Notes under the pieces: model-generated
The model's database searches: none
What the model saw: the letters and a program-made list of their open reading frames with translations, nothing else
Told to the model about the DNA's origin: nothing
From: a virus
IMG/VR virus record: IMGVR_UViG_3300025314_000001
Location: 1 to 64,000 of that record
Reading direction: 5' to 3' (one strand)
Length of the DNA stretch: 64,000 bases
Translations under genes and position numbers: made by a program
Part shown: in pieces, positions 1 through 64,000 of the stretch
How the letters are laid out: the number at the start of each line of letters is the position of its first letter
Position numbering within the stretch: position 1 is the stretch's first letter

Positions 1-1447
1 GGCAGTGGAGCCCACTCGTCGGGCGGCTCGTCGTGCAGGGGTGCTGCAGTCGGAACGGAGAACAGGATGCGGAGGCAGTGGAGCAACAGCTCGGCGTATT
101 CGCCGTCCGTGAGCTCGAAGTCGGAACGGAGAACAGGATGCGGAGGCAGTGGAGCGCGGAAGCGTGAGCCAAGGTCGAGCAGGCGAGACACGTCGGAACG
201 GAGAACAGGATGCGGAGGCAGTGGAGCACGGTCGCCCAGGGCCGCGTCCTGCACCTTGATTACGAGTCGGAACGGAGAACAGGATGCGGAGGCAGTGGAG
301 CGACCGCTCCGCCCGACGGGCCTCGAGCTCCCGGGCGTCGGAACGGAGAACAGGATGCGGAGGCAGTGGAGCACGCAGGTCCCGGCGGTCACCTGGTTCG
401 TCGGCAAGTCGGAACGGAGAACAGGATGCGGAGGCAGTGGAGCCAGGTCGAGCTCGTGGACAGACAGGCCGACGGAGGGGGGGTCGGAACGGAGAACAGG
501 ATGCGGAGGCAGTGGAGCTGTCCTACCATTACCGACAGCTAACGGATGAGCGCCGGTCGGAACGGAGAACAGGATGCGGAGGCAGTGGAGCTGGGTCGAT
601 GACCTCGGGCAGGAGGACCCGTCGGGTTGTCGGAACGGAGAACAGGATGCGGAGGCAGTGGAGCGACACCTACTTTGGACTTTGCCGCCAAGCCGCCGAG
701 GTCGGAACGGAGAACAGGATGCGGAGGCAGTGGAGCGCGTCCTCGCTCGCCGGATTCGAGTTGCCCCGGCGAGTCGGAACGGAGAACAGGATGCGGAGGC
801 AGTGGAGCTGTTCAAGCGGCACGCTCGTTGGCCAGTGTGTCCGCGCGTCGGAACGGAGAACAGGATGCGGAGGCAGTGGAGCAGCACGCTACGGACGATC
901 CATCGGTCATCCAGGATTGGTCGGAACGGAGAACAGGATGCGGAGGCAGTGGAGCCTGAGGGCGTAGCGGTGCCGATTGAGCGTGACCATGCTGGTCGGA
1001 ACGGAGAACAGGATGCGGAGGCAGTGGAGCTGGTCGAGGTCGGCCAACGCATCGGAGGTGCGTTGCAGTCGGAACGGAGAACAGGATGCGGAGGCAGTGG
1101 AGCGATCGACCCGACGTCTTCGACGGCGGGCCCGAAGCAGTCGGAACGGAGAACAGGATGCGGAGGCAGTGGAGCTGGGTCGATGACCTCGGGCAGGAGG
1201 ACCCGTCGGGTTGTCGGAACGGAGAACAGGATGCGGAGGCAGTGGAGCTTGGCGTGCGGTACCGGCAATCTGCCGAGGTCATGTCGGAACGGAGAACAGG
1301 ATGCGGAGGCAGTGGAGCGGTTGGCCGTGCTGATCTAGGATGAGCCCATCCACTGGTCGGAACGGAGAACAGGATGCGGAGGCAGTGGAGCTTGCCCGGG
1401 AGGAAGCGGCCCGTAGGATCGCGATCAGGTCGGAACGGAGAACAGGA
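1..1447 (+). CRISPR. CRISPR array, 36-bp repeats, 20 spacers, no cas genes in window
   Basis: A 36-bp repeat starting GTCGGAACGGAG and ending GGCAGTGGAGC recurs identically. Complete copies start at 49, 120, 192, 266, 337, 408, 483, 556, 629, 701, 773, 847, 920, 995, 1068, 1140, 1213, 1283 and 1356. The tail of another copy is at 1-11, so the array continues to the left of the window. The last copy (1429-1447) keeps only its first 19 bases. The 20 spacers are 34-39 nt and unique, except that spacer 592-628 equals spacer 1176-1212. The degenerate copy at the right end suggests a leader to the left and rightward transcription. The final octamer AGTGGAGC loosely matches the common ATTGAAAC 5' handle of type I/III crRNAs, which also fits + transcription. 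The type is not assignable from the repeat alone, and no Cas-like protein is encoded here. Confidence 0.96.
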
Positions 1448-1879
1448 ATGAAAGCACGCAAATACGAAGGTTCACGAAGCGATTTCATCCGCGAGCAGCC
1501 GGACAGTCTGTCGACGTCCGCAGTCATTGCGGCCGGCAAGCAAGTCGGCCTGAAGATCACGGAAAACCTAGTCCGAATCGTCCGCTACAAGATGAGAAAA
1601 GCGGCCGGTACGGTCACCAAGCGCGGGCGCCGCAAGGGGACCGACGCTATCCAGGTAGCGCCTGCGCAGGCCACCAAAACGCGGCGTGGCCGGCCGCCGA
1701 AGAACCCTCCAGTTGCCACCGACGCCGATCCAACGGGCATGCCATTCGACAAGGTCGGAAGCCGTTTACCTCTACCAGAACTCGCTTCCTCGGCGCGGGA
1801 CGCGGACAGCTTCTGCCGACTCATCACCCGCATCGGTACCACGAAGGCCCGGGCTCTCTTGGACGAGCTAGAGAAGTGA
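1448..1879 (+). CDS. Basic protein with AT-hook-like motif
   Basis: 143-residue basic protein of unknown role. A helical N-terminal part (about residues 9-52) is followed by a basic linker with an AT-hook-like RRGRPPK near residues 78-85, and an acidic helical end (FCRLITRIGTTKARALLDELE). The linker suggests DNA binding. From memory, the N- and C-terminal parts resemble small putative regulators common in myxobacterial chromosomes; this was not verified. The ATG at 1448 was chosen because the truncated CRISPR repeat directly before it supplies GGAG seven bases upstream; an in-frame ATG at 1340 lies inside the array and is unlikely. The stop overlaps the next start as GTGA, so the gene heads a compact operon downstream of, and codirectional with, the array. 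Confidence 0.8.
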   Translation: MKARKYEGSRSDFIREQPDSLSTSAVIAAGKQVGLKITENLVRIVRYKMRKAAGTVTKRGRRKGTDAIQVAPAQATKTRRGRPPKNPPVATDADPTGMPFDKVGSRLPLPELASSARDADSFCRLITRIGTTKARALLDELEK

Positions 1880-1995
1880 CCCTCCCCCTCTTCCTTATCG
1901 CGACCGGAATCGCGATGTTCTTCTACCTGCTCGGCTTCAGCGCCGGGCAGAAGTCCAAAAACGACATCCAATGGAGAGACACGCATGCCACCTAG
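1876..1995 (+). CDS. Small single-span membrane protein
   Basis: 39-residue ORF with a GTG start that overlaps the previous stop codon (GTGA) and a stop lying inside the next gene, which begins at 1985. It encodes one hydrophobic stretch (LPLFLIATGIAMFFYLLGF) followed by a short charged tail, the form of a single-pass membrane peptide. The tight overlap on both sides, as in the rest of the operon, is the main support. No family is recognised; holin-like or host-takeover roles are only possibilities. Confidence 0.55.
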   Translation: MTLPLFLIATGIAMFFYLLGFSAGQKSKNDIQWRDTHAT

Positions 1996-2326
1996 AAAAC
2001 TGACCGTTACCCAAGAGACTCCGGGTCCCGAGGTTCAGGAATCATTCCTGGCAGATCCCCAAGATCCACGCACCTACTCGGCCTCCGAAAAGGCTACACT
2101 CAAGGGCCGGGTGGATTCAATTACCGCCGAGGTCGAGGACCTGAAGCGCCAGATCGACCTCAAGAAAGAACTCCTGAGCGACGCCGTGTTCGAGCTCAAG
2201 CAGGCGTTGGGTGGGAAGCCCTTCAAGGACGTCCACGGTAACGTCTGGATGTTCTCGAGTCGCGGCAAGGAGAACCCCACCCACTTCCTGCGGCGTCAAG
2301 GCGCGCAGGACATCGAGGAGCTGTGA
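1985..2326 (+). CDS. Hypothetical early protein with coiled coil
   Basis: 113 residues, function unknown. A helical, charged central segment (about residues 30-70, with heptad-like spacing in VEDLKRQIDLKKELL) suggests a coiled coil. The C-terminal part is a mixed domain containing DVHGNVWMFSSRGKENPTHF. A GGAG eight bases before the ATG is a good ribosome-binding site. The gene overlaps the small membrane ORF upstream by 11 bases and the following gene by 4 (GTGA), so it is translationally coupled in the 1448-3105 operon. Nothing else hints at a job beyond its early-region location. Confidence 0.8.
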   Translation: MPPRKLTVTQETPGPEVQESFLADPQDPRTYSASEKATLKGRVDSITAEVEDLKRQIDLKKELLSDAVFELKQALGGKPFKDVHGNVWMFSSRGKENPTHFLRRQGAQDIEEL

Positions 2327-3105
2327 ACCACCAACCCCGTTCCTTAGCCCAGCAGAACGGATGCCAGCAAGCCGAGGCATTCTGCCTGATGCTCTACCGA
2401 GACACCGCCGGCAACGAGGAGTGGATCTGGAACTCCCGGGACGGGGTTACCCATTTCATTGTGCAGTCCCGTCAAGGCCTGGAGTCAAAGCACGTCGAAT
2501 GGACCCGCGATCGATTCCTTCCGTACCACTTTCCGAAAGTCGGAGAACGGATCTTCGTGGACACAACACCAGCGCGGGCCAGGGAGCGCGCTGAAACCTG
2601 GTACGACAGATTTGCGGCGCACCTCGTATGGTCCTCGGACTTCGTAATCCGCCATCCAGACCGCGAAAAGGCCATCACCAACAAGGCCCAGGAAATCCTC
2701 GCCTACATGGCGCCGAACTCCCCCGACCTCATCGAAGTCACCGAAGAGGTGCAGCAACAGATCATGGACCGCCCAGCACTGGTGCTCTCGAGAGAGAAGT
2801 GGGCTCAATTACAGCGTGAACTGCTCGCCGAGAACGCCAATCTGGCGCAGCTTGCCGAAGCTAAGGCAGTACAGGTCAACCAACTGACTCCAGCAAGAAA
2901 GCCTATGCGTGTCACCATTACCCCCACGGCCTCGATCGTTCAGCTGAACGATTCTCCCTGCCGGGTCTGGACCGGGACGACCGAGCGAGGGATTCCAGTC
3001 ACGCTTTACGTTACTCGTGTCCAGGTCGACCTGGACCGAGACCAGTCGGAGTTTCTGGCCGAGCTCACAGAAACGGAACCACCCAAGATCCAGCTGCCTC
3101 TGTGA
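2323..3105 (+). CDS. Conserved phage-type hypothetical protein
   Basis: 260 residues from a GTG overlapping the preceding stop; an ATG 22 codons in (2389) is an alternative start. The N-terminal half carries EEWIWNSRDGVTHF and, further on, GERIFVDTTP. I associate this pattern with a small family of uncharacterised phage proteins (recollection only). A C-terminal domain (about residues 195-260), beginning VTITPTASIVQLND, looks like a separate compact beta-rich unit. No catalytic motif is visible. It closes the first operon and is followed by 149 bases of structured leader before the SbcCD-like gene. Confidence 0.75.
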   Translation: MNHQPRSLAQQNGCQQAEAFCLMLYRDTAGNEEWIWNSRDGVTHFIVQSRQGLESKHVEWTRDRFLPYHFPKVGERIFVDTTPARARERAETWYDRFAAHLVWSSDFVIRHPDREKAITNKAQEILAYMAPNSPDLIEVTEEVQQQIMDRPALVLSREKWAQLQRELLAENANLAQLAEAKAVQVNQLTPARKPMRVTITPTASIVQLNDSPCRVWTGTTERGIPVTLYVTRVQVDLDRDQSEFLAELTETEPPKIQLPL

Positions 3106-3107
3106 CT

Positions 3108-3253
3108 GGTTTGCTAGGGGGTCCCTGGGGTGCTACAGAAAGTGAGCCCGCGGCGCTATCAACGCCCGGGCTCGGCCCCAGCGACTCCGCAAGAGTCCAA
3201 TGGGGCAAGAAGACGCTTAGCAGCCGGCCGGACTGCTAGCAAGCGAGGGAAAC
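3108..3253 (+). promoter_or_regulatory. Structured 5' leader of the SbcCD gene (candidate RNA switch)
   Basis: The only sizeable gap in the early block is unusually rich in complementary segments: CTGGGG 3125-3130 with CCCCAG 3176-3181; GAGCCCG 3144-3150 with CGGGCTC 3167-3173, extended inside by GGCG/CGCC; GACTC 3183-3187 with GAGTC 3193-3197; TAGCAG 3218-3223 with CTGCTA 3233-3238. TTGCTAG 3111-3117 can pair with CTAGCAA 3236-3242, which competes with the last stem. GGTTT just outside it can pair with AAACC directly before the start codon at 3255. Competing stems beside the ribosome-binding site are what an RNA regulator would show. It matches no riboswitch class I can name, and a terminator plus leader is the simpler alternative. 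Confidence 0.45.
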
Positions 3254-3254
3254 C

Positions 3255-6200
3255 ATGAAACTCATATCCACCGGTGACCATCACTGGAACGAGCGCCGTC
3301 GATTCGCCGAATCCGTGCGGATTCACCGCGAGATAGCGGAGCTTGTCGCCGCCGAGAAGCCCGACGTATTCCTATCCGGCGGAGACCTCTACGAAGGGGC
3401 GTCCACTCCGGTGGAGCGGGAGGCGGTAGCCGATTGGGTGACGTCGGTGGCGGAGCATTGCCCGGTCCTGGTGACCAAGGGCAACCACGATCGCCCGGTG
3501 GACTGTCTCCTGCTACGACGTCTTCGGACCCGTTACCCGGTCATCGTCGAAGAAGGCGCGGGGCTACACCGGATCGGTGGAGCTCAGATCGCCGCCATGG
3601 CGTGGCCGACGCGAGAAGGTCTCTTGAAGATGTCGGTCGACACTGAGGTCGACCGGGATGCCCTTACTTCCGAGGCTCTACGTGCTGTTCTGCGCTGGCT
3701 CGGTTCACAGTTCGAAGACCTGCATGGACCGCGCATTCTTCTCGGCCACTTCATGGTCGACGGGTCCGTAACGAGCACCGGTCAAGAGCTCGTCGGCGCC
3801 CCGTGTAGCGTGGCGCTTTCCGACCTGGACCTCGTGGGTGCTCAGGTCGGCCTAATGTCGCACGTCCACAAGTTCCAGCAGTGGGATTCTACCGGGACTC
3901 CCTACCTGTACACTGGGAGCCCCCTGCGGCAGAACTTCGGTGAGCTAGAGGACAAGTCGGTCACCCTCGTCGAATTCGACGGGCCGAAGCTGGTGTCGAT
4001 TCGGCAGGTGCAGACCTCGGCGACCCGGATGCTTCTACTCGACGGGGAATGGTCCGTCGACCATTGGAAGCCAGGACCCGTAGGACCTGGGTGCACTCCG
4101 CTGATGGAGCCTTCCGGAGCCGAGATCCGGTTTCGATACCGGTGCTCATCCGAGCACCGAACCCAGGCAGCGGCGGCCGCGTCCAAGATTCGAGACGACC
4201 TTCTCGCCAATGGCGCCGTCTCGGTGCAGGTCGAGCCGGTGATCGAGGTCAAGAACTCCGCCCGCGCCCCAGAGATTGCGCTGGCGCGCGGAATGGCCGA
4301 GAAGCTCCCGGCCTTTTGGGCCGCCCGGGCTACCACTCCCGAGGAGCCCCGACGGTCCCGCCTGCTCGACCTGGCATGCCAGGTCGAGGCCAATACCCCC
4401 CGCCCGGTTGGGATTTCGACCGGTGCCGCCCTCTTGGACTGGATTAAGCTCCGGGGGATCGGTCCCTTCAAGGGCACGGTGGAAGTCGACTTCCGGAACC
4501 TGCCGCCCGGGATCGTGGCCCTAACGGGTAGGATCGGGGCTGGCAAGACCACCCTGCTGGACTCCTACGCCGCGGCGCTCTACCGGAAGCTCCCGACGTC
4601 CGAGCGGGGGCTCCTGTCCAAAATGGCGGTTTCACGCGACGCGTTCGTGGACGTCGGCATCCAGAACGGGAAGTCTCTGCGTATCGTTCACGCCATCGAC
4701 GCCGGCAAGCAGACCGCCGGCTGGGAGGTGTCGGTATACGACCGCGCGGCGGATGGTTCCGAGTCGCTCACCGGGTCGAGCAAGGTTTCTTCCTTCGACG
4801 ACTGGCGGGATCGGAACATGCTCCCGATGGAGATCTTCCTTGCAGGGCCCTACCAGGCCCAGGGGGCGAACGCGCTGGTCAATGCCCTCGATTCCGAGCG
4901 GGCTTCGATCATCCTGCGGGCTCTCGGGCTCGAGTACTACGAGACCATGGCCGAGACGTTCCGGAAGCGCGCCAGCGCGGCCAAGGAAGAACTCGAGAAG
5001 GCCACGGCCCGCGTGGACGACGAGCGGGCCCGCGGGGGCTACGTCGCTCAGTGCGAGCAAGCTGTGATCGACGAACGCATGGGGCTCGGCCCGTCCCAGT
5101 GGGCACTCCAGGTAGCCCGCGACGCTCTCACGGCTGCCGAGCAGGCGCTCCGGGAGCACTCCAGGGCCCAGGAGGCCTACCTGGAGGCCGTGGCGGCTCG
5201 CGGGGAGCTCGAGTCCAAGATCCGGGACAACCGCGCCCAGCATGCCGACCTGACCGAGCGGCTGACGAACAACCGGAAGCGGCTAGACCAGAAGCCGAAG
5301 ATCTTGGCCGCGGTGAAGCGCTCGGACGAGCTTCGGGCCAGCGTATCCGCTGCCGAGGCGGAGCTGGCCCGGCTCACGGCCGAGCACCAGGGGCTCCAGC
5401 GGGAAGAGTTAGCGCTGCGCCAGGAAGCCGCCGGCAACAAACAATCGTCCGTATCGGCTCAGGCTCGGGCGGACGCCGCCAATCGGCGCCTCGGACGAAA
5501 GCCTGATATTGACGCCGCCGCGGCCAGCATCCCCGGGCTTCGAGCGGCCTGGGAGGAAACATCGAAAGCAGCTGAAGAAGCCGTCCAGATGGTCCGCGGC
5601 GACGTGGCGGCTGCCGAAGCGGAGCTCGATCGGCTCCGTGGGCTGCGTGTAGCTGGGGCGGACGAGCGGATCTTTGGGCTCCGTAGTGGACTCGCTTCCG
5701 TCGTGGAGTGCGAGGGCGAGGCTGAGGACATGGCCGAGCTAGCGGCCTCCGCCCTTGACCGCGATACCATCGCCCTGGACACAGCCGCCGAGCTCCCGTC
5801 CCAAATCACCCGCCAGGCTGCCGAGGTCACCCGTCTGCGCCGGCTCCTGGATACCGTCACCCTGCAGACTGGACAAAAGCGCGACGAAGCCGCTCGGGCG
5901 CTGTCCAAAGCCGAACAGGTTGCGGTCGAGGCAACGCACTTGGAGGCAGCCCAAGCGGAACTCGAAGCCGCGCTCGGTGACCTACAGCGCTACCAGCAGG
6001 CCGAGCGGGCTTGCGTCGCGAAGTCCACTGAGGTCGTACAGCGCCGGACTGCCGCCGGCAGTGAACGCGACACCAATGAGCGAAGGCTCGCTTCGCTCAA
6101 GGAAGAGCTCCAAAAGCTCGCCGCAATCGTCGCCTACAAGGAGCAGGCGGACAAGGCGGAGGCTCGAATCGAACAGCTCGAGAAGGAGCTCAGGCGTGTC

Positions 6201-6962
6201 GACGCCGAGCACACCGAGCTTACCCAAAAACTTGCCCGAGGTCCGGCGGTGGTCCTTCCCCCTCCACCACCGCCGGACGTCTCGGGCCTACGGATTGCCG
6301 TCGGCAACGCCGAAAGCCAAGTCCAGGCCGTGACTACCGCAATCGCCCGGGCCGAGCAACGTCTAGAGCTGGCCCGGCAGAGCGCCCTACGGGTCCTGGA
6401 GCTCGAGTCCGCCCGGGCAGAGCGCTCCGAAGCGCTCTCCGACTGCCAGCGGCTCGCCGAAGACCTCGGCAAAAAAGGCCTCCAGAGCGCCGAGATTGAT
6501 GCCGTTGGCCCCGAGCTCACGGCAGACACGAACGATCTGCTCCACTCCTGCCTCGGGAGCACGTTTACGGTCTCGGTAGAGACGACCAAGAAAGTCGAAC
6601 AGGGAAAGCGGGAGGTCGACGCCCTACCGATCGTCGTCTTCAACTCCGAAGACGGCTACGAAGGGGAGGTCCGGACCTACTCCGGAGGGCAAAAGGCGCT
6701 GATCGGCGAAGCGCTCTCTCTGGCGCTGACTATTCTGTCGTGCCGTCGCGCTGGAATCGATCATGGGTTGACACTCATACGTGATGAACCAACGGCATCG
6801 TTGTCCCCTGAAGATGCGCGAGCATACGTTTCTATGATGCGCGCCGCTTCCGCGATCGTTCATGCACGACATGTTCTCTGCATTACTCACAATCCAGACG
6901 TTGTCGCCTCTTCTGATTGTCGGATACACGTGCACGATGGCACTGCAGAGGTTGTTTTATGA
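3255..6962 (+). CDS. sbcCD: Fused SbcD-SbcC (Mre11-Rad50) DNA end-processing nuclease/ATPase
   Basis: A 1235-residue single chain combining both subunits. Residues 1-240 are a Mre11/SbcD calcineurin-like phosphoesterase: GDHH at 7-10, GGD 42-44, GNHD 76-79, GHF 164-166, HVH 203-205, all metal-ligand motifs. From about 395 an SbcC/Rad50 ABC half follows with Walker A GRIGAGKTT (about 424-432), then some 500 residues of coiled coil, then the ABC signature YSGGQ (about 1142-1146), a Walker B region ending RDEP (1176-1179) and an ITHN switch histidine near 1212. In known phages (T4 gp47/gp46) and bacteria these are separate proteins that process DNA ends for recombination. No CxxC zinc hook is present; only one Cys (about 818) lies near the coil midpoint, and a run of six prolines sits near 1004. 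The last 220 bases have AT-richer codon use than the rest. The stop overlaps the HNH gene (ATGA). Confidence 0.93.
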   Translation: MKLISTGDHHWNERRRFAESVRIHREIAELVAAEKPDVFLSGGDLYEGASTPVEREAVADWVTSVAEHCPVLVTKGNHDRPVDCLLLRRLRTRYPVIVEEGAGLHRIGGAQIAAMAWPTREGLLKMSVDTEVDRDALTSEALRAVLRWLGSQFEDLHGPRILLGHFMVDGSVTSTGQELVGAPCSVALSDLDLVGAQVGLMSHVHKFQQWDSTGTPYLYTGSPLRQNFGELEDKSVTLVEFDGPKLVSIRQVQTSATRMLLLDGEWSVDHWKPGPVGPGCTPLMEPSGAEIRFRYRCSSEHRTQAAAAASKIRDDLLANGAVSVQVEPVIEVKNSARAPEIALARGMAEKLPAFWAARATTPEEPRRSRLLDLACQVEANTPRPVGISTGAALLDWIKLRGIGPFKGTVEVDFRNLPPGIVALTGRIGAGKTTLLDSYAAALYRKLPTSERGLLSKMAVSRDAFVDVGIQNGKSLRIVHAIDAGKQTAGWEVSVYDRAADGSESLTGSSKVSSFDDWRDRNMLPMEIFLAGPYQAQGANALVNALDSERASIILRALGLEYYETMAETFRKRASAAKEELEKATARVDDERARGGYVAQCEQAVIDERMGLGPSQWALQVARDALTAAEQALREHSRAQEAYLEAVAARGELESKIRDNRAQHADLTERLTNNRKRLDQKPKILAAVKRSDELRASVSAAEAELARLTAEHQGLQREELALRQEAAGNKQSSVSAQARADAANRRLGRKPDIDAAAASIPGLRAAWEETSKAAEEAVQMVRGDVAAAEAELDRLRGLRVAGADERIFGLRSGLASVVECEGEAEDMAELAASALDRDTIALDTAAELPSQITRQAAEVTRLRRLLDTVTLQTGQKRDEAARALSKAEQVAVEATHLEAAQAELEAALGDLQRYQQAERACVAKSTEVVQRRTAAGSERDTNERRLASLKEELQKLAAIVAYKEQADKAEARIEQLEKELRRVDAEHTELTQKLARGPAVVLPPPPPPDVSGLRIAVGNAESQVQAVTTAIARAEQRLELARQSALRVLELESARAERSEALSDCQRLAEDLGKKGLQSAEIDAVGPELTADTNDLLHSCLGSTFTVSVETTKKVEQGKREVDALPIVVFNSEDGYEGEVRTYSGGQKALIGEALSLALTILSCRRAGIDHGLTLIRDEPTASLSPEDARAYVSMMRAASAIVHARHVLCITHNPDVVASSDCRIHVHDGTAEVVL

Positions 6963-7606
6963 ACTTTTGGATACGACTTGCCTCGTTCTGTGGTGGGACA
7001 TTATCCTCTAACATCCGGTCCCATATTGATGTTTCTGGAACATCCCCCGAAGCCCGTTGTTACAACGGGACACCGTGCTGGATTTGGAATGGCTCCCGAC
7101 ACCAAGAAGGCTACGGTCGGCTCCAGTTTCACAATCGAACGTACCGCATAACGCGCATTGTTCTTGGTACCAGTGCCGGTCGCACATTATTACGCTCGGA
7201 ACTTGCATGTCATCATTGCGACAACCCACCGTGCTGCAATCCTGACCATTTGTTCGTTGGTGATCACCAAGCCAACGAAGATGATAAGTGCCGTAAGAAT
7301 CGGCAAGCTGTAGGAAGGAGCCATGGAAGTCACACTCATCCAGAGCGACGCGCAACCAGTGACCGCCATGGTAGCCATACTCACCCGGAACGATGGCGCC
7401 GCGGCGAAGCCAATGGTGCTAGTCGATTTCACGAATCCGAAATTCGTAAGATGTTTCAGCTGTATGCCAGCGGTTACAGCCAAAGTGCGATTGCCCGCAT
7501 CTTCCATACTACACAGGGTACCGTATGGACCATACTGCGCGGTCGCTGCTGGAGACATCTTGGGCTCTACCTAATCGCCAACGGCACCGTCGAGGTCGTG
7601 CAGTGA
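6959..7606 (+). CDS. HNH homing-type endonuclease
   Basis: 215-residue HNH endonuclease of the free-standing phage type. CWIWNGS and GYGRLQF precede the core (about residues 80-110), which reads HHCDNPPCCNPDHLF and then NEDDK, with the HNH histidines and asparagine intact. Two copies of GSHTHPER form a linker, and a helix-turn-helix-like end (SQSAIARIFHTTQGTVWTILRG) should bind DNA. The ATG at 6959 (AGAGG upstream, overlapping the SbcCD stop) was preferred to an in-frame start at 6917 inside that gene. Base composition is clearly AT-richer than the neighbours, suggesting recent arrival. Such enzymes spread by cutting alleles that lack them. Confidence 0.88.
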   Translation: MNFWIRLASFCGGTLSSNIRSHIDVSGTSPEARCYNGTPCWIWNGSRHQEGYGRLQFHNRTYRITRIVLGTSAGRTLLRSELACHHCDNPPCCNPDHLFVGDHQANEDDKCRKNRQAVGRSHGSHTHPERRATSDRHGSHTHPERWRRGEANGASRFHESEIRKMFQLYASGYSQSAIARIFHTTQGTVWTILRGRCWRHLGLYLIANGTVEVVQ

Positions 7607-8025
7607 CCCAATCGCACATCATCAACTCGGAACTTACGGTCACCGTGCATTCAGACGGCACGGTCACTTGGTCGAGCGCTTCTTGCGCTGGCCTCTCCGA
7701 GGTAGAGCGCCAAATCGTTCGGGAACGCGGTCTAGCAGCCGAGCGTATCGACGAGATGGATCGCATCCTTACGGCGATGCGGAGTTGCTTTCCTAGCGTC
7801 GCAATCTCGGTCCTGAGAAGCATTCTCGATCACGGTTATCCGGGCCATCCCGAACTCAAGTTTATGCACTTCGTTGGGGTAATACGTATCGAACTTGCCC
7901 ACGAGCTGCCGCCTAAAGAATCGGCGCCATACATCGCCACCATCGCCTCAACTCTCGAGGCCGCCGGCTACTCCTGCACCCGTAGCCGGACTCGGGTCAC
8001 GGTGCAGATGAAGTGTGTTCCATGA
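7603..8025 (+). CDS. Hypothetical protein
   Basis: 140 residues from a GTG that overlaps the HNH stop (GTGA), with GAGG upstream; longer in-frame starts lie inside the HNH gene and are not favoured. The sequence opens with a beta-rich stretch (ELTVTVHSDGTVTWSS) and continues with a helical region and a small alpha/beta end. No motif is recognised. The overlapping start and stop (ATGA with the next gene) put it in the 3255-8267 operon. Confidence 0.72.
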   Translation: MTQSHIINSELTVTVHSDGTVTWSSASCAGLSEVERQIVRERGLAAERIDEMDRILTAMRSCFPSVAISVLRSILDHGYPGHPELKFMHFVGVIRIELAHELPPKESAPYIATIASTLEAAGYSCTRSRTRVTVQMKCVP

Positions 8026-8267
8026 CGTGCACACCACTTCGCGACAACGAAGGTCGCATCGCCGGATTTGTATGCGGCCGGGGGCGTTTCGGGAACAACT
8101 GCCACCTGTGTAGAAAGACCGCCAAGCTCCAATGCGACTTTTTCCTCCATGCCGAGCGCCGAACCTGCGACAAGTGGCTCTGCAAGAGCTGCGCTGTCCG
8201 AGTCGCACCTAACACCGACTACTGTCCGGGGCATCGCCGGGAGGAGTCGATCGAGAAGTCGAAGTAA
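8022..8267 (+). CDS. Small zinc-binding (Cys-rich) phage protein
   Basis: 81 residues. The opening TCTPLRDNEGRIAGFVCGRG and paired cysteines (CHLC at 30-33, CDKWLCKSC at about 52-60, YCPGH near the end) form probable zinc sites, with CxxC-type spacing throughout. Proteins of this layout are common and uncharacterised in phage genomes (recollection). The start at 8022 overlaps the previous stop (ATGA); an ATG three codons earlier is possible. The role could be nucleic-acid or protein binding, but nothing in the context decides this. Confidence 0.8.
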   Translation: MTCTPLRDNEGRIAGFVCGRGRFGNNCHLCRKTAKLQCDFFLHAERRTCDKWLCKSCAVRVAPNTDYCPGHRREESIEKSK

Positions 8268-8285
8268 CCACAGAAAAGTACAACA

Positions 8286-8582
8286 ATGCGCCCATATACC
8301 ACGCTGATTGTCCTATCACTCATGGCCCTAGCCGGTTGCAACAACTCCCTCGAATGCGAGGATGGTCGTCTAACCAAAGGCGGCGACCCCTTTACATCGT
8401 GCGAACAGTGCGAAGAACCGTCGACTTGTCGGTTTACCAAAAATCAAACCGTATCCTACGACATCACGGGGCACATAGCTTTCGGCTCGGGTACCGTGAC
8501 GGCTTCATGCGACGAGGAGACGGCTAGCTACAGCTACCAGCTCGATTCGACTGGTTCTGTCATCAACCGAAAGTGCCAGTAG
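8286..8582 (+). CDS. Small lipoprotein
   Basis: 98 residues with a signal peptide ending in a lipobox (LMALAGC, Cys at 18). The mature part is Cys-rich near its start (CEDG...CEQCEEPSTC), followed by a beta-rich end rich in Ser, Thr and Tyr. It should be exported and lipid-anchored, so in an early-region gene it may alter the infected cell's surface, for example by blocking superinfection; that is inference. The Shine-Dalgarno is weak (AGAAAAG). Confidence 0.75.
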   Translation: MRPYTTLIVLSLMALAGCNNSLECEDGRLTKGGDPFTSCEQCEEPSTCRFTKNQTVSYDITGHIAFGSGTVTASCDEETASYSYQLDSTGSVINRKCQ

Positions 8583-8640
8583 TCGCGTCGCAAATAGGCA
8601 AAGGCGTGCGACTTGTCACGCCGGACTCGTCATAGAGAAA

Positions 8641-8889
8641 ATGAAGCCCTACTCGGCCCCGCGCCTCACGACCTTCGGGAAGGTTCAGTCCGAACCCACG
8701 ACACCGATCCTCACCCTCCTCGCATTGGCTGACTTCCATCTGTCCGCCACAGAAAAAATCCCACAGAATCTTCCCGAAGAACGATTGGCCGTCGAAGAAC
8801 GGCGGCGCCGGCTCCGGGAGGCAAAGGCCTGGCTCAACCGACAACTTCCTTACGCTGCCCTGCCTTATGCTCCCGTCAAACCCAGATGA
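8641..8889 (+). CDS. Small protein with lasso-peptide-leader-like N-terminus
   Basis: 82 residues. The N-terminus PYSAPRLTTFGKVQ has the YxxPxL...G pattern of lasso-peptide leader sequences recognised by RiPP precursor-binding proteins. The rest is not a typical lasso core: it is a charged helix (VEERRRRLREAKAWLNRQL) and a short Pro/Tyr end. No lasso cyclase or B-protein gene occurs in the window, so this may be an unrelated small helical protein with a chance match. GAGAAA precedes the ATG. An antisense ORF (8563-8844) covers it but lacks a better start or family signal. Confidence 0.5.
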   Translation: MKPYSAPRLTTFGKVQSEPTTPILTLLALADFHLSATEKIPQNLPEERLAVEERRRRLREAKAWLNRQLPYAALPYAPVKPR

Positions 8890-9026
8890 AATGCAAGACC
8901 AGTTCCCTGCTACCGGGTGCTCATTGGTGCCCTTTTTCGGGATACCAAACAGCCTTCAGACCCAGCGTAGGGGGTTCGTTCCTGCGACAGTCTCTTAGTA
9001 GTCAAGCCAAAATCACCACAACCATC

Positions 9027-9055
9027 TTGACACGGCCGGCCGAACGCATTATCGT
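9027..9055 (+). promoter_or_regulatory. Sigma70-like promoter
   Basis: A perfect -35 TTGACA (9027-9032), a 17-base spacer and TATCGT (9050-9055) as -10 precede the last + strand gene of the early block. The roughly 220 bases around it (8890-9110) hold no gene. Downstream, GCGGCC-ATAA-GGCCGC forms a hairpin in the leader just before the gene at 9111. Confidence 0.6.
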
Positions 9056-9110
9056 CCTCCTATGACGAGCTGACCGGCGGCCATAAGGCCGCGGAAAGAC
9101 CGGGCCTCCA

Positions 9111-9338
9111 ATGGAAAACATCCCTCGAATTGCAACCGCTACGCCGCTGAAACTGATCGGCCGCGTCGCCCTGCCGGACTCCCGGGACGCCCTACTCACA
9201 GGGGATGAGCTTTGGGGTCTCTGGACGGCCTCCCTGGAGCTCGTCGACGCAGGGCAGACCCCGGTGATCGGTGCCTTCGCCGTCACGAACGACGGGGCTC
9301 AGCGCTTCCTGCCTGAGACCGGAACCGGGGCGGCTTAA
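9111..9338 (+). CDS. Small hypothetical protein, last rightward early gene
   Basis: 75 residues, mixed alpha/beta, no recognised motif. It has its own probable promoter (9027-9055) and a hairpin leader. The stop codon TAA (9336-9338) overlaps the stop of the opposing gene, so the early and late transcription blocks meet tail to tail here. The Shine-Dalgarno is poor, which lowers confidence. Confidence 0.55.
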   Translation: MENIPRIATATPLKLIGRVALPDSRDALLTGDELWGLWTASLELVDAGQTPVIGAFAVTNDGAQRFLPETGTGAA

Positions 9339-9586
9339 CCGCCCATGCGGTTCCCAGAGTGCTCCGGTAGCACCCGCGTGATGGCCCCATCGGGGGCCAC
9401 GAGCAACCGGTACCGGTTCCCCCGGTGCGACCCCTTGAGCCGGTAGAGCGCGAGGCCGTTCTCCTGCTCGCGCACCTTGGTGGCATCGACAGCCCGACGT
9501 TCGAGCTCGGTGATGGCCTCTGCTTCTGTGACTCCGGCGAGCTCCGCGTAGTCACAGACGGCGGTTTTTGTCAGGCGGAACGGCAT
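9335..9586 (-). CDS. Small hypothetical protein, last leftward gene
   Basis: 83 residues from the ATG at 9586; an upstream in-frame ATG at 9655 would add 23 residues encoded by a hairpin and was rejected. Helical N-terminal half (EAEAITELERRAVDATKVRE) and a beta-rich end (YRLLVAPDGAITRVLP). No family recognised. It follows a strong hairpin with a T-run on the same strand, so it may be expressed only by read-through or from its own unseen promoter. Confidence 0.6.
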   Translation of the reverse strand: MPFRLTKTAVCDYAELAGVTEAEAITELERRAVDATKVREQENGLALYRLKGSHRGNRYRLLVAPDGAITRVLPEHSGNRMGG

Positions 9587-9596
9587 GGGGAACCCC

Positions 9597-9642
9597 AAAA
9601 AGGAAGCGCCCGATGGCTCAGGGGGGGCTGAGCCGCTCGGGC
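9597..9642 (-). terminator. Rho-independent-type terminator of the late block
   Basis: On the - strand a long stem (GCCCGA 9637-9642 with TCGGGC 9608-9613; GGCTCAG 9628-9634 with CTGAGCC 9615-9621) is followed within a few bases by TTTTT (9601-9597). It would end leftward late transcription just before the final small gene. Confidence 0.65.
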
Positions 9643-9710
9643 ACTGAGAGTCCATGATGGACTACCGAGAAGTTGTGCGCAAGCTGTAGTTTCCCGTGAA
9701 ACGCCGAAAT

Positions 9711-9736
9711 CCCCGCCGGCACGAAGCCAGCGGGGC
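9711..9736 (-). terminator. GC-rich hairpin in the 9587-9868 gap
   Basis: CCCCGC/GCGGGG with an inner GGC/GCC stem and ACGAA loop. The gap between 9587 and 9868 otherwise shows no ORF. It may be a second termination hairpin for leftward transcripts, but there is no clean T-run. Confidence 0.35.
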
Positions 9737-9868
9737 TAGTCGACGCCGCGCCTTACCGGAGAGCTGCGCGCGGTTCAGTTTGGCCGCTAGGAGGGGCGAA
9801 AAACCGGGGTCATGAACACCCCCGGACAGGAGTCCCCGTAGCCCCCGGCAAGTCTTGGCGCCTGGCGC

Positions 9869-10393
9869 TCACCGGCCCCGCGCTGGGGCTGCTGATACCG
9901 TTGGCGCCGGCGCTGGCGGACTGACCTCGGTATGTTTTTTGGACCGCTCGCTCAGATAGCCCATGGCCGCCGTCCCAAAGGCGAGTAGCCCCATCACGAA
10001 GGCCCATAGGCGCCCGGAGCGCGCGGCGGCGCCAAACTCCTTGCGCATCAGTAGATGGTCCTCGGCGTTGGTGGACGCGACCTGCTGGGCGGCGAGCTTG
10101 GCCTCTCGGGCTTCGAGCTTTCCCTCCTTGGCCTCGAGCTGCCCCTTGTAGGCGCGCTGTTTGGCGTCACGCGCCAGCTCTTCGACAGACCTCATCCAGG
10201 CGATCTCTGCCCCCGACCGCACCCCCGGAGGGATGGAGTCCGCCTTGAGCGCCGGAGGTCGGTCGTGGATCCATGTCGCTTCGTGCAGGTCTTCCTCCGA
10301 AAAGTCCGGGTGTTCTGAGCTCGTCCAAGAATTCCGCGGCACCACCGTCCCCATCACGCGCATCATCGGCGGGGTGTCTTCGGGGTTCGTCAT
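9869..10393 (-). CDS. Membrane-anchored coiled-coil protein
   Basis: 174 residues from the ATG at 10393, which overlaps the previous stop (TAATG); a start 19 codons further upstream lies inside that gene. A charged helix (about residues 70-120, with the near-repeat EAKEGKLEAREAKL) precedes one membrane span (LWAFVMGLLAFGTAAMGYL, about 127-145) and a Pro/Ala-rich tail. Function unknown. A structural anchor or spanin-like role is conceivable from the lysis genes nearby, but the order (coil before span) is unlike typical i-spanins. Confidence 0.65.
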   Translation of the reverse strand: MTNPEDTPPMMRVMGTVVPRNSWTSSEHPDFSEEDLHEATWIHDRPPALKADSIPPGVRSGAEIAWMRSVEELARDAKQRAYKGQLEAKEGKLEAREAKLAAQQVASTNAEDHLLMRKEFGAAARSGRLWAFVMGLLAFGTAAMGYLSERSKKHTEVSPPAPAPTVSAAPARGR

Positions 10394-10896
10394 TACTCGC
10401 CCGGACTGCCGTCGGGTAGTTGCCTGCCAATCATTTTCCAAACCATGCACTTCTCCTGCGGGCAGGCTAGCCGCTGGTCCATGACGTCGACCTTGTCCCG
10501 TAGGGACTCGAACATGGTAGTTTCGGCTAGCGCGTTGTCCGCCAGTTTGGTCACGATCTCCTTCGACCCCAGCGCGATGGTCTTCACCTGGTCGAGGCCG
10601 TTTCGAAGCTTACCGACTTCGTCCCAAAGCAGTTCGTGGTTGCCCAGTACCTTGTCGAGTTTCTCCTGTATGGATTTGAGTGCTTCGTTGAGTCTACTGC
10701 CCGGGATGAGTCCGTCTGGCCCCGGAGCAAGCGGGTCCTGAGGCGGCGAAGTCGCGATCACGGGTTCTGCTGGGATGCTGCTGACACGCTCAAGGTATTG
10801 CTCAGCAGTAAGCGTAAGGTCTCCGGCCAGCGTATCTGGAGCCACCCAATCTTCGCCGGGCGGCGGCGCGCTCAATCGGTCGTCGTTTTCTGACAT
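10393..10896 (-). CDS. Hypothetical coiled-coil protein
   Basis: 167 residues. Acidic, Pro-rich first 70 residues, then a long helical stretch (about 70-150, e.g. LNEALKSIQEKLDKVLGNHE) that looks like a coiled coil. Two Cys near the end (CPQEKC). No family recognised. Its stop overlaps the start of the next gene, so the pair is probably made together, downstream of the lysins. Confidence 0.65.
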   Translation of the reverse strand: MSENDDRLSAPPPGEDWVAPDTLAGDLTLTAEQYLERVSSIPAEPVIATSPPQDPLAPGPDGLIPGSRLNEALKSIQEKLDKVLGNHELLWDEVGKLRNGLDQVKTIALGSKEIVTKLADNALAETTMFESLRDKVDVMDQRLACPQEKCMVWKMIGRQLPDGSPGE

Positions 10897-10936
10897 CTGG
10901 TGTTCGAATCCTCAGCCCCCTCGAAGGGTCTCGGGT

Positions 10937-11734
10937 TCAGAACTCAAGCTCTGCAACGGTGCGGTTTCGCTCCGCCAGCATGGCGGCCGTAGTCTCCGGG
11001 TCTAGGGTGAGGGGGATGAGGTCGGGTTCGATAGGCGCAAGCTCCGGCGCCGGAGCGCCGATCACCGGCAGGGGCAGACGCGCAACGTCCTGGTCGACCG
11101 CACCTTTCGCCGTCGGGTCCTGGAGGACTACCTTGTCGAGCGGATCGACGAGCTGCTGCCAAAACGCCCACTGAACGTTCCCGGGTGTCGCTGGGCGCTC
11201 GAGCACCGCCTTGCTGCCCTTGGCGGGCCAGTGCGCCACCCACTGGGGGTAATCGAGTAGCCACGCGGGACGCCCGAGCTTCACCCAATCGGCCTGGGTC
11301 TCGTAGATGACGGGGCCACCGAACTGCTCGGCGACTCTCTCTACGAATTCCCGCAGAGGCCCGCACCACGCTGGCGTCGGCTGCGCCCAGTGGGTAGCGC
11401 GCCCGTTCTCCCACTTGTCCGGCCACGCCTCGACGTCGATCGCAGGCAGTAGGTCGCCGGAACCGATGTTCGTGGCCCCGCAAACCGAGCCCAACACCTC
11501 GAGCTGCTTGCCGACCTCCAGGTCTGGTCGAAAGAAAGCGTACACCCCTGGGGTTACTCCTGCCGCCCGAATACGGGCGATGTGGCGCGCGGTAAGCTTG
11601 TCCGGGCGCATCCCGTAGCACGCGCGCACGTAGGCAAACCTGATGCTGAGCTCAGCGCGCGCGTAACCCCAGTCAATCAGGTTTTCGTGCTGGAATTCTG
11701 AGATATCTACGCCCTTGGCCAGTACTTCAGGCAT
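10937..11734 (-). CDS. GH25-type lysozyme (endolysin)
   Basis: 265 residues from the ATG at 11734; the longer reading to 11824 runs back through the upstream lysin. GH25 hallmarks are in order: KGVDISEFQ near the start, FAYVRACYG, GVYAFFRP, then LPAIDVEAW (the DxE catalytic region, about residue 95) and VAHWPAK. GH25 muramidases cut the glycan strand of peptidoglycan. A C-terminal extension of about 60 residues is Pro-rich and may bind the wall. The start overlaps the end of the peptidase-like lysin upstream by 8 bases, making a two-enzyme lysis pair. Confidence 0.9.
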   Translation of the reverse strand: MPEVLAKGVDISEFQHENLIDWGYARAELSIRFAYVRACYGMRPDKLTARHIARIRAAGVTPGVYAFFRPDLEVGKQLEVLGSVCGATNIGSGDLLPAIDVEAWPDKWENGRATHWAQPTPAWCGPLREFVERVAEQFGGPVIYETQADWVKLGRPAWLLDYPQWVAHWPAKGSKAVLERPATPGNVQWAFWQQLVDPLDKVVLQDPTAKGAVDQDVARLPLPVIGAPAPELAPIEPDLIPLTLDPETTAAMLAERNRTVAELEF

Positions 11735-12158
11735 GAAGCAGCCTTTCGATGCTGTAGTAGGTGACCCCCGTGTAGTTCCGCTGGCGCCGAATGCGCTGCA
11801 CCTTGCCCCCGGTGCTGTTCCCATCGATCGTCGAGACGAACCCGGCGCCGACTTCTTCCACGATGGCGTGATGCTGGAACTTCGGGAAGTACGCGCAGTC
11901 CCCGGGCTCGGGGTAGCGCGTGATCGTCAGGTGCTGGCTCACGAACGAGAACCCGATGGGCCAACGGACGTTCAGCAGGATGCCGGCTTCGTGGTACGCC
12001 CACAGACAAAATATCCCGCAGTAGTGCGGTGGCCTATCCTTCACACCGAGCCCGAGCGCCGACCAGTAGTACTCCTCTTTCGCGTCACAGCCGATCTGGC
12101 TCACGGCTGCGGAGACGACGGATGTCCTTACCGTGTGCGTTTCTTCGCCGTGGCGCAT
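11727..12158 (-). CDS. CHAP/NlpC-P60-like peptidoglycan hydrolase
   Basis: 143 residues. A probable catalytic Cys lies in PPHYCGIFCLWAYHEAG (about residue 47), the His in FQHHAIVEEV (about 95-96) and a conserved TIDGNS follows, the arrangement of CHAP-type amidase/endopeptidase lysins. It lacks a signal peptide, so it needs a holin for export. It overlaps the methyltransferase gene upstream by 31 bases and the GH25 lysozyme downstream. Alternatively it acts as a tail-associated lysin. Confidence 0.78.
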   Translation of the reverse strand: MRHGEETHTVRTSVVSAAVSQIGCDAKEEYYWSALGLGVKDRPPHYCGIFCLWAYHEAGILLNVRWPIGFSFVSQHLTITRYPEPGDCAYFPKFQHHAIVEEVGAGFVSTIDGNSTGGKVQRIRRQRNYTGVTYYSIERLLHA

Positions 12159-12666
12159 AGTCCTAAGAACTCCACCAACACCTGCACTTCGGAGAAACCG
12201 GCTGCCGTTAGGTGGTCACTGAGACTCCTTGCCGTGAACCCAGTTCGATGCGCCTGGTGGCGGTTGCCCTCACGGATCTCCCGCCGGTGTCCGTAGAGTA
12301 CATCCAGGGCTGCGATGGGGCCCATCGGGCTCACGTAGAGCGGCTCTTCAAGCCCCGTGGCCAGAATGGCGGCGGCTACTTGCGTAAGATCGGGAACCGA
12401 AACCACGACGTCACCACCAAAGCGCAAGACGCGCCAAAACTCCGCCAACGCTTGAGCGGTATCATGGGCCTCCAAGTGCTCGAGTGAGTGTGAGCACCAG
12501 ACAGCGTCGACCGATTCAGACTCGACCATCACCATTGCGGTCATCGGCGCAACGATGTCGGGCTCCATGTCGGGGTTCTGGTCGACCCTGAGCTCTTGCC
12601 AGCCGTCAAACCCTTCCGGTAGCTTGTGCCCAGCCGGACCGGACCCAACGTTCAGCACCGTCGGCA

Positions 12667-12670
<4 letters not shown>
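12128..12670 (-). CDS. SAM-dependent methyltransferase (class I)
   Basis: 180 residues. SAM-binding motif I VLNVGSGPAG near the N-terminus, an acidic strand end (RVDQNPD), and VDAVWCSHSLEHLEAHD followed by EFWRVLRFGGDVVVSVPD, the typical post-motif II and III layout of Methyltransf_11 proteins. The substrate is unknown. It sits between a glycosyltransferase-like gene (ATGA overlap) and the lysins, so a sugar or surface component of the virion is a reasonable guess. Confidence 0.85.
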
Positions 12671-14918
<2,248 letters not shown>

Positions 14919-14936
14919 TCACCGTGTAGCGTAACT

Positions 14937-15641
14937 TCACAGGTCCGGAGCACACGCATCGCCACCACTCTCCAAGAGCAGTGCAAGGTCGTCGAAGGTG
15001 ATGTAGCCGTATCCCCAAAGACCACGGCGTTCGACCCCCCAGAGGCCCCAAGAGTTCCGGATCCAAACCCTTCGGTTCTCTGCGTCGACCTCATCGGCCT
15101 TGATCTCGTGCCCACCACGGAGCGAGCACGTTGAGGTCAGGCGGAGGCGCCCATCTTCGTCCGTGTCGTCGTACGTGCTGTACCAGTCGAGTCCCAGGAT
15201 GATGGGGCGCGTCTGAAGCGCCTGGAGGACCACCGTGAGGCCTGCGGTCATGGCGAAGCCAGAGAAGTACCCGGCCTCGCACGCCGCGGTCATGGCGGCC
15301 CACCCGGAGCTCCCGGTGTCCGACGGAGGGTAGGTGCCGGGGAAGGGGTCGAGCTGGGTGGCGCGCTTGTAGAGGTCTACGCACTGGGCGTTGGTCAGCC
15401 TGTTCCGGTAGGGCGCAGTTGAAGCGCACCCTCCGGTCGCAAACCCCGTGCAAGCCCCAAGGCTCCCCTGATCCAGCGGGGCCGCGACGTTCGGAGCATG
15501 CGCCACGGATTTGATCTCGACGCCTTCCTCGACCGGCATGTGCCGCGCGACGTCGCGCCAGTTCAGAAGGCGCTGCCGACCAAGCGGCTTGCCCGGTACC
15601 TCAATGAGCGTCGGAACCTGAACGACAATGGGTTCGGTCAT
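14937..15641 (-). CDS. Papain-family (C1-like) cysteine protease
   Basis: 234 residues. The papain triad is visible: QGSLGACTGFATGG with Cys64 preceded by the oxyanion Gln, GGHEIKADEV with His178, and IRNSWG with Asn196. There is no signal peptide or obvious pro-region, so it may act on virion proteins or be delivered by the particle. C1 proteases are uncommon in phages. Neighbours are a collagen-like fibre and a small lipoprotein. Confidence 0.88.
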   Translation of the reverse strand: MTEPIVVQVPTLIEVPGKPLGRQRLLNWRDVARHMPVEEGVEIKSVAHAPNVAAPLDQGSLGACTGFATGGCASTAPYRNRLTNAQCVDLYKRATQLDPFPGTYPPSDTGSSGWAAMTAACEAGYFSGFAMTAGLTVVLQALQTRPIILGLDWYSTYDDTDEDGRLRLTSTCSLRGGHEIKADEVDAENRRVWIRNSWGLWGVERRGLWGYGYITFDDLALLLESGGDACAPDL

Positions 15642-15973
15642 CGATACGACTCCTGGATGACACGGTCAGAGCAGACGCGGTGGACGAGTGTGCTGAGGGG
15701 TGTCCCGGATTCCGACGCGATGCGCCGGCTGACGGGGTCTTTGGTCTTCGCCTCGACGCATCGGTCGTAGGGAGACGGTACCGGCGACGTACCCCCGGTG
15801 GCTGTTCCTCCTTCTCCGCCCGACCCGCCCGTCGGCACCGGGACCGGCTGCGTACCCCCCATGGGACCCGGCGGGTTCGGTGGCGTTGGTTGGCAGCTCG
15901 CCCCGGGCAGCGTGGCCACCAAGTAGGCCAGCGCCAGCGTCAGTCCGACTCGTTGCTTCGTCAAATTCTGCAC
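15638..15973 (-). CDS. Pro/Gly-rich small lipoprotein (possible o-spanin)
   Basis: 111 residues with a signal peptide and lipobox-like ATLPGASC (Cys about 27). Then come a Pro-rich stretch (QPTPPNPPGPMGG) and Gly/Ser/Thr repeats (TGGSGGEGGTATGG), and a small two-Cys end. A short Pro-rich lipoprotein in a lysis region recalls Rz1-type outer spanins, but the length and the Cys-bearing end are unusual. Gly/Ser/Thr-rich lipoproteins are frequent in Myxococcota, a weak host clue. A 4-base overlap links it to the protease gene. Confidence 0.7.
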   Translation of the reverse strand: MQNLTKQRVGLTLALAYLVATLPGASCQPTPPNPPGPMGGTQPVPVPTGGSGGEGGTATGGTSPVPSPYDRCVEAKTKDPVSRRIASESGTPLSTLVHRVCSDRVIQESYR

Positions 15974-15983
15974 GTTCGTTCTC

Positions 15984-16142
15984 CTACCGAGGGTTTGGAA
16001 GCTGCGCGCTAGCGTCGTGGGGAATCTGCGAGATTTCCACGGCCAGCGCGGACCGCCATGCGTTCAGCCAATACCCGACCACGAGCGACACCAGGGCAAT
16101 CAGGAGCCAGTCCTGGATCCCATTGGTGTCCACCGGATGCAC
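15984..16142 (-). CDS. Small single-span membrane protein
   Basis: 52 residues from a GTG at 16142, or 49 from a second GTG at 16133. One hydrophobic segment (WLLIALVSLVVGYWLNAW) is followed by a short polar tail ending in NPR. It is packed between two other small membrane-protein genes in the putative lysis region, so it is a candidate holin or spanin component. The Shine-Dalgarno is weak. Confidence 0.5.
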   Translation of the reverse strand: MHPVDTNGIQDWLLIALVSLVVGYWLNAWRSALAVEISQIPHDASAQLPNPR

Positions 16143-16148
16143 TTCTGC

Positions 16149-16241
16149 TCAGCGCGTAGCGATCAGCGCACCGACAATGAGCGACCCCCAGAACACAACC
16201 ACAAGGACAAGACAGCCGTTCAGCAGGGCCTCGCGCGTCAC
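16149..16241 (-). CDS. 30-residue membrane peptide
   Basis: A GTG at 16241 overlaps the upstream stop (GTGA). The peptide is almost entirely one hydrophobic span (LNGCLVLVVVFWGSLIVGAL). An ATG at 16262 in the same frame lies inside the preceding gene. The tight packing among membrane genes supports it; its size makes it uncertain. Confidence 0.4.
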   Translation of the reverse strand: MTREALLNGCLVLVVVFWGSLIVGALIATR

Positions 16242-17029
16242 CCCGCCACGGGTGTGCCGCATCCGAGCGCTATCCATTCCGACTTGTAGCCATCGGCGAC
16301 CGTCTTTGCGAAGATCGCTGCGGCGTCGAGGAGCCCACTGGCGATGAGCGTCACGTAGACGGCCGAGTTGGCATCGCTGTCCTGCTGGAGCAGCACCGCG
16401 ATCCCGCCTACGGTTCCGGCGGTCCCGAGCGTCCCGGTCGCCAGCGAGGTCCCGAGCCACAGGTGCTCGCTGCGGCTGAGGTCGACGCACTCCGGAGACC
16501 CCGGAGTCGCTAGCTTCACCCCCGCGACGCTCGTCACCTTCGGCCTCACGCCCTCCAGGGTACCGGTGCAGGCGCAGAGGTAGCTGGGGGCAAGCAGGCT
16601 AGCGCCCAGCAGTAGCAGCAGGCCGGCCGCCGGCGGCTTGGGTGGACCGAACCGCTTCGTGTCGCTCTGTTCGCTCTCCGCGACCCCGCGCTTCTCCGCG
16701 GATTCCATGATGGCCAGCACCCGGGCCTCCCGCGCGGCCTTGACCTTTTGCTGAGCGGCCAGGCTCGCCACGAGCTGCCACAGCAGCACTCCCCAGCCGA
16801 GCGAAGACGTCGCGAGCGCGAACAGCAGCGACGTCCCTAACGGTTGTCCCGTCGCGGCTTGGTCGATCGCCGTCTGGAGCGCCACCACGATGGCCAGGCC
16901 AAACGCTCGCGCCGGACCCGAGAGCGTCCACGGAAACCACGTCGCGTTTGGGTTGAATCCCTGCGCCAGGCCCGCTAGAAGCCCGGCGACGATCATGTAA
17001 ACCGCCGTCTGTACCGTCATGTCCTGCAT
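16238..17029 (-). CDS. Polytopic membrane protein (holin candidate)
   Basis: 263 residues in two hydrophobic blocks. The first (about residues 7-90) has three likely spans and then a charged helix with KVKAAREARVLAIMESAEKR. After a Pro linker a new hydrophobic run (GLLLLLGASLLAPSYLCAC) ends in a lipoprotein-like Cys. The rest alternates Gly/Ala/Thr-rich hydrophobic segments. It could be two formerly separate proteins, a holin-like unit and a lipoprotein-like unit, now in one frame. The position among lysis genes suggests a role in membrane permeabilisation. Confidence 0.6.
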   Translation of the reverse strand: MQDMTVQTAVYMIVAGLLAGLAQGFNPNATWFPWTLSGPARAFGLAIVVALQTAIDQAATGQPLGTSLLFALATSSLGWGVLLWQLVASLAAQQKVKAAREARVLAIMESAEKRGVAESEQSDTKRFGPPKPPAAGLLLLLGASLLAPSYLCACTGTLEGVRPKVTSVAGVKLATPGSPECVDLSRSEHLWLGTSLATGTLGTAGTVGGIAVLLQQDSDANSAVYVTLIASGLLDAAAIFAKTVADGYKSEWIALGCGTPVAG

Positions 17030-17069
17030 TGCCGTTTCTCCTGTTGTTCAGTCGTTGGCCGTCGTTCAG

Positions 17070-17249
17070 TCAGTACCCACGGGCGCCTACGCCAAGCACC
17101 GCCAGCACGAGCACGATGCCGGACTCGACGACGGCCTTGATCTCAGCGAGTCGTTCGGGCCCCCGGGCGCCTACGCCGAGCACGGCCAGCACGAGCACGG
17201 TGCCGGACTCGACGACGGCCTTGATCTGAGCGAGTAGTTCGGGGGTCAT
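17070..17249 (-). CDS. Small membrane protein with internal duplication (holin candidate)
   Basis: 59 residues from the ATG at 17249, behind a strong Shine-Dalgarno (AAAGGAG). It is two nearly identical 28-residue units, each with an IKAVVES helix and a hydrophobic VLVLAVLGVGARG. Two short spans in a tiny protein within the lysis region fit a class II-like holin, though the spans are short. The duplicated unit is also visible in DNA with an 84-base period. Confidence 0.62.
   Translation of the reverse strand: MTPELLAQIKAVVESGTVLVLAVLGVGARGPERLAEIKAVVESGIVLVLAVLGVGARGY
17081..17242. repeat. 84-bp-period tandem duplication
   Basis: GGGCGCCTACGCC begins copies at 17081 and 17165. The two copies differ at only a few bases and encode the repeated halves of the small membrane protein. 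Confidence 0.8.
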
Positions 17250-17274
17250 GATTGTCTGCTCCTTTGCGCGCCGG

Positions 17275-19299
17275 CTAGGGTAGCCGGGCGATAATCTGAT
17301 TGCGGAGCCACTCCGTGATTGTGTGACCTCCGCTCGACGCAATGAGGGTCTGCACTCGACCTCCGCCGAGGGCGTAGGTCGCAACGGCATCTACCTCACC
17401 GACGTAGTCCGCGACGGCGCCAGCCCAGTCTAACCCGGCTAGTCGAGGGTGAATACTTTCATCATAAGCTGCTGGACCGAAATAAATATCGTCTAGTACG
17501 TAGCACAGCCACGACTGCCGGTGGGTCGCCGACAGCGCGTATATGTCGAGCCATCCCGCGTGTGCAAAAAATTCATGTGATGTTTGCTCGGTGTCCCCTA
17601 GGCTGTAACCAGCCCGCATGTACAACGGCAGAGAGCCGCAGATCCCAAACGACCTCACGACACGGGGGTCGATCGCGGCCCACACGGTCGAAGTCCACCC
17701 ACCTCCGGAAATCCCGATTGCGGTGTGCCCGTCCAGTCCTAGGCCAATCGCGTAGTTTAGGCACAGCAGAGGCGGCTCAAAAAAGATCTCAAACGCCCGA
17801 TAATCGGCGAGCACCAAACTGAAAATTGTCGCATGTACCCACGGATCTCGCGGCATCAGATACACGAAAACGTCCCACCCTAGACTGAGCAGCGCTTGCG
17901 CCATCGCAGGGAGACCTAGCACCGTGACGTCCGTATCGGAGTGCCCGTTGCAGAGGTAGGCAGCCTTGCCAATAGGCGCCTCAGGCACTAAGTGCCACGC
18001 CTGAGAGTGCTGCGGGACAGCACCGCCTGCAGTATAGGCGTTGACATATCCGTCCAGTTGGTCCGTGCGCGCCAGGCTGCTCAGACCTGTCATCGGGCAT
18101 ACGACATCCGTAGTGACAGCAGGCAGCCGATCCGTGGGTATTGCGGTGCAATCCACCCCCCACAAGTGTCGCCACAACAAGGCGCGAATAGACTCCGCAG
18201 CGTCAAGATCCGTCACACGAAGAACGCTGTCATCCGCTAGCCCGTTTGCCCTCAGCACTGGAGCGTATCCCTCGTCGTACAGCAGCCCGTCAAAAAAAGG
18301 GAGCGAATGCCTGTTGGCTGCTCCTGTGATGATGCGGAGTCTCTCGGCTGCTGACAGATCCCCGCGGCCCCAGCGTGCTAACTCCAGCACCTGCGATCCA
18401 GCTGACAGCACCCACTGGTCCGAGGCACCCGTCATCGCATTCAGATGCAACTGTTGCGAATCGATTACAGTGCCGAGTTCCGTGTACAGCGATATCGCTC
18501 CGCCGTAGTAGACATACAGGTACACATGGTGAGTGGAAGTGTCAATCGCGTTAGACGTATTGACCGAGTGATATGGCAATCCCGATGCATCCGTCGCGAA
18601 TGTCTGGACCTGCCCATCCTGTATGATGCTGCGGGCCTGACCTGTTAGTGATACAGCGAGAGGACCGTTAAGCCCCCCAGGGTAGGCAGTCTCTTTGCCG
18701 ACGTACATGAAGGCAAATCCGGCGTCATCGGACGTGAAAAATGTGGCGACCAATTCGGCATCCGTCGTGTTCGCCGTACCGGCTCCGACAATCTCTCCCC
18801 CACTCAGCGTGAGATTAGTCACGCTACGGTGATACGGACCTGTTTTTGACACTGGGTAGCTGCCAGCGGGCTGGACATCGTTTATTTGCGTGATGGGGTT
18901 GCTGCCGGCCACAACACCCCAGGGAGCGACTCCCCAGTACCCTAGGCATCCAGGGACCGTCCAGGCCGATTGCGCCACAATCGTAGAGTCCGTCGCCGGC
19001 GTCACGCTCACCCCGCCCGCCGCGGACCAGCCATAGGCATCAAGCTCGATCGCGCCCGATAGGGCAGTCGTGTGGATGTGTGTCTCGCCGACGTTGGTCC
19101 AGGTGCCGACTCCGTAGACCGGCGCAGGATCCCCGTGCGGCACCACGGTCCACTTCTCAGCGTCCGCCGAAAACGTGGCCGTGCAGTCCACGGTCTCGTC
19201 GGAGATTGCGGGGAGCGTGAGCGTGAGGGCCGTGGGGGGGGACGGCGCGGAGGCGCCCCCGCTACCGAGTCCAAACCGGAATCCAAATCCGAAGCCCAT
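17275..19299 (-). CDS. Tail spike/adsorption protein with alpha/beta-hydrolase domain
   Basis: 674 residues. A Gly/Phe-rich N-terminus (MGFGFGFRFGLGSGG), an Ig-like segment and a lectin/LamG-like beta region (about 120-320) lead into a C-terminal alpha/beta hydrolase. There KAAYLCNGHSDT lies near the first strand, GISGGGWTS (about residue 550) is the nucleophile elbow GxSxG, and GGHTITEW near the end carries the probable catalytic His. Such spikes de-esterify host surface polysaccharide. It follows the beta-helix fibre gene in the late operon. Confidence 0.75.
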   Translation of the reverse strand: MGFGFGFRFGLGSGGASAPSPPTALTLTLPAISDETVDCTATFSADAEKWTVVPHGDPAPVYGVGTWTNVGETHIHTTALSGAIELDAYGWSAAGGVSVTPATDSTIVAQSAWTVPGCLGYWGVAPWGVVAGSNPITQINDVQPAGSYPVSKTGPYHRSVTNLTLSGGEIVGAGTANTTDAELVATFFTSDDAGFAFMYVGKETAYPGGLNGPLAVSLTGQARSIIQDGQVQTFATDASGLPYHSVNTSNAIDTSTHHVYLYVYYGGAISLYTELGTVIDSQQLHLNAMTGASDQWVLSAGSQVLELARWGRGDLSAAERLRIITGAANRHSLPFFDGLLYDEGYAPVLRANGLADDSVLRVTDLDAAESIRALLWRHLWGVDCTAIPTDRLPAVTTDVVCPMTGLSSLARTDQLDGYVNAYTAGGAVPQHSQAWHLVPEAPIGKAAYLCNGHSDTDVTVLGLPAMAQALLSLGWDVFVYLMPRDPWVHATIFSLVLADYRAFEIFFEPPLLCLNYAIGLGLDGHTAIGISGGGWTSTVWAAIDPRVVRSFGICGSLPLYMRAGYSLGDTEQTSHEFFAHAGWLDIYALSATHRQSWLCYVLDDIYFGPAAYDESIHPRLAGLDWAGAVADYVGEVDAVATYALGGGRVQTLIASSGGHTITEWLRNQIIARLP

Positions 19300-19311
19300 C
19301 TTGACCTCCCT

Positions 19312-22300
19312 TTAGACCGTCTGCAGCTCCATCGGTCGATCAAACCACTTCCGTGGGCGCACTCTGCACGCTACTCCCGCTGGTCGGGTAATCTGTACCG
19401 TGAGAACGTTCGTCGCAACGGACAACGTCATGGTCGGCGCAAACCCCGCCGGTAGCCGTGAGTAGTCCGGCGCAGGAGTGGTGTTCAGCGCCAACGTCGC
19501 GACCCCACCCGAATTGGTCGTCACTATGACGTCGAGCGCGCAGCTCATCGTCCCCTCTTCCGTGGCGCTCCAGATGTGCGCGTTGATGTTGATCGGCACA
19601 AGGAACCGCTTGGACGCTGGAAACCCAGTGACCGTCCAGGTCTGCACGGTCGTGGCCGCGTCACTCGACAACACCACCTCATCACCAGGGCTGTAGAGTG
19701 GCACGAATACTCCCGCTGCGAAGGCGGTGTCCCAGTAGGGAATCATGGACCAACTGATGGTGTCCGGGGCATAGAAGTTCGATACGAAGAAGTCTCCTTT
19801 CGTGCCCGTAATATTCGGCGTCAAGAAGCTCCCACTGGTCCCACCGATGGAGCATCCTTCGAACATCCCCAGCCCGAATCCGGTATTGCCCTTACCCATG
19901 AGGACTCCGCCCGCCTGAACCTCGACGCGCGCGCAATGGGTGAGCACGATAGCGGCGTCTGCCACTGTAGAATCCCAGACCCCAGATGGAACGTAGATGT
20001 AGTTCGTGACTGCTCCCGCTGAGAAGCGTAGCCCCGCGGATTGTACGATGGCGGAAACCAGGTAGCCATGACTGATGGATAGGGAGATCCCTGGTGACGT
20101 TCCGATGAACGCCGAGTAATTAACCCCTACACTATGTACTCTAGTCACGGAGATATAGGCGTTGCTGCTGCGTATCCAGGCGCAACCAGTTATGGTCCAA
20201 TCAACGACGCTGGATAATTCGAGCCTGCATCCTGACAAATAGGACAGTATGCTTGTTGTCTTGTTCCCTATGCAGTACGAAGTCGTGTTCGTGATATTGA
20301 AGCTTCTTACGACCAAATATCCTTGCCCGGTTACCCCCATACTGGGAATGCCGACGATCGTCGGCAAGTCCTCAACCACAACATCATCTCCATCCTGTGG
20401 ATTCGTGCCTGCGGCCCCTAATACCCCCGTCGGATCCATCAAATATGACGTACTGATGCGCGCGACGTTGAGCCCGAGACCGTCGGGGTTCTCTTTTGCG
20501 ATGTGGTAGATGTTGTGCTGACGAGCTCCCGACGTAACTCGGACACGCTTGCCCACGTAGGGTGTCATGTCCGACACGCCCGTCAGGGTTAGCAGTTTCC
20601 ATTCGTTCGTCGTGGTGTTGATATCGGTGAAGGATTCCACCGTCGTTGTGAGTATAGTCGTCGCTGCCTGACTGCCGTCGATCACCAATCCCTGTGGATA
20701 GCTAATCCCGACGCCATCGCCGTCGAGCGTTGCTCCCGCAGCCATAACCCAGACGAACGTGTTCTGTTGTAGCGTGACTCCACGGAGTCGTCGGAACACC
20801 TCTTTGACGGTCAGCAGGGCCGTCCCACTCGCGGCGCCATCAGCTTCATCGCTACCGGTGCTCGGGTGGACGTACCAGTTCGCTTGCGTGGCCCAGGTGG
20901 AGTTCGGTAACGCCGGCGCCTCTCGCTCCCAGACCCTTCCGGCCGTTGCTGTCGCCACCCGCTCCATCGCCACGACGGCGTCAGCCGTCGTCCGGAGCGT
21001 CCAGTGGCAGCGGGTAGACCGGACCCAAAATCGCTCGCCATCAACGTAGTTGTAGACACCAATCAGCGCGAGTGCCGCCAAGTCGGCAACGGTGTTTCCT
21101 CCCTGCCCCACCACCGATGGCGCACCGAAGATTCCGGCGTTAGCGTCCTTGAGCCACATCGGCATCTGCGACCAGCTCATGGGGGCACGCGACGCCGATG
21201 GTGCTCCAATAGCTATGTCCCCCGCTGCGCCTGTCAGCCTATTGGGTGGTGTCGAGACGGTGGACGGCCACCCAAGCGCCGCACCTTCTGCGACCCAGAT
21301 ACCTAGATGGGCGTTGCCTTTGCCCAGTAGCGTTGCACTTGCATCCACGGTTGACGACCCGATTGCGGATAGCGCTGCTTTCGTCCCCGAGTTACAATCA
21401 AACACGCCAATGGTCCCAAATAATTCCGATGGCGATCCGACGCACTCCAGATACCCATCTTGGATTAAGATGTTAGACAAGCGTTGTTGTCTAGCTAGGA
21501 ATTGGGTGCCACCTGTCCCTTTACACAGGCACAGACTTACTACCCCATAAGGTCCACGAACAGTGAACACCCATGTGGATGCCAACCTGCACCCATAAAC
21601 GAACATCTCCATGCTGTTACTGCTGCTGTTACAGTAGCTACCAAGTAATACAGATCCTTGGGTGGGTGTTGTAATCGGTTGCCCGATTATGCTGCCGCTT
21701 ATGGACACGTCACAGACGCGCGCGTGTGGCCACAGCGTTGACACGCATTCAATTCCCGGGCAGTCCTCGATGACAATTTCGTCGTTAGGTTGCCACGCCG
21801 CTCCAGTTGTCCCTGTAAGCATCTCCGTGCGAGTGCACGGTATCGACACTCGCGCGGTCGCGACACCTAAACCATCGGGGTTGATCTTGGCGATCCAGCA
21901 CCATGCACCCGCGCGAGCGCCCGCAGTTATACGAATCCGTTTCCCTTCATACGCCGTAAGGTCCGTGATTCCCGAAACAGTGATGAGTGGGAATTCGTTG
22001 TTGGCAACCGATGTGGTGGTGTAGGTGCCGATGACCGCCGTGGCCAACGTCGTGAGCGCCAAGCTTCCGTCTAGAGCGACCCATGCCGTTGGCGATACAT
22101 CCAATTCGCCTTCAAGTGTCCCCCCGGCGGCCAGCATGTAGACTTGAGTGTTTGCGCGTACCACCGACCCGCGCCACCGCCGAGTGAACTCTTTGAACGT
22201 CTTGAGCGCCGTTCCGACTGAGCCCCCCGTGGCTTCGTCGTTCCCGGTTACTGGGTGTACGTACCAGGTCGTCTGGACCTGCCACGGATTCGCCGCATCG

Positions 22301-22548
22301 AGATTGATGGCGTGCCGAATCCATTTCCTACCCGACTCGAGCGTCGCAACGATCTCCATATCAACCGCGGCAGCAGCCGTAGTCTCCAGCACGAACAGAC
22401 ACTTCACCGAGTCTACGTGCACGGTGTTTCCGTCCGGCCACAGCTCCGTCGGTAGTGCGCTCAGCTCGGCTACGTCGGCTACCGTGTATTGGTGCAAACC
22501 GTAGTTGGTACCGAGGCGATCGAAGTCGCCGGTTAGGGGGATACCCAT
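19312..22548 (-). CDS. Tail spike with two tandem beta-helix modules
   Basis: 1078 residues. After a short head, two homologous modules occur (about 25-480 and 490-1000). Each has a WYVHP(V/S)TG(N/S)DEA motif, then a G-T-AL-T-KE--RR-RG stretch, a TAYEGKRIR/TPYVGKRVR element and NPDGLG, followed by repetitive strands of a pectate-lyase-like right-handed beta helix. A beta-sandwich of about 80 residues closes the protein. The layout suits a trimeric receptor-binding spike. The internal duplication also shows kinship with the C-terminal half of the protein encoded at 24198-27320. Confidence 0.8.
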   Translation of the reverse strand: MGIPLTGDFDRLGTNYGLHQYTVADVAELSALPTELWPDGNTVHVDSVKCLFVLETTAAAAVDMEIVATLESGRKWIRHAINLDAANPWQVQTTWYVHPVTGNDEATGGSVGTALKTFKEFTRRWRGSVVRANTQVYMLAAGGTLEGELDVSPTAWVALDGSLALTTLATAVIGTYTTTSVANNEFPLITVSGITDLTAYEGKRIRITAGARAGAWCWIAKINPDGLGVATARVSIPCTRTEMLTGTTGAAWQPNDEIVIEDCPGIECVSTLWPHARVCDVSISGSIIGQPITTPTQGSVLLGSYCNSSSNSMEMFVYGCRLASTWVFTVRGPYGVVSLCLCKGTGGTQFLARQQRLSNILIQDGYLECVGSPSELFGTIGVFDCNSGTKAALSAIGSSTVDASATLLGKGNAHLGIWVAEGAALGWPSTVSTPPNRLTGAAGDIAIGAPSASRAPMSWSQMPMWLKDANAGIFGAPSVVGQGGNTVADLAALALIGVYNYVDGERFWVRSTRCHWTLRTTADAVVAMERVATATAGRVWEREAPALPNSTWATQANWYVHPSTGSDEADGAASGTALLTVKEVFRRLRGVTLQQNTFVWVMAAGATLDGDGVGISYPQGLVIDGSQAATTILTTTVESFTDINTTTNEWKLLTLTGVSDMTPYVGKRVRVTSGARQHNIYHIAKENPDGLGLNVARISTSYLMDPTGVLGAAGTNPQDGDDVVVEDLPTIVGIPSMGVTGQGYLVVRSFNITNTTSYCIGNKTTSILSYLSGCRLELSSVVDWTITGCAWIRSSNAYISVTRVHSVGVNYSAFIGTSPGISLSISHGYLVSAIVQSAGLRFSAGAVTNYIYVPSGVWDSTVADAAIVLTHCARVEVQAGGVLMGKGNTGFGLGMFEGCSIGGTSGSFLTPNITGTKGDFFVSNFYAPDTISWSMIPYWDTAFAAGVFVPLYSPGDEVVLSSDAATTVQTWTVTGFPASKRFLVPININAHIWSATEEGTMSCALDVIVTTNSGGVATLALNTTPAPDYSRLPAGFAPTMTLSVATNVLTVQITRPAGVACRVRPRKWFDRPMELQTV

Positions 22549-22601
22549 GGTGTTTCAGATCTCCAAGAACCCGTGAACAAATGGTCGGCGCTTCGCCGTG
22601 G

Positions 22602-24194
<1,593 letters not shown>

Positions 24195-24197
24195 GGC

Positions 24198-27100
24198 TCA
24201 CCCGTAGGGCATGAAGATTCGGATCTTGCGCGTGATCATCCAGTCCGCCTGCGCCGCGGATGTCGGCTGAATCTGCAGGCGCATCGTGTGATTGTCCGCA
24301 ACCTGCCAAAATGTGCTCGGAGGCGAAGTCATACAGTCCGCGAACAGGACCGAGCGGGTCATGATCAGAATGTTAGACGGGTAGTAGAACTCGTAATGCA
24401 CTTTCCAGCCACGTGACCCTTCGGCTGTCCCTATTGCGTTGGCGTAGGGCGCCTGAAGCGTTGCCTCGATATCAATCGAGGCCCCCAACCCAGCTGGGAA
24501 GAAGATGAAACCTCCCAGCGTCCCGAGCTCCAGGTTCCACTGAACGGCGCTAATGGAGGTTGTTCTTCCGACCCAGCAATCCTCGAACAATCCAATGATC
24601 GGTGTACTCGCGCCGCCGGCGATGATGTTGAGTTTGCCGACATACGAGCACCGGAGCCTGGAGGTCGATACCGCTCCCGCCGCGCCATCGAGCGTCCAGT
24701 GTTGGATTCTACCGCTGGATGGCGCCGTCGCCGTGTAGGCCGGAGCATTGAGCGTCAACAGCCCGTACTGGTTGGCGCGGACCATGGTGTTTCCGGCGGA
24801 ACTATAGATCCCAGCCTGCTTATCGACGCCCAACTGTGCGGCCTCGGCCCAGGTTAGCGTTTCTCCGTGCACTAACACGTCACCACTCGTCCCCGTGACA
24901 CTCGGCGGCACGGATGGATATCTCAGTGTTGCGCCTATTTGGAGCTGCATTCCACGATTCGCGTTCCCGTCCCCAAATATCCCTGTGTTCGACTCGACGT
25001 AGTTATCCCCGGACAACAGCCACACACCGTAACCCAAAGCCCCTACGGCGGCGTAGACGGCGCTTGGGTACAAGAACGTGATTCGTGTGCCAACAATTCG
25101 TGAGGCTTGGCTTAAGGTCGACGCCATGACGCAGTCTGTCCACGTTTGTGGTATCGAGTTCATGCCCAGTAAGCACCCGATGATGTCGGTGTTTCGAATC
25201 GTGAGGCTCGAGGTCAGCCCCTGCAATCGGCACTGATAGAGCTTAGGTGTCCCGCAAATCTCGGTCGCGTTGATATGGCACCCATAGAAGGCACTCCGCG
25301 CGTATCCGCTAGTCGTAATCGAGACCCGAGCGTTGGCGGCCTGGGCACTATTGATGGTGGCGTTGGCGATGATAACGCCCCACTGTGACTCGGTACCGAG
25401 GGATGCTTCCGATACGACCTCCAGGGCCACCTCTGGAATGTTCCCCGGGATTTCGAAGGATACCGTGTTCCCGACTGTCGGTAGAGCGTTGACTGTCCCC
25501 GTGGGTGCCGCGACTACGATGCTGGTCAGCACCATGCTGGTCCACCAGGACACTCGAGCAACACTGTCGCCGGCACCATGGGGATTTTGCACCGCGATCC
25601 AGGACAATGCCGCCGCGTTGGTGCCGTTGACGAGCCGAAGGCGCTGCCCCACGTAGGGGGTAAACGAGGCGATTCCGCTACACGATAGCGTGTTGAATTC
25701 CTGGGATGCCGGCACGAGCCCGGCAACGGCGCTTACCGTAACGACCGCCTGCGCGCTCGCGGCCTGCGCCATGTCGAGCACCACCATGCCTTGCGGTCCT
25801 AGGTGGATCTTGCCCGTGACGGCCCCGAGGGCGGTCATTCCGTAGACGGTCACGAGCCGGTTGACTCGTTGGTTTCGCCAGCGGTACATGAGCTCGTCCC
25901 AGCTCTGCAGCGCGGCCCCCGACGTGGTCCCGAGGTTCTCGTTGTTACCGGTGGAAGCGTTGATGTAAAACGACGAGTACTCGGCCCACCGTGCGTTCCC
26001 CGTTAGCTTCCGATGCCATCGCGCCGTGGCGGAGGCCCCGGCCTGCACGATGAGCCCGGCCACCGGGGTCGCCGACGAGTTGTTCAGCAGCTCCCATCCG
26101 TCTTGGTGGCTGCCGACGAAGCAGGTCGCGCCATCTGGAAGACCAGCATAAGAAAGCGCGTTCAGCGCGGCTTCGTTGGCTGCGTAGAGGAATGGGCCCG
26201 GCGGACCCGTGGGTCCGGTGGCTCCAGTAGCGCCCGTAGCGCCCGTGGCACCAGTGGCCCCGGTGGGTCCAGTGGCTCCGGTAGCCCCGGTGGGTCCCGT
26301 GGCTCCAGTCGCGCCCGTGGCGCCAGTGGCACCAGTGGCTCCAGCGGTGCCCGTTGACCCAGTGGCGCCCGTGGAGCCCGTTGACCCAGTGGCCCCAGTC
26401 GCTCCGGTGGCCCCAGTCGCGCCCGTGGCGCCGGCTGCTCCCGTCGCACCCGTGGCCCCGGTGGCTCCGGTGGCCCCAGTGGCACCCGTGGCTCCGGCTG
26501 CCCCAGTCGCTCCGGTTGTGCCCGTTGCCCCGGTGGCTCCAGTCGCGCCGGTGGCTCCCGTCGCGCCCGTTGCGCCCGTTGACCCCGTAGTTCCGGTCGA
26601 TCCGGTGGCACCAGACGGCCCCGTAGCACCTGTGGCTCCAGTAGGGCCTACTGCGCCCGTCGCTCCAGTAGCCCCGGTGGCCCCCGTAGGACCTGCCGGT
26701 CCTGTGGCTCCGGCGGCCCCCGTCGCGCCCGCCGCTCCGGTGGGCCCAGTGGGACCCGTCGCCCCTGTTGGCCCCTGCGGCCCAACTTCGCTCTCGGTGT
26801 CCTGCACTGCTGGGCGCCGGCAGATCGTCAAGTTCCCCTCAGGGTCGAGCGTCCCGAGCGGGTAGTCCCCCACCGCGTAAGCGTCCACCGCACTGGCTCG
26901 CGCCGTGGCCGCATCGACAATGACGAGCTTCGGGACCCCGGGCTGCGCCAGGCCGTGAATGACCCACGGGAGAATCCCGTCCAGCGCCCCCAGGATCATC
27001 GCCCCCGGCTCGCACACCTGCACCGCAATCCCGGCGGCCATGCCCGCCGCAAGGAGCGTCGAAGCCGTGACTCGCGTGACGGTCCGTCCCAACGGGTCCG

Positions 27101-27320
27101 ACTCGCTCACGACGAACACATCACCAATCGCCAGCGCCGGGCTGCCCGGGGAGAGCCGATACCAGGTACAATGGACGCCATTGATCAGGCAGTCCACCTC
27201 CTGCTGCTGGGTCCCACGGATTTGGTCGTCGATGAACCGACGGTCCGTGTGGTCGAGCTGGTAGTTCGCCGGCAGGACGACGGGGTCGTCGACCTCGCGG
27301 TCGCTGATGATTTTCGACAT
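24198..27320 (-). CDS. Collagen-like shaft fused to a beta-helix spike
   Basis: 1040 residues. The N-terminal 175 residues are a compact attachment region. Residues about 180-375 are Gly-X-Y triplets dominated by GATGATG, the longest collagen-like run in the window. The remainder is a beta-helix module with [10 protein letters not shown], a YRWRNQR element and [14 protein letters not shown] in the same order as the two modules of the neighbouring spike, so the three share ancestry. It is probably a trimeric fibre with receptor-binding tip. Confidence 0.85.
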
Positions 27321-27325
27321 GGCCC

Positions 27326-28633
27326 TTACTTGGCGTTGCGGTACTGCGCGCTTGCGATCGCCAGGATCATGAACTTCATATCGAGGTCGGTGTCCGTGTA
27401 GACGTATTGAGCCGTCAGCCGCCCCGACGTGTCAGTCGATATCTCGAGTTCGGCGTGCTGCCCTGCGCCCCAGAACTCCCACTCGGAATCCAGGACCAGT
27501 GCCGGCACAGTCTGATTGAAGGTGTTCCCCATAAAGAACACGGTCTGGTTTTGGGGTTCTCCTACGACCGAGATCTGTCTCCCCTGCGGCTCGAGCTGAA
27601 CCAGGGGGGCCTCGCTCGGCATCCACGCGAAGTCCGTGGCGGCGCTATTGCGCATCGCATAGATCCAGAACCAAATGATCCTGTTCGACCAATCCATCGA
27701 CTCGTCGATGATCGTTACGGTGTTCTGGTCAAGGCTCTTGGTCGCGTCGCTCATGTCGAGCGCGAGAAAGCGCATGGCTCCTCCGGACATGACCGAAGGT
27801 AGGAACTCCTGGGGCCTGCCGGCGCTTGGGCTCCACGTGCGTTGTGTCCACAGCGGCGAGGCATCAGCATGGGTGAAGGTTGCGGGCTCTGCCGTCACTG
27901 CCCCGGTGGATGACGCCAAGCGCGCGATCGGAGCGATCTCACAGATGTTTCGCGTGGCTACCAGTGAGCCACTCGTGAACGGGTGCTCCAACAGCACGTA
28001 AGCAAGCGGGATGTAGTAGAAGTTCGGCCCCAGATCCCCGTCTACCGGCAGAGCCGGATAGCTGGGGTTGGTATCTTCGGTTCCATTGACCACCCCCAAC
28101 GTCACCCAGTTGTTCGTGTAGAGCGGGATAGCTTGCGTCGCCACTCCGCTGATCGTTCGGACAACTCGATTCTCGTTCCCCGTCGGCAGATCGACCTGGA
28201 CTCGCGCATAGATCAGGTCCCAGCGATTATTGGCTGCGGTATCGTCTAACTGGACAGCTTGTCCCAGGGTCGGTCCGTTCGTGTCTCCGACGAATCTTCC
28301 GCTCCGGGCCTCGTACCACGCCGCCGGTGCCACGTTGGTAATTGGGCCGACGAAGGCGCGGAACGAGAACACCATCACCTGCCCGGTGGCTCCATTGGGA
28401 CGCACTAGGGCCGAGGAGTTCAGTGCTCCCGGAGGTGACCCTCCGTCATTGACGTAACCTTCGATCCGGTAGGGCAGGATCATCTTCTGAAGCGAGGTCG
28501 TTGTTCGCGGACAGAACCGGAAGAGCTCTGCCAACAATCGATCGTCGGCCTTGGCGGCTTCCTCCGCTACCAGGTTGAGCTCGGTCTGGTCGAACGCCTG
28601 CCCGTCGACGGAGTGGATGTAACGCTGTTCCAT
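27326..28633 (-). CDS. Baseplate/fibre-associated structural protein, paralogue 1
   Basis: 435 residues, related along its length to the next protein (28637-29884). Both start with a short Tyr/His-containing stretch, then (T/E)[43 protein letters not shown] and FMGNTFN. The pattern is that of a virion protein connecting baseplate and fibres; no enzymatic motif is seen. The tandem paralogues probably arose by gene duplication and may form a mixed ring. Confidence 0.72.
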
Positions 28634-28636
28634 GGC

Positions 28637-29884
28637 TTACTTCGCGTTGGTGAATTGCCCCGTGGCGTGCACGAGAATGCAGTACTTTTCGACGAGCGGC
28701 GTGGTCCCGGAAATGTACGTTGCCGTGAGTTCTCCGGTGGTCGCTACCCCAATAACCAAGCTCGAATCGCTGGTGATGACCGGGAAGCTCGTCGAGTTCA
28801 GAGTGAGCGCCGGCATGGCTGAGTTGAACGTGTTCCCCATGAAGGTCGACGTGGCGCCTCCCGGCTCGACCTCGACCAATGGGTCGCTGTTTGGCATCCA
28901 AGAAAAGCGCCGCCCCGCAACGGCGGTTCCGTAGACCGTGAAGGTCAGAATCCGGTTGCTCCAATCGATGGAGTTGTCGATGATGGTTGCCGCGTCCGGG
29001 TCGAGGCTCTTCACCACGTCCAGGAAGTCGAAGGCAAGGATCCGCTCGGCGCCACCCGTCATGGTGGCTGGAAGGTGCTCTTCGGGCCGCTCGTCGGATG
29101 GACCCCAGGCTCGCTGGGCCCAAAGCGGCGAGTCGTCAGCATACGCGAACGAGGCCGGCTTGAGCGTTACGGCTCCGGTGGAAGAGGCGATGGGAGCCGT
29201 TGTCGCGTTTTCGTGGATCCACGCGGGCTCGACGGCGGTGCTCGACGTAAACGGGTGCGGCAGGACCACGTAGGCCAGCGCGACGTAGTAGGCTCCGCTC
29301 CCATCGCTCGGCAGTACCGGCTTCGTGGGGCTAGCGCCTTCTGCCCCCTTCACGACCCCAAGCGTGACGGTGGTGTTGGTGTAGAGGCTGATATCCTCGG
29401 CGGCGTCACCGCCGCCGCTGCGCACGATGCGCTCTACCGGAGTGGACTCCACCGTGAGGTCGACGCGCGCATAAATGAGGTCCCACCGGTGGTTTGCGAC
29501 GGTGGCGTCCAGCACCAATTGGTATGCCCAGAGCGGGTCGATATTTCCCAGATACCGCGCCGTCCGGATATCGTACCAAGTGCTGCTTGACGCAACGTAG
29601 CGGCTCCCGATGAGGGCTCGGAACGGATGCACCAGCACACTTCCCGTGGTGCCATACGGGGTAATGAGCGCCGTCGTACTGTGGGCCGTCTCGTCCGGGT
29701 GCAGGCCTTCGATTCGGTACGGTAAAATGGCTTTGTGGACATACCCCGCGGCTAGCCCGGGAATCATGCGCAGCAATTCCGCCAAGACCCGGTCATCCGC
29801 CTTGGCGGATTCTGCCGAAACGAGGTTCAGCTCCTCTTGATCCAAGGATTGGCCGGCTACGGTATGCGTGTAGAGCGTTTCCAT
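28637..29884 (-). CDS. Baseplate/fibre-associated structural protein, paralogue 2
   Basis: 415 residues from the ATG at 29884, overlapping the upstream stop (TGATG); the longer in-frame reading runs through the previous gene. It shares [38 protein letters not shown] and VALAYVVLPHPFTS with its neighbour. Probably a virion component placed between baseplate and fibre genes. No catalytic motif. Confidence 0.72.
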   Translation of the reverse strand: METLYTHTVAGQSLDQEELNLVSAESAKADDRVLAELLRMIPGLAAGYVHKAILPYRIEGLHPDETAHSTTALITPYGTTGSVLVHPFRALIGSRYVASSSTWYDIRTARYLGNIDPLWAYQLVLDATVANHRWDLIYARVDLTVESTPVERIVRSGGGDAAEDISLYTNTTVTLGVVKGAEGASPTKPVLPSDGSGAYYVALAYVVLPHPFTSSTAVEPAWIHENATTAPIASSTGAVTLKPASFAYADDSPLWAQRAWGPSDERPEEHLPATMTGGAERILAFDFLDVVKSLDPDAATIIDNSIDWSNRILTFTVYGTAVAGRRFSWMPNSDPLVEVEPGGATSTFMGNTFNSAMPALTLNSTSFPVITSDSSLVIGVATTGELTATYISGTTPLVEKYCILVHATGQFTNAK

Positions 29885-30663
29885 CAGAGCGTCCTGTCCT
29901 CGATCATGGTGAAGCTGATTGAGTGCCCCGCGATCTGCAGGACTGCGTTTTCGATCGCCCGGTAGACCATGGTCATGTTGGCCCCCGGGGGATGAATGAA
30001 GGCGTCGTAGCCCACGAAAAGCCCGTAGCCGATGATCGACTGAGGCCACACGTCGGCCGGCTCGAGCATACTCAGGCTCGGTAACAGAATCGTGAACATC
30101 CGGAGCGCCGTGTTCGAGTAGATGTGCGCCCCGGTGCCGCCGCGCCCCGTTACCGTGGCGACTGTCCCGTCGTCGTAGAGCCTGTCTGGGTAGAGCGCTT
30201 GGAATCCGATGAATGCGTGCCAGTCGAGCGCTGTCGTGTTCGAGCGCACGCAAAATCGGTCCAGGTGGCTTTCGATGATCTGGCAAGTCGTAGCGGTCCA
30301 GGGAGCTAGAATCGCGTTGACCGCGGCGTAGATCGCCGAAAGCGATGCGTTTGGGGTAATGCCTAGTGTGCGCGCTCGGAAAGCTTCGTCTTCCTCACCG
30401 CTGGCCCGCTCTGCTCCCCGGTCCGAGGCCACCGCGTCTAGGGGGGAATCTTCCGCCCGCTCGGGGTCGCACCCGGCGATGCACCGGTCCGAGTCCCGCT
30501 GGTACTCGAGGCTCATCGCCACGAGAATGTCGACGATGGCATTCAATACCGGCTGCGCCTCTTCGGAGCGGAGCTCCGGCGGCACGAGCACCAGGACATC
30601 CTCGCGCTCGGCGTAGGCCAGCCGGGGCGCCCCCGGCACCAGGTATTCGACGTCAACGGTCAT
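29884..30663 (-). CDS. Baseplate/tail-tip protein
   Basis: 259 residues. Acidic, helical first half (ILVAMSLEYQRDSDRC), then FRARTLGITPNASLSAIYAAVNAIL, a kind of segment seen in baseplate wedge and tail-tip proteins, and a mixed end. Its place directly after the J-like protein (3-base gap) is where P2-like phages carry gene I, so it may be a gpI-like tail protein; similarity is too weak for certainty. Confidence 0.6.
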   Translation of the reverse strand: MTVDVEYLVPGAPRLAYAEREDVLVLVPPELRSEEAQPVLNAIVDILVAMSLEYQRDSDRCIAGCDPERAEDSPLDAVASDRGAERASGEEDEAFRARTLGITPNASLSAIYAAVNAILAPWTATTCQIIESHLDRFCVRSNTTALDWHAFIGFQALYPDRLYDDGTVATVTGRGGTGAHIYSNTALRMFTILLPSLSMLEPADVWPQSIIGYGLFVGYDAFIHPPGANMTMVYRAIENAVLQIAGHSISFTMIEDRTL

Positions 30664-30666
30664 GGG

Positions 30667-31794
30667 TTACGCTGCGACGGTGATTTTGACGACGACCTTC
30701 CACGCGCAGGCTTCCCACTCCACGACGGGCGGGGTAAAGAGCGTGGCTAGGACGGGTTCTGCGGTTCCGGAGACGGCAATGGTGTGTACGTCGCTGAGTC
30801 CCCTTAGGGCAGCCGCCTCGATAGCCGCGTATTTCCAGACGAACGGGTTTTCCCGGTTCTGGAAGTAGTCGATGATGGCGTTTGCGGCTTCGATCTCGGT
30901 AGACCTCGGGTTGGCCATCGGCTGCCAGAGCTCCACGTTCACCGCGAGCTCCACTTGCTGGCGAGTCATCGGTAGGGCCTGGACGTTGGCCCCCACCATG
31001 GAGACGCGCGCCAGGGCGAGTCGGCACGCCAGAAGCAAAGCATCCGGGGTTTCGCCGCCGGCATCGCCTACCACGACGTTGTTGATGCCGATGTCCCCGC
31101 CCGTGTAATCGGAACGGAACAGAACGACCCGGGAAGCCCCGGCGTCTTTGCAGGCCTTCTCGATTGCGGACTCGTACCCGACGCGCGCTTCCAGCACCGT
31201 ATCGTCGGCCCGGGCGAGATAGTCCTCGTCCTTCTCGTAAGCCTGCCCGGCCGTGCACACCAGCTTGGTGACGGTCCAGCTCTCCTCGAGCAGGTCCAGG
31301 AGCTCGAGCCTCTTGCACTGCACCGACACCACCGAGAGGTCGGCGGACAGTCCCGAGATCTCCTGCTCGATGGGCAGCGGAATCGAGGTCACCCCGGGCA
31401 GCACCGTGTAGTCAGAAGAGGCCCGGACGATGATCGGGTCTTGGCCGTCCAGCGACACCAGGATCCGGGTCCAGCGCCAGATCGTGGTGCCGGCCGTCCC
31501 GACGCGGGTCATGTAGGCGATACCGGTGCCGCGCTGGTCGGCGTTCCGCGTTACCCCGCGGCGGCTCAGCACGCGTTGGTCGAGGTCTGCACCCCGGGCC
31601 CCCGAAAGGTAGATCTTCCGGGCGTGGTCGCGTTCTCGCGCCGAGAGCCCCCTGAACACCAGGGCGCCGACTCCCCCGAGGTAGTCGTAGAGGGACCCCG
31701 TGTGCCCGTCGGAGTCGTCCCGTCGGGTATGGACGGCCGCGTGGAAGGCACTGTCGAGCTCGGACAGGGTAGGCAGGGGTCGGTGGCTAGGCAC
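30667..31794 (-). CDS. Baseplate J-like wedge protein
   Basis: 375 residues with baseplate-J features: a helical start including YLGGVGALVFRGLSARERDHARKIY, the RGTGIAYMTRVGTAGTTIWRWTRI segment corresponding to the typical xGTxxxxxGtxIp...G strand region, and a long helical region with LARADDTVLEARVG. J/gp47-type proteins build the baseplate wedges of contractile tails. It overlaps the upstream gp25-like gene by 8 bases. Confidence 0.82.
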   Translation of the reverse strand: MPSHRPLPTLSELDSAFHAAVHTRRDDSDGHTGSLYDYLGGVGALVFRGLSARERDHARKIYLSGARGADLDQRVLSRRGVTRNADQRGTGIAYMTRVGTAGTTIWRWTRILVSLDGQDPIIVRASSDYTVLPGVTSIPLPIEQEISGLSADLSVVSVQCKRLELLDLLEESWTVTKLVCTAGQAYEKDEDYLARADDTVLEARVGYESAIEKACKDAGASRVVLFRSDYTGGDIGINNVVVGDAGGETPDALLLACRLALARVSMVGANVQALPMTRQQVELAVNVELWQPMANPRSTEIEAANAIIDYFQNRENPFVWKYAAIEAAALRGLSDVHTIAVSGTAEPVLATLFTPPVVEWEACAWKVVVKITVAA

Positions 31795-32464
31795 GGCTCA
31801 GTACCTCCACGCCTGAGCTGCTGGCGCCGCTGGCCCACTCGACGTCGCTGAAGATCGTCACTTCCCCGCTCGGGAGACGGGTCGCGTCGGCGGCCAGCGT
31901 GACCCGCCCGATGCGGTCGTCTCGCCTGGCCTGCGCCATGATGTTCCCGCTCATCTGAATGAGCACCGGGTCCGGTGCCCCCACGAATTCGCGGAGCTTG
32001 CCGCCCCAATCAGGGGCCCACGGCAGCCCTTCGCAGAGCATCCCACGTTGGAATGCCGCGCGACCGTTTGGCTCCCCCGCGAGCTCCGCGAGGTCCCCGT
32101 CGATCTGCTCGACGAAGTCAGTGCCGTCGAAAAATAGGTCTACCTTGAAGAATTCCCGGTCGAACGAGTTACCGGTGAGCCCGGCTGCAATGGCCGGACG
32201 CGGCTCGGGGGTCACGAATCTGGTCGTAGACACACCGTCGCTGAGCGAGTAGCTGGCTCCGCCCACGAGCTCCCAGCTCAGCACGAGCTCACGCTGGGTC
32301 GAGTCTGCAGCCACCACCAGCACGGCCACCGCCGTCGGCGGCGCTCCGCGGCCATCCAGGGACAACAGGGTGTAGCTCCCCGGCGCCGAGGGGATTCCTG
32401 TGGCGGAGCTCCAGAAGACCCGGATCCGCGTGGTGCTGCGGATTTCCAGCGTTTTGATCGGCAT
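31787..32464 (-). CDS. Baseplate wedge protein with gp25-like domain
   Basis: 225 residues. N-terminal fibronectin-like beta domain (about 1-90) and a C-terminal region (about 125-205) with FQRGMLCEGLPWAPDWGGKL, a helical stretch and ARRDDRIGRVTLAA, resembling the gp25/gpW wedge family. The fused N-terminal domain is not usual for gp25. It follows the gpV-like spike region across the inverted lipoprotein cassette. Confidence 0.68.
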   Translation of the reverse strand: MPIKTLEIRSTTRIRVFWSSATGIPSAPGSYTLLSLDGRGAPPTAVAVLVVAADSTQRELVLSWELVGGASYSLSDGVSTTRFVTPEPRPAIAAGLTGNSFDREFFKVDLFFDGTDFVEQIDGDLAELAGEPNGRAAFQRGMLCEGLPWAPDWGGKLREFVGAPDPVLIQMSGNIMAQARRDDRIGRVTLAADATRLPSGEVTIFSDVEWASGASSSGVEVLSRA

Positions 32465-32526
32465 GTAGGACTAGGGGTCAGATGTTCAGTTTGCGGGCCG
32501 GCCTTCGTCGGGTCACCTTGATCGAC

Positions 32527-33111
32527 ATGCGCGTTATTCTGGTGGCCGTACTGGTCTCGAGTTGCGGCAGTGAGTTCTCACAGAGTTCATCCATGAGTTC
32601 TGGGGGCGTTACCGCCGAAATCCCACAATCCAACGGTGGAACCGAGGTAGTCGGTGTCTCTGCCCAGCGACAGATATCCGGTGGTAGCCAGGCACTTGAG
32701 TCCATCGGCGGCCGCTATGACTCTGGTGGGGCCACGAGTTCTGGCGGTTCATCCTTTGGCGGTTTGCGTCCCATGCCGGTGGCCACCGGGGGTACCGGAG
32801 GTTCCGTTACCGGGGGGGCCGCGTCCTATGGCGGATTCGGTGGCGGTTCTCTTCTACCCCGATGCGACTGCACCCTCCGGAATTGCTTGGCGCTCACCAG
32901 CTGTGAGCTCGAATGCGCATTCGCACGGTGTGCGTGCGATCCGAACGTTCCGGACTGCCAAAAGGTCTTCGAATGCTACCTGGCCAATGCTTGCCGAGCT
33001 ACCGATCCGTGTGCCACGAATAGCGACGGCAAATGCGGGATGAATGTGCTCGCTGTCGGGACAGCTGCTGTGAAGTCCGCGGCTGCCGTTTACGCCTGTC
33101 ACTGCGGGTAG
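32527..33111 (+). CDS. Ser/Gly-rich lipoprotein with Cys-rich end (moron)
   Basis: 194 residues from the ATG at 32527, which places the signal peptide directly at the start; an earlier in-frame ATG at 32482 would add a basic stretch. Lipobox LVSSC. The mature chain is a long Ser/Gly/Thr linker (SSGG, TGGTGGS) and then about 70 residues with many cysteines (CDCTLRNC, CELECAFARCACD), probably a disulfide-bonded domain. It is on the opposite strand to the surrounding baseplate genes, as expected of a separately expressed moron. The architecture is typical of Myxococcota surface lipoproteins. Confidence 0.72.
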   Translation: MRVILVAVLVSSCGSEFSQSSSMSSGGVTAEIPQSNGGTEVVGVSAQRQISGGSQALESIGGRYDSGGATSSGGSSFGGLRPMPVATGGTGGSVTGGAASYGGFGGGSLLPRCDCTLRNCLALTSCELECAFARCACDPNVPDCQKVFECYLANACRATDPCATNSDGKCGMNVLAVGTAAVKSAAAVYACHCG

Positions 33112-33120
33112 GAGCGAAGA

Positions 33121-33417
33121 ATGCGCGCTCTTCAGTTCCTGGTCGGAAGTCTCGTCGTTTACGGGGTCGTGGCGTCGTGCGGGAACCCCGCCTCCCCGGG
33201 CTCTCCCCGCTCGAGCTCGGTCACGCCCGGGGTCACTTCCCCGGTTCCCATGGCGTCCGCCCAGGAGAGCGGGGGGGCACCCGGCGCGGGGCCGGCGGCG
33301 CCGGCAGCGCCGGCTCAGCCCACGGTGATCTCCACGACCTGCGACAAGACGTTTCTGTCAGTCCCCGGAAACGTCACCAACTACTACGCCGAAGCAAGCT
33401 TTCCCGGAAGACGATGA
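33121..33417 (+). CDS. Second small lipoprotein of the inverted cassette
   Basis: 98 residues with signal peptide and lipobox VVASC (Cys 20). A Pro/Ala/Gly/Ser-rich linker (PGAGPAAPAAPAQP) and a short end with one Cys follow. GGAGCGAAG precedes the ATG, 9 bases after the first lipoprotein gene, so both are probably one transcript. A surface function such as superinfection exclusion is possible; nothing proves it. Confidence 0.65.
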   Translation: MRALQFLVGSLVVYGVVASCGNPASPGSPRSSSVTPGVTSPVPMASAQESGGAPGAGPAAPAAPAQPTVISTTCDKTFLSVPGNVTNYYAEASFPGRR

Positions 33418-33578
33418 CGGACCTTGCTAGGGTAGTGGTGTTAGCTCGCCCGGTGGCGATCGCTGGGTACGAATGGGCCACCATGTCCTATTGGCATGTC
33501 CGTGACGGCTCGGTAGCGTATCATTGCGGAACTATTCCAGCGTCTTTGCCAACTGAAGTACGCTTCGTGCTGCCTTAG
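33414..33578 (+). CDS. Small hypothetical protein, third gene of the inverted cassette
   Basis: 54 residues starting at an ATGA overlap with the preceding stop. It reads TDLARVVVLARPVAIAGYEW and then a short mixed end; no motif. Its stop overlaps the end of the opposing proline-rich gene (33575-33769), so the cassette ends exactly where the baseplate genes resume. Confidence 0.5.
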   Translation: MTDLARVVVLARPVAIAGYEWATMSYWHVRDGSVAYHCGTIPASLPTEVRFVLP

Positions 33579-33769
33579 TCGTTCAGTGGGCAGCTCAGAT
33601 CGATCGTAAATCCGAAATCCAAGTCTGGAATCGGAATCGGTGGCGGGAACGGGGGGATCCCAGGGATCGTGAACGGCAGAGGCGGGAGAGGGAACACGCA
33701 CAGTCCTACTGCCACTGAGCTCGGTGGTGCCGGTGGGCGCGGCGGCGGGGGCGGGAAGTTGTAGGCCAT
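33575..33769 (-). CDS. Proline-rich small protein next to the baseplate spike
   Basis: 64 residues, one third proline (FPPPPPRPPAPP and IPPFPPPIPIPD), ending DLSCPLND. The start overlaps the stop of the spike gene (TGATG). Small Pro-rich proteins beside gpV-like spikes occur in other myoviruses (recollection) and may cap or stabilise the spike; this is inference. Confidence 0.6.
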   Translation of the reverse strand: MAYNFPPPPPRPPAPPSSVAVGLCVFPLPPLPFTIPGIPPFPPPIPIPDLDFGFTIDLSCPLND

Positions 33770-34599
33770 CAGACAGCCATGATGGTTCGGGTGGACGGAA
33801 ACATCGTGGGTGGAGTTAGAGTTCCAGCAACCGGGATTGCGCCAATAACGTCACCAAGCACACCTACTTGGTAGAGATTGATCCACTGCAATGCCGTCAT
33901 AGACATCCATTGGCCGCTCTTCATTTTGAGCTTCACTTGGTCGCCGTTGCTGGCCACATTGAAGATCTGCGTCCCGTCGGGGCCTGATAGCTGAAGCCCT
34001 GCCACCGATTCACCGGCGGCGTTCGAGCAGTAGAACATCCATTTGCCGTCTTTGAGGATGCACCCCGAGAGGTCGCGTGCCGAGTTGTCGGTGATGCGCC
34101 CCGCGCCCATCTTGATCCCGTAGGTTGGACCCAGCGTAATGAAACGGTCCTGATAATCGCTGAGCGTGACCGACCTTGCCTTGATGACCAAGTCGACCTC
34201 GGGGCCGAAGTCCATCTTGGCCTTGGTGGCCGAGTGCTGGGTTGCTGGGGCGTTGCTCGCAACGGCGAGAATGAACCCAGCCCCCGGGGTCTCCTGAAAC
34301 CCGGCGGGGATGCCCACCAAGACCTCTTCCCCGTCTTCGGGGATGAAATTCAGGGGTCGGGTGATACGGCAGAGGATCTGCATTCCTCCGGCGCGCCCGT
34401 CGCGCGGCTTCTTGTCCTCCCCGGGGCGGTACCCGCGATAGAGCGTCACCTTGACCAGCGTGCGCTCGCCCCCATCGAGGTCGTAGTGTGGCTTCCCGTC
34501 GTCCCATCCGACGGTGCCGCTCTCGAGCCGTCCGCCATCTTCCTGGGCGGGGCCGTAGCACTCCATGGCCCGGCGGAAGCTATCGCCTTCACTGCTCAT
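33769..34599 (-). CDS. Baseplate central spike protein (gpV/gp45-like)
   Basis: 276 residues. An OB-fold-like N-terminal part (GMQILCRITRPLNFIPEDGE followed by EVLVGIPAGF) is followed by beta-rich repeats (about 130-235), e.g. VDLVIKARSVTLSDYQDRFI and FNVASNGDQVKLKMKSGQWM, as in the triangular beta-helix needle of contractile-tail spikes. It directly follows the hub-like gene (4-base overlap), the usual gpD-gpV order. Confidence 0.75.
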   Translation of the reverse strand: MSSEGDSFRRAMECYGPAQEDGGRLESGTVGWDDGKPHYDLDGGERTLVKVTLYRGYRPGEDKKPRDGRAGGMQILCRITRPLNFIPEDGEEVLVGIPAGFQETPGAGFILAVASNAPATQHSATKAKMDFGPEVDLVIKARSVTLSDYQDRFITLGPTYGIKMGAGRITDNSARDLSGCILKDGKWMFYCSNAAGESVAGLQLSGPDGTQIFNVASNGDQVKLKMKSGQWMSMTALQWINLYQVGVLGDVIGAIPVAGTLTPPTMFPSTRTIMAV

Positions 34600-35981
34600 G
34601 TCGTCGCCTCATACGCGCTTCCGTCTAGCTGGATGCGGTTGATGTACTCGATTGAAATCTCGAACGTTCCGTCGTCGCGGCTCACGTCAAACACGATCTG
34701 GCAGCTCTTGACCATGAAGACCGACGGTAGCCCGGCGATGATTTCGGCGTTCTTTGCGATGAGCTCCGCCGCGTCGCTCGAGTATCCGCGCCGGGTCAGG
34801 TAGTTGATGCGCTCTTGGGTGCTGCCGAGCTTCACCAGGCGGTTTCGGTCTGCCGGGTCAATCGAGACCTCGATCGAGTCGCCGGCCTTCAGGTTGAGTA
34901 GGTCAAACTCTCCGAGCTGCATCGTCGAGACCTTCATCTCGGCCGTGGTGCAGCGCCCGGTGAGTTCCTGCCGGCTCCGCTCTTCCCAGATCCGCTCGGC
35001 CATCGTATCGAGCCACGCCTGGTCGGAGATCCCTGGAACTTGGAGATACTCGCGGTCTTCGCCCTGCAGAGCCGCCGCCTCCGACTTGGCCTTCTTGGCT
35101 GCGATCCGCTTCTTCTTTGCCCTTGGGTCTCCGATGGGCGGGAAGAACGATTCAATCACCTGCGATGTTTCTGGGTTGAAGCTCGTGAGGGCAATCCCCT
35201 TGTGCGCCAGGTAGCCAGAGCGGGACTCTTCCCAGCTCTTGATGTTCCGACCCCACACGAGCTTCGGGGTCGTCGTCTGGCCCGTGTAGAGGTCGGTGGC
35301 GGTTGAGACGATGCAGGCGTCGAGGTCGATCCAGCTGACGAGCCCCAGCATCCCGACGCAGTGCTGCCACACCGACCACGCATCGGAGTCGGGCTTGGTG
35401 TGGACCTTGCCGGCTTTACGGAAGCGCTCGGGGACCGCCTTGCCGATTTGTGCGCTCTTGTCGACGTCCCCCAAGAACAGCAGCCGGTCCTTCAGAACCT
35501 CCGCCCCGGGGGTCTGAGAGACGACCCGGCGCCACGCATCCTCGAGGGTGTCGGAGTACAGGGGGGTGCCGCTCGACCCGAACGGCTTGGCCATGATAAA
35601 AAGGCTCGTGTAGTCGACGCACGTCATGTGCACGGCCGGCGGAGCACCTTCGGCCATCTCATTGCTGACGTTCCGGGCGTGACCGAGGAACCGAAGCTCG
35701 GTTTCTCCGGGTCCCCAGGACCCAAACTCGTCGGCGTTGGCCAAGTAGAACTCGACCTCCGTATCGTCCAAGAGCCGAGGGTCAATACCGCTCTCCATCC
35801 AGTCGATATCGAGCTCCAGCGTGTCCGCCTGATTGTGGTCCTGACGGTCGATGCGCGCCTGCCGGGGGCGCACTTCGAGCCGAACGACGTCGGTCGACTT
35901 GGCTTGGCGGATCCGTTGCTCACGAGTCCCGAGTACCGGGACCGTCAGCATCGCCAGCATCCGCGGGCGGTAGAGAGGCAT
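34596..35981 (-). CDS. Baseplate hub protein (gpD/gp44-like)
   Basis: 461 residues. A beta-barrel start (VVRLEVRPRQARIDRQDHNQ then LELDIDW and VEFYLAN), an internal region with WQHCVGMLGLVSW, and a late domain ending SIEYINRIQL resemble late-control-D-type hub proteins. A helical Lys/Ala insert lies near residues 285-320 (KKKRIAAKKAKSEAAALQG). It lies between the LysM protein and the spike, as expected of the hub on which the spike sits. Confidence 0.7.
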   Translation of the reverse strand: MPLYRPRMLAMLTVPVLGTREQRIRQAKSTDVVRLEVRPRQARIDRQDHNQADTLELDIDWMESGIDPRLLDDTEVEFYLANADEFGSWGPGETELRFLGHARNVSNEMAEGAPPAVHMTCVDYTSLFIMAKPFGSSGTPLYSDTLEDAWRRVVSQTPGAEVLKDRLLFLGDVDKSAQIGKAVPERFRKAGKVHTKPDSDAWSVWQHCVGMLGLVSWIDLDACIVSTATDLYTGQTTTPKLVWGRNIKSWEESRSGYLAHKGIALTSFNPETSQVIESFFPPIGDPRAKKKRIAAKKAKSEAAALQGEDREYLQVPGISDQAWLDTMAERIWEERSRQELTGRCTTAEMKVSTMQLGEFDLLNLKAGDSIEVSIDPADRNRLVKLGSTQERINYLTRRGYSSDAAELIAKNAEIIAGLPSVFMVKSCQIVFDVSRDDGTFEISIEYINRIQLDGSAYEATT

Positions 35982-35984
35982 GGG

Positions 35985-37043
35985 CTACTTGGGGATCCTG
36001 TACGTTGCCCCTTCGCGCGGGGGCTGCCCGGCATCGATGCCGTTGGCCTGCCGGACGGCGTCGGCCTTCTCGGCGGAGCCCGCTTTATTCCGTGCGATGC
36101 TCTCCCAGGTGTCTCCGCCGCGTGCCGTGTAGAGCGAGAGCGTCTGGCCGCGCTCGGCCAGCACCGTCTGCCGGTCGAGCTCCGCCGCCGTTCTGAGTGC
36201 CTGGTACTGGCCGTCGCTGAACTCCGCCCGGAGGCCCAGGAAGGTCTGAATGTCCTCGGCGCGCTCGGTCTCGAGGGCCGCGTTGGCCAGGAGGTCGTCG
36301 TAGGTCGTGTGAAGGCGCACCAGCACGGTCTGGAACTGCCGGTTGGTGGCCCTGAGGGACCGGAGGGCAGCGAAGGGGGCGTTGGCGAGCGAGTCGATCT
36401 GGCCGGCCACACTCAGGAGCGATGACGAGACGGAGTTCATGGAGGCCAGAAGTCCGTTCAGGAGGGCGAGTACCGATCCCTTGAGCCTCGGCTGCTTCGA
36501 AAAGTCGACATCGACGAGCCGAAGGGCAGCGATGATCTCGCCGATGTACTCCTTCGGGCGCTTCGAACTGATGAGCTCGGGGGTGACGAGCAGGAAGTTG
36601 TCGCGGTCGATCTGAATGTGCATCGACCAGACAACTTCTCCGCGGCCTTCGTGGGTCGAGTCGAACTGGTCGATGAAACCCCCAAGCGACAGGATGTTTC
36701 CCCAGGTGACCAAGACTTCCTGCCGGTCATCAACGAAGCTCCGCATTACCTCGTTCATCGCATCAGCAGCCTCGCTCCCGAGGTAGCGGTCCGACCAGCG
36801 GCCATTCAGGTCGATAGGCTCGAAGCGTCGCCCGAATTCGTGCCTCGTGGGCTCGGTGTCTCCGGAGTAGTAGACGGTCTCGTTGGCGATCTTCAGCGAG
36901 TTCTTGACGACCGTTCCGTGCCGGGGGCGCCCCAAGGGGGCGTACTTTCCGGGCAGAGAAATGCGCTTGCGCTTTGCCCCGAGCTGCTCGAACGACCAGA
37001 TGTCGTTGGCGCCCGCTACGGCGGCCGGCATGGACATCGTCAT
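35985..37043 (-). CDS. LysM-containing tail/baseplate protein
   Basis: 352 residues from the ATG at 37043, overlapping the tape-measure stop (ATGA); the long upstream reading is inside that gene. The N-terminal part is beta-rich (HGTVVKNSLKIANETVYYSG). The last 45 residues are a LysM-like motif (GGDTWESIARNKAGS... ANGID... GATYRIP). LysM tail proteins (XkdP/gp53-like) sit between tape measure and hub in contractile phages, as here. Confidence 0.78.
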   Translation of the reverse strand: MTMSMPAAVAGANDIWSFEQLGAKRKRISLPGKYAPLGRPRHGTVVKNSLKIANETVYYSGDTEPTRHEFGRRFEPIDLNGRWSDRYLGSEAADAMNEVMRSFVDDRQEVLVTWGNILSLGGFIDQFDSTHEGRGEVVWSMHIQIDRDNFLLVTPELISSKRPKEYIGEIIAALRLVDVDFSKQPRLKGSVLALLNGLLASMNSVSSSLLSVAGQIDSLANAPFAALRSLRATNRQFQTVLVRLHTTYDDLLANAALETERAEDIQTFLGLRAEFSDGQYQALRTAAELDRQTVLAERGQTLSLYTARGGDTWESIARNKAGSAEKADAVRQANGIDAGQPPREGATYRIPK

Positions 37044-38950
37044 GGCACGGCGTTCCTGGCGCTGAAGTTCGTGGCGTAGCCCGAGGTCCGCTTGACCTTC
37101 GCGAACTTGCCGAGCTCGTCCAGGACGCCGCGGGCGAAGCGGCTCGGGTTCTGGTTCGTCGTGACGACGATCTCGACCTTCTGGATTGATGTGCCGCCGC
37201 CTCCGCCGTGCTTCGGCGTTGACTTCTTCGGGTCCTGCTCTCCCTCGCGTGTGCCTGTTCCCTCCTTGGGGTCTGGAGGTCTCCACCCTCGCGGCATAAC
37301 TTTTCCGCCCCACGTGCCAAACATATTGTACTCTTGCATCGGCGAGATCTCGATGCTCGGCGGGCGGATCGAGGCTAAGTTACCGAGCTCCCTGGTGGCG
37401 CTCCTTAGCCCCACAACGAAGTCATCGATGGCCAGCGGAGCTCCCGTGCCGATGTTCGTGATCAGCTTCTGAGTGGCGTCGTCCTCCATCTTCTTGGTAG
37501 CGGCCATCTTCCGCTGTTCCTCGTCGGCTTTTACCGATGCATCCGCCAAACCGGCAATGACGCCGGCCAGGAGAACCATCGACATTCCCATCGCGGCCGT
37601 GCCCGCCATGCCTCCCGCGGCGAGCCCGCCAAGAGCCGTTCCGCCGGCGCCGGCGCCTGCTGCAGTTGCCGCGGCGGCCGCGCCCCCCGCGCCCACGGTG
37701 GTCAGCATCCCAGGGTTCAGCAACGACATCATCTGCATGGTTCCCGCGCCCATCTTGAGGAGGTCGCCGCCGATGCTGAGACCGCCCATGCCGACCTTCA
37801 GGGCCAGGTAGGCCTCTGCCAGGTGGATCAGCTTGTCGATGGTCCCGGGATCCTTCAGCGCCTCCTTCATGGTTTCGCCAAAGGACTTCACGGTCGGCGC
37901 AATGTCCTCCCAGATCGCGCTCAGGCGATAGTAGGCGTTGGTCGCGAATTCGCGGAGCGATGGCCACCATTCTTGAATGGTCCGTTTTCCCCACTCAAAC
38001 GCGGAGGACAACCGTTCTCCGATGCTTTCCGCCCAGTACTTGACCTGGTCCTGGTTCCGCGTGAACCAGTCGTTGAACCAGCTCAGGACCTCTTTCCCCT
38101 TCTCGAACATCGGGGCCGTAGCGAGCCGAAGGAAGGTCTTACCGTTGTCGATCGCCGTACTGAACATCGCATCGAAACTCTTCTCGTAGAGCCCGATGAC
38201 CGGCGCGTACTTGTCGAGCTCAGTGCGGAGCTTCTCCAGCCGCTTATCCGGCGCCATCTTGTTGAACTCTTCGGCTTTGGCCCCCGTGAGCCCCATGATG
38301 CGCGTGCCGAATACGTTGTGGGCTCCGGATCGCCCAGAGAGCAACTGCCCCATCTCGCGCGCCACCATGTCCATCGGTAGCTGAGACACGGCCCCCGCGG
38401 CCATGACGTTCGACGCCATCTTGCGCCACTCGGCGGGGTTCATCCCGGTTTGAAACGCCGGGATGGCGCCGGTCACGAAGATGTTCCGGAGGTCCTGGAA
38501 CTCGCCCGGTAGCGCCGCGGCTTCCTTGCGCATCTCGGCAACCTGCTCGGCCGCCATCTGCATACCGCTCTGGACGTTCTTGGTGATGCCCTGGGCGGCG
38601 AAGACCCCCGCCAAGGCGATCTGCGCGCCCTCCGCCTCCTTGTTGAGGCCCATGACACCGTAGGTGATGCCGGCGATACCGGCGGCCGCCGCGCCCCCGA
38701 TGGCCATCTTGGCCATGCTGGCCCCGATGCCGACGACTCTGTCGGCGACGCGCTCTAGCGAATGGATCATCCCACCGGCGCCCGCCACGAACTGATTGGC
38801 TCCCTCGCGCAGCGACGCGAATCGATTCTTGATCCCGCCGAGGTTCCGGTCGAGATGAACGGCCTTCTGCGAAGCCGTCGCCATCGCGACGGCACCGAAG
38901 TCCCCCGTCTTACTGAGGTTCAGCTCTACCGTGTACTTGGTGTCAGCCAT
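37040..38950 (-). CDS. Tail tape measure protein
   Basis: 636 residues, mostly helical, with Gly/Ala-rich hydrophobic segments near 78-98 and again near 430-490 (GAGGAAAAATAAGAGAGG), both typical of tape measures. The two tryptophan-rich helices around 290-345 are amphipathic. It follows the chaperone pair with one intervening gene. If the usual 0.15 nm per residue ruler holds, the tail would be roughly 95 nm. Confidence 0.85.
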   Translation of the reverse strand: MADTKYTVELNLSKTGDFGAVAMATASQKAVHLDRNLGGIKNRFASLREGANQFVAGAGGMIHSLERVADRVVGIGASMAKMAIGGAAAAGIAGITYGVMGLNKEAEGAQIALAGVFAAQGITKNVQSGMQMAAEQVAEMRKEAAALPGEFQDLRNIFVTGAIPAFQTGMNPAEWRKMASNVMAAGAVSQLPMDMVAREMGQLLSGRSGAHNVFGTRIMGLTGAKAEEFNKMAPDKRLEKLRTELDKYAPVIGLYEKSFDAMFSTAIDNGKTFLRLATAPMFEKGKEVLSWFNDWFTRNQDQVKYWAESIGERLSSAFEWGKRTIQEWWPSLREFATNAYYRLSAIWEDIAPTVKSFGETMKEALKDPGTIDKLIHLAEAYLALKVGMGGLSIGGDLLKMGAGTMQMMSLLNPGMLTTVGAGGAAAAATAAGAGAGGTALGGLAAGGMAGTAAMGMSMVLLAGVIAGLADASVKADEEQRKMAATKKMEDDATQKLITNIGTGAPLAIDDFVVGLRSATRELGNLASIRPPSIEISPMQEYNMFGTWGGKVMPRGWRPPDPKEGTGTREGEQDPKKSTPKHGGGGGTSIQKVEIVVTTNQNPSRFARGVLDELGKFAKVKRTSGYATNFSARNAVP

Positions 38951-40152
38951 CAGGAAACCGCCTGCACGGTGAGCCGCACGCCGTCCGAAGCTAGGTAATA
39001 GTGGGGTAGCAGAACGTCACCCGAAGGCACCCACCGCGCCGCCGTCTCTGTAACCGCTGTCCCATCAGGGTTGGTCAGTGACACACTCGGAACCCCCACG
39101 ATGCGCCGGTCTGCGTTGCAGATGGCGCCGGCTAAGGTCTTGTTCGTGTAGGTCCACCATCCCGGCCGCACGTCGAAATACCACTTGCAGGCCTTGATGA
39201 CGGCCGCCATGAGCTCGGTCGCATCCACGGTCTCCCGGGTCTGTACCGTGGCGTGAACTACGGTACGTATGCTTTGGATGCCCAGCACTTCCACGGATGC
39301 CCCGAACCCGAGCCAACTTCGCTGCCCGTCTCTTCCACGGAGGTCCTGGGCGAGCAGGCTCCGCAGCGCGTCTGACCAGGCCCAGGAAGCGTCGGCAACG
39401 TAGACCACGCCCCGGTGCCCATCTGGGTCGTGGAAGTACGCGGCGTGCCGAACCCCCCGGCCAGCGCTCAGCACTCCGGCCAGGACCGCAGAGTCGTTAG
39501 GTCCCTGCCGCCCGAGGTAGCAGTGACGGCCAATGTCTCGAATCACCGAATCATCGAGGCCTGTGCTGCCTCCACCCGCCACGATGTCGTAGACGGTGAA
39601 CGCGGGGTCGAACATCGGCTCACAGGTACCGACATTCAGGCCGTCCAGGTAGGGCGTGTTCCCGTGCTCACCGGTGGCCGAGCAGACGATGGAGAGTCCG
39701 ACTGCCGGAGAGTTTGGTGGCACTACGGCCGGCTGGGTGATGGTGTACTCGGCGCCCAAGATCGGTGGGTTCGCCTGGTCGTCGGCGGTCTTGAAGATCT
39801 TCTGCCCCACCCGAATGACTCCCCCCGGCATGTTTCCGGAGACGGGGCGCACCAACACAGCTTCGCCGATTGCCGCCGTTCCTGCGTCGGCTGACAGGAT
39901 CGCGAAGCACTCGGACAGGACGAGTTCTCGGAGTCCATCCCCGTCGGCCTTGGTCAGGCGCGCTTGGAAGAGCTCGTCCTTCAGCCTCGAACGACAAATG
40001 GCCGCCTGGGCAACCCATCCTTCGACGGCGTCACCGTAGCGGCCTGCGTAGAGGTGCGAATACGCCCTCCTTCGATTGTCGTAAAGGAATTGCGCTGCAG
40101 CACTCCGATAGTCCGCGAGTCGCGGAATCTGGTCAGTCCTCGGAATCGGCAT
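38950..40152 (-). CDS. Putative second baseplate-J-like protein
   Basis: 400 residues. A helical start, then LSECFAILSADAGTAAIGEAVLVRP and GVIRVGQKIF, followed by AVVPPNSPAVGLSIVCSATGEHGNTP, recalls the strand-and-loop layout of baseplate J proteins, but the resemblance is partial. Its place between the tail chaperone and the tape measure is unusual for a baseplate gene. It overlaps the end of the frameshifted chaperone ORF. A tail-completion role is an alternative. Confidence 0.5.
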   Translation of the reverse strand: MPIPRTDQIPRLADYRSAAAQFLYDNRRRAYSHLYAGRYGDAVEGWVAQAAICRSRLKDELFQARLTKADGDGLRELVLSECFAILSADAGTAAIGEAVLVRPVSGNMPGGVIRVGQKIFKTADDQANPPILGAEYTITQPAVVPPNSPAVGLSIVCSATGEHGNTPYLDGLNVGTCEPMFDPAFTVYDIVAGGGSTGLDDSVIRDIGRHCYLGRQGPNDSAVLAGVLSAGRGVRHAAYFHDPDGHRGVVYVADASWAWSDALRSLLAQDLRGRDGQRSWLGFGASVEVLGIQSIRTVVHATVQTRETVDATELMAAVIKACKWYFDVRPGWWTYTNKTLAGAICNADRRIVGVPSVSLTNPDGTAVTETAARWVPSGDVLLPHYYLASDGVRLTVQAVS

Positions 40153-40393
40153 GGTCGTCGTCGGGCTGCAGCGTTACGGTCTTGTCGTCGTCGCGCGGCG
40201 AGTTTTCTTCGTTCACGATCTCAGCGAGGCTTGCGATGAACGCGGCTCGGTAGAACGGCCTCCACCCTCGACTTTCCGAGGGCGGGACGTTCCCGTACCG
40301 AGCGATATAGGCCTCATTTTTGACTTGAGCGAAGTAACGTCCCCAGTACTCTCCCGGTCGTCCACGGTACCACTTCAGACGACCTGAATCGCT
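40133..40393 (-). CDS. Frameshift extension of the tail assembly chaperone (gpT-like part)
   Basis: An 86-codon ORF with no start codon of its own, lying in the -1 frame after the chaperone gene. It is entered from the slippery site at 40399-40393 and reads SDSGRLKWYRGRPGEYWG near its start, ending acidic (DDDHADSED). The fused product would be 232 residues. This G/GT arrangement upstream of the tape measure is the classic tail-chaperone design, in which the extension binds the tape measure. Confidence 0.75.
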   Translation of the reverse strand, partial: SDSGRLKWYRGRPGEYWGRYFAQVKNEAYIARYGNVPPSESRGWRPFYRAAFIASLAEIVNEENSPRDDDKTVTLQPDDDHADSED

Positions 40394-40830
40394 TTTCCCA
40401 TCAGCTCCTGGACCTCACCGTAAGTCACGTGGTGAAGTTTTGCGTAGAGCTGCTTCAGTGCCTCAAGGTCCTTGACCTTCAGGAGTCCGCCGCCGCCCGA
40501 TTGCATCAGCTGAGCGTTCATCCGCTTGAACTTGACCTCATTCAGCGCCGGGTAGTTCGCTGGGTCGACCGGATGCTCGGAGATCTCGACCGTGAATCGG
40601 TTGGCGCCGAGTCGCTGCATGGACTTCTGTAGCTTGTCCATCCATTCGCTTTCCCTGCCGACCGGGGGCGGACCCACCATGATGTTTGCGGTGCTTTCGA
40701 ATCCGGCGATCGTGTCTTCATCGAGTTCTCGGAAGCGCACTACGCGCCCCGAGAACCCGAATCCGAACAGAGGCACCTGGTAACATGTGCCACCGTCGGT
40801 GGCCGTAACTTCGCTGACTTCCGTCTTCAT
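40375..40830 (-). CDS. Tail assembly chaperone (gpG-like)
   Basis: 151 residues from the ATG at 40830, chosen for AAAGGGAG upstream; an in-frame ATG 12 codons earlier is possible. The N-terminal half is beta-rich (YQVPLFGFGFSGRVVRFREL) and the C-terminal half helical (VKDLEALKQLYAKLHHVTYG). The last codons carry a GGGAAAA slippery heptamer five codons before the stop, linking it to the -1 frame extension. Located between tube and tape measure, as in other tailed phages. Confidence 0.78.
   Translation of the reverse strand: MKTEVSEVTATDGGTCYQVPLFGFGFSGRVVRFRELDEDTIAGFESTANIMVGPPPVGRESEWMDKLQKSMQRLGANRFTVEISEHPVDPANYPALNEVKFKRMNAQLMQSGGGGLLKVKDLEALKQLYAKLHHVTYGEVQELMGKAIQVV
40393..40399 (-). 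promoter_or_regulatory. Programmed -1 ribosomal frameshift site (GGGAAAA)
   Basis: On the - strand the codons read ATG GGA AAA GCG; slipping back one base re-pairs both tRNAs as GGG AAA and continues AGC GAT TCA in the extension frame. The heptamer fits X-XXY-YYZ, and the zero frame stops five codons later. Confidence 0.8.
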
Positions 40831-40885
40831 GATGCACGACTCCCTTTGCTCCTGTTGACCCCCCACGGACCCGAGCGCTGTGGCC

Positions 40886-41329
40886 TTACAGCGTCAGACC
40901 CTTGATGTACTTGACCCGTACCTTGAGCGGCATTTCGTTACGCTGCCGCTGCCCGCCTACGCTCATCTTCCAGGGTAGGATGGTGAATCCCGCCATGGTG
41001 AGCGCCTTCTGTGTCCCGTCGTTGAACGTGACCTTCACGGCCACCCAGCCCTCTAACGGCTCGGTGTTCGAGTCGGTGTTGTCGGTGTCGACTAGAAGTC
41101 GCTCCAAGAGCTCGAACTTCGTCTGCTTCGTCTGGAGCTCGATCTCGTAGAACTTCGTCAGCTTCTGCGAATCCGTGCGGTCTTCACCGCAGAAGTCATC
41201 CTCGACCACGTCTGCGACCTCGTCGATCGTGAAGGACACGACGTCGATCGCTGTCTGCTGGTCGTCCAAGCTGAAGAGCCACTTGGCGTTTTTGCCCGCC
41301 CATTTCGGTGTGCGCGTACCACGTGCCAT
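40886..41329 (-). CDS. Tail tube protein
   Basis: 147 residues, beta-rich with a central helix, containing IDVVSFTIDEVADVVEDDF, FYEIELQTKQTKFELLERLL and WVAVKVTFNDGTQKALTM. This is the size and strand pattern expected for the tube subunit of a contractile tail. It directly follows the sheath gene and precedes the chaperone, the standard order. No motif proves it alone; position carries much of the call. Confidence 0.75.
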   Translation of the reverse strand: MARGTRTPKWAGKNAKWLFSLDDQQTAIDVVSFTIDEVADVVEDDFCGEDRTDSQKLTKFYEIELQTKQTKFELLERLLVDTDNTDSNTEPLEGWVAVKVTFNDGTQKALTMAGFTILPWKMSVGGQRQRNEMPLKVRVKYIKGLTL

Positions 41330-41373
41330 GTCTATTCTCCCAGTTACGGAAATAGTGCTGTGTAACGCGCCGG

Positions 41374-42885
41374 TTAGGACGCCGTGACCGTGACGGTTTC
41401 CCCGAACTTCATGCTGAGGAAGATCCGGTCCATCCCGCTCGAGGTCGTCACATCGAGCGGCACGATGAAGTTGCCCTCCGCAATGGATTGCGGGGAGTTT
41501 GCTGCTGCGCGGTCGCCGAAGCCGTAATCGACGACGTGCGGCATCTTCAGCGGGTCGAGCTTCACGTTCTTCTTTAGGTTCGACATGAAGCGGTCGATGG
41601 CGATAATGACGTCGTCTTGGATGACCTGAACGTTCGGCGCGCCGGCGAAGTCGCGCAGGCTGCTGACGACACTGGTCGCGATGTAGTGACCGATGCGGGT
41701 GCGGGTGATCCGCTTCTTGGCTGGCGTCGACGGCGCAATCGTCGTCACGCCACCCTCGAAGCTCCAGCCGCCGTTCGGCTCTTTGATGATGGTGTTGATC
41801 CCACGCAGGGTGTTCGATCCCGCGGCTTCGCCGCGCGACGTCTCGAGTGAGACGATGCCGTTCAGCATTTCTCGGATGAATCCCGCTTTGCAGGCCGGCG
41901 AAGTGGACGGCGAGATCTGCGTCATGACCGACGCCAAGAACGAATCCCCCGGCACGAGCCGAAGCGTTCCGTCAATGTCGTCGCGGATCCGTACCCAACC
42001 GTCGACGTAGGCTGCTTGCCAGGACGAGTAACCAGAGGTGGCGACGTCGGTCTGGGCTTGCGCCAGCGTGAGCCCAGAGTCCCCGTGGATCAGTGCCATC
42101 CGGTCGCCCATGAGGGTCGCGTGAGCCACGAGCCCCGCCATGACGCCGGCTCGGTCAACGTCTCCGGGGTCATCCGCAAAGACGACCCGCACGTCTCGGT
42201 CGGACTCGGCTAGCGCTAGACCGTAGTCTCCGGACCCAGCCGTACCGAGGTAACGCGCCGAGTTTACGGTGCCGTCGGAACCGGTGCTGAAGCTTCCGGT
42301 GCCGTCTGTCGGACGTCCCGTGTTCGAGCGCGTCATGGACCCGAGCAGGATGCATCCCGTTGTCGTCGGGTCCGTGTAGGACGACCCCGACGCATCGACG
42401 TTGCGCAGGATGTCTGAGCTGGTACCGCTCGCCCCGGTGATCGTGATCGTTAGGTCGAAGTGGTTGGCGTCTCCGTCGGATGCGGCGGCGATGGTCCACG
42501 TGACGGAGTTGCCGGCGGCCCCAACGTACTTCAGCGTGGCGACCAGGATGGTGGTTCCGCCATTCACTAGGTTCGCCGTCGCCTTCGCCGCTGCGCTCCC
42601 GACGGCGCGCACGATACGGAGGTCGTACCAGCCCTTTTTTAGCAGTGCGAGATACCCTGAACCGGTGCGGGTCATCCCGGGAGGCGCCATCGTCAACGCC
42701 AGGTCTCCGATGTTCGTCGGGTGAAAGGGCGTTGCCTGGTCGACATGGGTGGGACCCCACGGGAACTGTCCCAGTAGTAACGCGGTAGCGGTCCCGGCGG
42801 ACTGCACCAGCGCCGGGGGCTCGCGCTCGATCGCGTAGATCCCCATCAACGTTGGAGTCGTGATGGATTGGACGAATACAGGCAT
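41374..42885 (-). CDS. Contractile tail sheath protein
   Basis: 503 residues. An N-terminal strand region (YAIEREPPALVQSAGTATAL and GQFPWGPTH), a Ser/Thr/Gly-rich inserted domain (about 105-220), the central fold with DRMALIHGD and a C-terminal part with MNGIVSLETSRGEAAGSNTL, TRIGHYIATSVVSSLRDFAG and GFGDRAAANSPQSI. These are the conserved sheath core features and they define a myovirus. An upstream hairpin pair may control translation. It is the first gene of the tail module. Confidence 0.85.
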   Translation of the reverse strand: MPVFVQSITTPTLMGIYAIEREPPALVQSAGTATALLLGQFPWGPTHVDQATPFHPTNIGDLALTMAPPGMTRTGSGYLALLKKGWYDLRIVRAVGSAAAKATANLVNGGTTILVATLKYVGAAGNSVTWTIAAASDGDANHFDLTITITGASGTSSDILRNVDASGSSYTDPTTTGCILLGSMTRSNTGRPTDGTGSFSTGSDGTVNSARYLGTAGSGDYGLALAESDRDVRVVFADDPGDVDRAGVMAGLVAHATLMGDRMALIHGDSGLTLAQAQTDVATSGYSSWQAAYVDGWVRIRDDIDGTLRLVPGDSFLASVMTQISPSTSPACKAGFIREMLNGIVSLETSRGEAAGSNTLRGINTIIKEPNGGWSFEGGVTTIAPSTPAKKRITRTRIGHYIATSVVSSLRDFAGAPNVQVIQDDVIIAIDRFMSNLKKNVKLDPLKMPHVVDYGFGDRAAANSPQSIAEGNFIVPLDVTTSSGMDRIFLSMKFGETVTVTAS

Positions 42886-42888
42886 TGC

Positions 42889-42927
42889 GCCCTCGTTTTG
42901 GTTGTGACGAGGGCAGAGCTTGCCCTC
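42889..42927 (-). promoter_or_regulatory. Competing hairpins at the sheath gene start
   Basis: Three near-identical segments (GCCCTCG 42889-42895, CGAGGGC 42908-42914, TGCCCTC 42921-42927) allow two exclusive stems. The start-proximal stem hides the GAGGG Shine-Dalgarno five bases before the ATG at 42885; the distal stem frees it. This could be a translational switch. The remaining part of the 136-base gap shows no ORF. Confidence 0.42.
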
Positions 42928-43021
42928 GGGTTCCTACGTCAGCTGAGCTCGTGGCTCAGGCAACCCAGATCGCTTCACCGTCTACGGTGATGTTTGCTCC
43001 GCCCAGTGTCAGATGGTCGTG

Positions 43022-43645
43022 TTACGGAATGCGATTGTCGAACACGTCAATCTCTTCACGCGGTAAGGCGCTGTCGAGCAGAATACCCAGCGCAATCCGT
43101 AACAGCTGCGGGCTTTGCGCGGTCACCGTCGCCACCATGTGGGCCTCCCCATCGATAGTGGCGCGCCACTCATTGACCCGAACTGGGCTCGGAGAATCCG
43201 TGATGTCCGGGGGGTCGAAATCGAAGTCGACGTGCCCTTCGAACCCGTCGAGCTGAGCGTTGAACTCGAGCAGGATTCCGTCGCGTACCGGGTTGCCGGC
43301 GCCCAACGTGAAGAGCGGACCCTTGTGCAGTACGTCCTCCAGGTCCGCCAGCATCTGGTCTCGCTCGGCCTGGGACTGCGACCAGATGTCGATCTGGATG
43401 GGCTGATTCCGGTCTGCGAAACGCCACGTGTAGAGCCCCGTGGTCGCGTCCACCGGTACCATATCGACGTCGTCGATGTTAACCTGCTCGTCCTCGGCAG
43501 AGCCGGCGCACAGGATGGTCACGGCCCGCGGGGGAAGCGGTGCATCAGCCGCCGGCCACTCGTAGCTGATGACGGTGTCCGGCATCTGCCCAGCGATGAA
43601 CCGCCCAAGCGCCGCGCAGGCGGCTTTCTGGATGGGCTGGGTCAT
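43022..43645 (-). CDS. Hypothetical neck/tail-terminator-position protein
   Basis: 207 residues. Beta-rich with a central FADRNQPIQIDIWSQSQAER segment and DQMLADLEDVLH, the style of small tail-terminator proteins (cf. lambda gpU or gp22-like proteins), but no conserved motif is secure. It lies just before the sheath gene, where tail completion genes are normally found. There is a 3-base gap to the upstream gene. Confidence 0.62.
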   Translation of the reverse strand: MTQPIQKAACAALGRFIAGQMPDTVISYEWPAADAPLPPRAVTILCAGSAEDEQVNIDDVDMVPVDATTGLYTWRFADRNQPIQIDIWSQSQAERDQMLADLEDVLHKGPLFTLGAGNPVRDGILLEFNAQLDGFEGHVDFDFDPPDITDSPSPVRVNEWRATIDGEAHMVATVTAQSPQLLRIALGILLDSALPREEIDVFDNRIP

Positions 43646-43648
43646 GGG

Positions 43649-43912
43649 TCAAGCTTCCGGGAAGTCCGAGGCGCCGCAGCACTCACAGAAGTTGAATTCC
43701 TGTCCCATCCATAGACGCAGTACCAATGGGCGAAGGTGGTAGACGACCTCCGTGTCCTCGTGCCTCGGAGCATCGCAGAGCCGGGCGCGGCCCATGCGCA
43801 AGAGTAGGTTATCATGCGCCCTGTCCCACACCTGTACGTCGCAACGTTCAGGATCTGATTCCGCCTCGCCTAGAGCCACGAGTGCCGCAGCGGTCTGCCT
43901 GTCGTAGATCAT
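43649..43912 (-). CDS. Small hypothetical neck-region protein
   Basis: 87 residues, acidic, with three Cys near the end (NFCECCGASDF) that may bind a metal. It begins inside a 4-base overlap with the upstream neck gene. It is one of the small genes between head and tail modules; function unknown. Confidence 0.6.
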   Translation of the reverse strand: MIYDRQTAAALVALGEAESDPERCDVQVWDRAHDNLLLRMGRARLCDAPRHEDTEVVYHLRPLVLRLWMGQEFNFCECCGASDFPEA

Positions 43913-44487
43913 CGGTTCCCGCCCCGGTCGGGCAATGCCCTGCGTACTTCCTCAGCAAGAATCTCGCGAACCCGGGGTATGGACGACCTCATGAACCAGT
44001 GAGGTCTGGTCCCGTGGGCCGCGATGGACCGCTGGATGCCGCGGGCGATGCGCGCAGCGTCTTCGACCTGCTGGCCTCCGGCCGCGGCGGCCATGGCGTG
44101 CAGCTCTCCAGCGATGCGTGCTGCATGATGCCGAGTCGTGCTTCCGGTAAGCCTACGGTGAGGGTTCACTCGCCCACGGGTGTCTATCCCCTGCATCCCT
44201 CGGAGATTCACCCAGTCGATAAGGGGAGCCAGTGGGGGCCAGTGGGGCCTAGACCCGCGCTCCACCGAAGCAGCATGGGGAGCGTCGGCGATGATGGTGT
44301 GGAAGGGGCCCGTGTGGACGGAGTCCCGGAGTTCCCCGAACGCCACCGGCATGTGCCGCCGGACGTACTGGGCTCCCCGATCGGCGGCCCGTCGCCTGGC
44401 GTCGTCAAGCCTGCGCTCACGCGACTCGTGGTCCCTTGAGATCTTCCTTAAGGCCGCCGCGAGCGACTTGAACTTGAACTCAGCCAC
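43909..44487 (-). CDS. Head-tail joining protein (HK97 gp10-like)
   Basis: 192 residues. A basic helical start (RDHESRERRLDDARRRAADR) leads to VRRHMPVAFGELRDSVHTG, AASVERGSRPHWPP and LIDWVN, the pattern of HK97-gp10-type neck/tail-completion proteins. The C-terminal part is helical and Ala/Arg-rich. Position between capsid-adaptor genes and sheath supports this. Confidence 0.7.
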   Translation of the reverse strand: MAEFKFKSLAAALRKISRDHESRERRLDDARRRAADRGAQYVRRHMPVAFGELRDSVHTGPFHTIIADAPHAASVERGSRPHWPPLAPLIDWVNLRGMQGIDTRGRVNPHRRLTGSTTRHHAARIAGELHAMAAAAGGQQVEDAARIARGIQRSIAAHGTRPHWFMRSSIPRVREILAEEVRRALPDRGGNR

Positions 44488-44496
44488 GGGCGTGCC

Positions 44497-45588
44497 TCAG
44501 TGAAGCTTCTCCACCGCAAACCGCAGGTTCTGCTCAATGCGGGGCCGGTGCTCTACAGGGAGCAGACCCATGAGCAACCGCCGAGCTACCCTTGCGCTCT
44601 CTTCGTACTTGCCGACCCAGTAAGCCGCGATAGAGAGCTCATCGAGGCTCCGCCACCGGTAGACGCCTTCGTCCAGAAATAGCGTGTCGTCCGGCTTATC
44701 GATGCGCGTAGCGGCGGAGGCAAACAGGTAAGCGGGCCAGAGGGCTCCGGTTTCCCGGTGCATCCGTGCGAGCTCGCAGAGCGGCTCGGCGCGCGTCGGG
44801 CGGACCTGGTAGGCCCGGAGATAGGCCTCGATGGCCTCGGCTCTGCGCCCCAGGTGTTCGAGGTTCCGCGCTACCTGAAACTCAGAGTACCAGACCTCTT
44901 CATCCCAACCGCCCATTTGGGCTCGGCGCCGGTAGGCTTCTAGCGAATTCTCGTACTGCTTGGCGTCCCGCCAGCTCTGGCCGAGGTAGAAGACGTAACG
45001 CGAGTTGTTCGGTTCCTTCTCGAGCGCCTTGGTGATGCCCAGGGCGTGCCGCGTGTACTTCTCCTCCGGGCTCAGCTGGTTCTGCGCCGAGTCGAAGAGG
45101 CCGTGCACGAGTGGCCCCGGCAGACGAGATTCAGTGTGCGGGGCGTCGCAGTAAATGGCCTCGTGGTAGGCGCCACGGTACTCCCACGGGGTCGAGCTCC
45201 GGACCAGCTTCGTCAGCCAGAACCGTACTTCTGAAGCGCCAGACCGTAGCTGCAGCTGGTAGCCGTCGTGTTCGAGCTTTGGCCAGCTGAAGCGCTCTGG
45301 AGCGACAAAGACTTCGTCGGCGTCGAGCACCAGGATGTAGTCGGCTTTTCCGCGCGCCAGTTCCAGAGCCTCGGTTCGGTTGGTGCCGAAGTCCTGCCAG
45401 GGGCGCCGGTGGAGCTCTCCGGGCTTCTGGGCGCCGGCCATGAACTCGCGGATGACCGCGTCGGTTCCGTCCGTGGACTCCAGGTCGTCAACGATGACCC
45501 AGCTATCGATGAACGGCGCGACGGAGCCGAGGCAACGCCGGATGACGTGCGCCTCGTTCTTCACGATCATGTTGAGGCAGACGCTCAT
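44497..45588 (-). CDS. Family 2 glycosyltransferase with TPR-like tail
   Basis: 363 residues from the ATG at 45588 (ATGA overlap with the methyltransferase). SVCLNMIVKNEAHVIRRCLGS, VIVDDLESTDGT and YILVLDADEVF (DxD, about residue 88) define a GT2 catalytic domain. Residues about 185-360 form helical repeats (e.g. RYVFYLGQSWRDAKQYENSL, AIEAYLRAYQVRP), TPR-like. Enzymes of this layout often glycosylate proteins. Part of the cassette 44497-47328, so virion proteins are likely targets. Confidence 0.88.
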   Translation of the reverse strand: MSVCLNMIVKNEAHVIRRCLGSVAPFIDSWVIVDDLESTDGTDAVIREFMAGAQKPGELHRRPWQDFGTNRTEALELARGKADYILVLDADEVFVAPERFSWPKLEHDGYQLQLRSGASEVRFWLTKLVRSSTPWEYRGAYHEAIYCDAPHTESRLPGPLVHGLFDSAQNQLSPEEKYTRHALGITKALEKEPNNSRYVFYLGQSWRDAKQYENSLEAYRRRAQMGGWDEEVWYSEFQVARNLEHLGRRAEAIEAYLRAYQVRPTRAEPLCELARMHRETGALWPAYLFASAATRIDKPDDTLFLDEGVYRWRSLDELSIAAYWVGKYEESARVARRLLMGLLPVEHRPRIEQNLRFAVEKLH

Positions 45589-46106
45589 CCAAACGTTCCG
45601 TACCGACTCGGCTTGATGGCGTGCATCGAGAAGAATAGGTTTCCGCCCTGCCGCTGCGTCCACATCTTCCCGAAGTCGGCCTTGAAGAGCCACCGGTAGT
45701 CGGACATCCAGGTGTGGCCGACCTGAATCCAGTATTGCTCCTGATCGAGAAAGACCAGCGTCTGCTCGGTGAGCATCCGGCGGTGCCCAGGGTCGCCCCA
45801 GGCGTGCTCATGGCTCGCCAGCGGGACCGAGGCCGCAAACAGACCGCCCGGCTTCAGGATGCGCCAGAACTCCGTGAACTGCTCGAAGAAGAACCGGTAG
45901 TCCCCCTGCATACCCGTGTGCTCGAGCACTTCGTAGGCGTGAATCTCGTCGAAGGCGTCCGCCTCGAAAGGGAGGGGTAGGCGCTCGAGGTCATGCAAAA
46001 CGTCGGGCTTGTGGTCGGGGTTGATGTCGAGCGTGACCAGCTTCGTCCACGGCGTATTGCCGACGCGCTTTTCGTGCAGCGCGCCGCAGCCAAGGAGAAG
46101 TTCCAT
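45585..46106 (-). CDS. SAM-dependent methyltransferase
   Basis: 173 residues from the ATG at 46106 behind GGGGGGAG; a start eight codons earlier is possible. ELLLGCGALHEKR is a modified motif I, TLDINPDHKPDVLHDLERLP carries the acidic and post-I positions, and YEVLEHTG then FWRILKPGGLFAASVPL follow. Together with two glycosyltransferases in the same cassette it may make or cap a sugar on the virion. Distantly similar in plan to the enzyme at 12128-12670. Confidence 0.82.
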   Translation of the reverse strand: MELLLGCGALHEKRVGNTPWTKLVTLDINPDHKPDVLHDLERLPLPFEADAFDEIHAYEVLEHTGMQGDYRFFFEQFTEFWRILKPGGLFAASVPLASHEHAWGDPGHRRMLTEQTLVFLDQEQYWIQVGHTWMSDYRWLFKADFGKMWTQRQGGNLFFSMHAIKPSRYGTFG

Positions 46107-46108
46107 GA

Positions 46109-46219
46109 TTACTCCCCCCGCGAGGCGCATCGACGCGCTCGTCCGCGTTCAATTAGTGCGCGGTACTGCTTGCCTGTGAATCGTTGCAGATCATCGAATA
46201 CCAGGACGCTGATGGACAT
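46109..46219 (-). CDS. 36-residue basic peptide
   Basis: Starts at an ATG overlapping the bacterioferritin stop (TGATG) and stops two bases before the methyltransferase gene. It reads MSISVLVFDDLQRFTGKQYR and then a basic tail (RGRARRCASRGE). Perfect fit into the gap supports a real gene; no function is suggested by the sequence. Confidence 0.45.
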   Translation of the reverse strand: MSISVLVFDDLQRFTGKQYRALIERGRARRCASRGE

Positions 46220-46692
46220 CAGCCCCCCGCGACCTGATTCGCCAGGTAGTTGTCGATTCCGATCTGGGCAATCTGGTCAAGCTGCTGCTCGCTCCACAGA
46301 AGGTGGTCTTCTTCGGACTTCAGATGCTCCTCGAAGAGCGCCCGGCTGCCTTCGTCCTTGAGCTCCACGGCGAGCAACACGGACTCGTTGTACTTGGATA
46401 CGGCGTCGGCTTCCGCCGCCCGGTCGTTCTCGAGCATGGCCTTGGGTTCCGCACCGATCCGGATCTCGTTGAGCTTGCTCACGATGGGCTTTCCCTCGAG
46501 GAACAGGATCCGGTCGATGAGTTCATCGGCGTGCCCCATCTCGGAGCGAGCGAGCCCCATGACGTGTTTTGCCAACGCCGCGTATCCCCATCGGCCATAC
46601 ATGGCCGCGTGTACCACGTACTGGTTGATCGCCGTTAGCTCCTCGGAGAGACGCTCGTTCAGAGCTGCGATGATTCTTGGGTTGCCTTTCAT
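46219..46692 (-). CDS. bfr: Bacterioferritin
   Basis: 157 residues, matching E. coli Bfr (158) almost colinearly. The ferroxidase ligands are all present: Glu18, Glu51, His54, Glu94, Glu127, His130, as is Met52, which ligates the inter-subunit heme in E. coli Bfr. The start KGNPRIIAALNERLSEEL and ILFLEGKP are family signatures. Bfr forms 24-subunit shells that oxidise and store iron. Finding it in the middle of a phage structural operon is very unusual; it could sequester iron during infection, protect from oxidative damage, or be carried in the virion. It sits between two sugar/methyl-transferase genes. Confidence 0.9.
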   Translation of the reverse strand: MKGNPRIIAALNERLSEELTAINQYVVHAAMYGRWGYAALAKHVMGLARSEMGHADELIDRILFLEGKPIVSKLNEIRIGAEPKAMLENDRAAEADAVSKYNESVLLAVELKDEGSRALFEEHLKSEEDHLLWSEQQLDQIAQIGIDNYLANQVAGG

Positions 46693-46695
46693 GAC

Positions 46696-47328
46696 TCACC
46701 ACTTGGGGTAAAAAACTGTGTTTCCGTCGGTGTGGCCCAGGACGACTCCGGGGTGCGCCCAAATCTGCGTGCCGATGTCGCGCACTCGGCAATGGAAGGC
46801 GGTGTCCTCACCTTGCAGGATCCCCTTGTGGAAGAACTGCATGTGCAGGGCCCTAGTCATTCCGGCCTTCTCGGAAGTCTTGTAGGCCAGTGAGCGATAC
46901 TCATCAAAGAGCCGCACCACCAACCCCCGCTTGACAACCTGGAACCCATACCCCGCACTCTCGAACGTCCAGGGTGCCGACGGTTTCGGCTTCGGACACG
47001 GCATGATTACCGGCTCTGCCGCCGCGTTCTTGTAGCAGTAGACGCCGATCGCCAGGTCGACGTTCATGTCGATCAGTGTCTCGGCTTGCTCTGGAGTCCA
47101 CCCGATGTCGGCGTCGACGCTCAGGAAGTGCGACAACCCAGAGTCGAGAAACCGAAGAATCATCTCGTCGCGTGAGTTGCAGATCCCCATTGCTTTGAGG
47201 CTATCCACGCGCACGCGCCCTTGCCAGCGCACCCTTGCTTCGAGCATTCCGGCAACGCAAACGTCGTGGATCTGCCCTTTCTCACTCTGCACGCCGACGA
47301 AGATACCCGCCGTCTCGCTCACACCCAT
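46696..47328 (-). CDS. Glycosyltransferase-like protein
   Basis: 210 residues from the ATG at 47328, behind AGGAGCAGAGT. ICNSRDEMILRFLDSG and LSVDADIGWTPEQ (DxD near residue 72) form the sugar-nucleotide site of a GT-A enzyme; GEDTAFHCRVRDIG near the end is the usual second acidic/His region. Similar proteins are scattered through phage genomes without known substrates. First gene of the cassette that also holds bacterioferritin, a methyltransferase and a second glycosyltransferase. Confidence 0.8.
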   Translation of the reverse strand: MGVSETAGIFVGVQSEKGQIHDVCVAGMLEARVRWQGRVRVDSLKAMGICNSRDEMILRFLDSGLSHFLSVDADIGWTPEQAETLIDMNVDLAIGVYCYKNAAAEPVIMPCPKPKPSAPWTFESAGYGFQVVKRGLVVRLFDEYRSLAYKTSEKAGMTRALHMQFFHKGILQGEDTAFHCRVRDIGTQIWAHPGVVLGHTDGNTVFYPKW

Positions 47329-47400
47329 ACTCTGCTCCTGTTCTTCAGCCGACACCCCGGGCCAACGGGGAGAGGACTGGTTCCTTGCGCTACCCCGCGT

Positions 47401-47835
47401 CTACGGAGTGCGCCTTGATCGCGTCAGCACGACGAACCACGCCAACGGGTCGGTCGTGTCGAGATTCTGTACCTTGAATTCCCCCTCGTAGTCCCCGCTC
47501 AGCATGTACAGGATCTCGGTGTGCGTCGATCCTGTCGGCATCAGCTGAGCGCGCGAAAATCCTCCACCACTTCCTTGGGTAAAGGGTGGCGTGATGGGCC
47601 CGAGCTTTACGTCGCCCATCTCGTAGAGACCCCCGGAGCTGCTGACCTCACGCGCCGAGAGCTGGCGAACTGGGTATCGAATCGGGAGCACGGTATCGAC
47701 GTCCCGGGGCGTGGTATTGGGCTGTCCAATCTTGCTCGGCCAGGTTCGTTCGCGTACCGTGACGGTGATGGTACGGATCGGGGTGGCGACGTTCCGAATT
47801 CGGTCGGCCACGAATCGGAAGCGGTCGAGGTTCAT
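47401..47835 (-). CDS. Head-completion-region hypothetical protein
   Basis: 144 residues. A basic start (DRFRFVADRIRN), then a beta-rich body with ITVTVRERTWPSK and GSGGGFSRAQLMPTGSTH. No family motif. A 3-base gap separates it from the adaptor-like gene, so it is probably a neck or stopper component. The enzyme cassette follows downstream. Confidence 0.58.
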   Translation of the reverse strand: MNLDRFRFVADRIRNVATPIRTITVTVRERTWPSKIGQPNTTPRDVDTVLPIRYPVRQLSAREVSSSGGLYEMGDVKLGPITPPFTQGSGGGFSRAQLMPTGSTHTEILYMLSGDYEGEFKVQNLDTTDPLAWFVVLTRSRRTP

Positions 47836-47838
47836 CCC

Positions 47839-48213
47839 TTACCGCTCCCTATAGAGCACCGGCGACCCAAAGACGTCACAGCGGGGTGAGTAGTTCATAG
47901 CGTTGAAGAGTCGCCCAATCAACTGCCTCCCCCGCTTGCACAGAATCGCTAACCCGCGCGCCGGATCTATCGTGAGCTCGTTGACCTTGAAGGCCTCGGG
48001 TGCTGTCAGGACCTCCTGAATCTGAAGGTCCAGCGCTGCCAGCTCTGTAAGGTACCCGATGATCAGCAGCTCGGCTGACGAGTCCGGGTTGATCCCACCG
48101 TCCGCAATCGACTGGCACGCCGTGATCTGGCGCTCCAGCTGGAGATCTCGATGAGCAGCCGCCCATCCTCCCCAGGCTCGGATTGCGGCGCGGTGGGACT
48201 CGGTAAAGGCCAT
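47839..48213 (-). CDS. Head-tail adaptor-like protein
   Basis: 124 residues, all helical (LQLERQITACQSIADGG, LTELAALDLQIQEVLTAPEA), the size and build of gp6/gp15-type head-tail connector adaptors, although no signature is decisive. It ends with a short loop (NAMNYSPRCDVFGSPVLYR). Location two genes after the decoration-like gene agrees. Confidence 0.58.
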   Translation of the reverse strand: MAFTESHRAAIRAWGGWAAAHRDLQLERQITACQSIADGGINPDSSAELLIIGYLTELAALDLQIQEVLTAPEAFKVNELTIDPARGLAILCKRGRQLIGRLFNAMNYSPRCDVFGSPVLYRER

Positions 48214-48217
48214 TGGT

Positions 48218-48721
48218 CTATCTGCCTTTGGGTCCCTTCGGGGCCTGGTCGATCTTGGCGATCTCCGCCTGAAGCTCGGCGAGCTCTTCGTCTTCGCCGA
48301 CCACGACCTGGGGCCGCTGTTGCATCATGTTTTGCACGATGGCCGCGGTCTCGGCGGCCGCCGTGACCTTTTCCTTGAGCTCACGCTTGCGTGCCGTAGC
48401 GGGGTCGAGCGCGGGGTGCATCGGCGCCGGCTCGCGGCCGCGCTTCTTGAGCTGCGGGGCGAGTCCAGACTGGATGACGCCGTTCTTGTCCGTGAACTGG
48501 ACCGCTTGGTCGTAGATCTTCTCCAAACGGATAGACCCACCTGGTGGTACCACGACATCCTTGTACTTACGGGGCCGTGTCCCTTCAGCCCACTGCTTTT
48601 GCGAAAACTTGTGACCCGCCGCGTCTATCCACAGTCGCAACGTCACGATCTGTTTGGTTGGATTTTCCCAGATGGTGTATTCGTCCTCATTGACGACTGT
48701 CGACATGGTTTCTTGTGGCAT
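48218..48721 (-). CDS. Hypothetical head protein
   Basis: 167 residues. A beta-rich N-terminal domain (about 8-85, TIWENPTKQIVTLRLWIDAA, VVVPPGGSIRLEKIYDQAV) and a charged helical tail (KRELKEKVTAAAETAAIV) ending in a Lys/Pro stretch. Probably a minor capsid or capsid-associated protein by position; unknown family. Start ATG at 48721; a second Met five codons in also has an acceptable site. Confidence 0.58.
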   Translation of the reverse strand: MPQETMSTVVNEDEYTIWENPTKQIVTLRLWIDAAGHKFSQKQWAEGTRPRKYKDVVVPPGGSIRLEKIYDQAVQFTDKNGVIQSGLAPQLKKRGREPAPMHPALDPATARKRELKEKVTAAAETAAIVQNMMQQRPQVVVGEDEELAELQAEIAKIDQAPKGPKGR

Positions 48722-48779
48722 GAGACTCTTTGACTCCCTGTTCGTTGTGAAGGTGTACCCGAAGCGTTGTTTGCTTCGA

Positions 48780-49316
48780 CTACGGATCGATGGGCTCGAT
48801 ATGCGCTCCGGCTAACCCAGCCACCACGTGGGCGTTGAGCTGGACAGCTTCGTCGTTGACCAGCGTGATGAGTGTAGCCGTGTTGGTGCAGGTCGCTGCC
48901 GTGATGGCGTTGACGGTGTCGTTGGTCGCGTGGACTCCCGATGCCGTTCGGTGAGCCGTGTATCCGGTGAGGATCGCGTTGGCCAGCGTGATGCCGGTCG
49001 TGACGTCGGTCGCATCGGCTACTGTGATCGACGCCGAGGCGGTCGTTCCGTGGGGAACTCCGTCGGGTGCGTGCTGGTTGTAGATGCCCTTGACGTCGTT
49101 GACGAGCGTTACGGCTGTCGCCGCCGTTGTCGCCGCTACGGTGCTACATGCCAGCGCACCCGGCATGGTGGGCTCCATCGGGTCATCCACCGAAGCGCGC
49201 GAAATGTCGTAGTGGATGTTCGTCGAAACCACTGCTTCGCGCAGCGCATTGAATGCCAGCGCGATCGTCTTGAGCAGCGAGGCCGGCTCGATGCCTTTTC
49301 TGACTTTCAGACTCAT
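48780..49316 (-). CDS. Capsid-associated repeat protein (decoration-like)
   Basis: 178 residues. Three imperfect repeats share a helix with Asn/Ala-rich register and a His: LVNDVKGIYNQH, LANAILTGYTAHRTASGVHATND, LVNDEAVQLNAHVVAG, separated by Thr/Ala-rich strands (ATTAATAVT, ITAATCTNTAT). Such N-x-Y-x-x-H helices recur in phage head proteins. It lies directly downstream of the capsid gene across a strong hairpin, where decoration proteins are often found. Confidence 0.6.
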   Translation of the reverse strand: MSLKVRKGIEPASLLKTIALAFNALREAVVSTNIHYDISRASVDDPMEPTMPGALACSTVAATTAATAVTLVNDVKGIYNQHAPDGVPHGTTASASITVADATDVTTGITLANAILTGYTAHRTASGVHATNDTVNAITAATCTNTATLITLVNDEAVQLNAHVVAGLAGAHIEPIDP

Positions 49317-49361
49317 GGTGTTGCTCCAGGTCCAGAGGAATGGAAAGGGGTTGGCCTGGAC

Positions 49362-49398
49362 GGCGCCGCGCCGCAGGGAGTCACCCCAGCGCGGCGCC
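49362..49398 (-). terminator. Very stable hairpin after the capsid gene
   Basis: GGCGCCGCGC (49362-49371) and GCGCGGCGCC (49389-49398) form a perfect 10-bp stem in the gap below the capsid gene. There is no T-run, so it may stabilise or attenuate the capsid transcript rather than end it. Confidence 0.5.
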
Positions 49399-49414
49399 CT
49401 CCAGAGCGGCTTGG

Positions 49415-50455
49415 CTACTCGGCGATGTCCGCGATGTACCCGAAGGCACCACGGCGCTTCAGACAGAGCGCCACGGTCGCTTCCATGACGAACTGCACGT
49501 AGCTGCCCAGACGTCCCAGCGGGTAGATCCTGATCGGAATGCTCGACGCGTCGAACACGTTTCCGTCGGCGGTACCCCTAGCCTGGACGATCTGTTGCAT
49601 CGTCTGTTCCCCGAAGGGCGCCGGGGGCAGAAACTGCATCTCGCATTGGTCGGGGTTGAAGGCGACCATGTATCCCGCGCTGCAGTCGATGTCGTCGTCG
49701 ATTGGACGACCTCTCCAGAACAGGTCCTCGGCTCCGAGGTTCGCAGCTCCGCCCATGCCGGCAACGACGGTCTTCTGGTTGAAGAGCCCTTCGTACTTGG
49801 TCTTCACTCCGGGCGAGCAAAGGAAACGCTTCGGCGTGTTGGCCTGGCCGGCGTGCGTTCTGATTCCCTGGTTCAGCTGGGCGATGAGGTCCAGCGTCAG
49901 GGGGCGGTCCGTTCCGCCATTGGCCAACACGGTGCTGACCCAGTAGGTCGAATCGGTGATTGCCGCATAGGCGCCAGACGACGCAATGGCTCCGCCCAGG
50001 AGACCCACGCAGTTCGCGTTCCCTGATCCGTCGGTTCCATCGCCGGTCCACATGTCGGTATTGATGGCCCGAGCGATCGTGGCCGCACCTTCCATGATAC
50101 GGTTGGCGAGCTTGTTCCCGATGATCAGGGGGTTACGTTGCCCGGTCGACGCCAAGACATCGAGCTCGGTCGTCGTGAAACCGAAGGTGTGCCGATAGAT
50201 GCCCCAGCTCAGATAGGCGTTGTCTTCGACCATCTGCGTCGCGTCGCTGGCAGCCACGGTCGCGCCTTCGGCAACGGTTGCGGCGGTTGCACCACCGAGC
50301 TGGGCAGCCCACGCGGCTCGAGGACCACGGGGAACTCCGGTGGGGGCCGGCACCAACGACAGGAGTTTACACTCCTTGTTCCACGTGCGGGCGATATCGG
50401 GCCCGAACTGATCGACGAGAATTGCCGCAGCAACGGTCAGGGTTTCGACAGCCAT
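49415..50455 (-). CDS. Major capsid protein (HK97 fold)
   Basis: 346 residues. The sequence has the strand-helix mix of HK97-fold subunits. It includes WGIYRHTFGFTTTELDVLAS, a helix NPLIIGNKLANRIMEGAATI with the following INTDMWTGDG, and VGLLGGAIASSG, plus a late segment GYMVAFNPDQCEMQFLPPAP and QFVMEATVALCLKRRGAFGY, as in capsid spine and P-domain. It directly follows the scaffold gene and precedes the decoration-like gene, the standard head order. No separate prohead protease gene was found. Confidence 0.85.
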   Translation of the reverse strand: MAVETLTVAAAILVDQFGPDIARTWNKECKLLSLVPAPTGVPRGPRAAWAAQLGGATAATVAEGATVAASDATQMVEDNAYLSWGIYRHTFGFTTTELDVLASTGQRNPLIIGNKLANRIMEGAATIARAINTDMWTGDGTDGSGNANCVGLLGGAIASSGAYAAITDSTYWVSTVLANGGTDRPLTLDLIAQLNQGIRTHAGQANTPKRFLCSPGVKTKYEGLFNQKTVVAGMGGAANLGAEDLFWRGRPIDDDIDCSAGYMVAFNPDQCEMQFLPPAPFGEQTMQQIVQARGTADGNVFDASSIPIRIYPLGRLGSYVQFVMEATVALCLKRRGAFGYIADIAE

Positions 50456-50496
50456 GATGACCTCTTCTGGGCGGATCCCCGCCCTCTTGGCTGGGC

Positions 50497-51288
50497 CTAC
50501 TGGCCCAGCAGATTCGCAAACGCGTTACCCACAACCTCTTGCGGGGTGCGCTTTTCACCTGCAGCTGGCGGGAGTCCAGCGCGTTGTCCCGGCTTCTCGC
50601 CGGATCCCGAAGCCCCGACAGGGGGCAGGTACAGTTTCGCCTCTGGCGTCTTGATCCAGGATGAGAGGCCCTGAGTTAACGGGAGTTCTCCCTTCTCGGG
50701 GTCCTTGTAAACGAGCGTTTCTCCGTCTTCGGAGTAACCGATGCGCTTCTTGCCGTCGTAGAGGAACAGCTCCGCCGCTTCGGCGGCCTCTTCCGCGGTG
50801 ATGCCGTTCTTGCCGAGTTCCTTGCGGAGGGCTTGCCGCAGGTTGAGCTCGGTCCGGGCTTTCTTCTCGGCGTCGCGCTGTTGCTCAGCCGACTTGAACT
50901 TCGTGTCGAGCTCGGTGCTATGCTTGGTCAGCAAAGCGATCTGCTTCTTGAGCTCGATGACTTGTGGATCGTCGGGCTTCTCGCCCTGCTTACCCTTGAG
51001 CTCCTTGCCCTTCGTTTCGTCCTCTTCGGCTCGCTGGGTCGGCTGAAGTTCGGACCTCAACTTCGCTTCGAACGCATCGAAGGTCGGCTTCAAGGACTCG
51101 CCCACGGCAGACCCAATTCCTGCAGTGAGCTCCTTCTTGAGCCGCGTACCGAGGCCCGTGATCATCTCGGTTTGCTGAACTTGGAATCCCTCGAATCGCT
51201 TCCCGATGTCGTCGTTCAGCGTCTTGAGGTCATCGGTTCCTAGAACTTCGTGCTCGTTTCCAAACGCATCCTTGATCTTGACGGTCAT
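50497..51288 (-). CDS. Capsid scaffold protein
   Basis: 263 residues. Dominated by charged coiled coil (about 20-160, e.g. LTKHSTELDTKFKSAEQQRD) with a short basic/Ala C-terminal end (EVVGNAFANLLGQ) that may bind the capsid. This is the pattern of phage scaffolds with an acidic middle and helical ends. Directly upstream of the major capsid gene. Confidence 0.8.
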   Translation of the reverse strand: MTVKIKDAFGNEHEVLGTDDLKTLNDDIGKRFEGFQVQQTEMITGLGTRLKKELTAGIGSAVGESLKPTFDAFEAKLRSELQPTQRAEEDETKGKELKGKQGEKPDDPQVIELKKQIALLTKHSTELDTKFKSAEQQRDAEKKARTELNLRQALRKELGKNGITAEEAAEAAELFLYDGKKRIGYSEDGETLVYKDPEKGELPLTQGLSSWIKTPEAKLYLPPVGASGSGEKPGQRAGLPPAAGEKRTPQEVVGNAFANLLGQ

Positions 51289-51364
51289 GTGCCATTCACC
51301 TTGTCGGTGCCCTGGGATGGAAAACGACGTCCCAGCCGCGTCGCTCGGCTGCTGTTAACCCGTG

Positions 51365-51391
51365 CTCACTCGTTGCCGCGAACGAGTGCGG
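51365..51391 (-). repeat. Intergenic hairpin, copy 1
   Basis: CACTCGTT (51367-51374), loop GCCGCG, AACGAGTG (51381-51388), with GCTCACTCG before and GGGG after. It shares its flanks and core with the hairpin at 52071-52099. It sits in the gap between the terminase-like gene and the scaffold gene. Confidence 0.5.
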
Positions 51392-51425
51392 GGGTGACTT
51401 TTTGTTGGCCGCCTTACGCCGGGGC

Positions 51426-52034
51426 CTAAACTGGGCGCTCTACGCCAAGGATCGGATTCAGGTACTCCGAGGCTCTGCGTTTCGGTCGCTCACTGACTAC
51501 TGAGGTCAGGTAAATCGAATTCGCGGGCTGTGCGAGCTCGTACTCGATCCAGTCCGGCAACGGCTCGAACAGGCGCTCCTTTTCCACGGAAGCGACAATG
51601 CGCGCTGGGGCCGTTGGAAGGTCACGTAAACGATCCACAATCTGCTTGTACTGTTCTCTCGTGAACCTGGTCAGATGATCGAATGCCACGATGTTGAGCT
51701 CGAGCCCGCAAAGCTCGTTTCCGGTTTCTACGACTTTGCCAATGAACGTGCCCCCATCGGGGAACACGAACATCGGGAAAGGATCACGTCGGAATGAGTA
51801 CTTCACCCACTCGAATGCTTCGGTCGCCTGCCCCACCAGGAACTGTAAGTGGTGCGGATTGGTTGACACGAGCGCCGCGCGGTAGCTGCTGCCGTATCCC
51901 CTTCGCAGCCTGCTCGCCATGACGGACAGAAGCCCCATCGTCTTTCCGGTGGCACGCGGACCGACAATGAAGCTCTGACGGGACTTACTCTCGATGAGCG
52001 CCTGCTGGTGAGGATATGGGTGGAAGTTGAACAT
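51426..52034 (-). CDS. Terminase-like ATPase domain without nuclease
   Basis: 202 residues from the ATG at 52034; an upstream Met 14 codons earlier is possible. It looks like the N-terminal ATPase half of a large terminase: QSFIVGPRATGKTMG (Walker A), FVFPDGGTFIGKVV (compare WTFPSGAEVSL in the window's own TerL) and LNIVAFDHLTRFTREQYKQI (compare INLLIFDELTHFTEQQYTFL). The catalytic Glu after Walker B is His here, so hydrolysis may be lost. No nuclease domain follows. It could be a regulator or inhibitor of packaging. It lies between two hairpin repeats within an accessory island, in head-gene context. Confidence 0.78.
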   Translation of the reverse strand: MFNFHPYPHQQALIESKSRQSFIVGPRATGKTMGLLSVMASRLRRGYGSSYRAALVSTNPHHLQFLVGQATEAFEWVKYSFRRDPFPMFVFPDGGTFIGKVVETGNELCGLELNIVAFDHLTRFTREQYKQIVDRLRDLPTAPARIVASVEKERLFEPLPDWIEYELAQPANSIYLTSVVSERPKRRASEYLNPILGVERPV

Positions 52035-52070
52035 GGTTCTTTTGTAGATCTGGCGGCTTGTGCTGACCGG

Positions 52071-52099
52071 GCTCACTCGCGGCCGCGGGCGAGTGGCGG
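52071..52099 (-). repeat. Intergenic hairpin, copy 2
   Basis: CACTCGC (52074-52080), loop GGCCGCGG, GCGAGTG (52089-52095), with GCTCACTCG before and GGGG after. It matches copy 1 on the other side of the ATPase gene. Confidence 0.5.
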
Positions 52100-52103
52100 G
52101 GAC

Positions 52104-52970
52104 CTAAGCGCTGAAGAGCGGTCCGCTGCTGGCGCTTCGTCGCCGGTGATACGTCTTGAACTCTGCCTGTCTCTCTTCGCGGAATACCGGAGACTTCAGA
52201 CGCTCATTGCATTCCGGGCAGACTGGCCACGTCGCGACCAGACTCGCATCAGAGACCTTGAAGTTGTGGTCGATGTGGCCAACGAATCGTCCCTCTGTGA
52301 ACAGGTCTACCCCTCCGCAGCAAGGGCATTTTCCGCCTGACGCATAGAGATAGTCCAAGTGCAGCTTCTGGGTCAGCTTGGAAGGGTTCTTACGCTTCGC
52401 GTCGAGGCACCGGAGATTGGACTCTTTGAGTCCGTCTACGTCGGTTCTCAGCCGCGCAAGTTCATGTCCCTGCCGATGTTGCTCGTCCTGAATGGTTGCC
52501 AGAACCGGACCGATCCTTCGCGCAGTAGCTTCCCCAATCATCTCGCATGACTCGGGGGCCAGCCGGACCATGGCCTCTGATGCCTCTTGCCCAAGCTTCC
52601 CCCGTCGCACAGCTTTGAGGGTTCTAGCGAACTCCTGCCGGAGAACCTTTGCCGTGTCCGATCGGACCCGCATAATGACTAGGTAGACTGCCTCTTCTGG
52701 CAGGTAGCATTCGTCGAAGTCGTAGATTCGCTGACCATCGCTTCCTGGATGGCCGGTTCTTTGGCGTCCGGATTCTGGACGCCAAAGAACCCCGCAAATT
52801 TCACTATCTGCCTCCAGTTCTCGGACCGCAGACCGGACCTTTCGTGGCTCTCTTCCGAGCTTCTCGGCTAAGGCCGTGCCAGAGACCCAGTACTCGACGT
52901 CTCCATCCAGTTCACGAGGCAGGAAGGCCCATCCATCACGCAGTACCAGTGCGGAGTTAGGTTCGTTCAT
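52104..52970 (-). CDS. Bro-N/antirepressor-like protein fused to HNH domain
   Basis: 288 residues from the ATG at 52970 (an upstream Met adds four). The first half resembles Bro-N/antirepressor domains: WVSGTALAEKLGREPRKVRSAVRELE and YLPEEAVYLVIMRVRSDTAKVLRQEF. The C-terminal 90 residues form a zinc-ribbon HNH: CPCCGG (Cys pair), FVGHIDHNFKVSD (catalytic His pair region) and PVCPECNERL (second Cys pair). Bro-N units usually regulate; coupling to an HNH suggests a homing or DNA-cleaving regulator. A terminator separates it from the previous gene. Confidence 0.78.
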   Translation of the reverse strand: MNEPNSALVLRDGWAFLPRELDGDVEYWVSGTALAEKLGREPRKVRSAVRELEADSEICGVLWRPESGRQRTGHPGSDGQRIYDFDECYLPEEAVYLVIMRVRSDTAKVLRQEFARTLKAVRRGKLGQEASEAMVRLAPESCEMIGEATARRIGPVLATIQDEQHRQGHELARLRTDVDGLKESNLRCLDAKRKNPSKLTQKLHLDYLYASGGKCPCCGGVDLFTEGRFVGHIDHNFKVSDASLVATWPVCPECNERLKSPVFREERQAEFKTYHRRRSASSGPLFSA

Positions 52971-52980
52971 TACGCTTCCC

Positions 52981-53005
52981 AAAAAGCCGGGCGTCCGTCG
53001 CCCGG
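52981..53005 (-). terminator. Rho-independent terminator
   Basis: On the - strand CCGGGCG-ACGGA-CGCCCGG is followed by CTTTTT. It should end transcription from the gene at 53147, leaving the Bro-N-HNH gene under separate control. Confidence 0.72.
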
Positions 53006-53146
53006 GGTAGAATCGCCGCTATTCACCGCGTCCGTTGGGGTTCGGGCTCGGCTAGGCCAGCGGCGTGGCCCGTAGTGTTAGCGTCCCAGCCCCTGAGAGA
53101 TCCTCGGCGCCAGAGTTCCTGCGCTTGAAGCGGGAACCGGCCGTGT

Positions 53147-53692
53147 CTACTCAGCAGCGTCGGCGAGCGGCTCCGGACTCGGTGCCCGGCATTCCGGTGA
53201 CAAACCAAACGTGTCGTCTATTTTCGACCCCAAAAACCCGACACGAATCAGCGCAGATTGCTGGTGCTTGGTCAGCTCTGTGAGCTCCACTTGGAGCTTC
53301 CCGACCTTGTCGTCCCACGATCGTTTCTGCGACATCTGGTCCTCTAGCAGGGCCCAGATTTCTGCTAGCTCAGAGAGCTTTTGCCCCCAAGAGTTACGAT
53401 GCTGCTCTAGTTTACCGATAACATCCCCAGCCCACTGGATTCCCGTCTCCAAAGACGTGCAATCTCTCTGTATCGTGTAAGTTCCCCCTGGACGTTGGTT
53501 CAACACCACAGCAACGGTTACTTTGCACTTGTTCGTGTGAATCGACATCATGCTTCGGATGTCGCCGGGGTCATATTTGTCGGAACTCCAGTTCCAATAA
53601 GCGCTTACACCACCGTGGTTCCACGTGCATACCCTCCAGGTTCTACCTTGGTGTGCTTGCTGTTCTTCGTGGATGATGCTGTTCTCGGACAT
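53147..53692 (-). CDS. Hypothetical protein of the accessory island
   Basis: 181 residues from the ATG at 53692, behind AACAGGAGAAG. N-terminal beta-rich part (RTWRVCTWNHGGVSAYWNWS), a central basic strand (KCKVTVAVVLNQRPGG) and a long coiled coil (about 95-145, e.g. WGQKLSELAEIWALLEDQM). No family recognised. It is the first gene of the accessory island between the MuF and scaffold genes and ends at a terminator. Confidence 0.65.
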   Translation of the reverse strand: MSENSIIHEEQQAHQGRTWRVCTWNHGGVSAYWNWSSDKYDPGDIRSMMSIHTNKCKVTVAVVLNQRPGGTYTIQRDCTSLETGIQWAGDVIGKLEQHRNSWGQKLSELAEIWALLEDQMSQKRSWDDKVGKLQVELTELTKHQQSALIRVGFLGSKIDDTFGLSPECRAPSPEPLADAAE

Positions 53693-53730
53693 AGACTTCT
53701 CCTGTTTACCCGTCGCCAAACGGGCATGAA

Positions 53731-54972
53731 TCACTCTCGTTTTCCCCGCGGACCCGGAGGAGGGTAGAGCCTCGGGCGGGTCGCTCCCGCGCTCGACCGG
53801 AAACGGCTGCCCCTGCCGGCGGGCTTCTGCATGTCGTTCAGCCGCTTCAGAAGCGCTTCCGGGCTGCTCTGCCGCACGCCGGGGCGAATACCCTGTGGCC
53901 CTTGCGTAACGGCCCTGATGTAACGGAGGGCGCTTCGGTCCTGGATCTGGAAGACGTTGACAGGGTTGGTCGCCGCCAGCGCGTTGCGCGCTTCCGGTGT
54001 CATCCTTCCCCGTGGAGAGCGCGCCCCAATGAGTTCTCGGAGCTCAGCCTTGATCTCGCCGTAGTCGACCTGGAGCCCCGGGAGCCGGCGCCGCATCGCC
54101 TCGGGGATGACCATGCTCACGACGGCGCACCGGCAGCGGTTGTGCAGTGGTACTTGGGCGTCTTCGTCGAATGGCTTGTCAAACGGGACCATCTGGGCAT
54201 CGAGTCTCCAGCAGACCGCGCAGGTCCGACCGTCCAGGAACGCCGACCAGACCTTGAAGGTCATGGCGGTCCAGCCCCATGGGAGGCCGATGTCCGAGTC
54301 GGTGACCTCGTCGACCCGGGGTCGTGTTCGTCGGGCTGCCTCGTCCCGGAGCCGAGATATCTCGCCCCAGGCGCTTCGGTGCTCGTGGCCGTAGGCCTCG
54401 AAGGCCTGGTAGCTCGCGTGCCCCACGAGCTTGTCGGAGAGCGTTCCGCCGGCGCGCTTCAGCGCTTCCTCGAGTCGCCCCCCGTCGCGCCCCCAAAGCG
54501 AGGTCCCGAGCATCATTGCGCTCGCCCACTGCGACACCGCGGAGCCGGTGGCGATCGTTGCGGCGAGCTCGTCGACCTGTACCGCCTCCCAGACCTTGGG
54601 GGCCGCTGGGATCGTCCAGCCGAATCCCTTGGCCTTCCCGTAGGCCCCGACGATGGCCAGCTCGGACGCTACCTGACCCTGGGCGAGGTCGCGGGCCGCC
54701 ATCCGGCCCCGGGTCGTAGCCTCCCAGAACTGGTCTTCGAGCTGCCCGGTCTCCTGGTGGATGGCCTGGCGAAGGAACCGCTGGGACTCGTCGGCGTCTC
54801 GCGTCTTGGCCCGGCGCCGGTTCGCCTCGATGAGCCTCCCCGTCGCTGCCTGCGTCGCCTCGGTCATCATGCCGAGGCTGACCGCCTCAGCGGCGACGAC
54901 CCGTTGAATTGCGTCCCGGTGCTGAGCCAGCAGACGCTTTCGGGTTTCCTCGCTCAGTACCTTCGGCGGCAT
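53731..54972 (-). CDS. MuF/SPP1 gp7-like head morphogenesis protein
   Basis: 413 residues from the ATG at 54972, overlapping the portal gene by 86 bases; the ATG at 54870 would avoid the overlap but has no Shine-Dalgarno. A long helical N-terminal region is followed by the MuF signature: FLDGRTCAVCWRLDAQ and, 15 residues on, VPLHNRCRCAVV. A basic, Pro/Arg-rich tail ends it. MuF proteins sit beside the portal inside the capsid and are often injected with DNA. Located directly after the portal as usual. Confidence 0.85.
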   Translation of the reverse strand: MPPKVLSEETRKRLLAQHRDAIQRVVAAEAVSLGMMTEATQAATGRLIEANRRRAKTRDADESQRFLRQAIHQETGQLEDQFWEATTRGRMAARDLAQGQVASELAIVGAYGKAKGFGWTIPAAPKVWEAVQVDELAATIATGSAVSQWASAMMLGTSLWGRDGGRLEEALKRAGGTLSDKLVGHASYQAFEAYGHEHRSAWGEISRLRDEAARRTRPRVDEVTDSDIGLPWGWTAMTFKVWSAFLDGRTCAVCWRLDAQMVPFDKPFDEDAQVPLHNRCRCAVVSMVIPEAMRRRLPGLQVDYGEIKAELRELIGARSPRGRMTPEARNALAATNPVNVFQIQDRSALRYIRAVTQGPQGIRPGVRQSSPEALLKRLNDMQKPAGRGSRFRSSAGATRPRLYPPPGPRGKRE

Positions 54973-56596
54973 TTCGCGGCTTTTCCTCTTCGAGCTCTTC
55001 GTTGCCCTCTTCCGTCCCCTCTTCTCCCGCTCGGAGCGCAGCCTCACGAAGCGCGTCGGTCATGGCCTGGTTCTCGTCGATCCCTTCGTCGATTTCCTTC
55101 TGAATCTGCACCCGCGTCTCGGGCGAGCAGTGCGGGACCAGGGACAGTGCCAGACTGGTCTTGTACTCTTTTTGGAATGTGCTCGACGGGATCGGAATCG
55201 TCTCCACCGTCAGTGCTTCATCGACCAATTCTCCGCGCTCGTTTAGCCGGAACTTCGAGCACCCGTACACGGCCCAGACGACTGCTTCTCTGCGCGCATC
55301 ACTGAGACAGCTGTAGACCTCTTTGGTGGCACGGCGAACGAACTTCCCGAGCGCACCCAAGACCTTCTCGGCTGACGACGAATCCTCTTTTTTGCTCTCC
55401 CCGGAGCGTCCGACCGTGGACGCCGTGTTGGGCAGCGATAGCGCCATCGCCGTTACGGTCAGGTAGATCTCTTCCTTGAGACTTTGGAGGCTCTTGTCGG
55501 CAATACTGAAGGCGTTCCCGCTCGGACTGGCATAGCCGATCTCATCCTTGTCCCCGATGGGTACGATGCCTTTCTCAAGTAAGGCCTGTAGGGTCTTTTC
55601 TCCGCGCTTCTCGTCCTCTCCGGTGGCACTCGGAAGTGCTTCTCCGACTCCTCGGACTTCCGAACCCTGTCGATACCACGGGATTTCGATCAGATTCCTG
55701 CCTATCGCACCGAAGAGATCGGAGCGCCGCTGGAAGTGCTCTTCGGCTAACGCTCCGATCTTATTGCCCGCCCAAAGCCCATCCGGTAGCTCAAGCACTA
55801 CGATCGGAATGCGATTAAACGAGGTCGTTCCCTCACCCACCTGGAACATGATCTCGTTGTCGCCGATGGGATCTCCGATCTTGTGGAGTTTTGACTCGAG
55901 CACCACGAACTTGGCAACCCCGCCCTCCATGTACCAGCACTTGAATCGGCACTTGTACTCGGTGCGCTCGTTCCAAGGGTCAAGGCGCTCGATGAGTTTG
56001 CGCATCGTGATGGCCCATAGCCACTTGCCATCATCTCCGATTCGCCAATCCAAGAGCTCTTGCTGGTCCAGTCCCTCGTCCCAGCAATACCCGCGCCCCG
56101 CCCCCGTCTTCTCTTCTTGGGCCCGGTTCGTGATCTCTGCGCCAACAGGGGGGAAGTCGAGATAGATGACGCCACGCTTGAAGAGCAGCGCCTGCGTCAC
56201 GATGCGGCGCATCACTTCTGCGAAAGGGCTTCCGGCTCGGTCCGCGTCGTTTGCGAAGTCTGGCCAGAATGCCTTGTCCGGTAGCTCCCCCGGAGTGTTC
56301 GGGTCTTTGGCGTCCCCCGCTGCGGTTACCGAAAGCTCTTCCTCGAAAAGCGCCGCGACCAAGTAGTCGACGACCTGGCCAAAGTAGTTGATGTACGAGA
56401 CGCGCTGAATCCGGTACTCGTAAGTCTGCTGCGTCTCGTTGATCGCTTTCTCGATGAATTTTCGCGCCTGCTCCTTGAGCTCATACCCGCCCTTGTAGAG
56501 CAAGCGGATGCGCTGCCAGATCTCCGGCTTGTTCTCCGGATTCTGCTGCGACAGCTTCTTGAAGCCGACGCTGGAAACAGACTCGGCGAAGGCCAT
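54887..56596 (-). CDS. Portal protein
   Basis: 569 residues. Helical N-terminal part (PEIWQRIRLLYKGGYELKEQ) and a core with YFGQVVDYLVAALFEEEL, GVIYLDFPPVG, WRIGDDGKWLW and PIVVLELPDGLWAG form the wing and clip regions of the portal fold. A stem helix with SLQSLKEEIYLTVTAMALSLP follows. The end is acidic, low complexity (EEGTEEGNEELEEEK). It sits two genes after terminase. It forms the dodecameric DNA entry ring. Confidence 0.88.
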   Translation of the reverse strand: MAFAESVSSVGFKKLSQQNPENKPEIWQRIRLLYKGGYELKEQARKFIEKAINETQQTYEYRIQRVSYINYFGQVVDYLVAALFEEELSVTAAGDAKDPNTPGELPDKAFWPDFANDADRAGSPFAEVMRRIVTQALLFKRGVIYLDFPPVGAEITNRAQEEKTGAGRGYCWDEGLDQQELLDWRIGDDGKWLWAITMRKLIERLDPWNERTEYKCRFKCWYMEGGVAKFVVLESKLHKIGDPIGDNEIMFQVGEGTTSFNRIPIVVLELPDGLWAGNKIGALAEEHFQRRSDLFGAIGRNLIEIPWYRQGSEVRGVGEALPSATGEDEKRGEKTLQALLEKGIVPIGDKDEIGYASPSGNAFSIADKSLQSLKEEIYLTVTAMALSLPNTASTVGRSGESKKEDSSSAEKVLGALGKFVRRATKEVYSCLSDARREAVVWAVYGCSKFRLNERGELVDEALTVETIPIPSSTFQKEYKTSLALSLVPHCSPETRVQIQKEIDEGIDENQAMTDALREAALRAGEEGTEEGNEELEEEKPRNAAEGTERGNPKASAGSAPGRNSTGRRR

Positions 56597-56599
56597 CGA

Positions 56600-57232
56600 T
56601 TACCACTGCACGCCGAGGCCAGTCGGGGCTCCGGTGGCGGTTCCGTTCGTCACCCCCACCGAAAGGCCCAGGGTCGTCCCGACGCCCGCAGCGCTGAACG
56701 CAACGACCTCCACCGCTGCGGCCGTCCCGTGGGCGCGCCCGGTCAGAACGTACTCGTCGATCACCACGGCTACGAAGGCGTGGGTTGTGGCCTTGCCCTC
56801 TAGTACCAAGACAGCAGCCTGAACCGCCGCGTTGATCCGAGCGGCGACCAGCGCCTGCGTATCGTCCGTCGCTAAGAACGTGACCACAACGTCCCCGGTG
56901 TCGTAGATCGTTCCTTCGTCGAAACGAAGCGTGACCGTTTCGCCGCCGGCAAAGGTCGGCGTCGTGTCTGCGCTGCTACTCGTGACCGTGGCTGCCGTCC
57001 CGGTCCCAACGGTCTTCCACGGCCCCATGATTCCGTTGGTGTAGCCCGCTCCCAGCGGGATCGCCTTCGTACCCCGACTATCCGTCAGGTAGATCGTCGC
57101 CTCTGAGTTCGCCCATACCAACGCCGCCGGCTTGCCGCCTCCGCCCTCGGCGACCAAGTCGAGGTCGCTGGCAAGCGACGTGTAGTACTCGGTAACGATC
57201 GGCGAAAGGGCCGCCAGAAGCTTGTTGCTCAT
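56600..57232 (-). CDS. Hypothetical structural protein between TerL and portal
   Basis: 210 residues. The body is Thr/Ala/Gly/Val-rich beta (ATVTSSSADTTPTFAGGETV, VEVVAFSAAGVGTTLGLSVG) with one helix (DTQALVAARINAAVQAAVLV). The style is that of a decoration or fibre-base domain, with no catalytic motif. Its position between packaging and portal genes is unusual for a decoration protein. Co-directional with 3-4-base gaps on both sides. Confidence 0.6.
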   Translation of the reverse strand: MSNKLLAALSPIVTEYYTSLASDLDLVAEGGGGKPAALVWANSEATIYLTDSRGTKAIPLGAGYTNGIMGPWKTVGTGTAATVTSSSADTTPTFAGGETVTLRFDEGTIYDTGDVVVTFLATDDTQALVAARINAAVQAAVLVLEGKATTHAFVAVVIDEYVLTGRAHGTAAAVEVVAFSAAGVGTTLGLSVGVTNGTATGAPTGLGVQW

Positions 57233-57236
57233 CGGT

Positions 57237-58874
57237 TCAACTCATGGTCGGCAGAAACCTAGACCGCATCGCCCGGTCACGTTCCGCCTGTTGGGTGTTG
57301 CAGAGTTCGTCGTGCAGGGCCGCCAACGCATCCACGATATCGTCGTGGTCGTCTTTCTTGGGGTCCCCGGTGAACGACAGGACCTCGTTCAGGAAGACGT
57401 CGACCCATTCGCCGTAGAGCTCAGAGTCTTCTCCGGGCACGAATATGTGTCCCCGTTTCCCTTCGATGGGTTTTCCTTCGTCGTCGGTCGGAACGTTCCA
57501 AGTGGATGAGACCGGGGTTGCGCGGACAAGCTTGTCGGCCGTCGCGCGCAGGGCTCTCAGATAGGTTCGGTTGTTGGCGTCACAGAGGTGCTTTGCGATG
57601 AACTGCGCAGTGCCCTTCTCTCCTCCGCCACCGATGTACCATCGGATGATTCCCCGGCGTTCAGTCAGCTTCGCCTTCATCGTCAGGACGAACGACGTTG
57701 CCTCGACCTGCTTTCGCTCCATCCCGACAACGTAGATGTCACTTCCGAAGATGTAGCCGCGGAGCAGCACCGACCAGTCGGATTTGGTGCCCACCGTGTA
57801 GGCGAGGTCGGCGCCGTAGGCGATCGCGTACCCGCCTTCGCTCGGGAGCCTGGTGAAGCGCTGAACTCCATTAAAGAGCGCTCCCTCGACGGTCTTGACG
57901 AGCCAGTTACCGTCGCGGAGCTGAAGGCGCCTGACGCGGTCTGGAATCGACGCAACGCGCGCCCCGTACTTCGGGTCTGCCCTCGGGTTGTCCGCGAGCA
58001 TTGCCGGAATGAAGGTCCGCGAAAGTGACTTCGGTGTGCCGTCTGGGTTCAGGACCCGTTCTCGGCAGTAGACCTCGTTCCCTGCATCATCGAGGTAGAC
58101 GTGCCAGATTTCTCCGGGCTTGGCCGGAGGAAGCTGTCCAGCCTCGTCTTTGCGCTCTGTCAGTCCCTGCGCTTTGAAGTTCGGGTTGAGCCACGCCCCC
58201 CAGCGTCGGAAGACCCACTCGTGCCCGTTGCCGCCGGGGTTGGTGGTAGCCCGCACGTAGACCGGGAGTCCAGGACGACTTGATCGGTTTCGTCCAATGA
58301 GGAAGGTGTACTGCTGCTCGGTGAAGTGAGTGAGCTCATCGAAGATCAGAAGGTTGATTTCCCAACCGTCGTAGTTCTTCCAGTCGTCCTCGTTGTTGCA
58401 GTGGCTGAGACTGACCTCGGCACCGCTCGGAAACGTCCACCGATAGTGAGGGCTCTGGACCTTCGTCGCACCGGGGCACACCGCCGGGTATAAATCCCAG
58501 CTCTTGTGAATGAGGTCGTCGAGATCTTTGCTTTGGCGACGCAGGATGAGAGTCCGCATCCCCGGCAGGTGACCCCACTTGAGCGGGAACGCGACGGATG
58601 CGGCGGATTTGCCACCCCCAGCGGCCCCGCCATACAGTACCTCATCGCAATCGATGTCCCAGAAAAGCTCCTGAGGGCTTTTCCCGTTGTCGTAGGTGGG
58701 CCTGCCTTCGACGGGCGGATTCGGATTCCAGACTGCGGAGACGTCAAGCGGAACCGGGTCCGACTCTTCGTCCTCAACCGCCCGCAGTCTCGCCAGCCTC
58801 GCGCCGGCGATCGAGCTCCATGAGGTCTTCGAGGATCCCCTGGAGAATCTTTCTTGCAAGAACCCCTTTGACAT
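57237..58874 (-). CDS. terL: Terminase large subunit
   Basis: 545 residues. ATPase: LYGGAAGGGKSA (Walker A, about 82-93), WTFPSGAEVSL, NLLIFDELTHFTEQQYTF (Walker B with catalytic Glu) and RATTNPGG (coupling motif). The nuclease half has IAYGADLAYTVGTKSDWSVL with the first Asp, then MERKQVEATSF and DDHDDIVDALAALHDE with C-terminal acidic metal ligands. It packages DNA through the portal. The start at 58874 overlaps the small subunit gene by about 100 bases. Confidence 0.95.
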   Translation of the reverse strand: MSKGFLQERFSRGSSKTSWSSIAGARLARLRAVEDEESDPVPLDVSAVWNPNPPVEGRPTYDNGKSPQELFWDIDCDEVLYGGAAGGGKSAASVAFPLKWGHLPGMRTLILRRQSKDLDDLIHKSWDLYPAVCPGATKVQSPHYRWTFPSGAEVSLSHCNNEDDWKNYDGWEINLLIFDELTHFTEQQYTFLIGRNRSSRPGLPVYVRATTNPGGNGHEWVFRRWGAWLNPNFKAQGLTERKDEAGQLPPAKPGEIWHVYLDDAGNEVYCRERVLNPDGTPKSLSRTFIPAMLADNPRADPKYGARVASIPDRVRRLQLRDGNWLVKTVEGALFNGVQRFTRLPSEGGYAIAYGADLAYTVGTKSDWSVLLRGYIFGSDIYVVGMERKQVEATSFVLTMKAKLTERRGIIRWYIGGGGEKGTAQFIAKHLCDANNRTYLRALRATADKLVRATPVSSTWNVPTDDEGKPIEGKRGHIFVPGEDSELYGEWVDVFLNEVLSFTGDPKKDDHDDIVDALAALHDELCNTQQAERDRAMRSRFLPTMS

Positions 58875-59304
58875 GCTGGTTCAGGTGCTTTTCGACGATG
58901 TCGAGAAACTCCTCTTTCGCTTGCTTGACCTCGACATTGACCTTCTGCCCGTACTTGCCGGGCCTGGTCCGCTCAAGCAGGAAGGCCAGCGCCGTCCATT
59001 GCCCATTACGAATAAGATGTTCGTTGCCGTTGGCGTCGGTGGTGAATGCGTCTTGACCCGCTTTTTGGATGGCTTCGAGCGCCGTCTGCTCGAACATTGC
59101 CTGAGCCTGGTTGACCTTCGTGGCGAAGTCCGTGTAGGCGTTCGTTCTGCCTTCACTCAACGCCTTGTCTCCCCAGCGCTTCCACTCGTAGATAAGCTGG
59201 CGAGACAGCCCGCATCGCTCAGCTGCTGTGGATAGCGGCATCCCCTTGTTGGCGCAGACGCAAATCTTGTTCGTGGTCTCTGTGTCGGGTTTCTGTGCTG
59301 CCAT
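58774..59304 (-). CDS. terS: Terminase small subunit
   Basis: 176 residues. N-terminal helix-turn-helix (GMPLSTAAERCGLSRQLIYE) for DNA recognition, a central helical oligomerisation region (TDFATKVNQAQAMFEQTALE) and a C-terminal charged coiled segment. Size and the position immediately before TerL are typical of TerS. The ParB-like gene lies 3 bases upstream. Confidence 0.85.
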   Translation of the reverse strand: MAAQKPDTETTNKICVCANKGMPLSTAAERCGLSRQLIYEWKRWGDKALSEGRTNAYTDFATKVNQAQAMFEQTALEAIQKAGQDAFTTDANGNEHLIRNGQWTALAFLLERTRPGKYGQKVNVEVKQAKEEFLDIVEKHLNQHVKGVLARKILQGILEDLMELDRRREAGETAGG

Positions 59305-59307
59305 GGA

Positions 59308-60027
59308 CTATTCCGCGGCGGTCGACTCGGGCTCTCCGGCTTTGCGCATTCGGAAGATCTCACGGAGCTTGTCACCGGACTGGAAGCGGTTCGCCTCGAG
59401 TCCAAGCTCTTCCAGAAAGGCCGCCGCGTCTTCTGGCGACTTGAACACCGAGACGAAGTAGAAGTCCGTGGTGTTGTAACGAGCCCCAGCCTCGGCCGTC
59501 TTCGCAACAACCTCACGCGCTGCCCGTAGCCGGTCGGCCATTTCCTCAAGCTTTTGTGCCTCGGCGTTGTCGACCTGGTCTCCGAGCATCCGCATGACGT
59601 CGGCATCGTCGAATCCGGTAGCCTCCAGGTCGAGCCCCGGCAGCATCTCGTTGAGCTTCTCTGGATCCCAATCGCCCTGAGCGGACCAGTTGTTCAGGAG
59701 CAGGTTCGCTTCCTTCTCCTGCTTTTCGTCAAGGTCGACTACCGCAACAGTCAGCAGATAGTCTGGCTTCGTCTCCATCTGGTCTAGAATCGAGAGCCGC
59801 TGGTGCCCGCCAACGAGGTTCCCTGTGCGCTTGTTCCACTGCACGGGCCCCAATAGTTTCAGCTTCTTGATCCCGTTGCGAAGCTTCTTTCGTGCCGCAT
59901 CGCTGATGCGGCGCGGGTTGTAAGGCGCATTCTTGAGCTCACTCCGTCGCCTTACCTCACAGACGAATCCTTCGAATTGCGTCAGCGTGAGCTCTTCGAG
60001 TGAACTAGCCGAGTCCATAGAACTCAC
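59308..60027 (-). CDS. ParB-like nuclease-domain protein (IbrB-like)
   Basis: 239 residues. NAPYNPRRISDAARKKLRNG and VQWNKRTGNLVGGHQRLSIL carry the ParB/sulfiredoxin-like fold motif with the GGHQR site. The rest is helical and acidic (GFDDADVMRMLGDQV). ParB-like proteins paired with PAPS-reductase-like ones (IbrB-IbrA) occur widely on phages; a DNA-modifying or regulatory role is suspected but unproven. It overlaps the PAPS-like gene by about 20 bases. Confidence 0.8.
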   Translation of the reverse strand: MSSMDSASSLEELTLTQFEGFVCEVRRRSELKNAPYNPRRISDAARKKLRNGIKKLKLLGPVQWNKRTGNLVGGHQRLSILDQMETKPDYLLTVAVVDLDEKQEKEANLLLNNWSAQGDWDPEKLNEMLPGLDLEATGFDDADVMRMLGDQVDNAEAQKLEEMADRLRAAREVVAKTAEAGARYNTTDFYFVSVFKSPEDAAAFLEELGLEANRFQSGDKLREIFRMRKAGEPESTAAE

Positions 60028-60688
60028 GTCGCGCCGGGACTACCCCGACGTAGGGAAAGACCTGGGCAATCCGATCGAAGTCATCAGGGTAGTTGTCAAA
60101 GAGCCACAGCAATCGAGGGATCGACAGATCAATCCCGGTCGTTTGGGTGCCCTTCTGAGCGTCTGGCAGCGGTATGTTCCGAGCCTTCAAGTACGCCAGC
60201 ACGTCGAACTTGTTCCACCCGACAATCGGGCAAATCGTCTTCGTTCTCTGCGCCTTCCGCGCGTTGGATGCGCGGAACATGTAGTCGGCTCGACGCTGCC
60301 CGTTGGCTATCAGCCGAATTCCCGTGTCTTGCGCAGCCACCTCGTAGATATCCTGAATGGAGAGCTTCTCGAGGTCGCTGTATTGGTCGCGCACAGGGCA
60401 GAAGATCTCGTTCTGTAGCGACACCAAGACTTGCGGGTGAATGTACTCCCGGACCGTTACCCCCCAGCGCTCCTTCGCGTAATCCATGAGCGGCTGACAG
60501 CACCGCAATCCAGGCAGGAACGACATGAAGAAAGCCTCCATCCGCTTGAAGGCTCTCGAACAGAGGTCGATGACAGCGAGACTGTCTTTTCCGCCTGAGT
60601 AGGCGACCAGAACAGCCTCGCTCTCATCCGCGGCTTCGCGCAGGATCCTTTCGGTCTCCTGCCATGGCCGCTCCATCGCTTTCGGCAA
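60005..60688 (-). CDS. PAPS-reductase-like protein (IbrA-like)
   Basis: 227 residues. The P-loop of the ATP-pyrophosphatase family, VLVAYSGGKDSLAVIDL, is near residue 27-43, followed by LPGLRCCQPLMDYAKERWG with a Cys pair and NGQRRADYMFRASNARK. Close relatives (IbrA, DndC-like) are not true sulfate assimilators but act in DNA modification or unknown chemistry. It is the partner of the ParB-like gene, whose start it overlaps. A reductase CGLH-type end is not seen. Confidence 0.85.
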   Translation of the reverse strand: MPKAMERPWQETERILREAADESEAVLVAYSGGKDSLAVIDLCSRAFKRMEAFFMSFLPGLRCCQPLMDYAKERWGVTVREYIHPQVLVSLQNEIFCPVRDQYSDLEKLSIQDIYEVAAQDTGIRLIANGQRRADYMFRASNARKAQRTKTICPIVGWNKFDVLAYLKARNIPLPDAQKGTQTTGIDLSIPRLLWLFDNYPDDFDRIAQVFPYVGVVPARREFYGLG

Positions 60689-60690
60689 GT

Positions 60691-60804
60691 TCAGCCTGCG
60701 GAACTGCCCACGCCGGGCGTAAAGCGGATCGCTCCGCCGCCAGATGCCTTACTGAACCTCACGGGCGCCTTTCGCACGGGAGCCTTCTTTTTTCGAGCTG
60801 CCAT
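60691..60804 (-). CDS. 37-residue basic peptide, RFSKA/GGGAIRFTPG type
   Basis: A short gene with CCGGAGG upstream. It starts AARKKKAPVRKAPV and ends RFSKASGGGAIRFTPGVG followed by SSAG. The last 22 residues are shared almost exactly with the next small gene, so both are real and related. Basic head and glycine-rich tail suggest nucleic-acid or terminase contact; function unknown. Confidence 0.65.
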   Translation of the reverse strand: MAARKKKAPVRKAPVRFSKASGGGAIRFTPGVGSSAG

Positions 60805-60863
60805 TGTTCAACCTCCGGAGGGTTGTTGTTGTCGAACGCCGGACGACCCGGCGAGTCGTCTGT

Positions 60864-61025
60864 TCACCCAGCAGAACTACCAGCGCCGGGCGTAAAGCGG
60901 ATCGCTCCGCCGCCGGCTGCTTTACTGAAACGCGCCGGGGACTTCCTACTCTCCCGACGCAATTTGGACTTCACGTCGTAGGGTCCACCCTTGCGGGTGT
61001 AGCTGGGTAGCTTTGCTGATGCCAT
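60864..61025 (-). CDS. 53-residue basic peptide sharing the RFSKA tail
   Basis: Behind AGAGGTGACAA. N-terminal part ASAKLPSYTRKGGPYDVKSK, then basic RRESRKS, then the same RFSKA.GGGAIRFTPG.GSSAG tail as the peptide downstream. Two peptides sharing one C-terminal motif in tandem point to a duplicated functional unit. They lie at the head of the late operon. Confidence 0.65.
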   Translation of the reverse strand: MASAKLPSYTRKGGPYDVKSKLRRESRKSPARFSKAAGGGAIRFTPGAGSSAG

Positions 61026-61110
61026 TTGTCACCTCTCAAAGTTCGGTGTTGACCTGGTGTCGTGATGTCCCCGCGCGCGCGTAGGCGTCGGTCGCTGATC
61101 GGGTGTAAGG

Positions 61111-61203
61111 CTACTTCCCCTTACCTTTTCCCTTGCCCTTGCCGCCCTTGGGCATCTTCGGACCGCCGTTTCCCTTACCTTTGCCTTTTCCGCCGCATCC
61201 CAT
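61111..61203 (-). CDS. 30-residue Gly/Lys-rich peptide
   Basis: First gene of the leftward block; good Shine-Dalgarno (CAGGAG). It reads MGCGGKGKGKGNGG and continues with Lys/Gly repeats, so it is strongly basic and probably disordered, suited to nucleic-acid binding. Low complexity makes chance possible, but ribosome site and operon position support it. Confidence 0.5.
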   Translation of the reverse strand: MGCGGKGKGKGNGGPKMPKGGKGKGKGKGK

Positions 61204-61259
61204 GATGGTTTTCTCCTGTTGCTGCCGCCGGACGGCGGCTTGAAGTCTTCGAATCTAGG

Positions 61260-61332
61260 CCCGGAGGCGGGAGTCGAACCGCGCTGCTTCCGGGGTATGA
61301 ACCTCAGTGCCCTTCCGTTGGGCCACTCCGCA
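61260..61332 (-). tRNA. tRNA-like sequence, imperfect folds
   Basis: On the - strand CGGAG near the 5' end can pair with CTCCG near the 3' end. GCCC-AACGGAA-GGGC is a perfect D arm and GGTTCGACTCCC a canonical T loop whose stem needs one bulged C. The anticodon stem pairs at only two or three of five positions, so the anticodon (CAT or TCA, depending on register) is uncertain. It is either an unusual tRNA or a decayed one. A hairpin GCCGCC-GGAC-GGCGGC (61224-61239) lies between it and the first late gene. Confidence 0.42.
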
Positions 61333-61596
61333 GTAGCCCCCTTGGTGCCGTTGCGACGGATCGCAGAAGCTCGGGGGCCTGTCGGTGCTCCCGGCGTCTC
61401 GAGCCCTCGAGTGGTGCCGACCCACTCCCCGGCGGGTACAGGCCGCCGGGCATCGCCGGATGGCGAGGGCTTACGTTCTGACCAGAGGGTTCTCGGTTCC
61501 AAGCCGAGCGGCCCACCCCGGGCCATGACGCTTGAATCGGTTGATGATTTGTGGCCCGTCCTTGCTGCTCCCGGAAGTGGCCCTAGCCAAACGGGT

Positions 61597-61812
61597 ATGT
61601 CCCAGGATGAGCTCTGCGAGACGACCGAGGCGGACTTGGAGGCGGCCCTATCTGCGCCCGGGGTCCACATCTACACCTGCATGGTAGCGACGGGAGGGAC
61701 CCCCGAGCACATCCTCGCGATCCGTGGGCACAGCGGCCGATGCTTCGTCTCGACTGACGCTGTCCGGGGCGAACCGGAGGCCTCGTCTGAACCGCGCGGG
61801 ATCCTGACCTGA
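61597..61812 (+). CDS. Possible small hypothetical protein
   Basis: 71 residues from the ATG at 61597, after the tRNA-like sequence. It opens SQDELCETTEADLEAAL and holds a short alpha/beta stretch (VHIYTCMVATGGTPEHILAI). The Shine-Dalgarno is weak and upstream starts in the same frame run through the tRNA-like sequence. Included with reserve as the first + strand gene of the right-hand block. Confidence 0.38.
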   Translation: MSQDELCETTEADLEAALSAPGVHIYTCMVATGGTPEHILAIRGHSGRCFVSTDAVRGEPEASSEPRGILT

Positions 61813-62131
61813 CAGGTTGTTCCGCCTGGGTGCAGAGGGTCGCTCGCTTCGCTCGCTCCGGCTCCTCCCCCCAGTCTTCGGGCTCGCCCAGAGGCGATCC
61901 CTCAGACAGCCCCCAGGTTCGAAACTGCCACCCTCCTATCCATCTCGCTTTCGCGTGGTTCGTGCTGGTCAGTAATGGTCAGTCTAACACCGGCCAACCG
62001 AGCGTATTTCAGAGCCTGAATCGGCTGAAGTACGAATAAAATTCAGGAATTTTCAAAAAGGCTCCGGAACCCATGGGCCGGGCGTACATCTCCGGACATC
62101 GTGGCCCGTACTTTGCACTGCTGGGGCGGCT
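61813..62131. other. Non-coding stretch with palindrome
   Basis: About 320 bases without a convincing ORF. It contains an AT-rich palindrome AAAATTC-AG-GAATTTT (62038-62053), a striking contrast with the GC-rich surroundings and a possible operator before the gene at 62132. A T-loop-like GGTTCGAAAC at about 61917 lacks pairing arms. Confidence 0.4.
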
Positions 62132-62578
62132 ATGCCCGACCCATGCTCCGTTGAACTCGGAAGACAAATCTACGAAGCCATTAGAGACCAAGCCTTTGGC
62201 TCTTTCGAGCGACGGCTAAGCAAGCGTGCAGGGGGCCGAGCTCCGGAGAAACCTGTTCTTGTCGAGCATTTCCTTCCCAAATTTCGCCAGGAAACTGGCC
62301 GGCGACAGCCCACGCAGGTCGTTTATTTCATCCAATCGAGCTCCGGGGCGATCAAAATTGGGACAAGCTTGTCGGTCCGGTTAGCCAAGAGGCTCACCGA
62401 GCTCCAGAGCGGTAACGATGGCGATTTGAGCGTGATTGCTACGCTTCCCGGTGGCCTCCCGCTCGAGCGCAGGCTTCACCGCAAGTTTCGGTTGGCTCGA
62501 ATTCGACACAACAACGAATGGTTTCGACCGGTTGAGCCGCTTCTGGCCTTCGTTCGAAGGGTCGCGCAAGCGCCATGA
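62132..62578 (+). CDS. T5orf172/GIY-YIG-type DNA-binding protein
   Basis: 148 residues. After a basic helical N-terminus, the last 80 residues read VVYFIQSSSGAIKIGTS, then RLAKRLTELQSGNDGDLSV, LERRLHRKF and EWFRPVEPL, the order of motifs in the T5 Orf172/MUG113 branch of the GIY-YIG superfamily (Y..., KIG, R-L, LE--LH--F, EWF). Such domains bind or nick DNA. Followed by an ATGA overlap with a helix-turn-helix protein. Confidence 0.8.
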   Translation: MPDPCSVELGRQIYEAIRDQAFGSFERRLSKRAGGRAPEKPVLVEHFLPKFRQETGRRQPTQVVYFIQSSSGAIKIGTSLSVRLAKRLTELQSGNDGDLSVIATLPGGLPLERRLHRKFRLARIRHNNEWFRPVEPLLAFVRRVAQAP

Positions 62579-62913
62579 CCAACGACCCACGCACTTGGGC
62601 CTATGGCCACTTACTGAGAGAGCCGGGCGGCAAAACCCCGCCTCTAGTTCGCCAGTTGCGCCGGACGGCCATTGCTGGCATCAGGCGCGCCCTTAGGGAC
62701 GCCAATAGCGCCACTGCCGCGGCCAGGGCACTAGGACTGAGCTACCACGCTCTGATGCGTTTAGTGCGAGCCCATAGGAGCGAGCTCGGAGCAGCCTATG
62801 AGGCCTGCGCCAATACGGCCTGCCGACCCAAGACGGGGCCCACGCAACCATTGCATGGTGCCTATGACGTGGACGCCATACCGGTCGAGCGCGGGGACCA
62901 GGGCACCAAGTAG
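62575..62913 (+). CDS. Helix-turn-helix (Fis-type) regulator
   Basis: 112 residues, overlapping the preceding stop by 4 bases. A central IRRALRDANSATAAARALGL and SYHALMRLVRAHRSELG form a Fis/NtrC-like helix-turn-helix. The C-terminal part is a short polar extension with two Cys (CANTAC). Probably a DNA-binding regulator acting with the neighbour; target unknown. Confidence 0.7.
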   Translation: MTNDPRTWAYGHLLREPGGKTPPLVRQLRRTAIAGIRRALRDANSATAAARALGLSYHALMRLVRAHRSELGAAYEACANTACRPKTGPTQPLHGAYDVDAIPVERGDQGTK

Positions 62914-63274
62914 CCGTAACCACTAAGGTTTCTTGGCGCACCGGGCGTTCGACTGACTGTCGGCCAGTCGTTAGCTATGACATTAGCGCCATACCGGGCT
63001 AGTGGACCAGATCGGTACCCGGCCTGGTTTCGCGGACTTGGCCTACCCGTTGCGGCTATGGCGTGCATGGCATAGCTCATGCATTAGCAGTGGGCATGAG
63101 CCGCAACGCAAGGCGGCCCAGGCCCGCACCCCGCAAGGGGCCGGGCCTTCGGGCGTTAGAGGGAGCCCCGCCGTAGGCGGCCGTCACCCCTCGCCCCATA
63201 TCGAAACGGGAGTCGGCTCGTGTCTAGCGAGCGCCACCCAACCCACCCAACCCACCCAACCCAAGGGACCAATC
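62914..63274 (+). other. Structured non-coding region (ncRNA or origin candidate)
   Basis: 360 bases without a credible gene but dense in inverted repeats: CGACTG 62950-62955 with CAGTCG 62965-62970; GTTGCGGCT 63049-63057 with AGCCGCAAC 63099-63107, enclosing GCATG repeats; GGCCCG...CCCC-GCAA-GGGG-C-CGGGCC (63121-63147), a strong terminator-like stem. Just before the next gene lies a CACCCAAC tandem (about 63234-63263). It could be a small RNA, a leader or part of a replication or recombination locus. Confidence 0.45.
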
Positions 63275-63586
63275 ATGAACACCGTCGCAACCGTCTCATG
63301 CACCTACGCGAAACTGCACAACGGCAGTTGGGGAATTCGTGCCAAGGGCATCGTAACGGCCGGCGAGACCGTTACGGTCACCAAACGGGACGGCACCACG
63401 AAAACCGAAACGGTTGGCCGGGTGCTGTCTTGCAAAGACGGCCTGAGCATTTGCGCCATCGAGCAGGCTACCTCAGGCAGCCGGGGCGGACGGCGAGGCA
63501 GCCGGAGCGCCCGCCGGGAATGCGACGAATGCGGGGAGTATGCCACCCCCGGCACGGTTTGCTGGGAGACCGGTTGCACACACTGA
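63275..63586 (+). CDS. Small protein with beta domain and zinc-ribbon-like end
   Basis: 103 residues behind AAGGGACC. A beta-barrel-like first half (TVSCTYAKLHNGSWGIRAKG, VTAGETVTVTKRDGTTKTET), then a Gly/Ser/Arg linker and CDECGEYATPGTVCWETGC, a probable four-Cys zinc site. Unknown family; a nucleic-acid-binding role is plausible. Confidence 0.7.
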   Translation: MNTVATVSCTYAKLHNGSWGIRAKGIVTAGETVTVTKRDGTTKTETVGRVLSCKDGLSICAIEQATSGSRGGRRGSRSARRECDECGEYATPGTVCWETGCTH

Positions 63587-63594
63587 TCTTTTGG

Positions 63595-63622
63595 TTGACA
63601 ATACCGTATCATGCGCTATTCT
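63595..63622 (+). promoter_or_regulatory. Sigma70-like promoter
   Basis: TTGACA (63595-63600), 16-base spacer, TATTCT (63617-63622). The transcript should start about ten bases before the ATG at 63632, leaving a very short leader. An in-frame ATG at 63611 lies inside the promoter and is not used. Confidence 0.62.
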
Positions 63623-63631
63623 AGGATCAAC

Positions 63632-63919
63632 ATGAGCCGCACCGACCTTCTCACCGAACTGACCGGTATTCTCGCCGAGACGGCCGACCCTAGGTCGCGC
63701 AACGACCGCCACCTAGGGGAGGTCATCTGGCAGTTGGTCGACCGGCTGCGCTTTTGGGGCGCCGGTGTTTACGAGCCGCGCGGGCTCTCGGACGCCGGGC
63801 TCTCGGATGATGATCTGCACAAGGTCTCACTCTACCACCTACCCCCCTACGCCCAGGACGAACTGTTCGCCCGGTTCGACGCTCAAATCGCTGCAATGCT
63901 CGGGAGCGATGCCCAATGA
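63632..63919 (+). CDS. Small hypothetical protein
   Basis: 95 residues, helical and acidic (RTDLLTELTGILAETADP, AQDELFARFDAQIAAML). Start chosen after AGGATCAAC and downstream of the promoter at 63595. No motif. Its stop overlaps the next start (ATGA). Confidence 0.65.
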   Translation: MSRTDLLTELTGILAETADPRSRNDRHLGEVIWQLVDRLRFWGAGVYEPRGLSDAGLSDDDLHKVSLYHLPPYAQDELFARFDAQIAAMLGSDAQ

Positions 63920-64000
63920 ACAAGCGCTCTAATCACCCTGCCTACGCCGCCATGCTGGCCGCCAGCAAAGCAACCGGCCTACCCCGATCTTTCGAGACCG
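63916..64000 (+). CDS. Start of a further gene, cut by the window edge
   Basis: An ATG overlapping the previous stop opens a frame that runs to the end of the window (NKRSNHPAYAAMLAASKATG). Only 28 residues are visible, too few for assignment. Confidence 0.55.
   Translation, partial: MNKRSNHPAYAAMLAASKATGLPRSFET

What the first reader, a model, noticed from the sequence alone, without database searches (positions are those of the whole stretch)
1..1447. CRISPR array without cas genes joined to a large myovirus genome
The array is followed directly by phage-type genes, with no cas gene in 64 kb. Phage-borne arrays are known from huge phages and usually rely on host Cas proteins or compact effectors encoded elsewhere. 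A type is not evident from the repeat. Alternatively this is a prophage next to a chromosomal array, but the array merges with an operon and no att site is seen.
Basis: partly seen in the sequence, partly recalled or inferred. Interest (0 to 1): 0.85.

Follow-up and report, generated by a model that had tools for sequence, protein, structure and literature searches.

The report
Phage CRISPR with a disarmed Cas12
A virus of bacteria carries its own CRISPR guide array together with a small Cas12-like protein whose DNA-cutting site looks broken and a partner protein of unknown fold, so it probably switches genes off instead of cutting them, and several other phages carry the same set.

Summary
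The array is real: 19 exact copies of a 36-nt repeat in the window. 'No cas gene' is an artefact of where the record was opened. The window is the first 64 kb of a 106,685-bp virus record; both record ends lie in the array and share 76 bp, including a complete spacer, so the map closes. Directly upstream of the array, at the far end of the record, lie a 575-aa TnpB/Cas12-like effector and an overlapping coiled-coil gene. The genome is a myovirus with an integrase; Cas1 and Cas2 were not found.

Five other phage records (85-392 kb) carry effector, homologous partner and array. The effector profile matches solved Cas12f at E about 1e-43. All six effectors lack the RuvC-I Asp (His in four, Cys in two); the window's phage also lacks the RuvC-II Glu. 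Best reading: a phage-borne, probably cleavage-dead type V system that silences by crRNA-guided binding. Precedents exist (a huge-phage 'dCas14', Cas12m). New as far as my searches show: the conserved partner, the family-wide RuvC-I loss, and arrays that differ at the leader end between phages otherwise 99.99% identical, without Cas1. Targets, loss of cleavage and partner function are untested.

The parts
1..1447 (+). CRISPR array, leader-distal part: partial repeat, 19 exact 36-nt repeats, 20 spacers (one twice), truncated last repeat at 1429-1447. The rest of the module lies OUTSIDE the window, in coordinates of the same record (window = record 1-64000), all on the + strand: effector 103919-105646 (575 aa; RuvC-I Asp to Cys333, RuvC-II Glu to Ala444, RuvC-III Asp522 kept); partner protein 105612-106343 (243 aa, helical domain plus coiled coil); leader 106344-106440; leader-proximal array part 106441-106685 (3 exact repeats; last 76 bases equal bases 1-76). 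Integrase, also outside, at 91230-92339 on the - strand.
   Evidence: array; effector; partner; leader; integrase:
1429..1447 (+). truncated last repeat (first 19 of 36 bases), leader-distal end of the array
1448..1879 (+). First ORF of the downstream phage operon; its ATG directly follows the truncated repeat
   Evidence: sequence; ORF list (a longer form begins at 1340)
41374..42885 (-). tail sheath (context: the genome is a myovirus)
54887..56596 (-). portal protein (context)
57237..58874 (-). terminase large subunit (context)

Best explanation
A myovirus of about 106.6 kb with an integrase carries a self-contained CRISPR module: leader, a 22-spacer array, a compact Cas12f-like effector and a coiled-coil partner protein. 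Guide RNAs from the array are loaded on the effector, which finds matching DNA and stays bound without cutting, because its RuvC site has lost two of three catalytic acids. Binding blocks transcription of competing mobile elements or of host genes in the phage's favour. The partner probably helps binding or changes its outcome. Shown here: the module, the closed map, homology to Cas12f, the residue losses, the trio in six phages, no Cas1 or Cas2 found. Inferred: crRNA production, lack of cleavage, silencing, role of the partner, nature of the targets.
For: Record ends share 76 bp with a complete spacer and the array continues across them. Effector and partner lie directly upstream of the leader. 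Six-effector profile hits solved Cas12f chains at 1.3e-43 over nearly full length; PADLOC Cas12u3 and Cas12f match 6 of 6. RuvC-I Asp replaced in 6 of 6, although the peptide patterns that found the relatives did not include that motif. Partner present in all six phages; independent of the profile's own members only in L037's contig, E 1.6e-16. A published type V effector with His at RuvC-I (Cas12m2, triad HDD) does not cleave and silences by binding (PMC10442227, passages).
Against: No target was found for any spacer searched, so function is unproven. Non-cleavage rests on alignment only; four relatives keep Glu and Asp, and the exact RuvC-II residue of the window's effector depends on the alignment (Ala in A4/A6, Asn). 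No tracrRNA was identified. The effector model failed (pLDDT 35.6). The partner has no family or fold match; by plain BLASTP the window's partner matches L034's only at E 0.015.
Confidence: 0.7

Rival explanations
1. The effector still cuts or nicks with a non-canonical site, and the module is ordinary interference against rival phages and plasmids.
For: Four of six effectors keep Glu and Asp; RuvC-III Asp is kept in 6 of 6. A long array kept by the phage suggests a working system.
Against: RuvC-I Asp is lost in 6 of 6 and RuvC-II Glu in the window's phage and L039; the HDD triad of Cas12m2 does not cleave (PMC10442227, passages).
Confidence: 0.15
2. The array serves host Cas proteins in trans or as a decoy for them; the neighbouring TnpB-like gene is an unrelated degenerate insertion.
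For: [quoted passage not shown] The effector is catalytically degenerate.
Against: Effector, partner and array stay together in six phages with different repeats; effector and partner frames are open in the window's phage and in those loci. Bacterial genome contigs were not searched for the repeat, so a host array with the same repeat is not excluded.
Confidence: 0.1
3. A host chromosomal array lies beside a prophage.
For: The record carries an integrase and a repressor-like protein.
Against: Both record ends lie in one array and share a complete spacer; genes of the same record lie on both sides.
Confidence: 0.03
4. Assembly artefact: the record ends were joined, or the array attached, through the repeats.
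For: Both record ends lie in repeats and no single contig spans the whole array; the sibling contig is also broken there.
Against: The shared end sequence holds a complete 37-nt spacer; a second contig with other break points gives the same flanks, 100% and 99.99% identical outside the array; the same module lies in other phage records, in L034, L036 and Rctr197k well inside the record.
Confidence: 0.02

Closest known systems
Type V-F, Cas12f (Cas14)
   Same: Compact TnpB-like effector with RuvC and TNB zinc ribbon next to an array; profile match 1.3e-43 to solved chains of this group; PADLOC Cas12f 6 of 6
   Different: RuvC-I Asp lost in 6 of 6; a conserved partner protein; tracrRNA not found
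Huge-phage 'dCas14' (PMC7162821, passages seen)
   Same: Phage-borne Cas14 lacking a catalytic residue, proposed to repress a host gene; almost all phage CRISPR systems there lack Cas1, Cas2 and Cas4
Type V-M, Cas12m2 (PMC10442227, passages seen)
   Same: Works like: His in place of the RuvC-I Asp, binds and silences without cutting
   Different: Sequence match only in the zinc-ribbon region (Cas12m chains E 0.00024 and 0.0069); triad HDD versus HED in four relatives, or Cys-Ala-Asp here
'Nuclease-deactivated Cas12f' of PDB 9n9c
   Same: Cleavage-dead Cas12f by its PDB name; profile match E 0.0014
   Different: That it acts with a sigma factor is recalled, not looked up; the partner here shows no sigma-factor family in Pfam
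[quoted passage not shown]
   Same: Phage-borne RNA-guided transcription factors; descent from TnpB and nuclease loss are recalled
   Different: Here a CRISPR array of many spacers supplies the guides
Type V-J, CasPhi (Cas12j)
   Same: Phage-borne; the first nine bases of the repeat equal those of a CasPhi repeat that I recalled from memory
   Different: Protein match only in the zinc-ribbon region (E 0.0031); smaller protein

Membership tests
CRISPR-Cas type V (class 2) | single RuvC/TnpB-related effector next to a CRISPR array | tested here: met
CRISPR-Cas type V (class 2) | crRNA from the array loaded on the effector | not testable with these tools
   needs RNA sequencing
Autonomous adaptive CRISPR-Cas | Cas1-Cas2 adaptation module | tested here: not met
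   Cas1: own record 0 of 1, related records 0 of 7; Cas2: 0 of 1, 0 of 7; some records are fragments
Type V-F (Cas12f) | closest sequence kin among solved Cas12 proteins | tested here: met
   no full Cas12/TnpB tree was built
Type V-F (Cas12f) | intact Asp-Glu-Asp RuvC triad (cutting members) | tested here: not met
Type V-F (Cas12f) | tracrRNA | tested here: inconclusive
   best duplex energies with the repeat lie close to those of shuffled sequence, one shuffle per region; Rfam none
Type V-M (Cas12m) | full-length kinship to Cas12m | tested here: not met
   zinc-ribbon stretch only
Type V-J (CasPhi) | full-length kinship to Cas12j | tested here: not met
   positions 405-456 of the profile only
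TldR (nuclease-dead TnpB regulators) | single guide RNA, no CRISPR array (recalled) | tested here: not met
   array of 22 spacers

The most novel reading that the evidence does not exclude
A phage-specific two-protein branch of type V that has given up cutting: a disarmed Cas12f-like effector acts with a dedicated coiled-coil partner as programmable gene control during infection or lysogeny, and its arrays are renewed without Cas1 of its own, by host machinery or recombination.
Probability: 0.4. Interest if true: 0.85.

Novelty: new variant of a known kind. Interest (0 to 1): 0.68.

Why it matters
It turns a puzzling orphan array into a defined three-part phage module found in six phages of 85-392 kb. 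If confirmed, it shows that phages keep RNA-guided DNA binders without cutting, points to an undescribed partner protein that could change what a bound Cas12f does, and offers a natural case of phage array turnover without an adaptation module of its own. It also warns that arrays at contig ends can hide their effector at the other end.

Tried and rejected
Host array beside a prophage: rejected, both record ends lie in one array. tRNA genes: none in the window nor in L015-L017 and L010. Rfam: none in the window at gathering thresholds and none at L017:13000-16685 up to E 5. Spacer targets: 22 distinct spacers against own stretches and related loci gave stretches of 12-18 nt at most, apart from one hit that is the array itself; the 20 window spacers against phages and plasmids gave best E 0.4; spacers s18, s19 and s20 lie outside the window and were not searched there. 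A 17-nt match of an L037 spacer in a window gene (E 1.5e-4) was dropped because its full-length score equals that of the reversed spacer. Diverged repeats in viral contigs: 12 stretches, 3 of them the known contigs, 9 with a single match, taken as chance and not examined. Genome contigs: no relative of the effector by single sequence or by alignment, both limited to short peptide patterns. Effector model: pLDDT 35.6, discarded. Partner model (pLDDT 74.5, 4 rows): no Foldseek match at E 0.001 or better in PDB or viral models. My first reading of RuvC-I as 'GID' with Asp kept was corrected by alignments: the Asp column holds Cys333. In the table the RuvC-II column is misplaced for the phage's own TnpB, so that row is a control only for RuvC-I and RuvC-III. 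The host was not identified.

Full report
What is there. The window opens inside a CRISPR array. A 36-nt repeat occurs 19 times without a mismatch at 49-1391, all on the + strand, with spacers of 34-39 nt, and the array ends in a 19-nt truncated repeat at 1429-1447. The same pattern read backwards gives no hit in the record.

Where it lies. The window is bases 1-64000 of a 106,685-base virus record. Three more exact repeats lie at 106441-106620, and the last 76 bases of the record equal the first 76, including one complete 37-nt spacer, s21. The two ends therefore belong to one array. With one s21 the circle is 106,609 bp with 22 spacers, 21 of them distinct; a sibling contig carries s21 twice in a row, and the ends could equally be joined with two copies. 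No single contig spans the whole array, so the join rests on this overlap and on the sibling contig, whose break points differ.

What is beside it. On the closed map the array is preceded, on the same strand, by a 575-aa gene (103919-105646), an overlapping 243-aa gene (105612-106343) and a 97-base leader. The 575-aa protein matches Pfam Cas12f1-like TNB (E 0.001, below the curated cut-off), PADLOC Cas12u3 (3.6e-5) and Cas12f (1.8e-4), and weakly solved chains of that group (0.0019). The effector profile finds one place in the whole record, this one.

The phage. Of 20 proteins scanned with PHROGs, families name tail fibres, tail sheath, portal, terminase large subunit, an SbcC-like protein, a DnaB-like helicase, an integrase (91230-92339) and, weakly, a repressor; the two module proteins and five others gave no family at E 0.001. 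By gene content it is a myovirus, probably temperate. Cas1 and Cas2 profiles find nothing in the record, while the same searches ring in 9 and 7 of 14 control genomes.

Relatives. tblastn found Rctr197k_117 of Virus Rctr197k (27% identity over 49% of the query, E 1e-15), annotated as transposase-like and lying next to annotated CRISPR repeats. Alignment-based scans of viral contigs added L034 (297,749-bp contig), L036 (392,328), L037 (111,584) and L039 (85,413), plus the sibling; a last scan found nothing further. Counting sibling contigs with the window's phage, that is six distinct phages. Each has an array at the module: 5 repeats in L036, 11 exact in L037, 4 in L034 (a fifth copy is 68% alike), 4 in Rctr197k and 3 in L039, one of them 69% alike. 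The repeats of L039, L037 and the window's phage all end in GTGGAGC. L037's contig is itself closed by a 132-bp end overlap, and across that join lie a second array piece and the partner.

The effector family. A profile of the six effectors finds solved chains in the PDB at 1.3e-43 over nearly the whole length (the best chains bear transposase-like names, which I recall as AsCas12f1; chains named Cas12f follow at 2e-37 and Cas12f1 at 8e-36); Cas12m and CasPhi chains match only in the zinc-ribbon region. PADLOC Cas12u3 and Cas12f match 6 of 6. At the RuvC-I Asp column the six have His (L034, L036, L037, Rctr197k) or Cys (window's phage, L039). The RuvC-II Glu is present in the four with His; the window's phage has Ala and L039 Asn in alignment A6, and Asn and Ser in another alignment, so the exact residue is uncertain but no Glu aligns there. 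The RuvC-III Asp is kept in 6 of 6. Of four comparison proteins, three keep the RuvC-I Asp and one, a Ruminococcus plasmid TnpB-like protein, has Asn. The peptide patterns that found L034, L036, L037 and L039 did not include RuvC-I.

The partner. Upstream of the effector in L034, L036 and Rctr197k, and downstream in the window's phage and L039, lies a protein with a helical domain and a C-terminal coiled coil. L034 and Rctr197k partners share 35% identity (E 4e-32). The window's protein joins them only weakly by BLASTP (E 0.015) but by profile comparison over 120 columns (probability 84.6, E 6.8e-6). A profile of five finds it in 6 of 7 related records; five of these matches are members of the profile or identical to one, so the independent finding is L037's contig (E 1.6e-16); the miss is a 50-kb sibling fragment. 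It has no Pfam or PHROG family beyond weak coiled-coil matches and no fold match. tblastn of the L034 partner finds only Rctr197k in 50,697 phage records and nothing in 72,556 plasmids.

Array dynamics. The sibling contig is 100% identical over 8,520 bases up to the array and has one mismatch in 12,608 bases beyond it. Yet its array has an extra spacer, s20, next to the leader, and a doubled s21; the part from s4 to s17 and the last spacer is the same. This is gain in one or loss in the other at the leader end. Cas1 and Cas2 were found in none of the eight records, some of which are fragments.

How it probably works. Transcribed from the leader, the array would yield crRNAs with the better conserved 3' half of the repeat as handle (inferred from repeat comparison). 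The effector would bind target DNA and block it. Non-cutting is inferred from the triad: Cas12m2 (HDD) does not cleave and silences by binding (PMC10442227, passages), and RuvC loss in type V is described as having happened independently on multiple occasions (PMC12669027, passages). No target was found, so whether rival elements or host genes are silenced is open. A leader stem shared with L039, 50 of 60 bases identical, might serve RNA processing, but its fold is not significant (12 of 200 shuffles as good).

Known or new. A phage Cas14 lacking a catalytic residue was proposed as 'dCas14' in 2020, and almost all phage CRISPR systems were there reported without Cas1, Cas2 and Cas4 (PMC7162821, passages). 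In the library at hand only that paper holds both 'dCas14' and 'phage'. Seven other searches, of which I saw listings of at most 20 papers each, showed no title on a partner protein of such effectors; subscription papers and preprints are mostly not held, and two papers most likely to treat such clades could not be opened. I therefore call it a new variant of a known kind.

Noticed in passing
record 67437-68318 (outside the window; L015:9437-10318): A second TnpB-like frame of 293 aa with RuvC-I and RuvC-III Asp present, in the same phage; possibly N-terminally short.
   Followed up: partly
record about 91198 and about 103848 (outside the window): Two tRNA T-arm-like hairpins: one beside the integrase end, a candidate attachment site, and one just upstream of the effector gene. 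ARAGORN calls no tRNA there.
   Followed up: partly
window 1429-1460: The truncated last repeat ends directly at an ATG, so its purine-rich end may serve as ribosome-binding site of the downstream operon.
   Followed up: no
KX853510.1 110803-114219 (L021): Virus Rctr197k has a second transposase-like gene (Rctr197k_108) next to a second, longer CRISPR array with a different repeat; by eye its RuvC motifs look intact.
   Followed up: no
L034:1494-1638 and 4017-4179: A stretch upstream of the partner gene recurs (83-89% alike in pieces) between effector and array, as if one regulatory or leader segment served both.
   Followed up: no
L032 (NC_014824.1 316073-317434): A Ruminococcus albus plasmid protein annotated as TnpB-family RNA-guided endonuclease has Asn at the RuvC-I Asp and no array in the stretch fetched; possibly a nuclease-dead regulator.
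   Followed up: no
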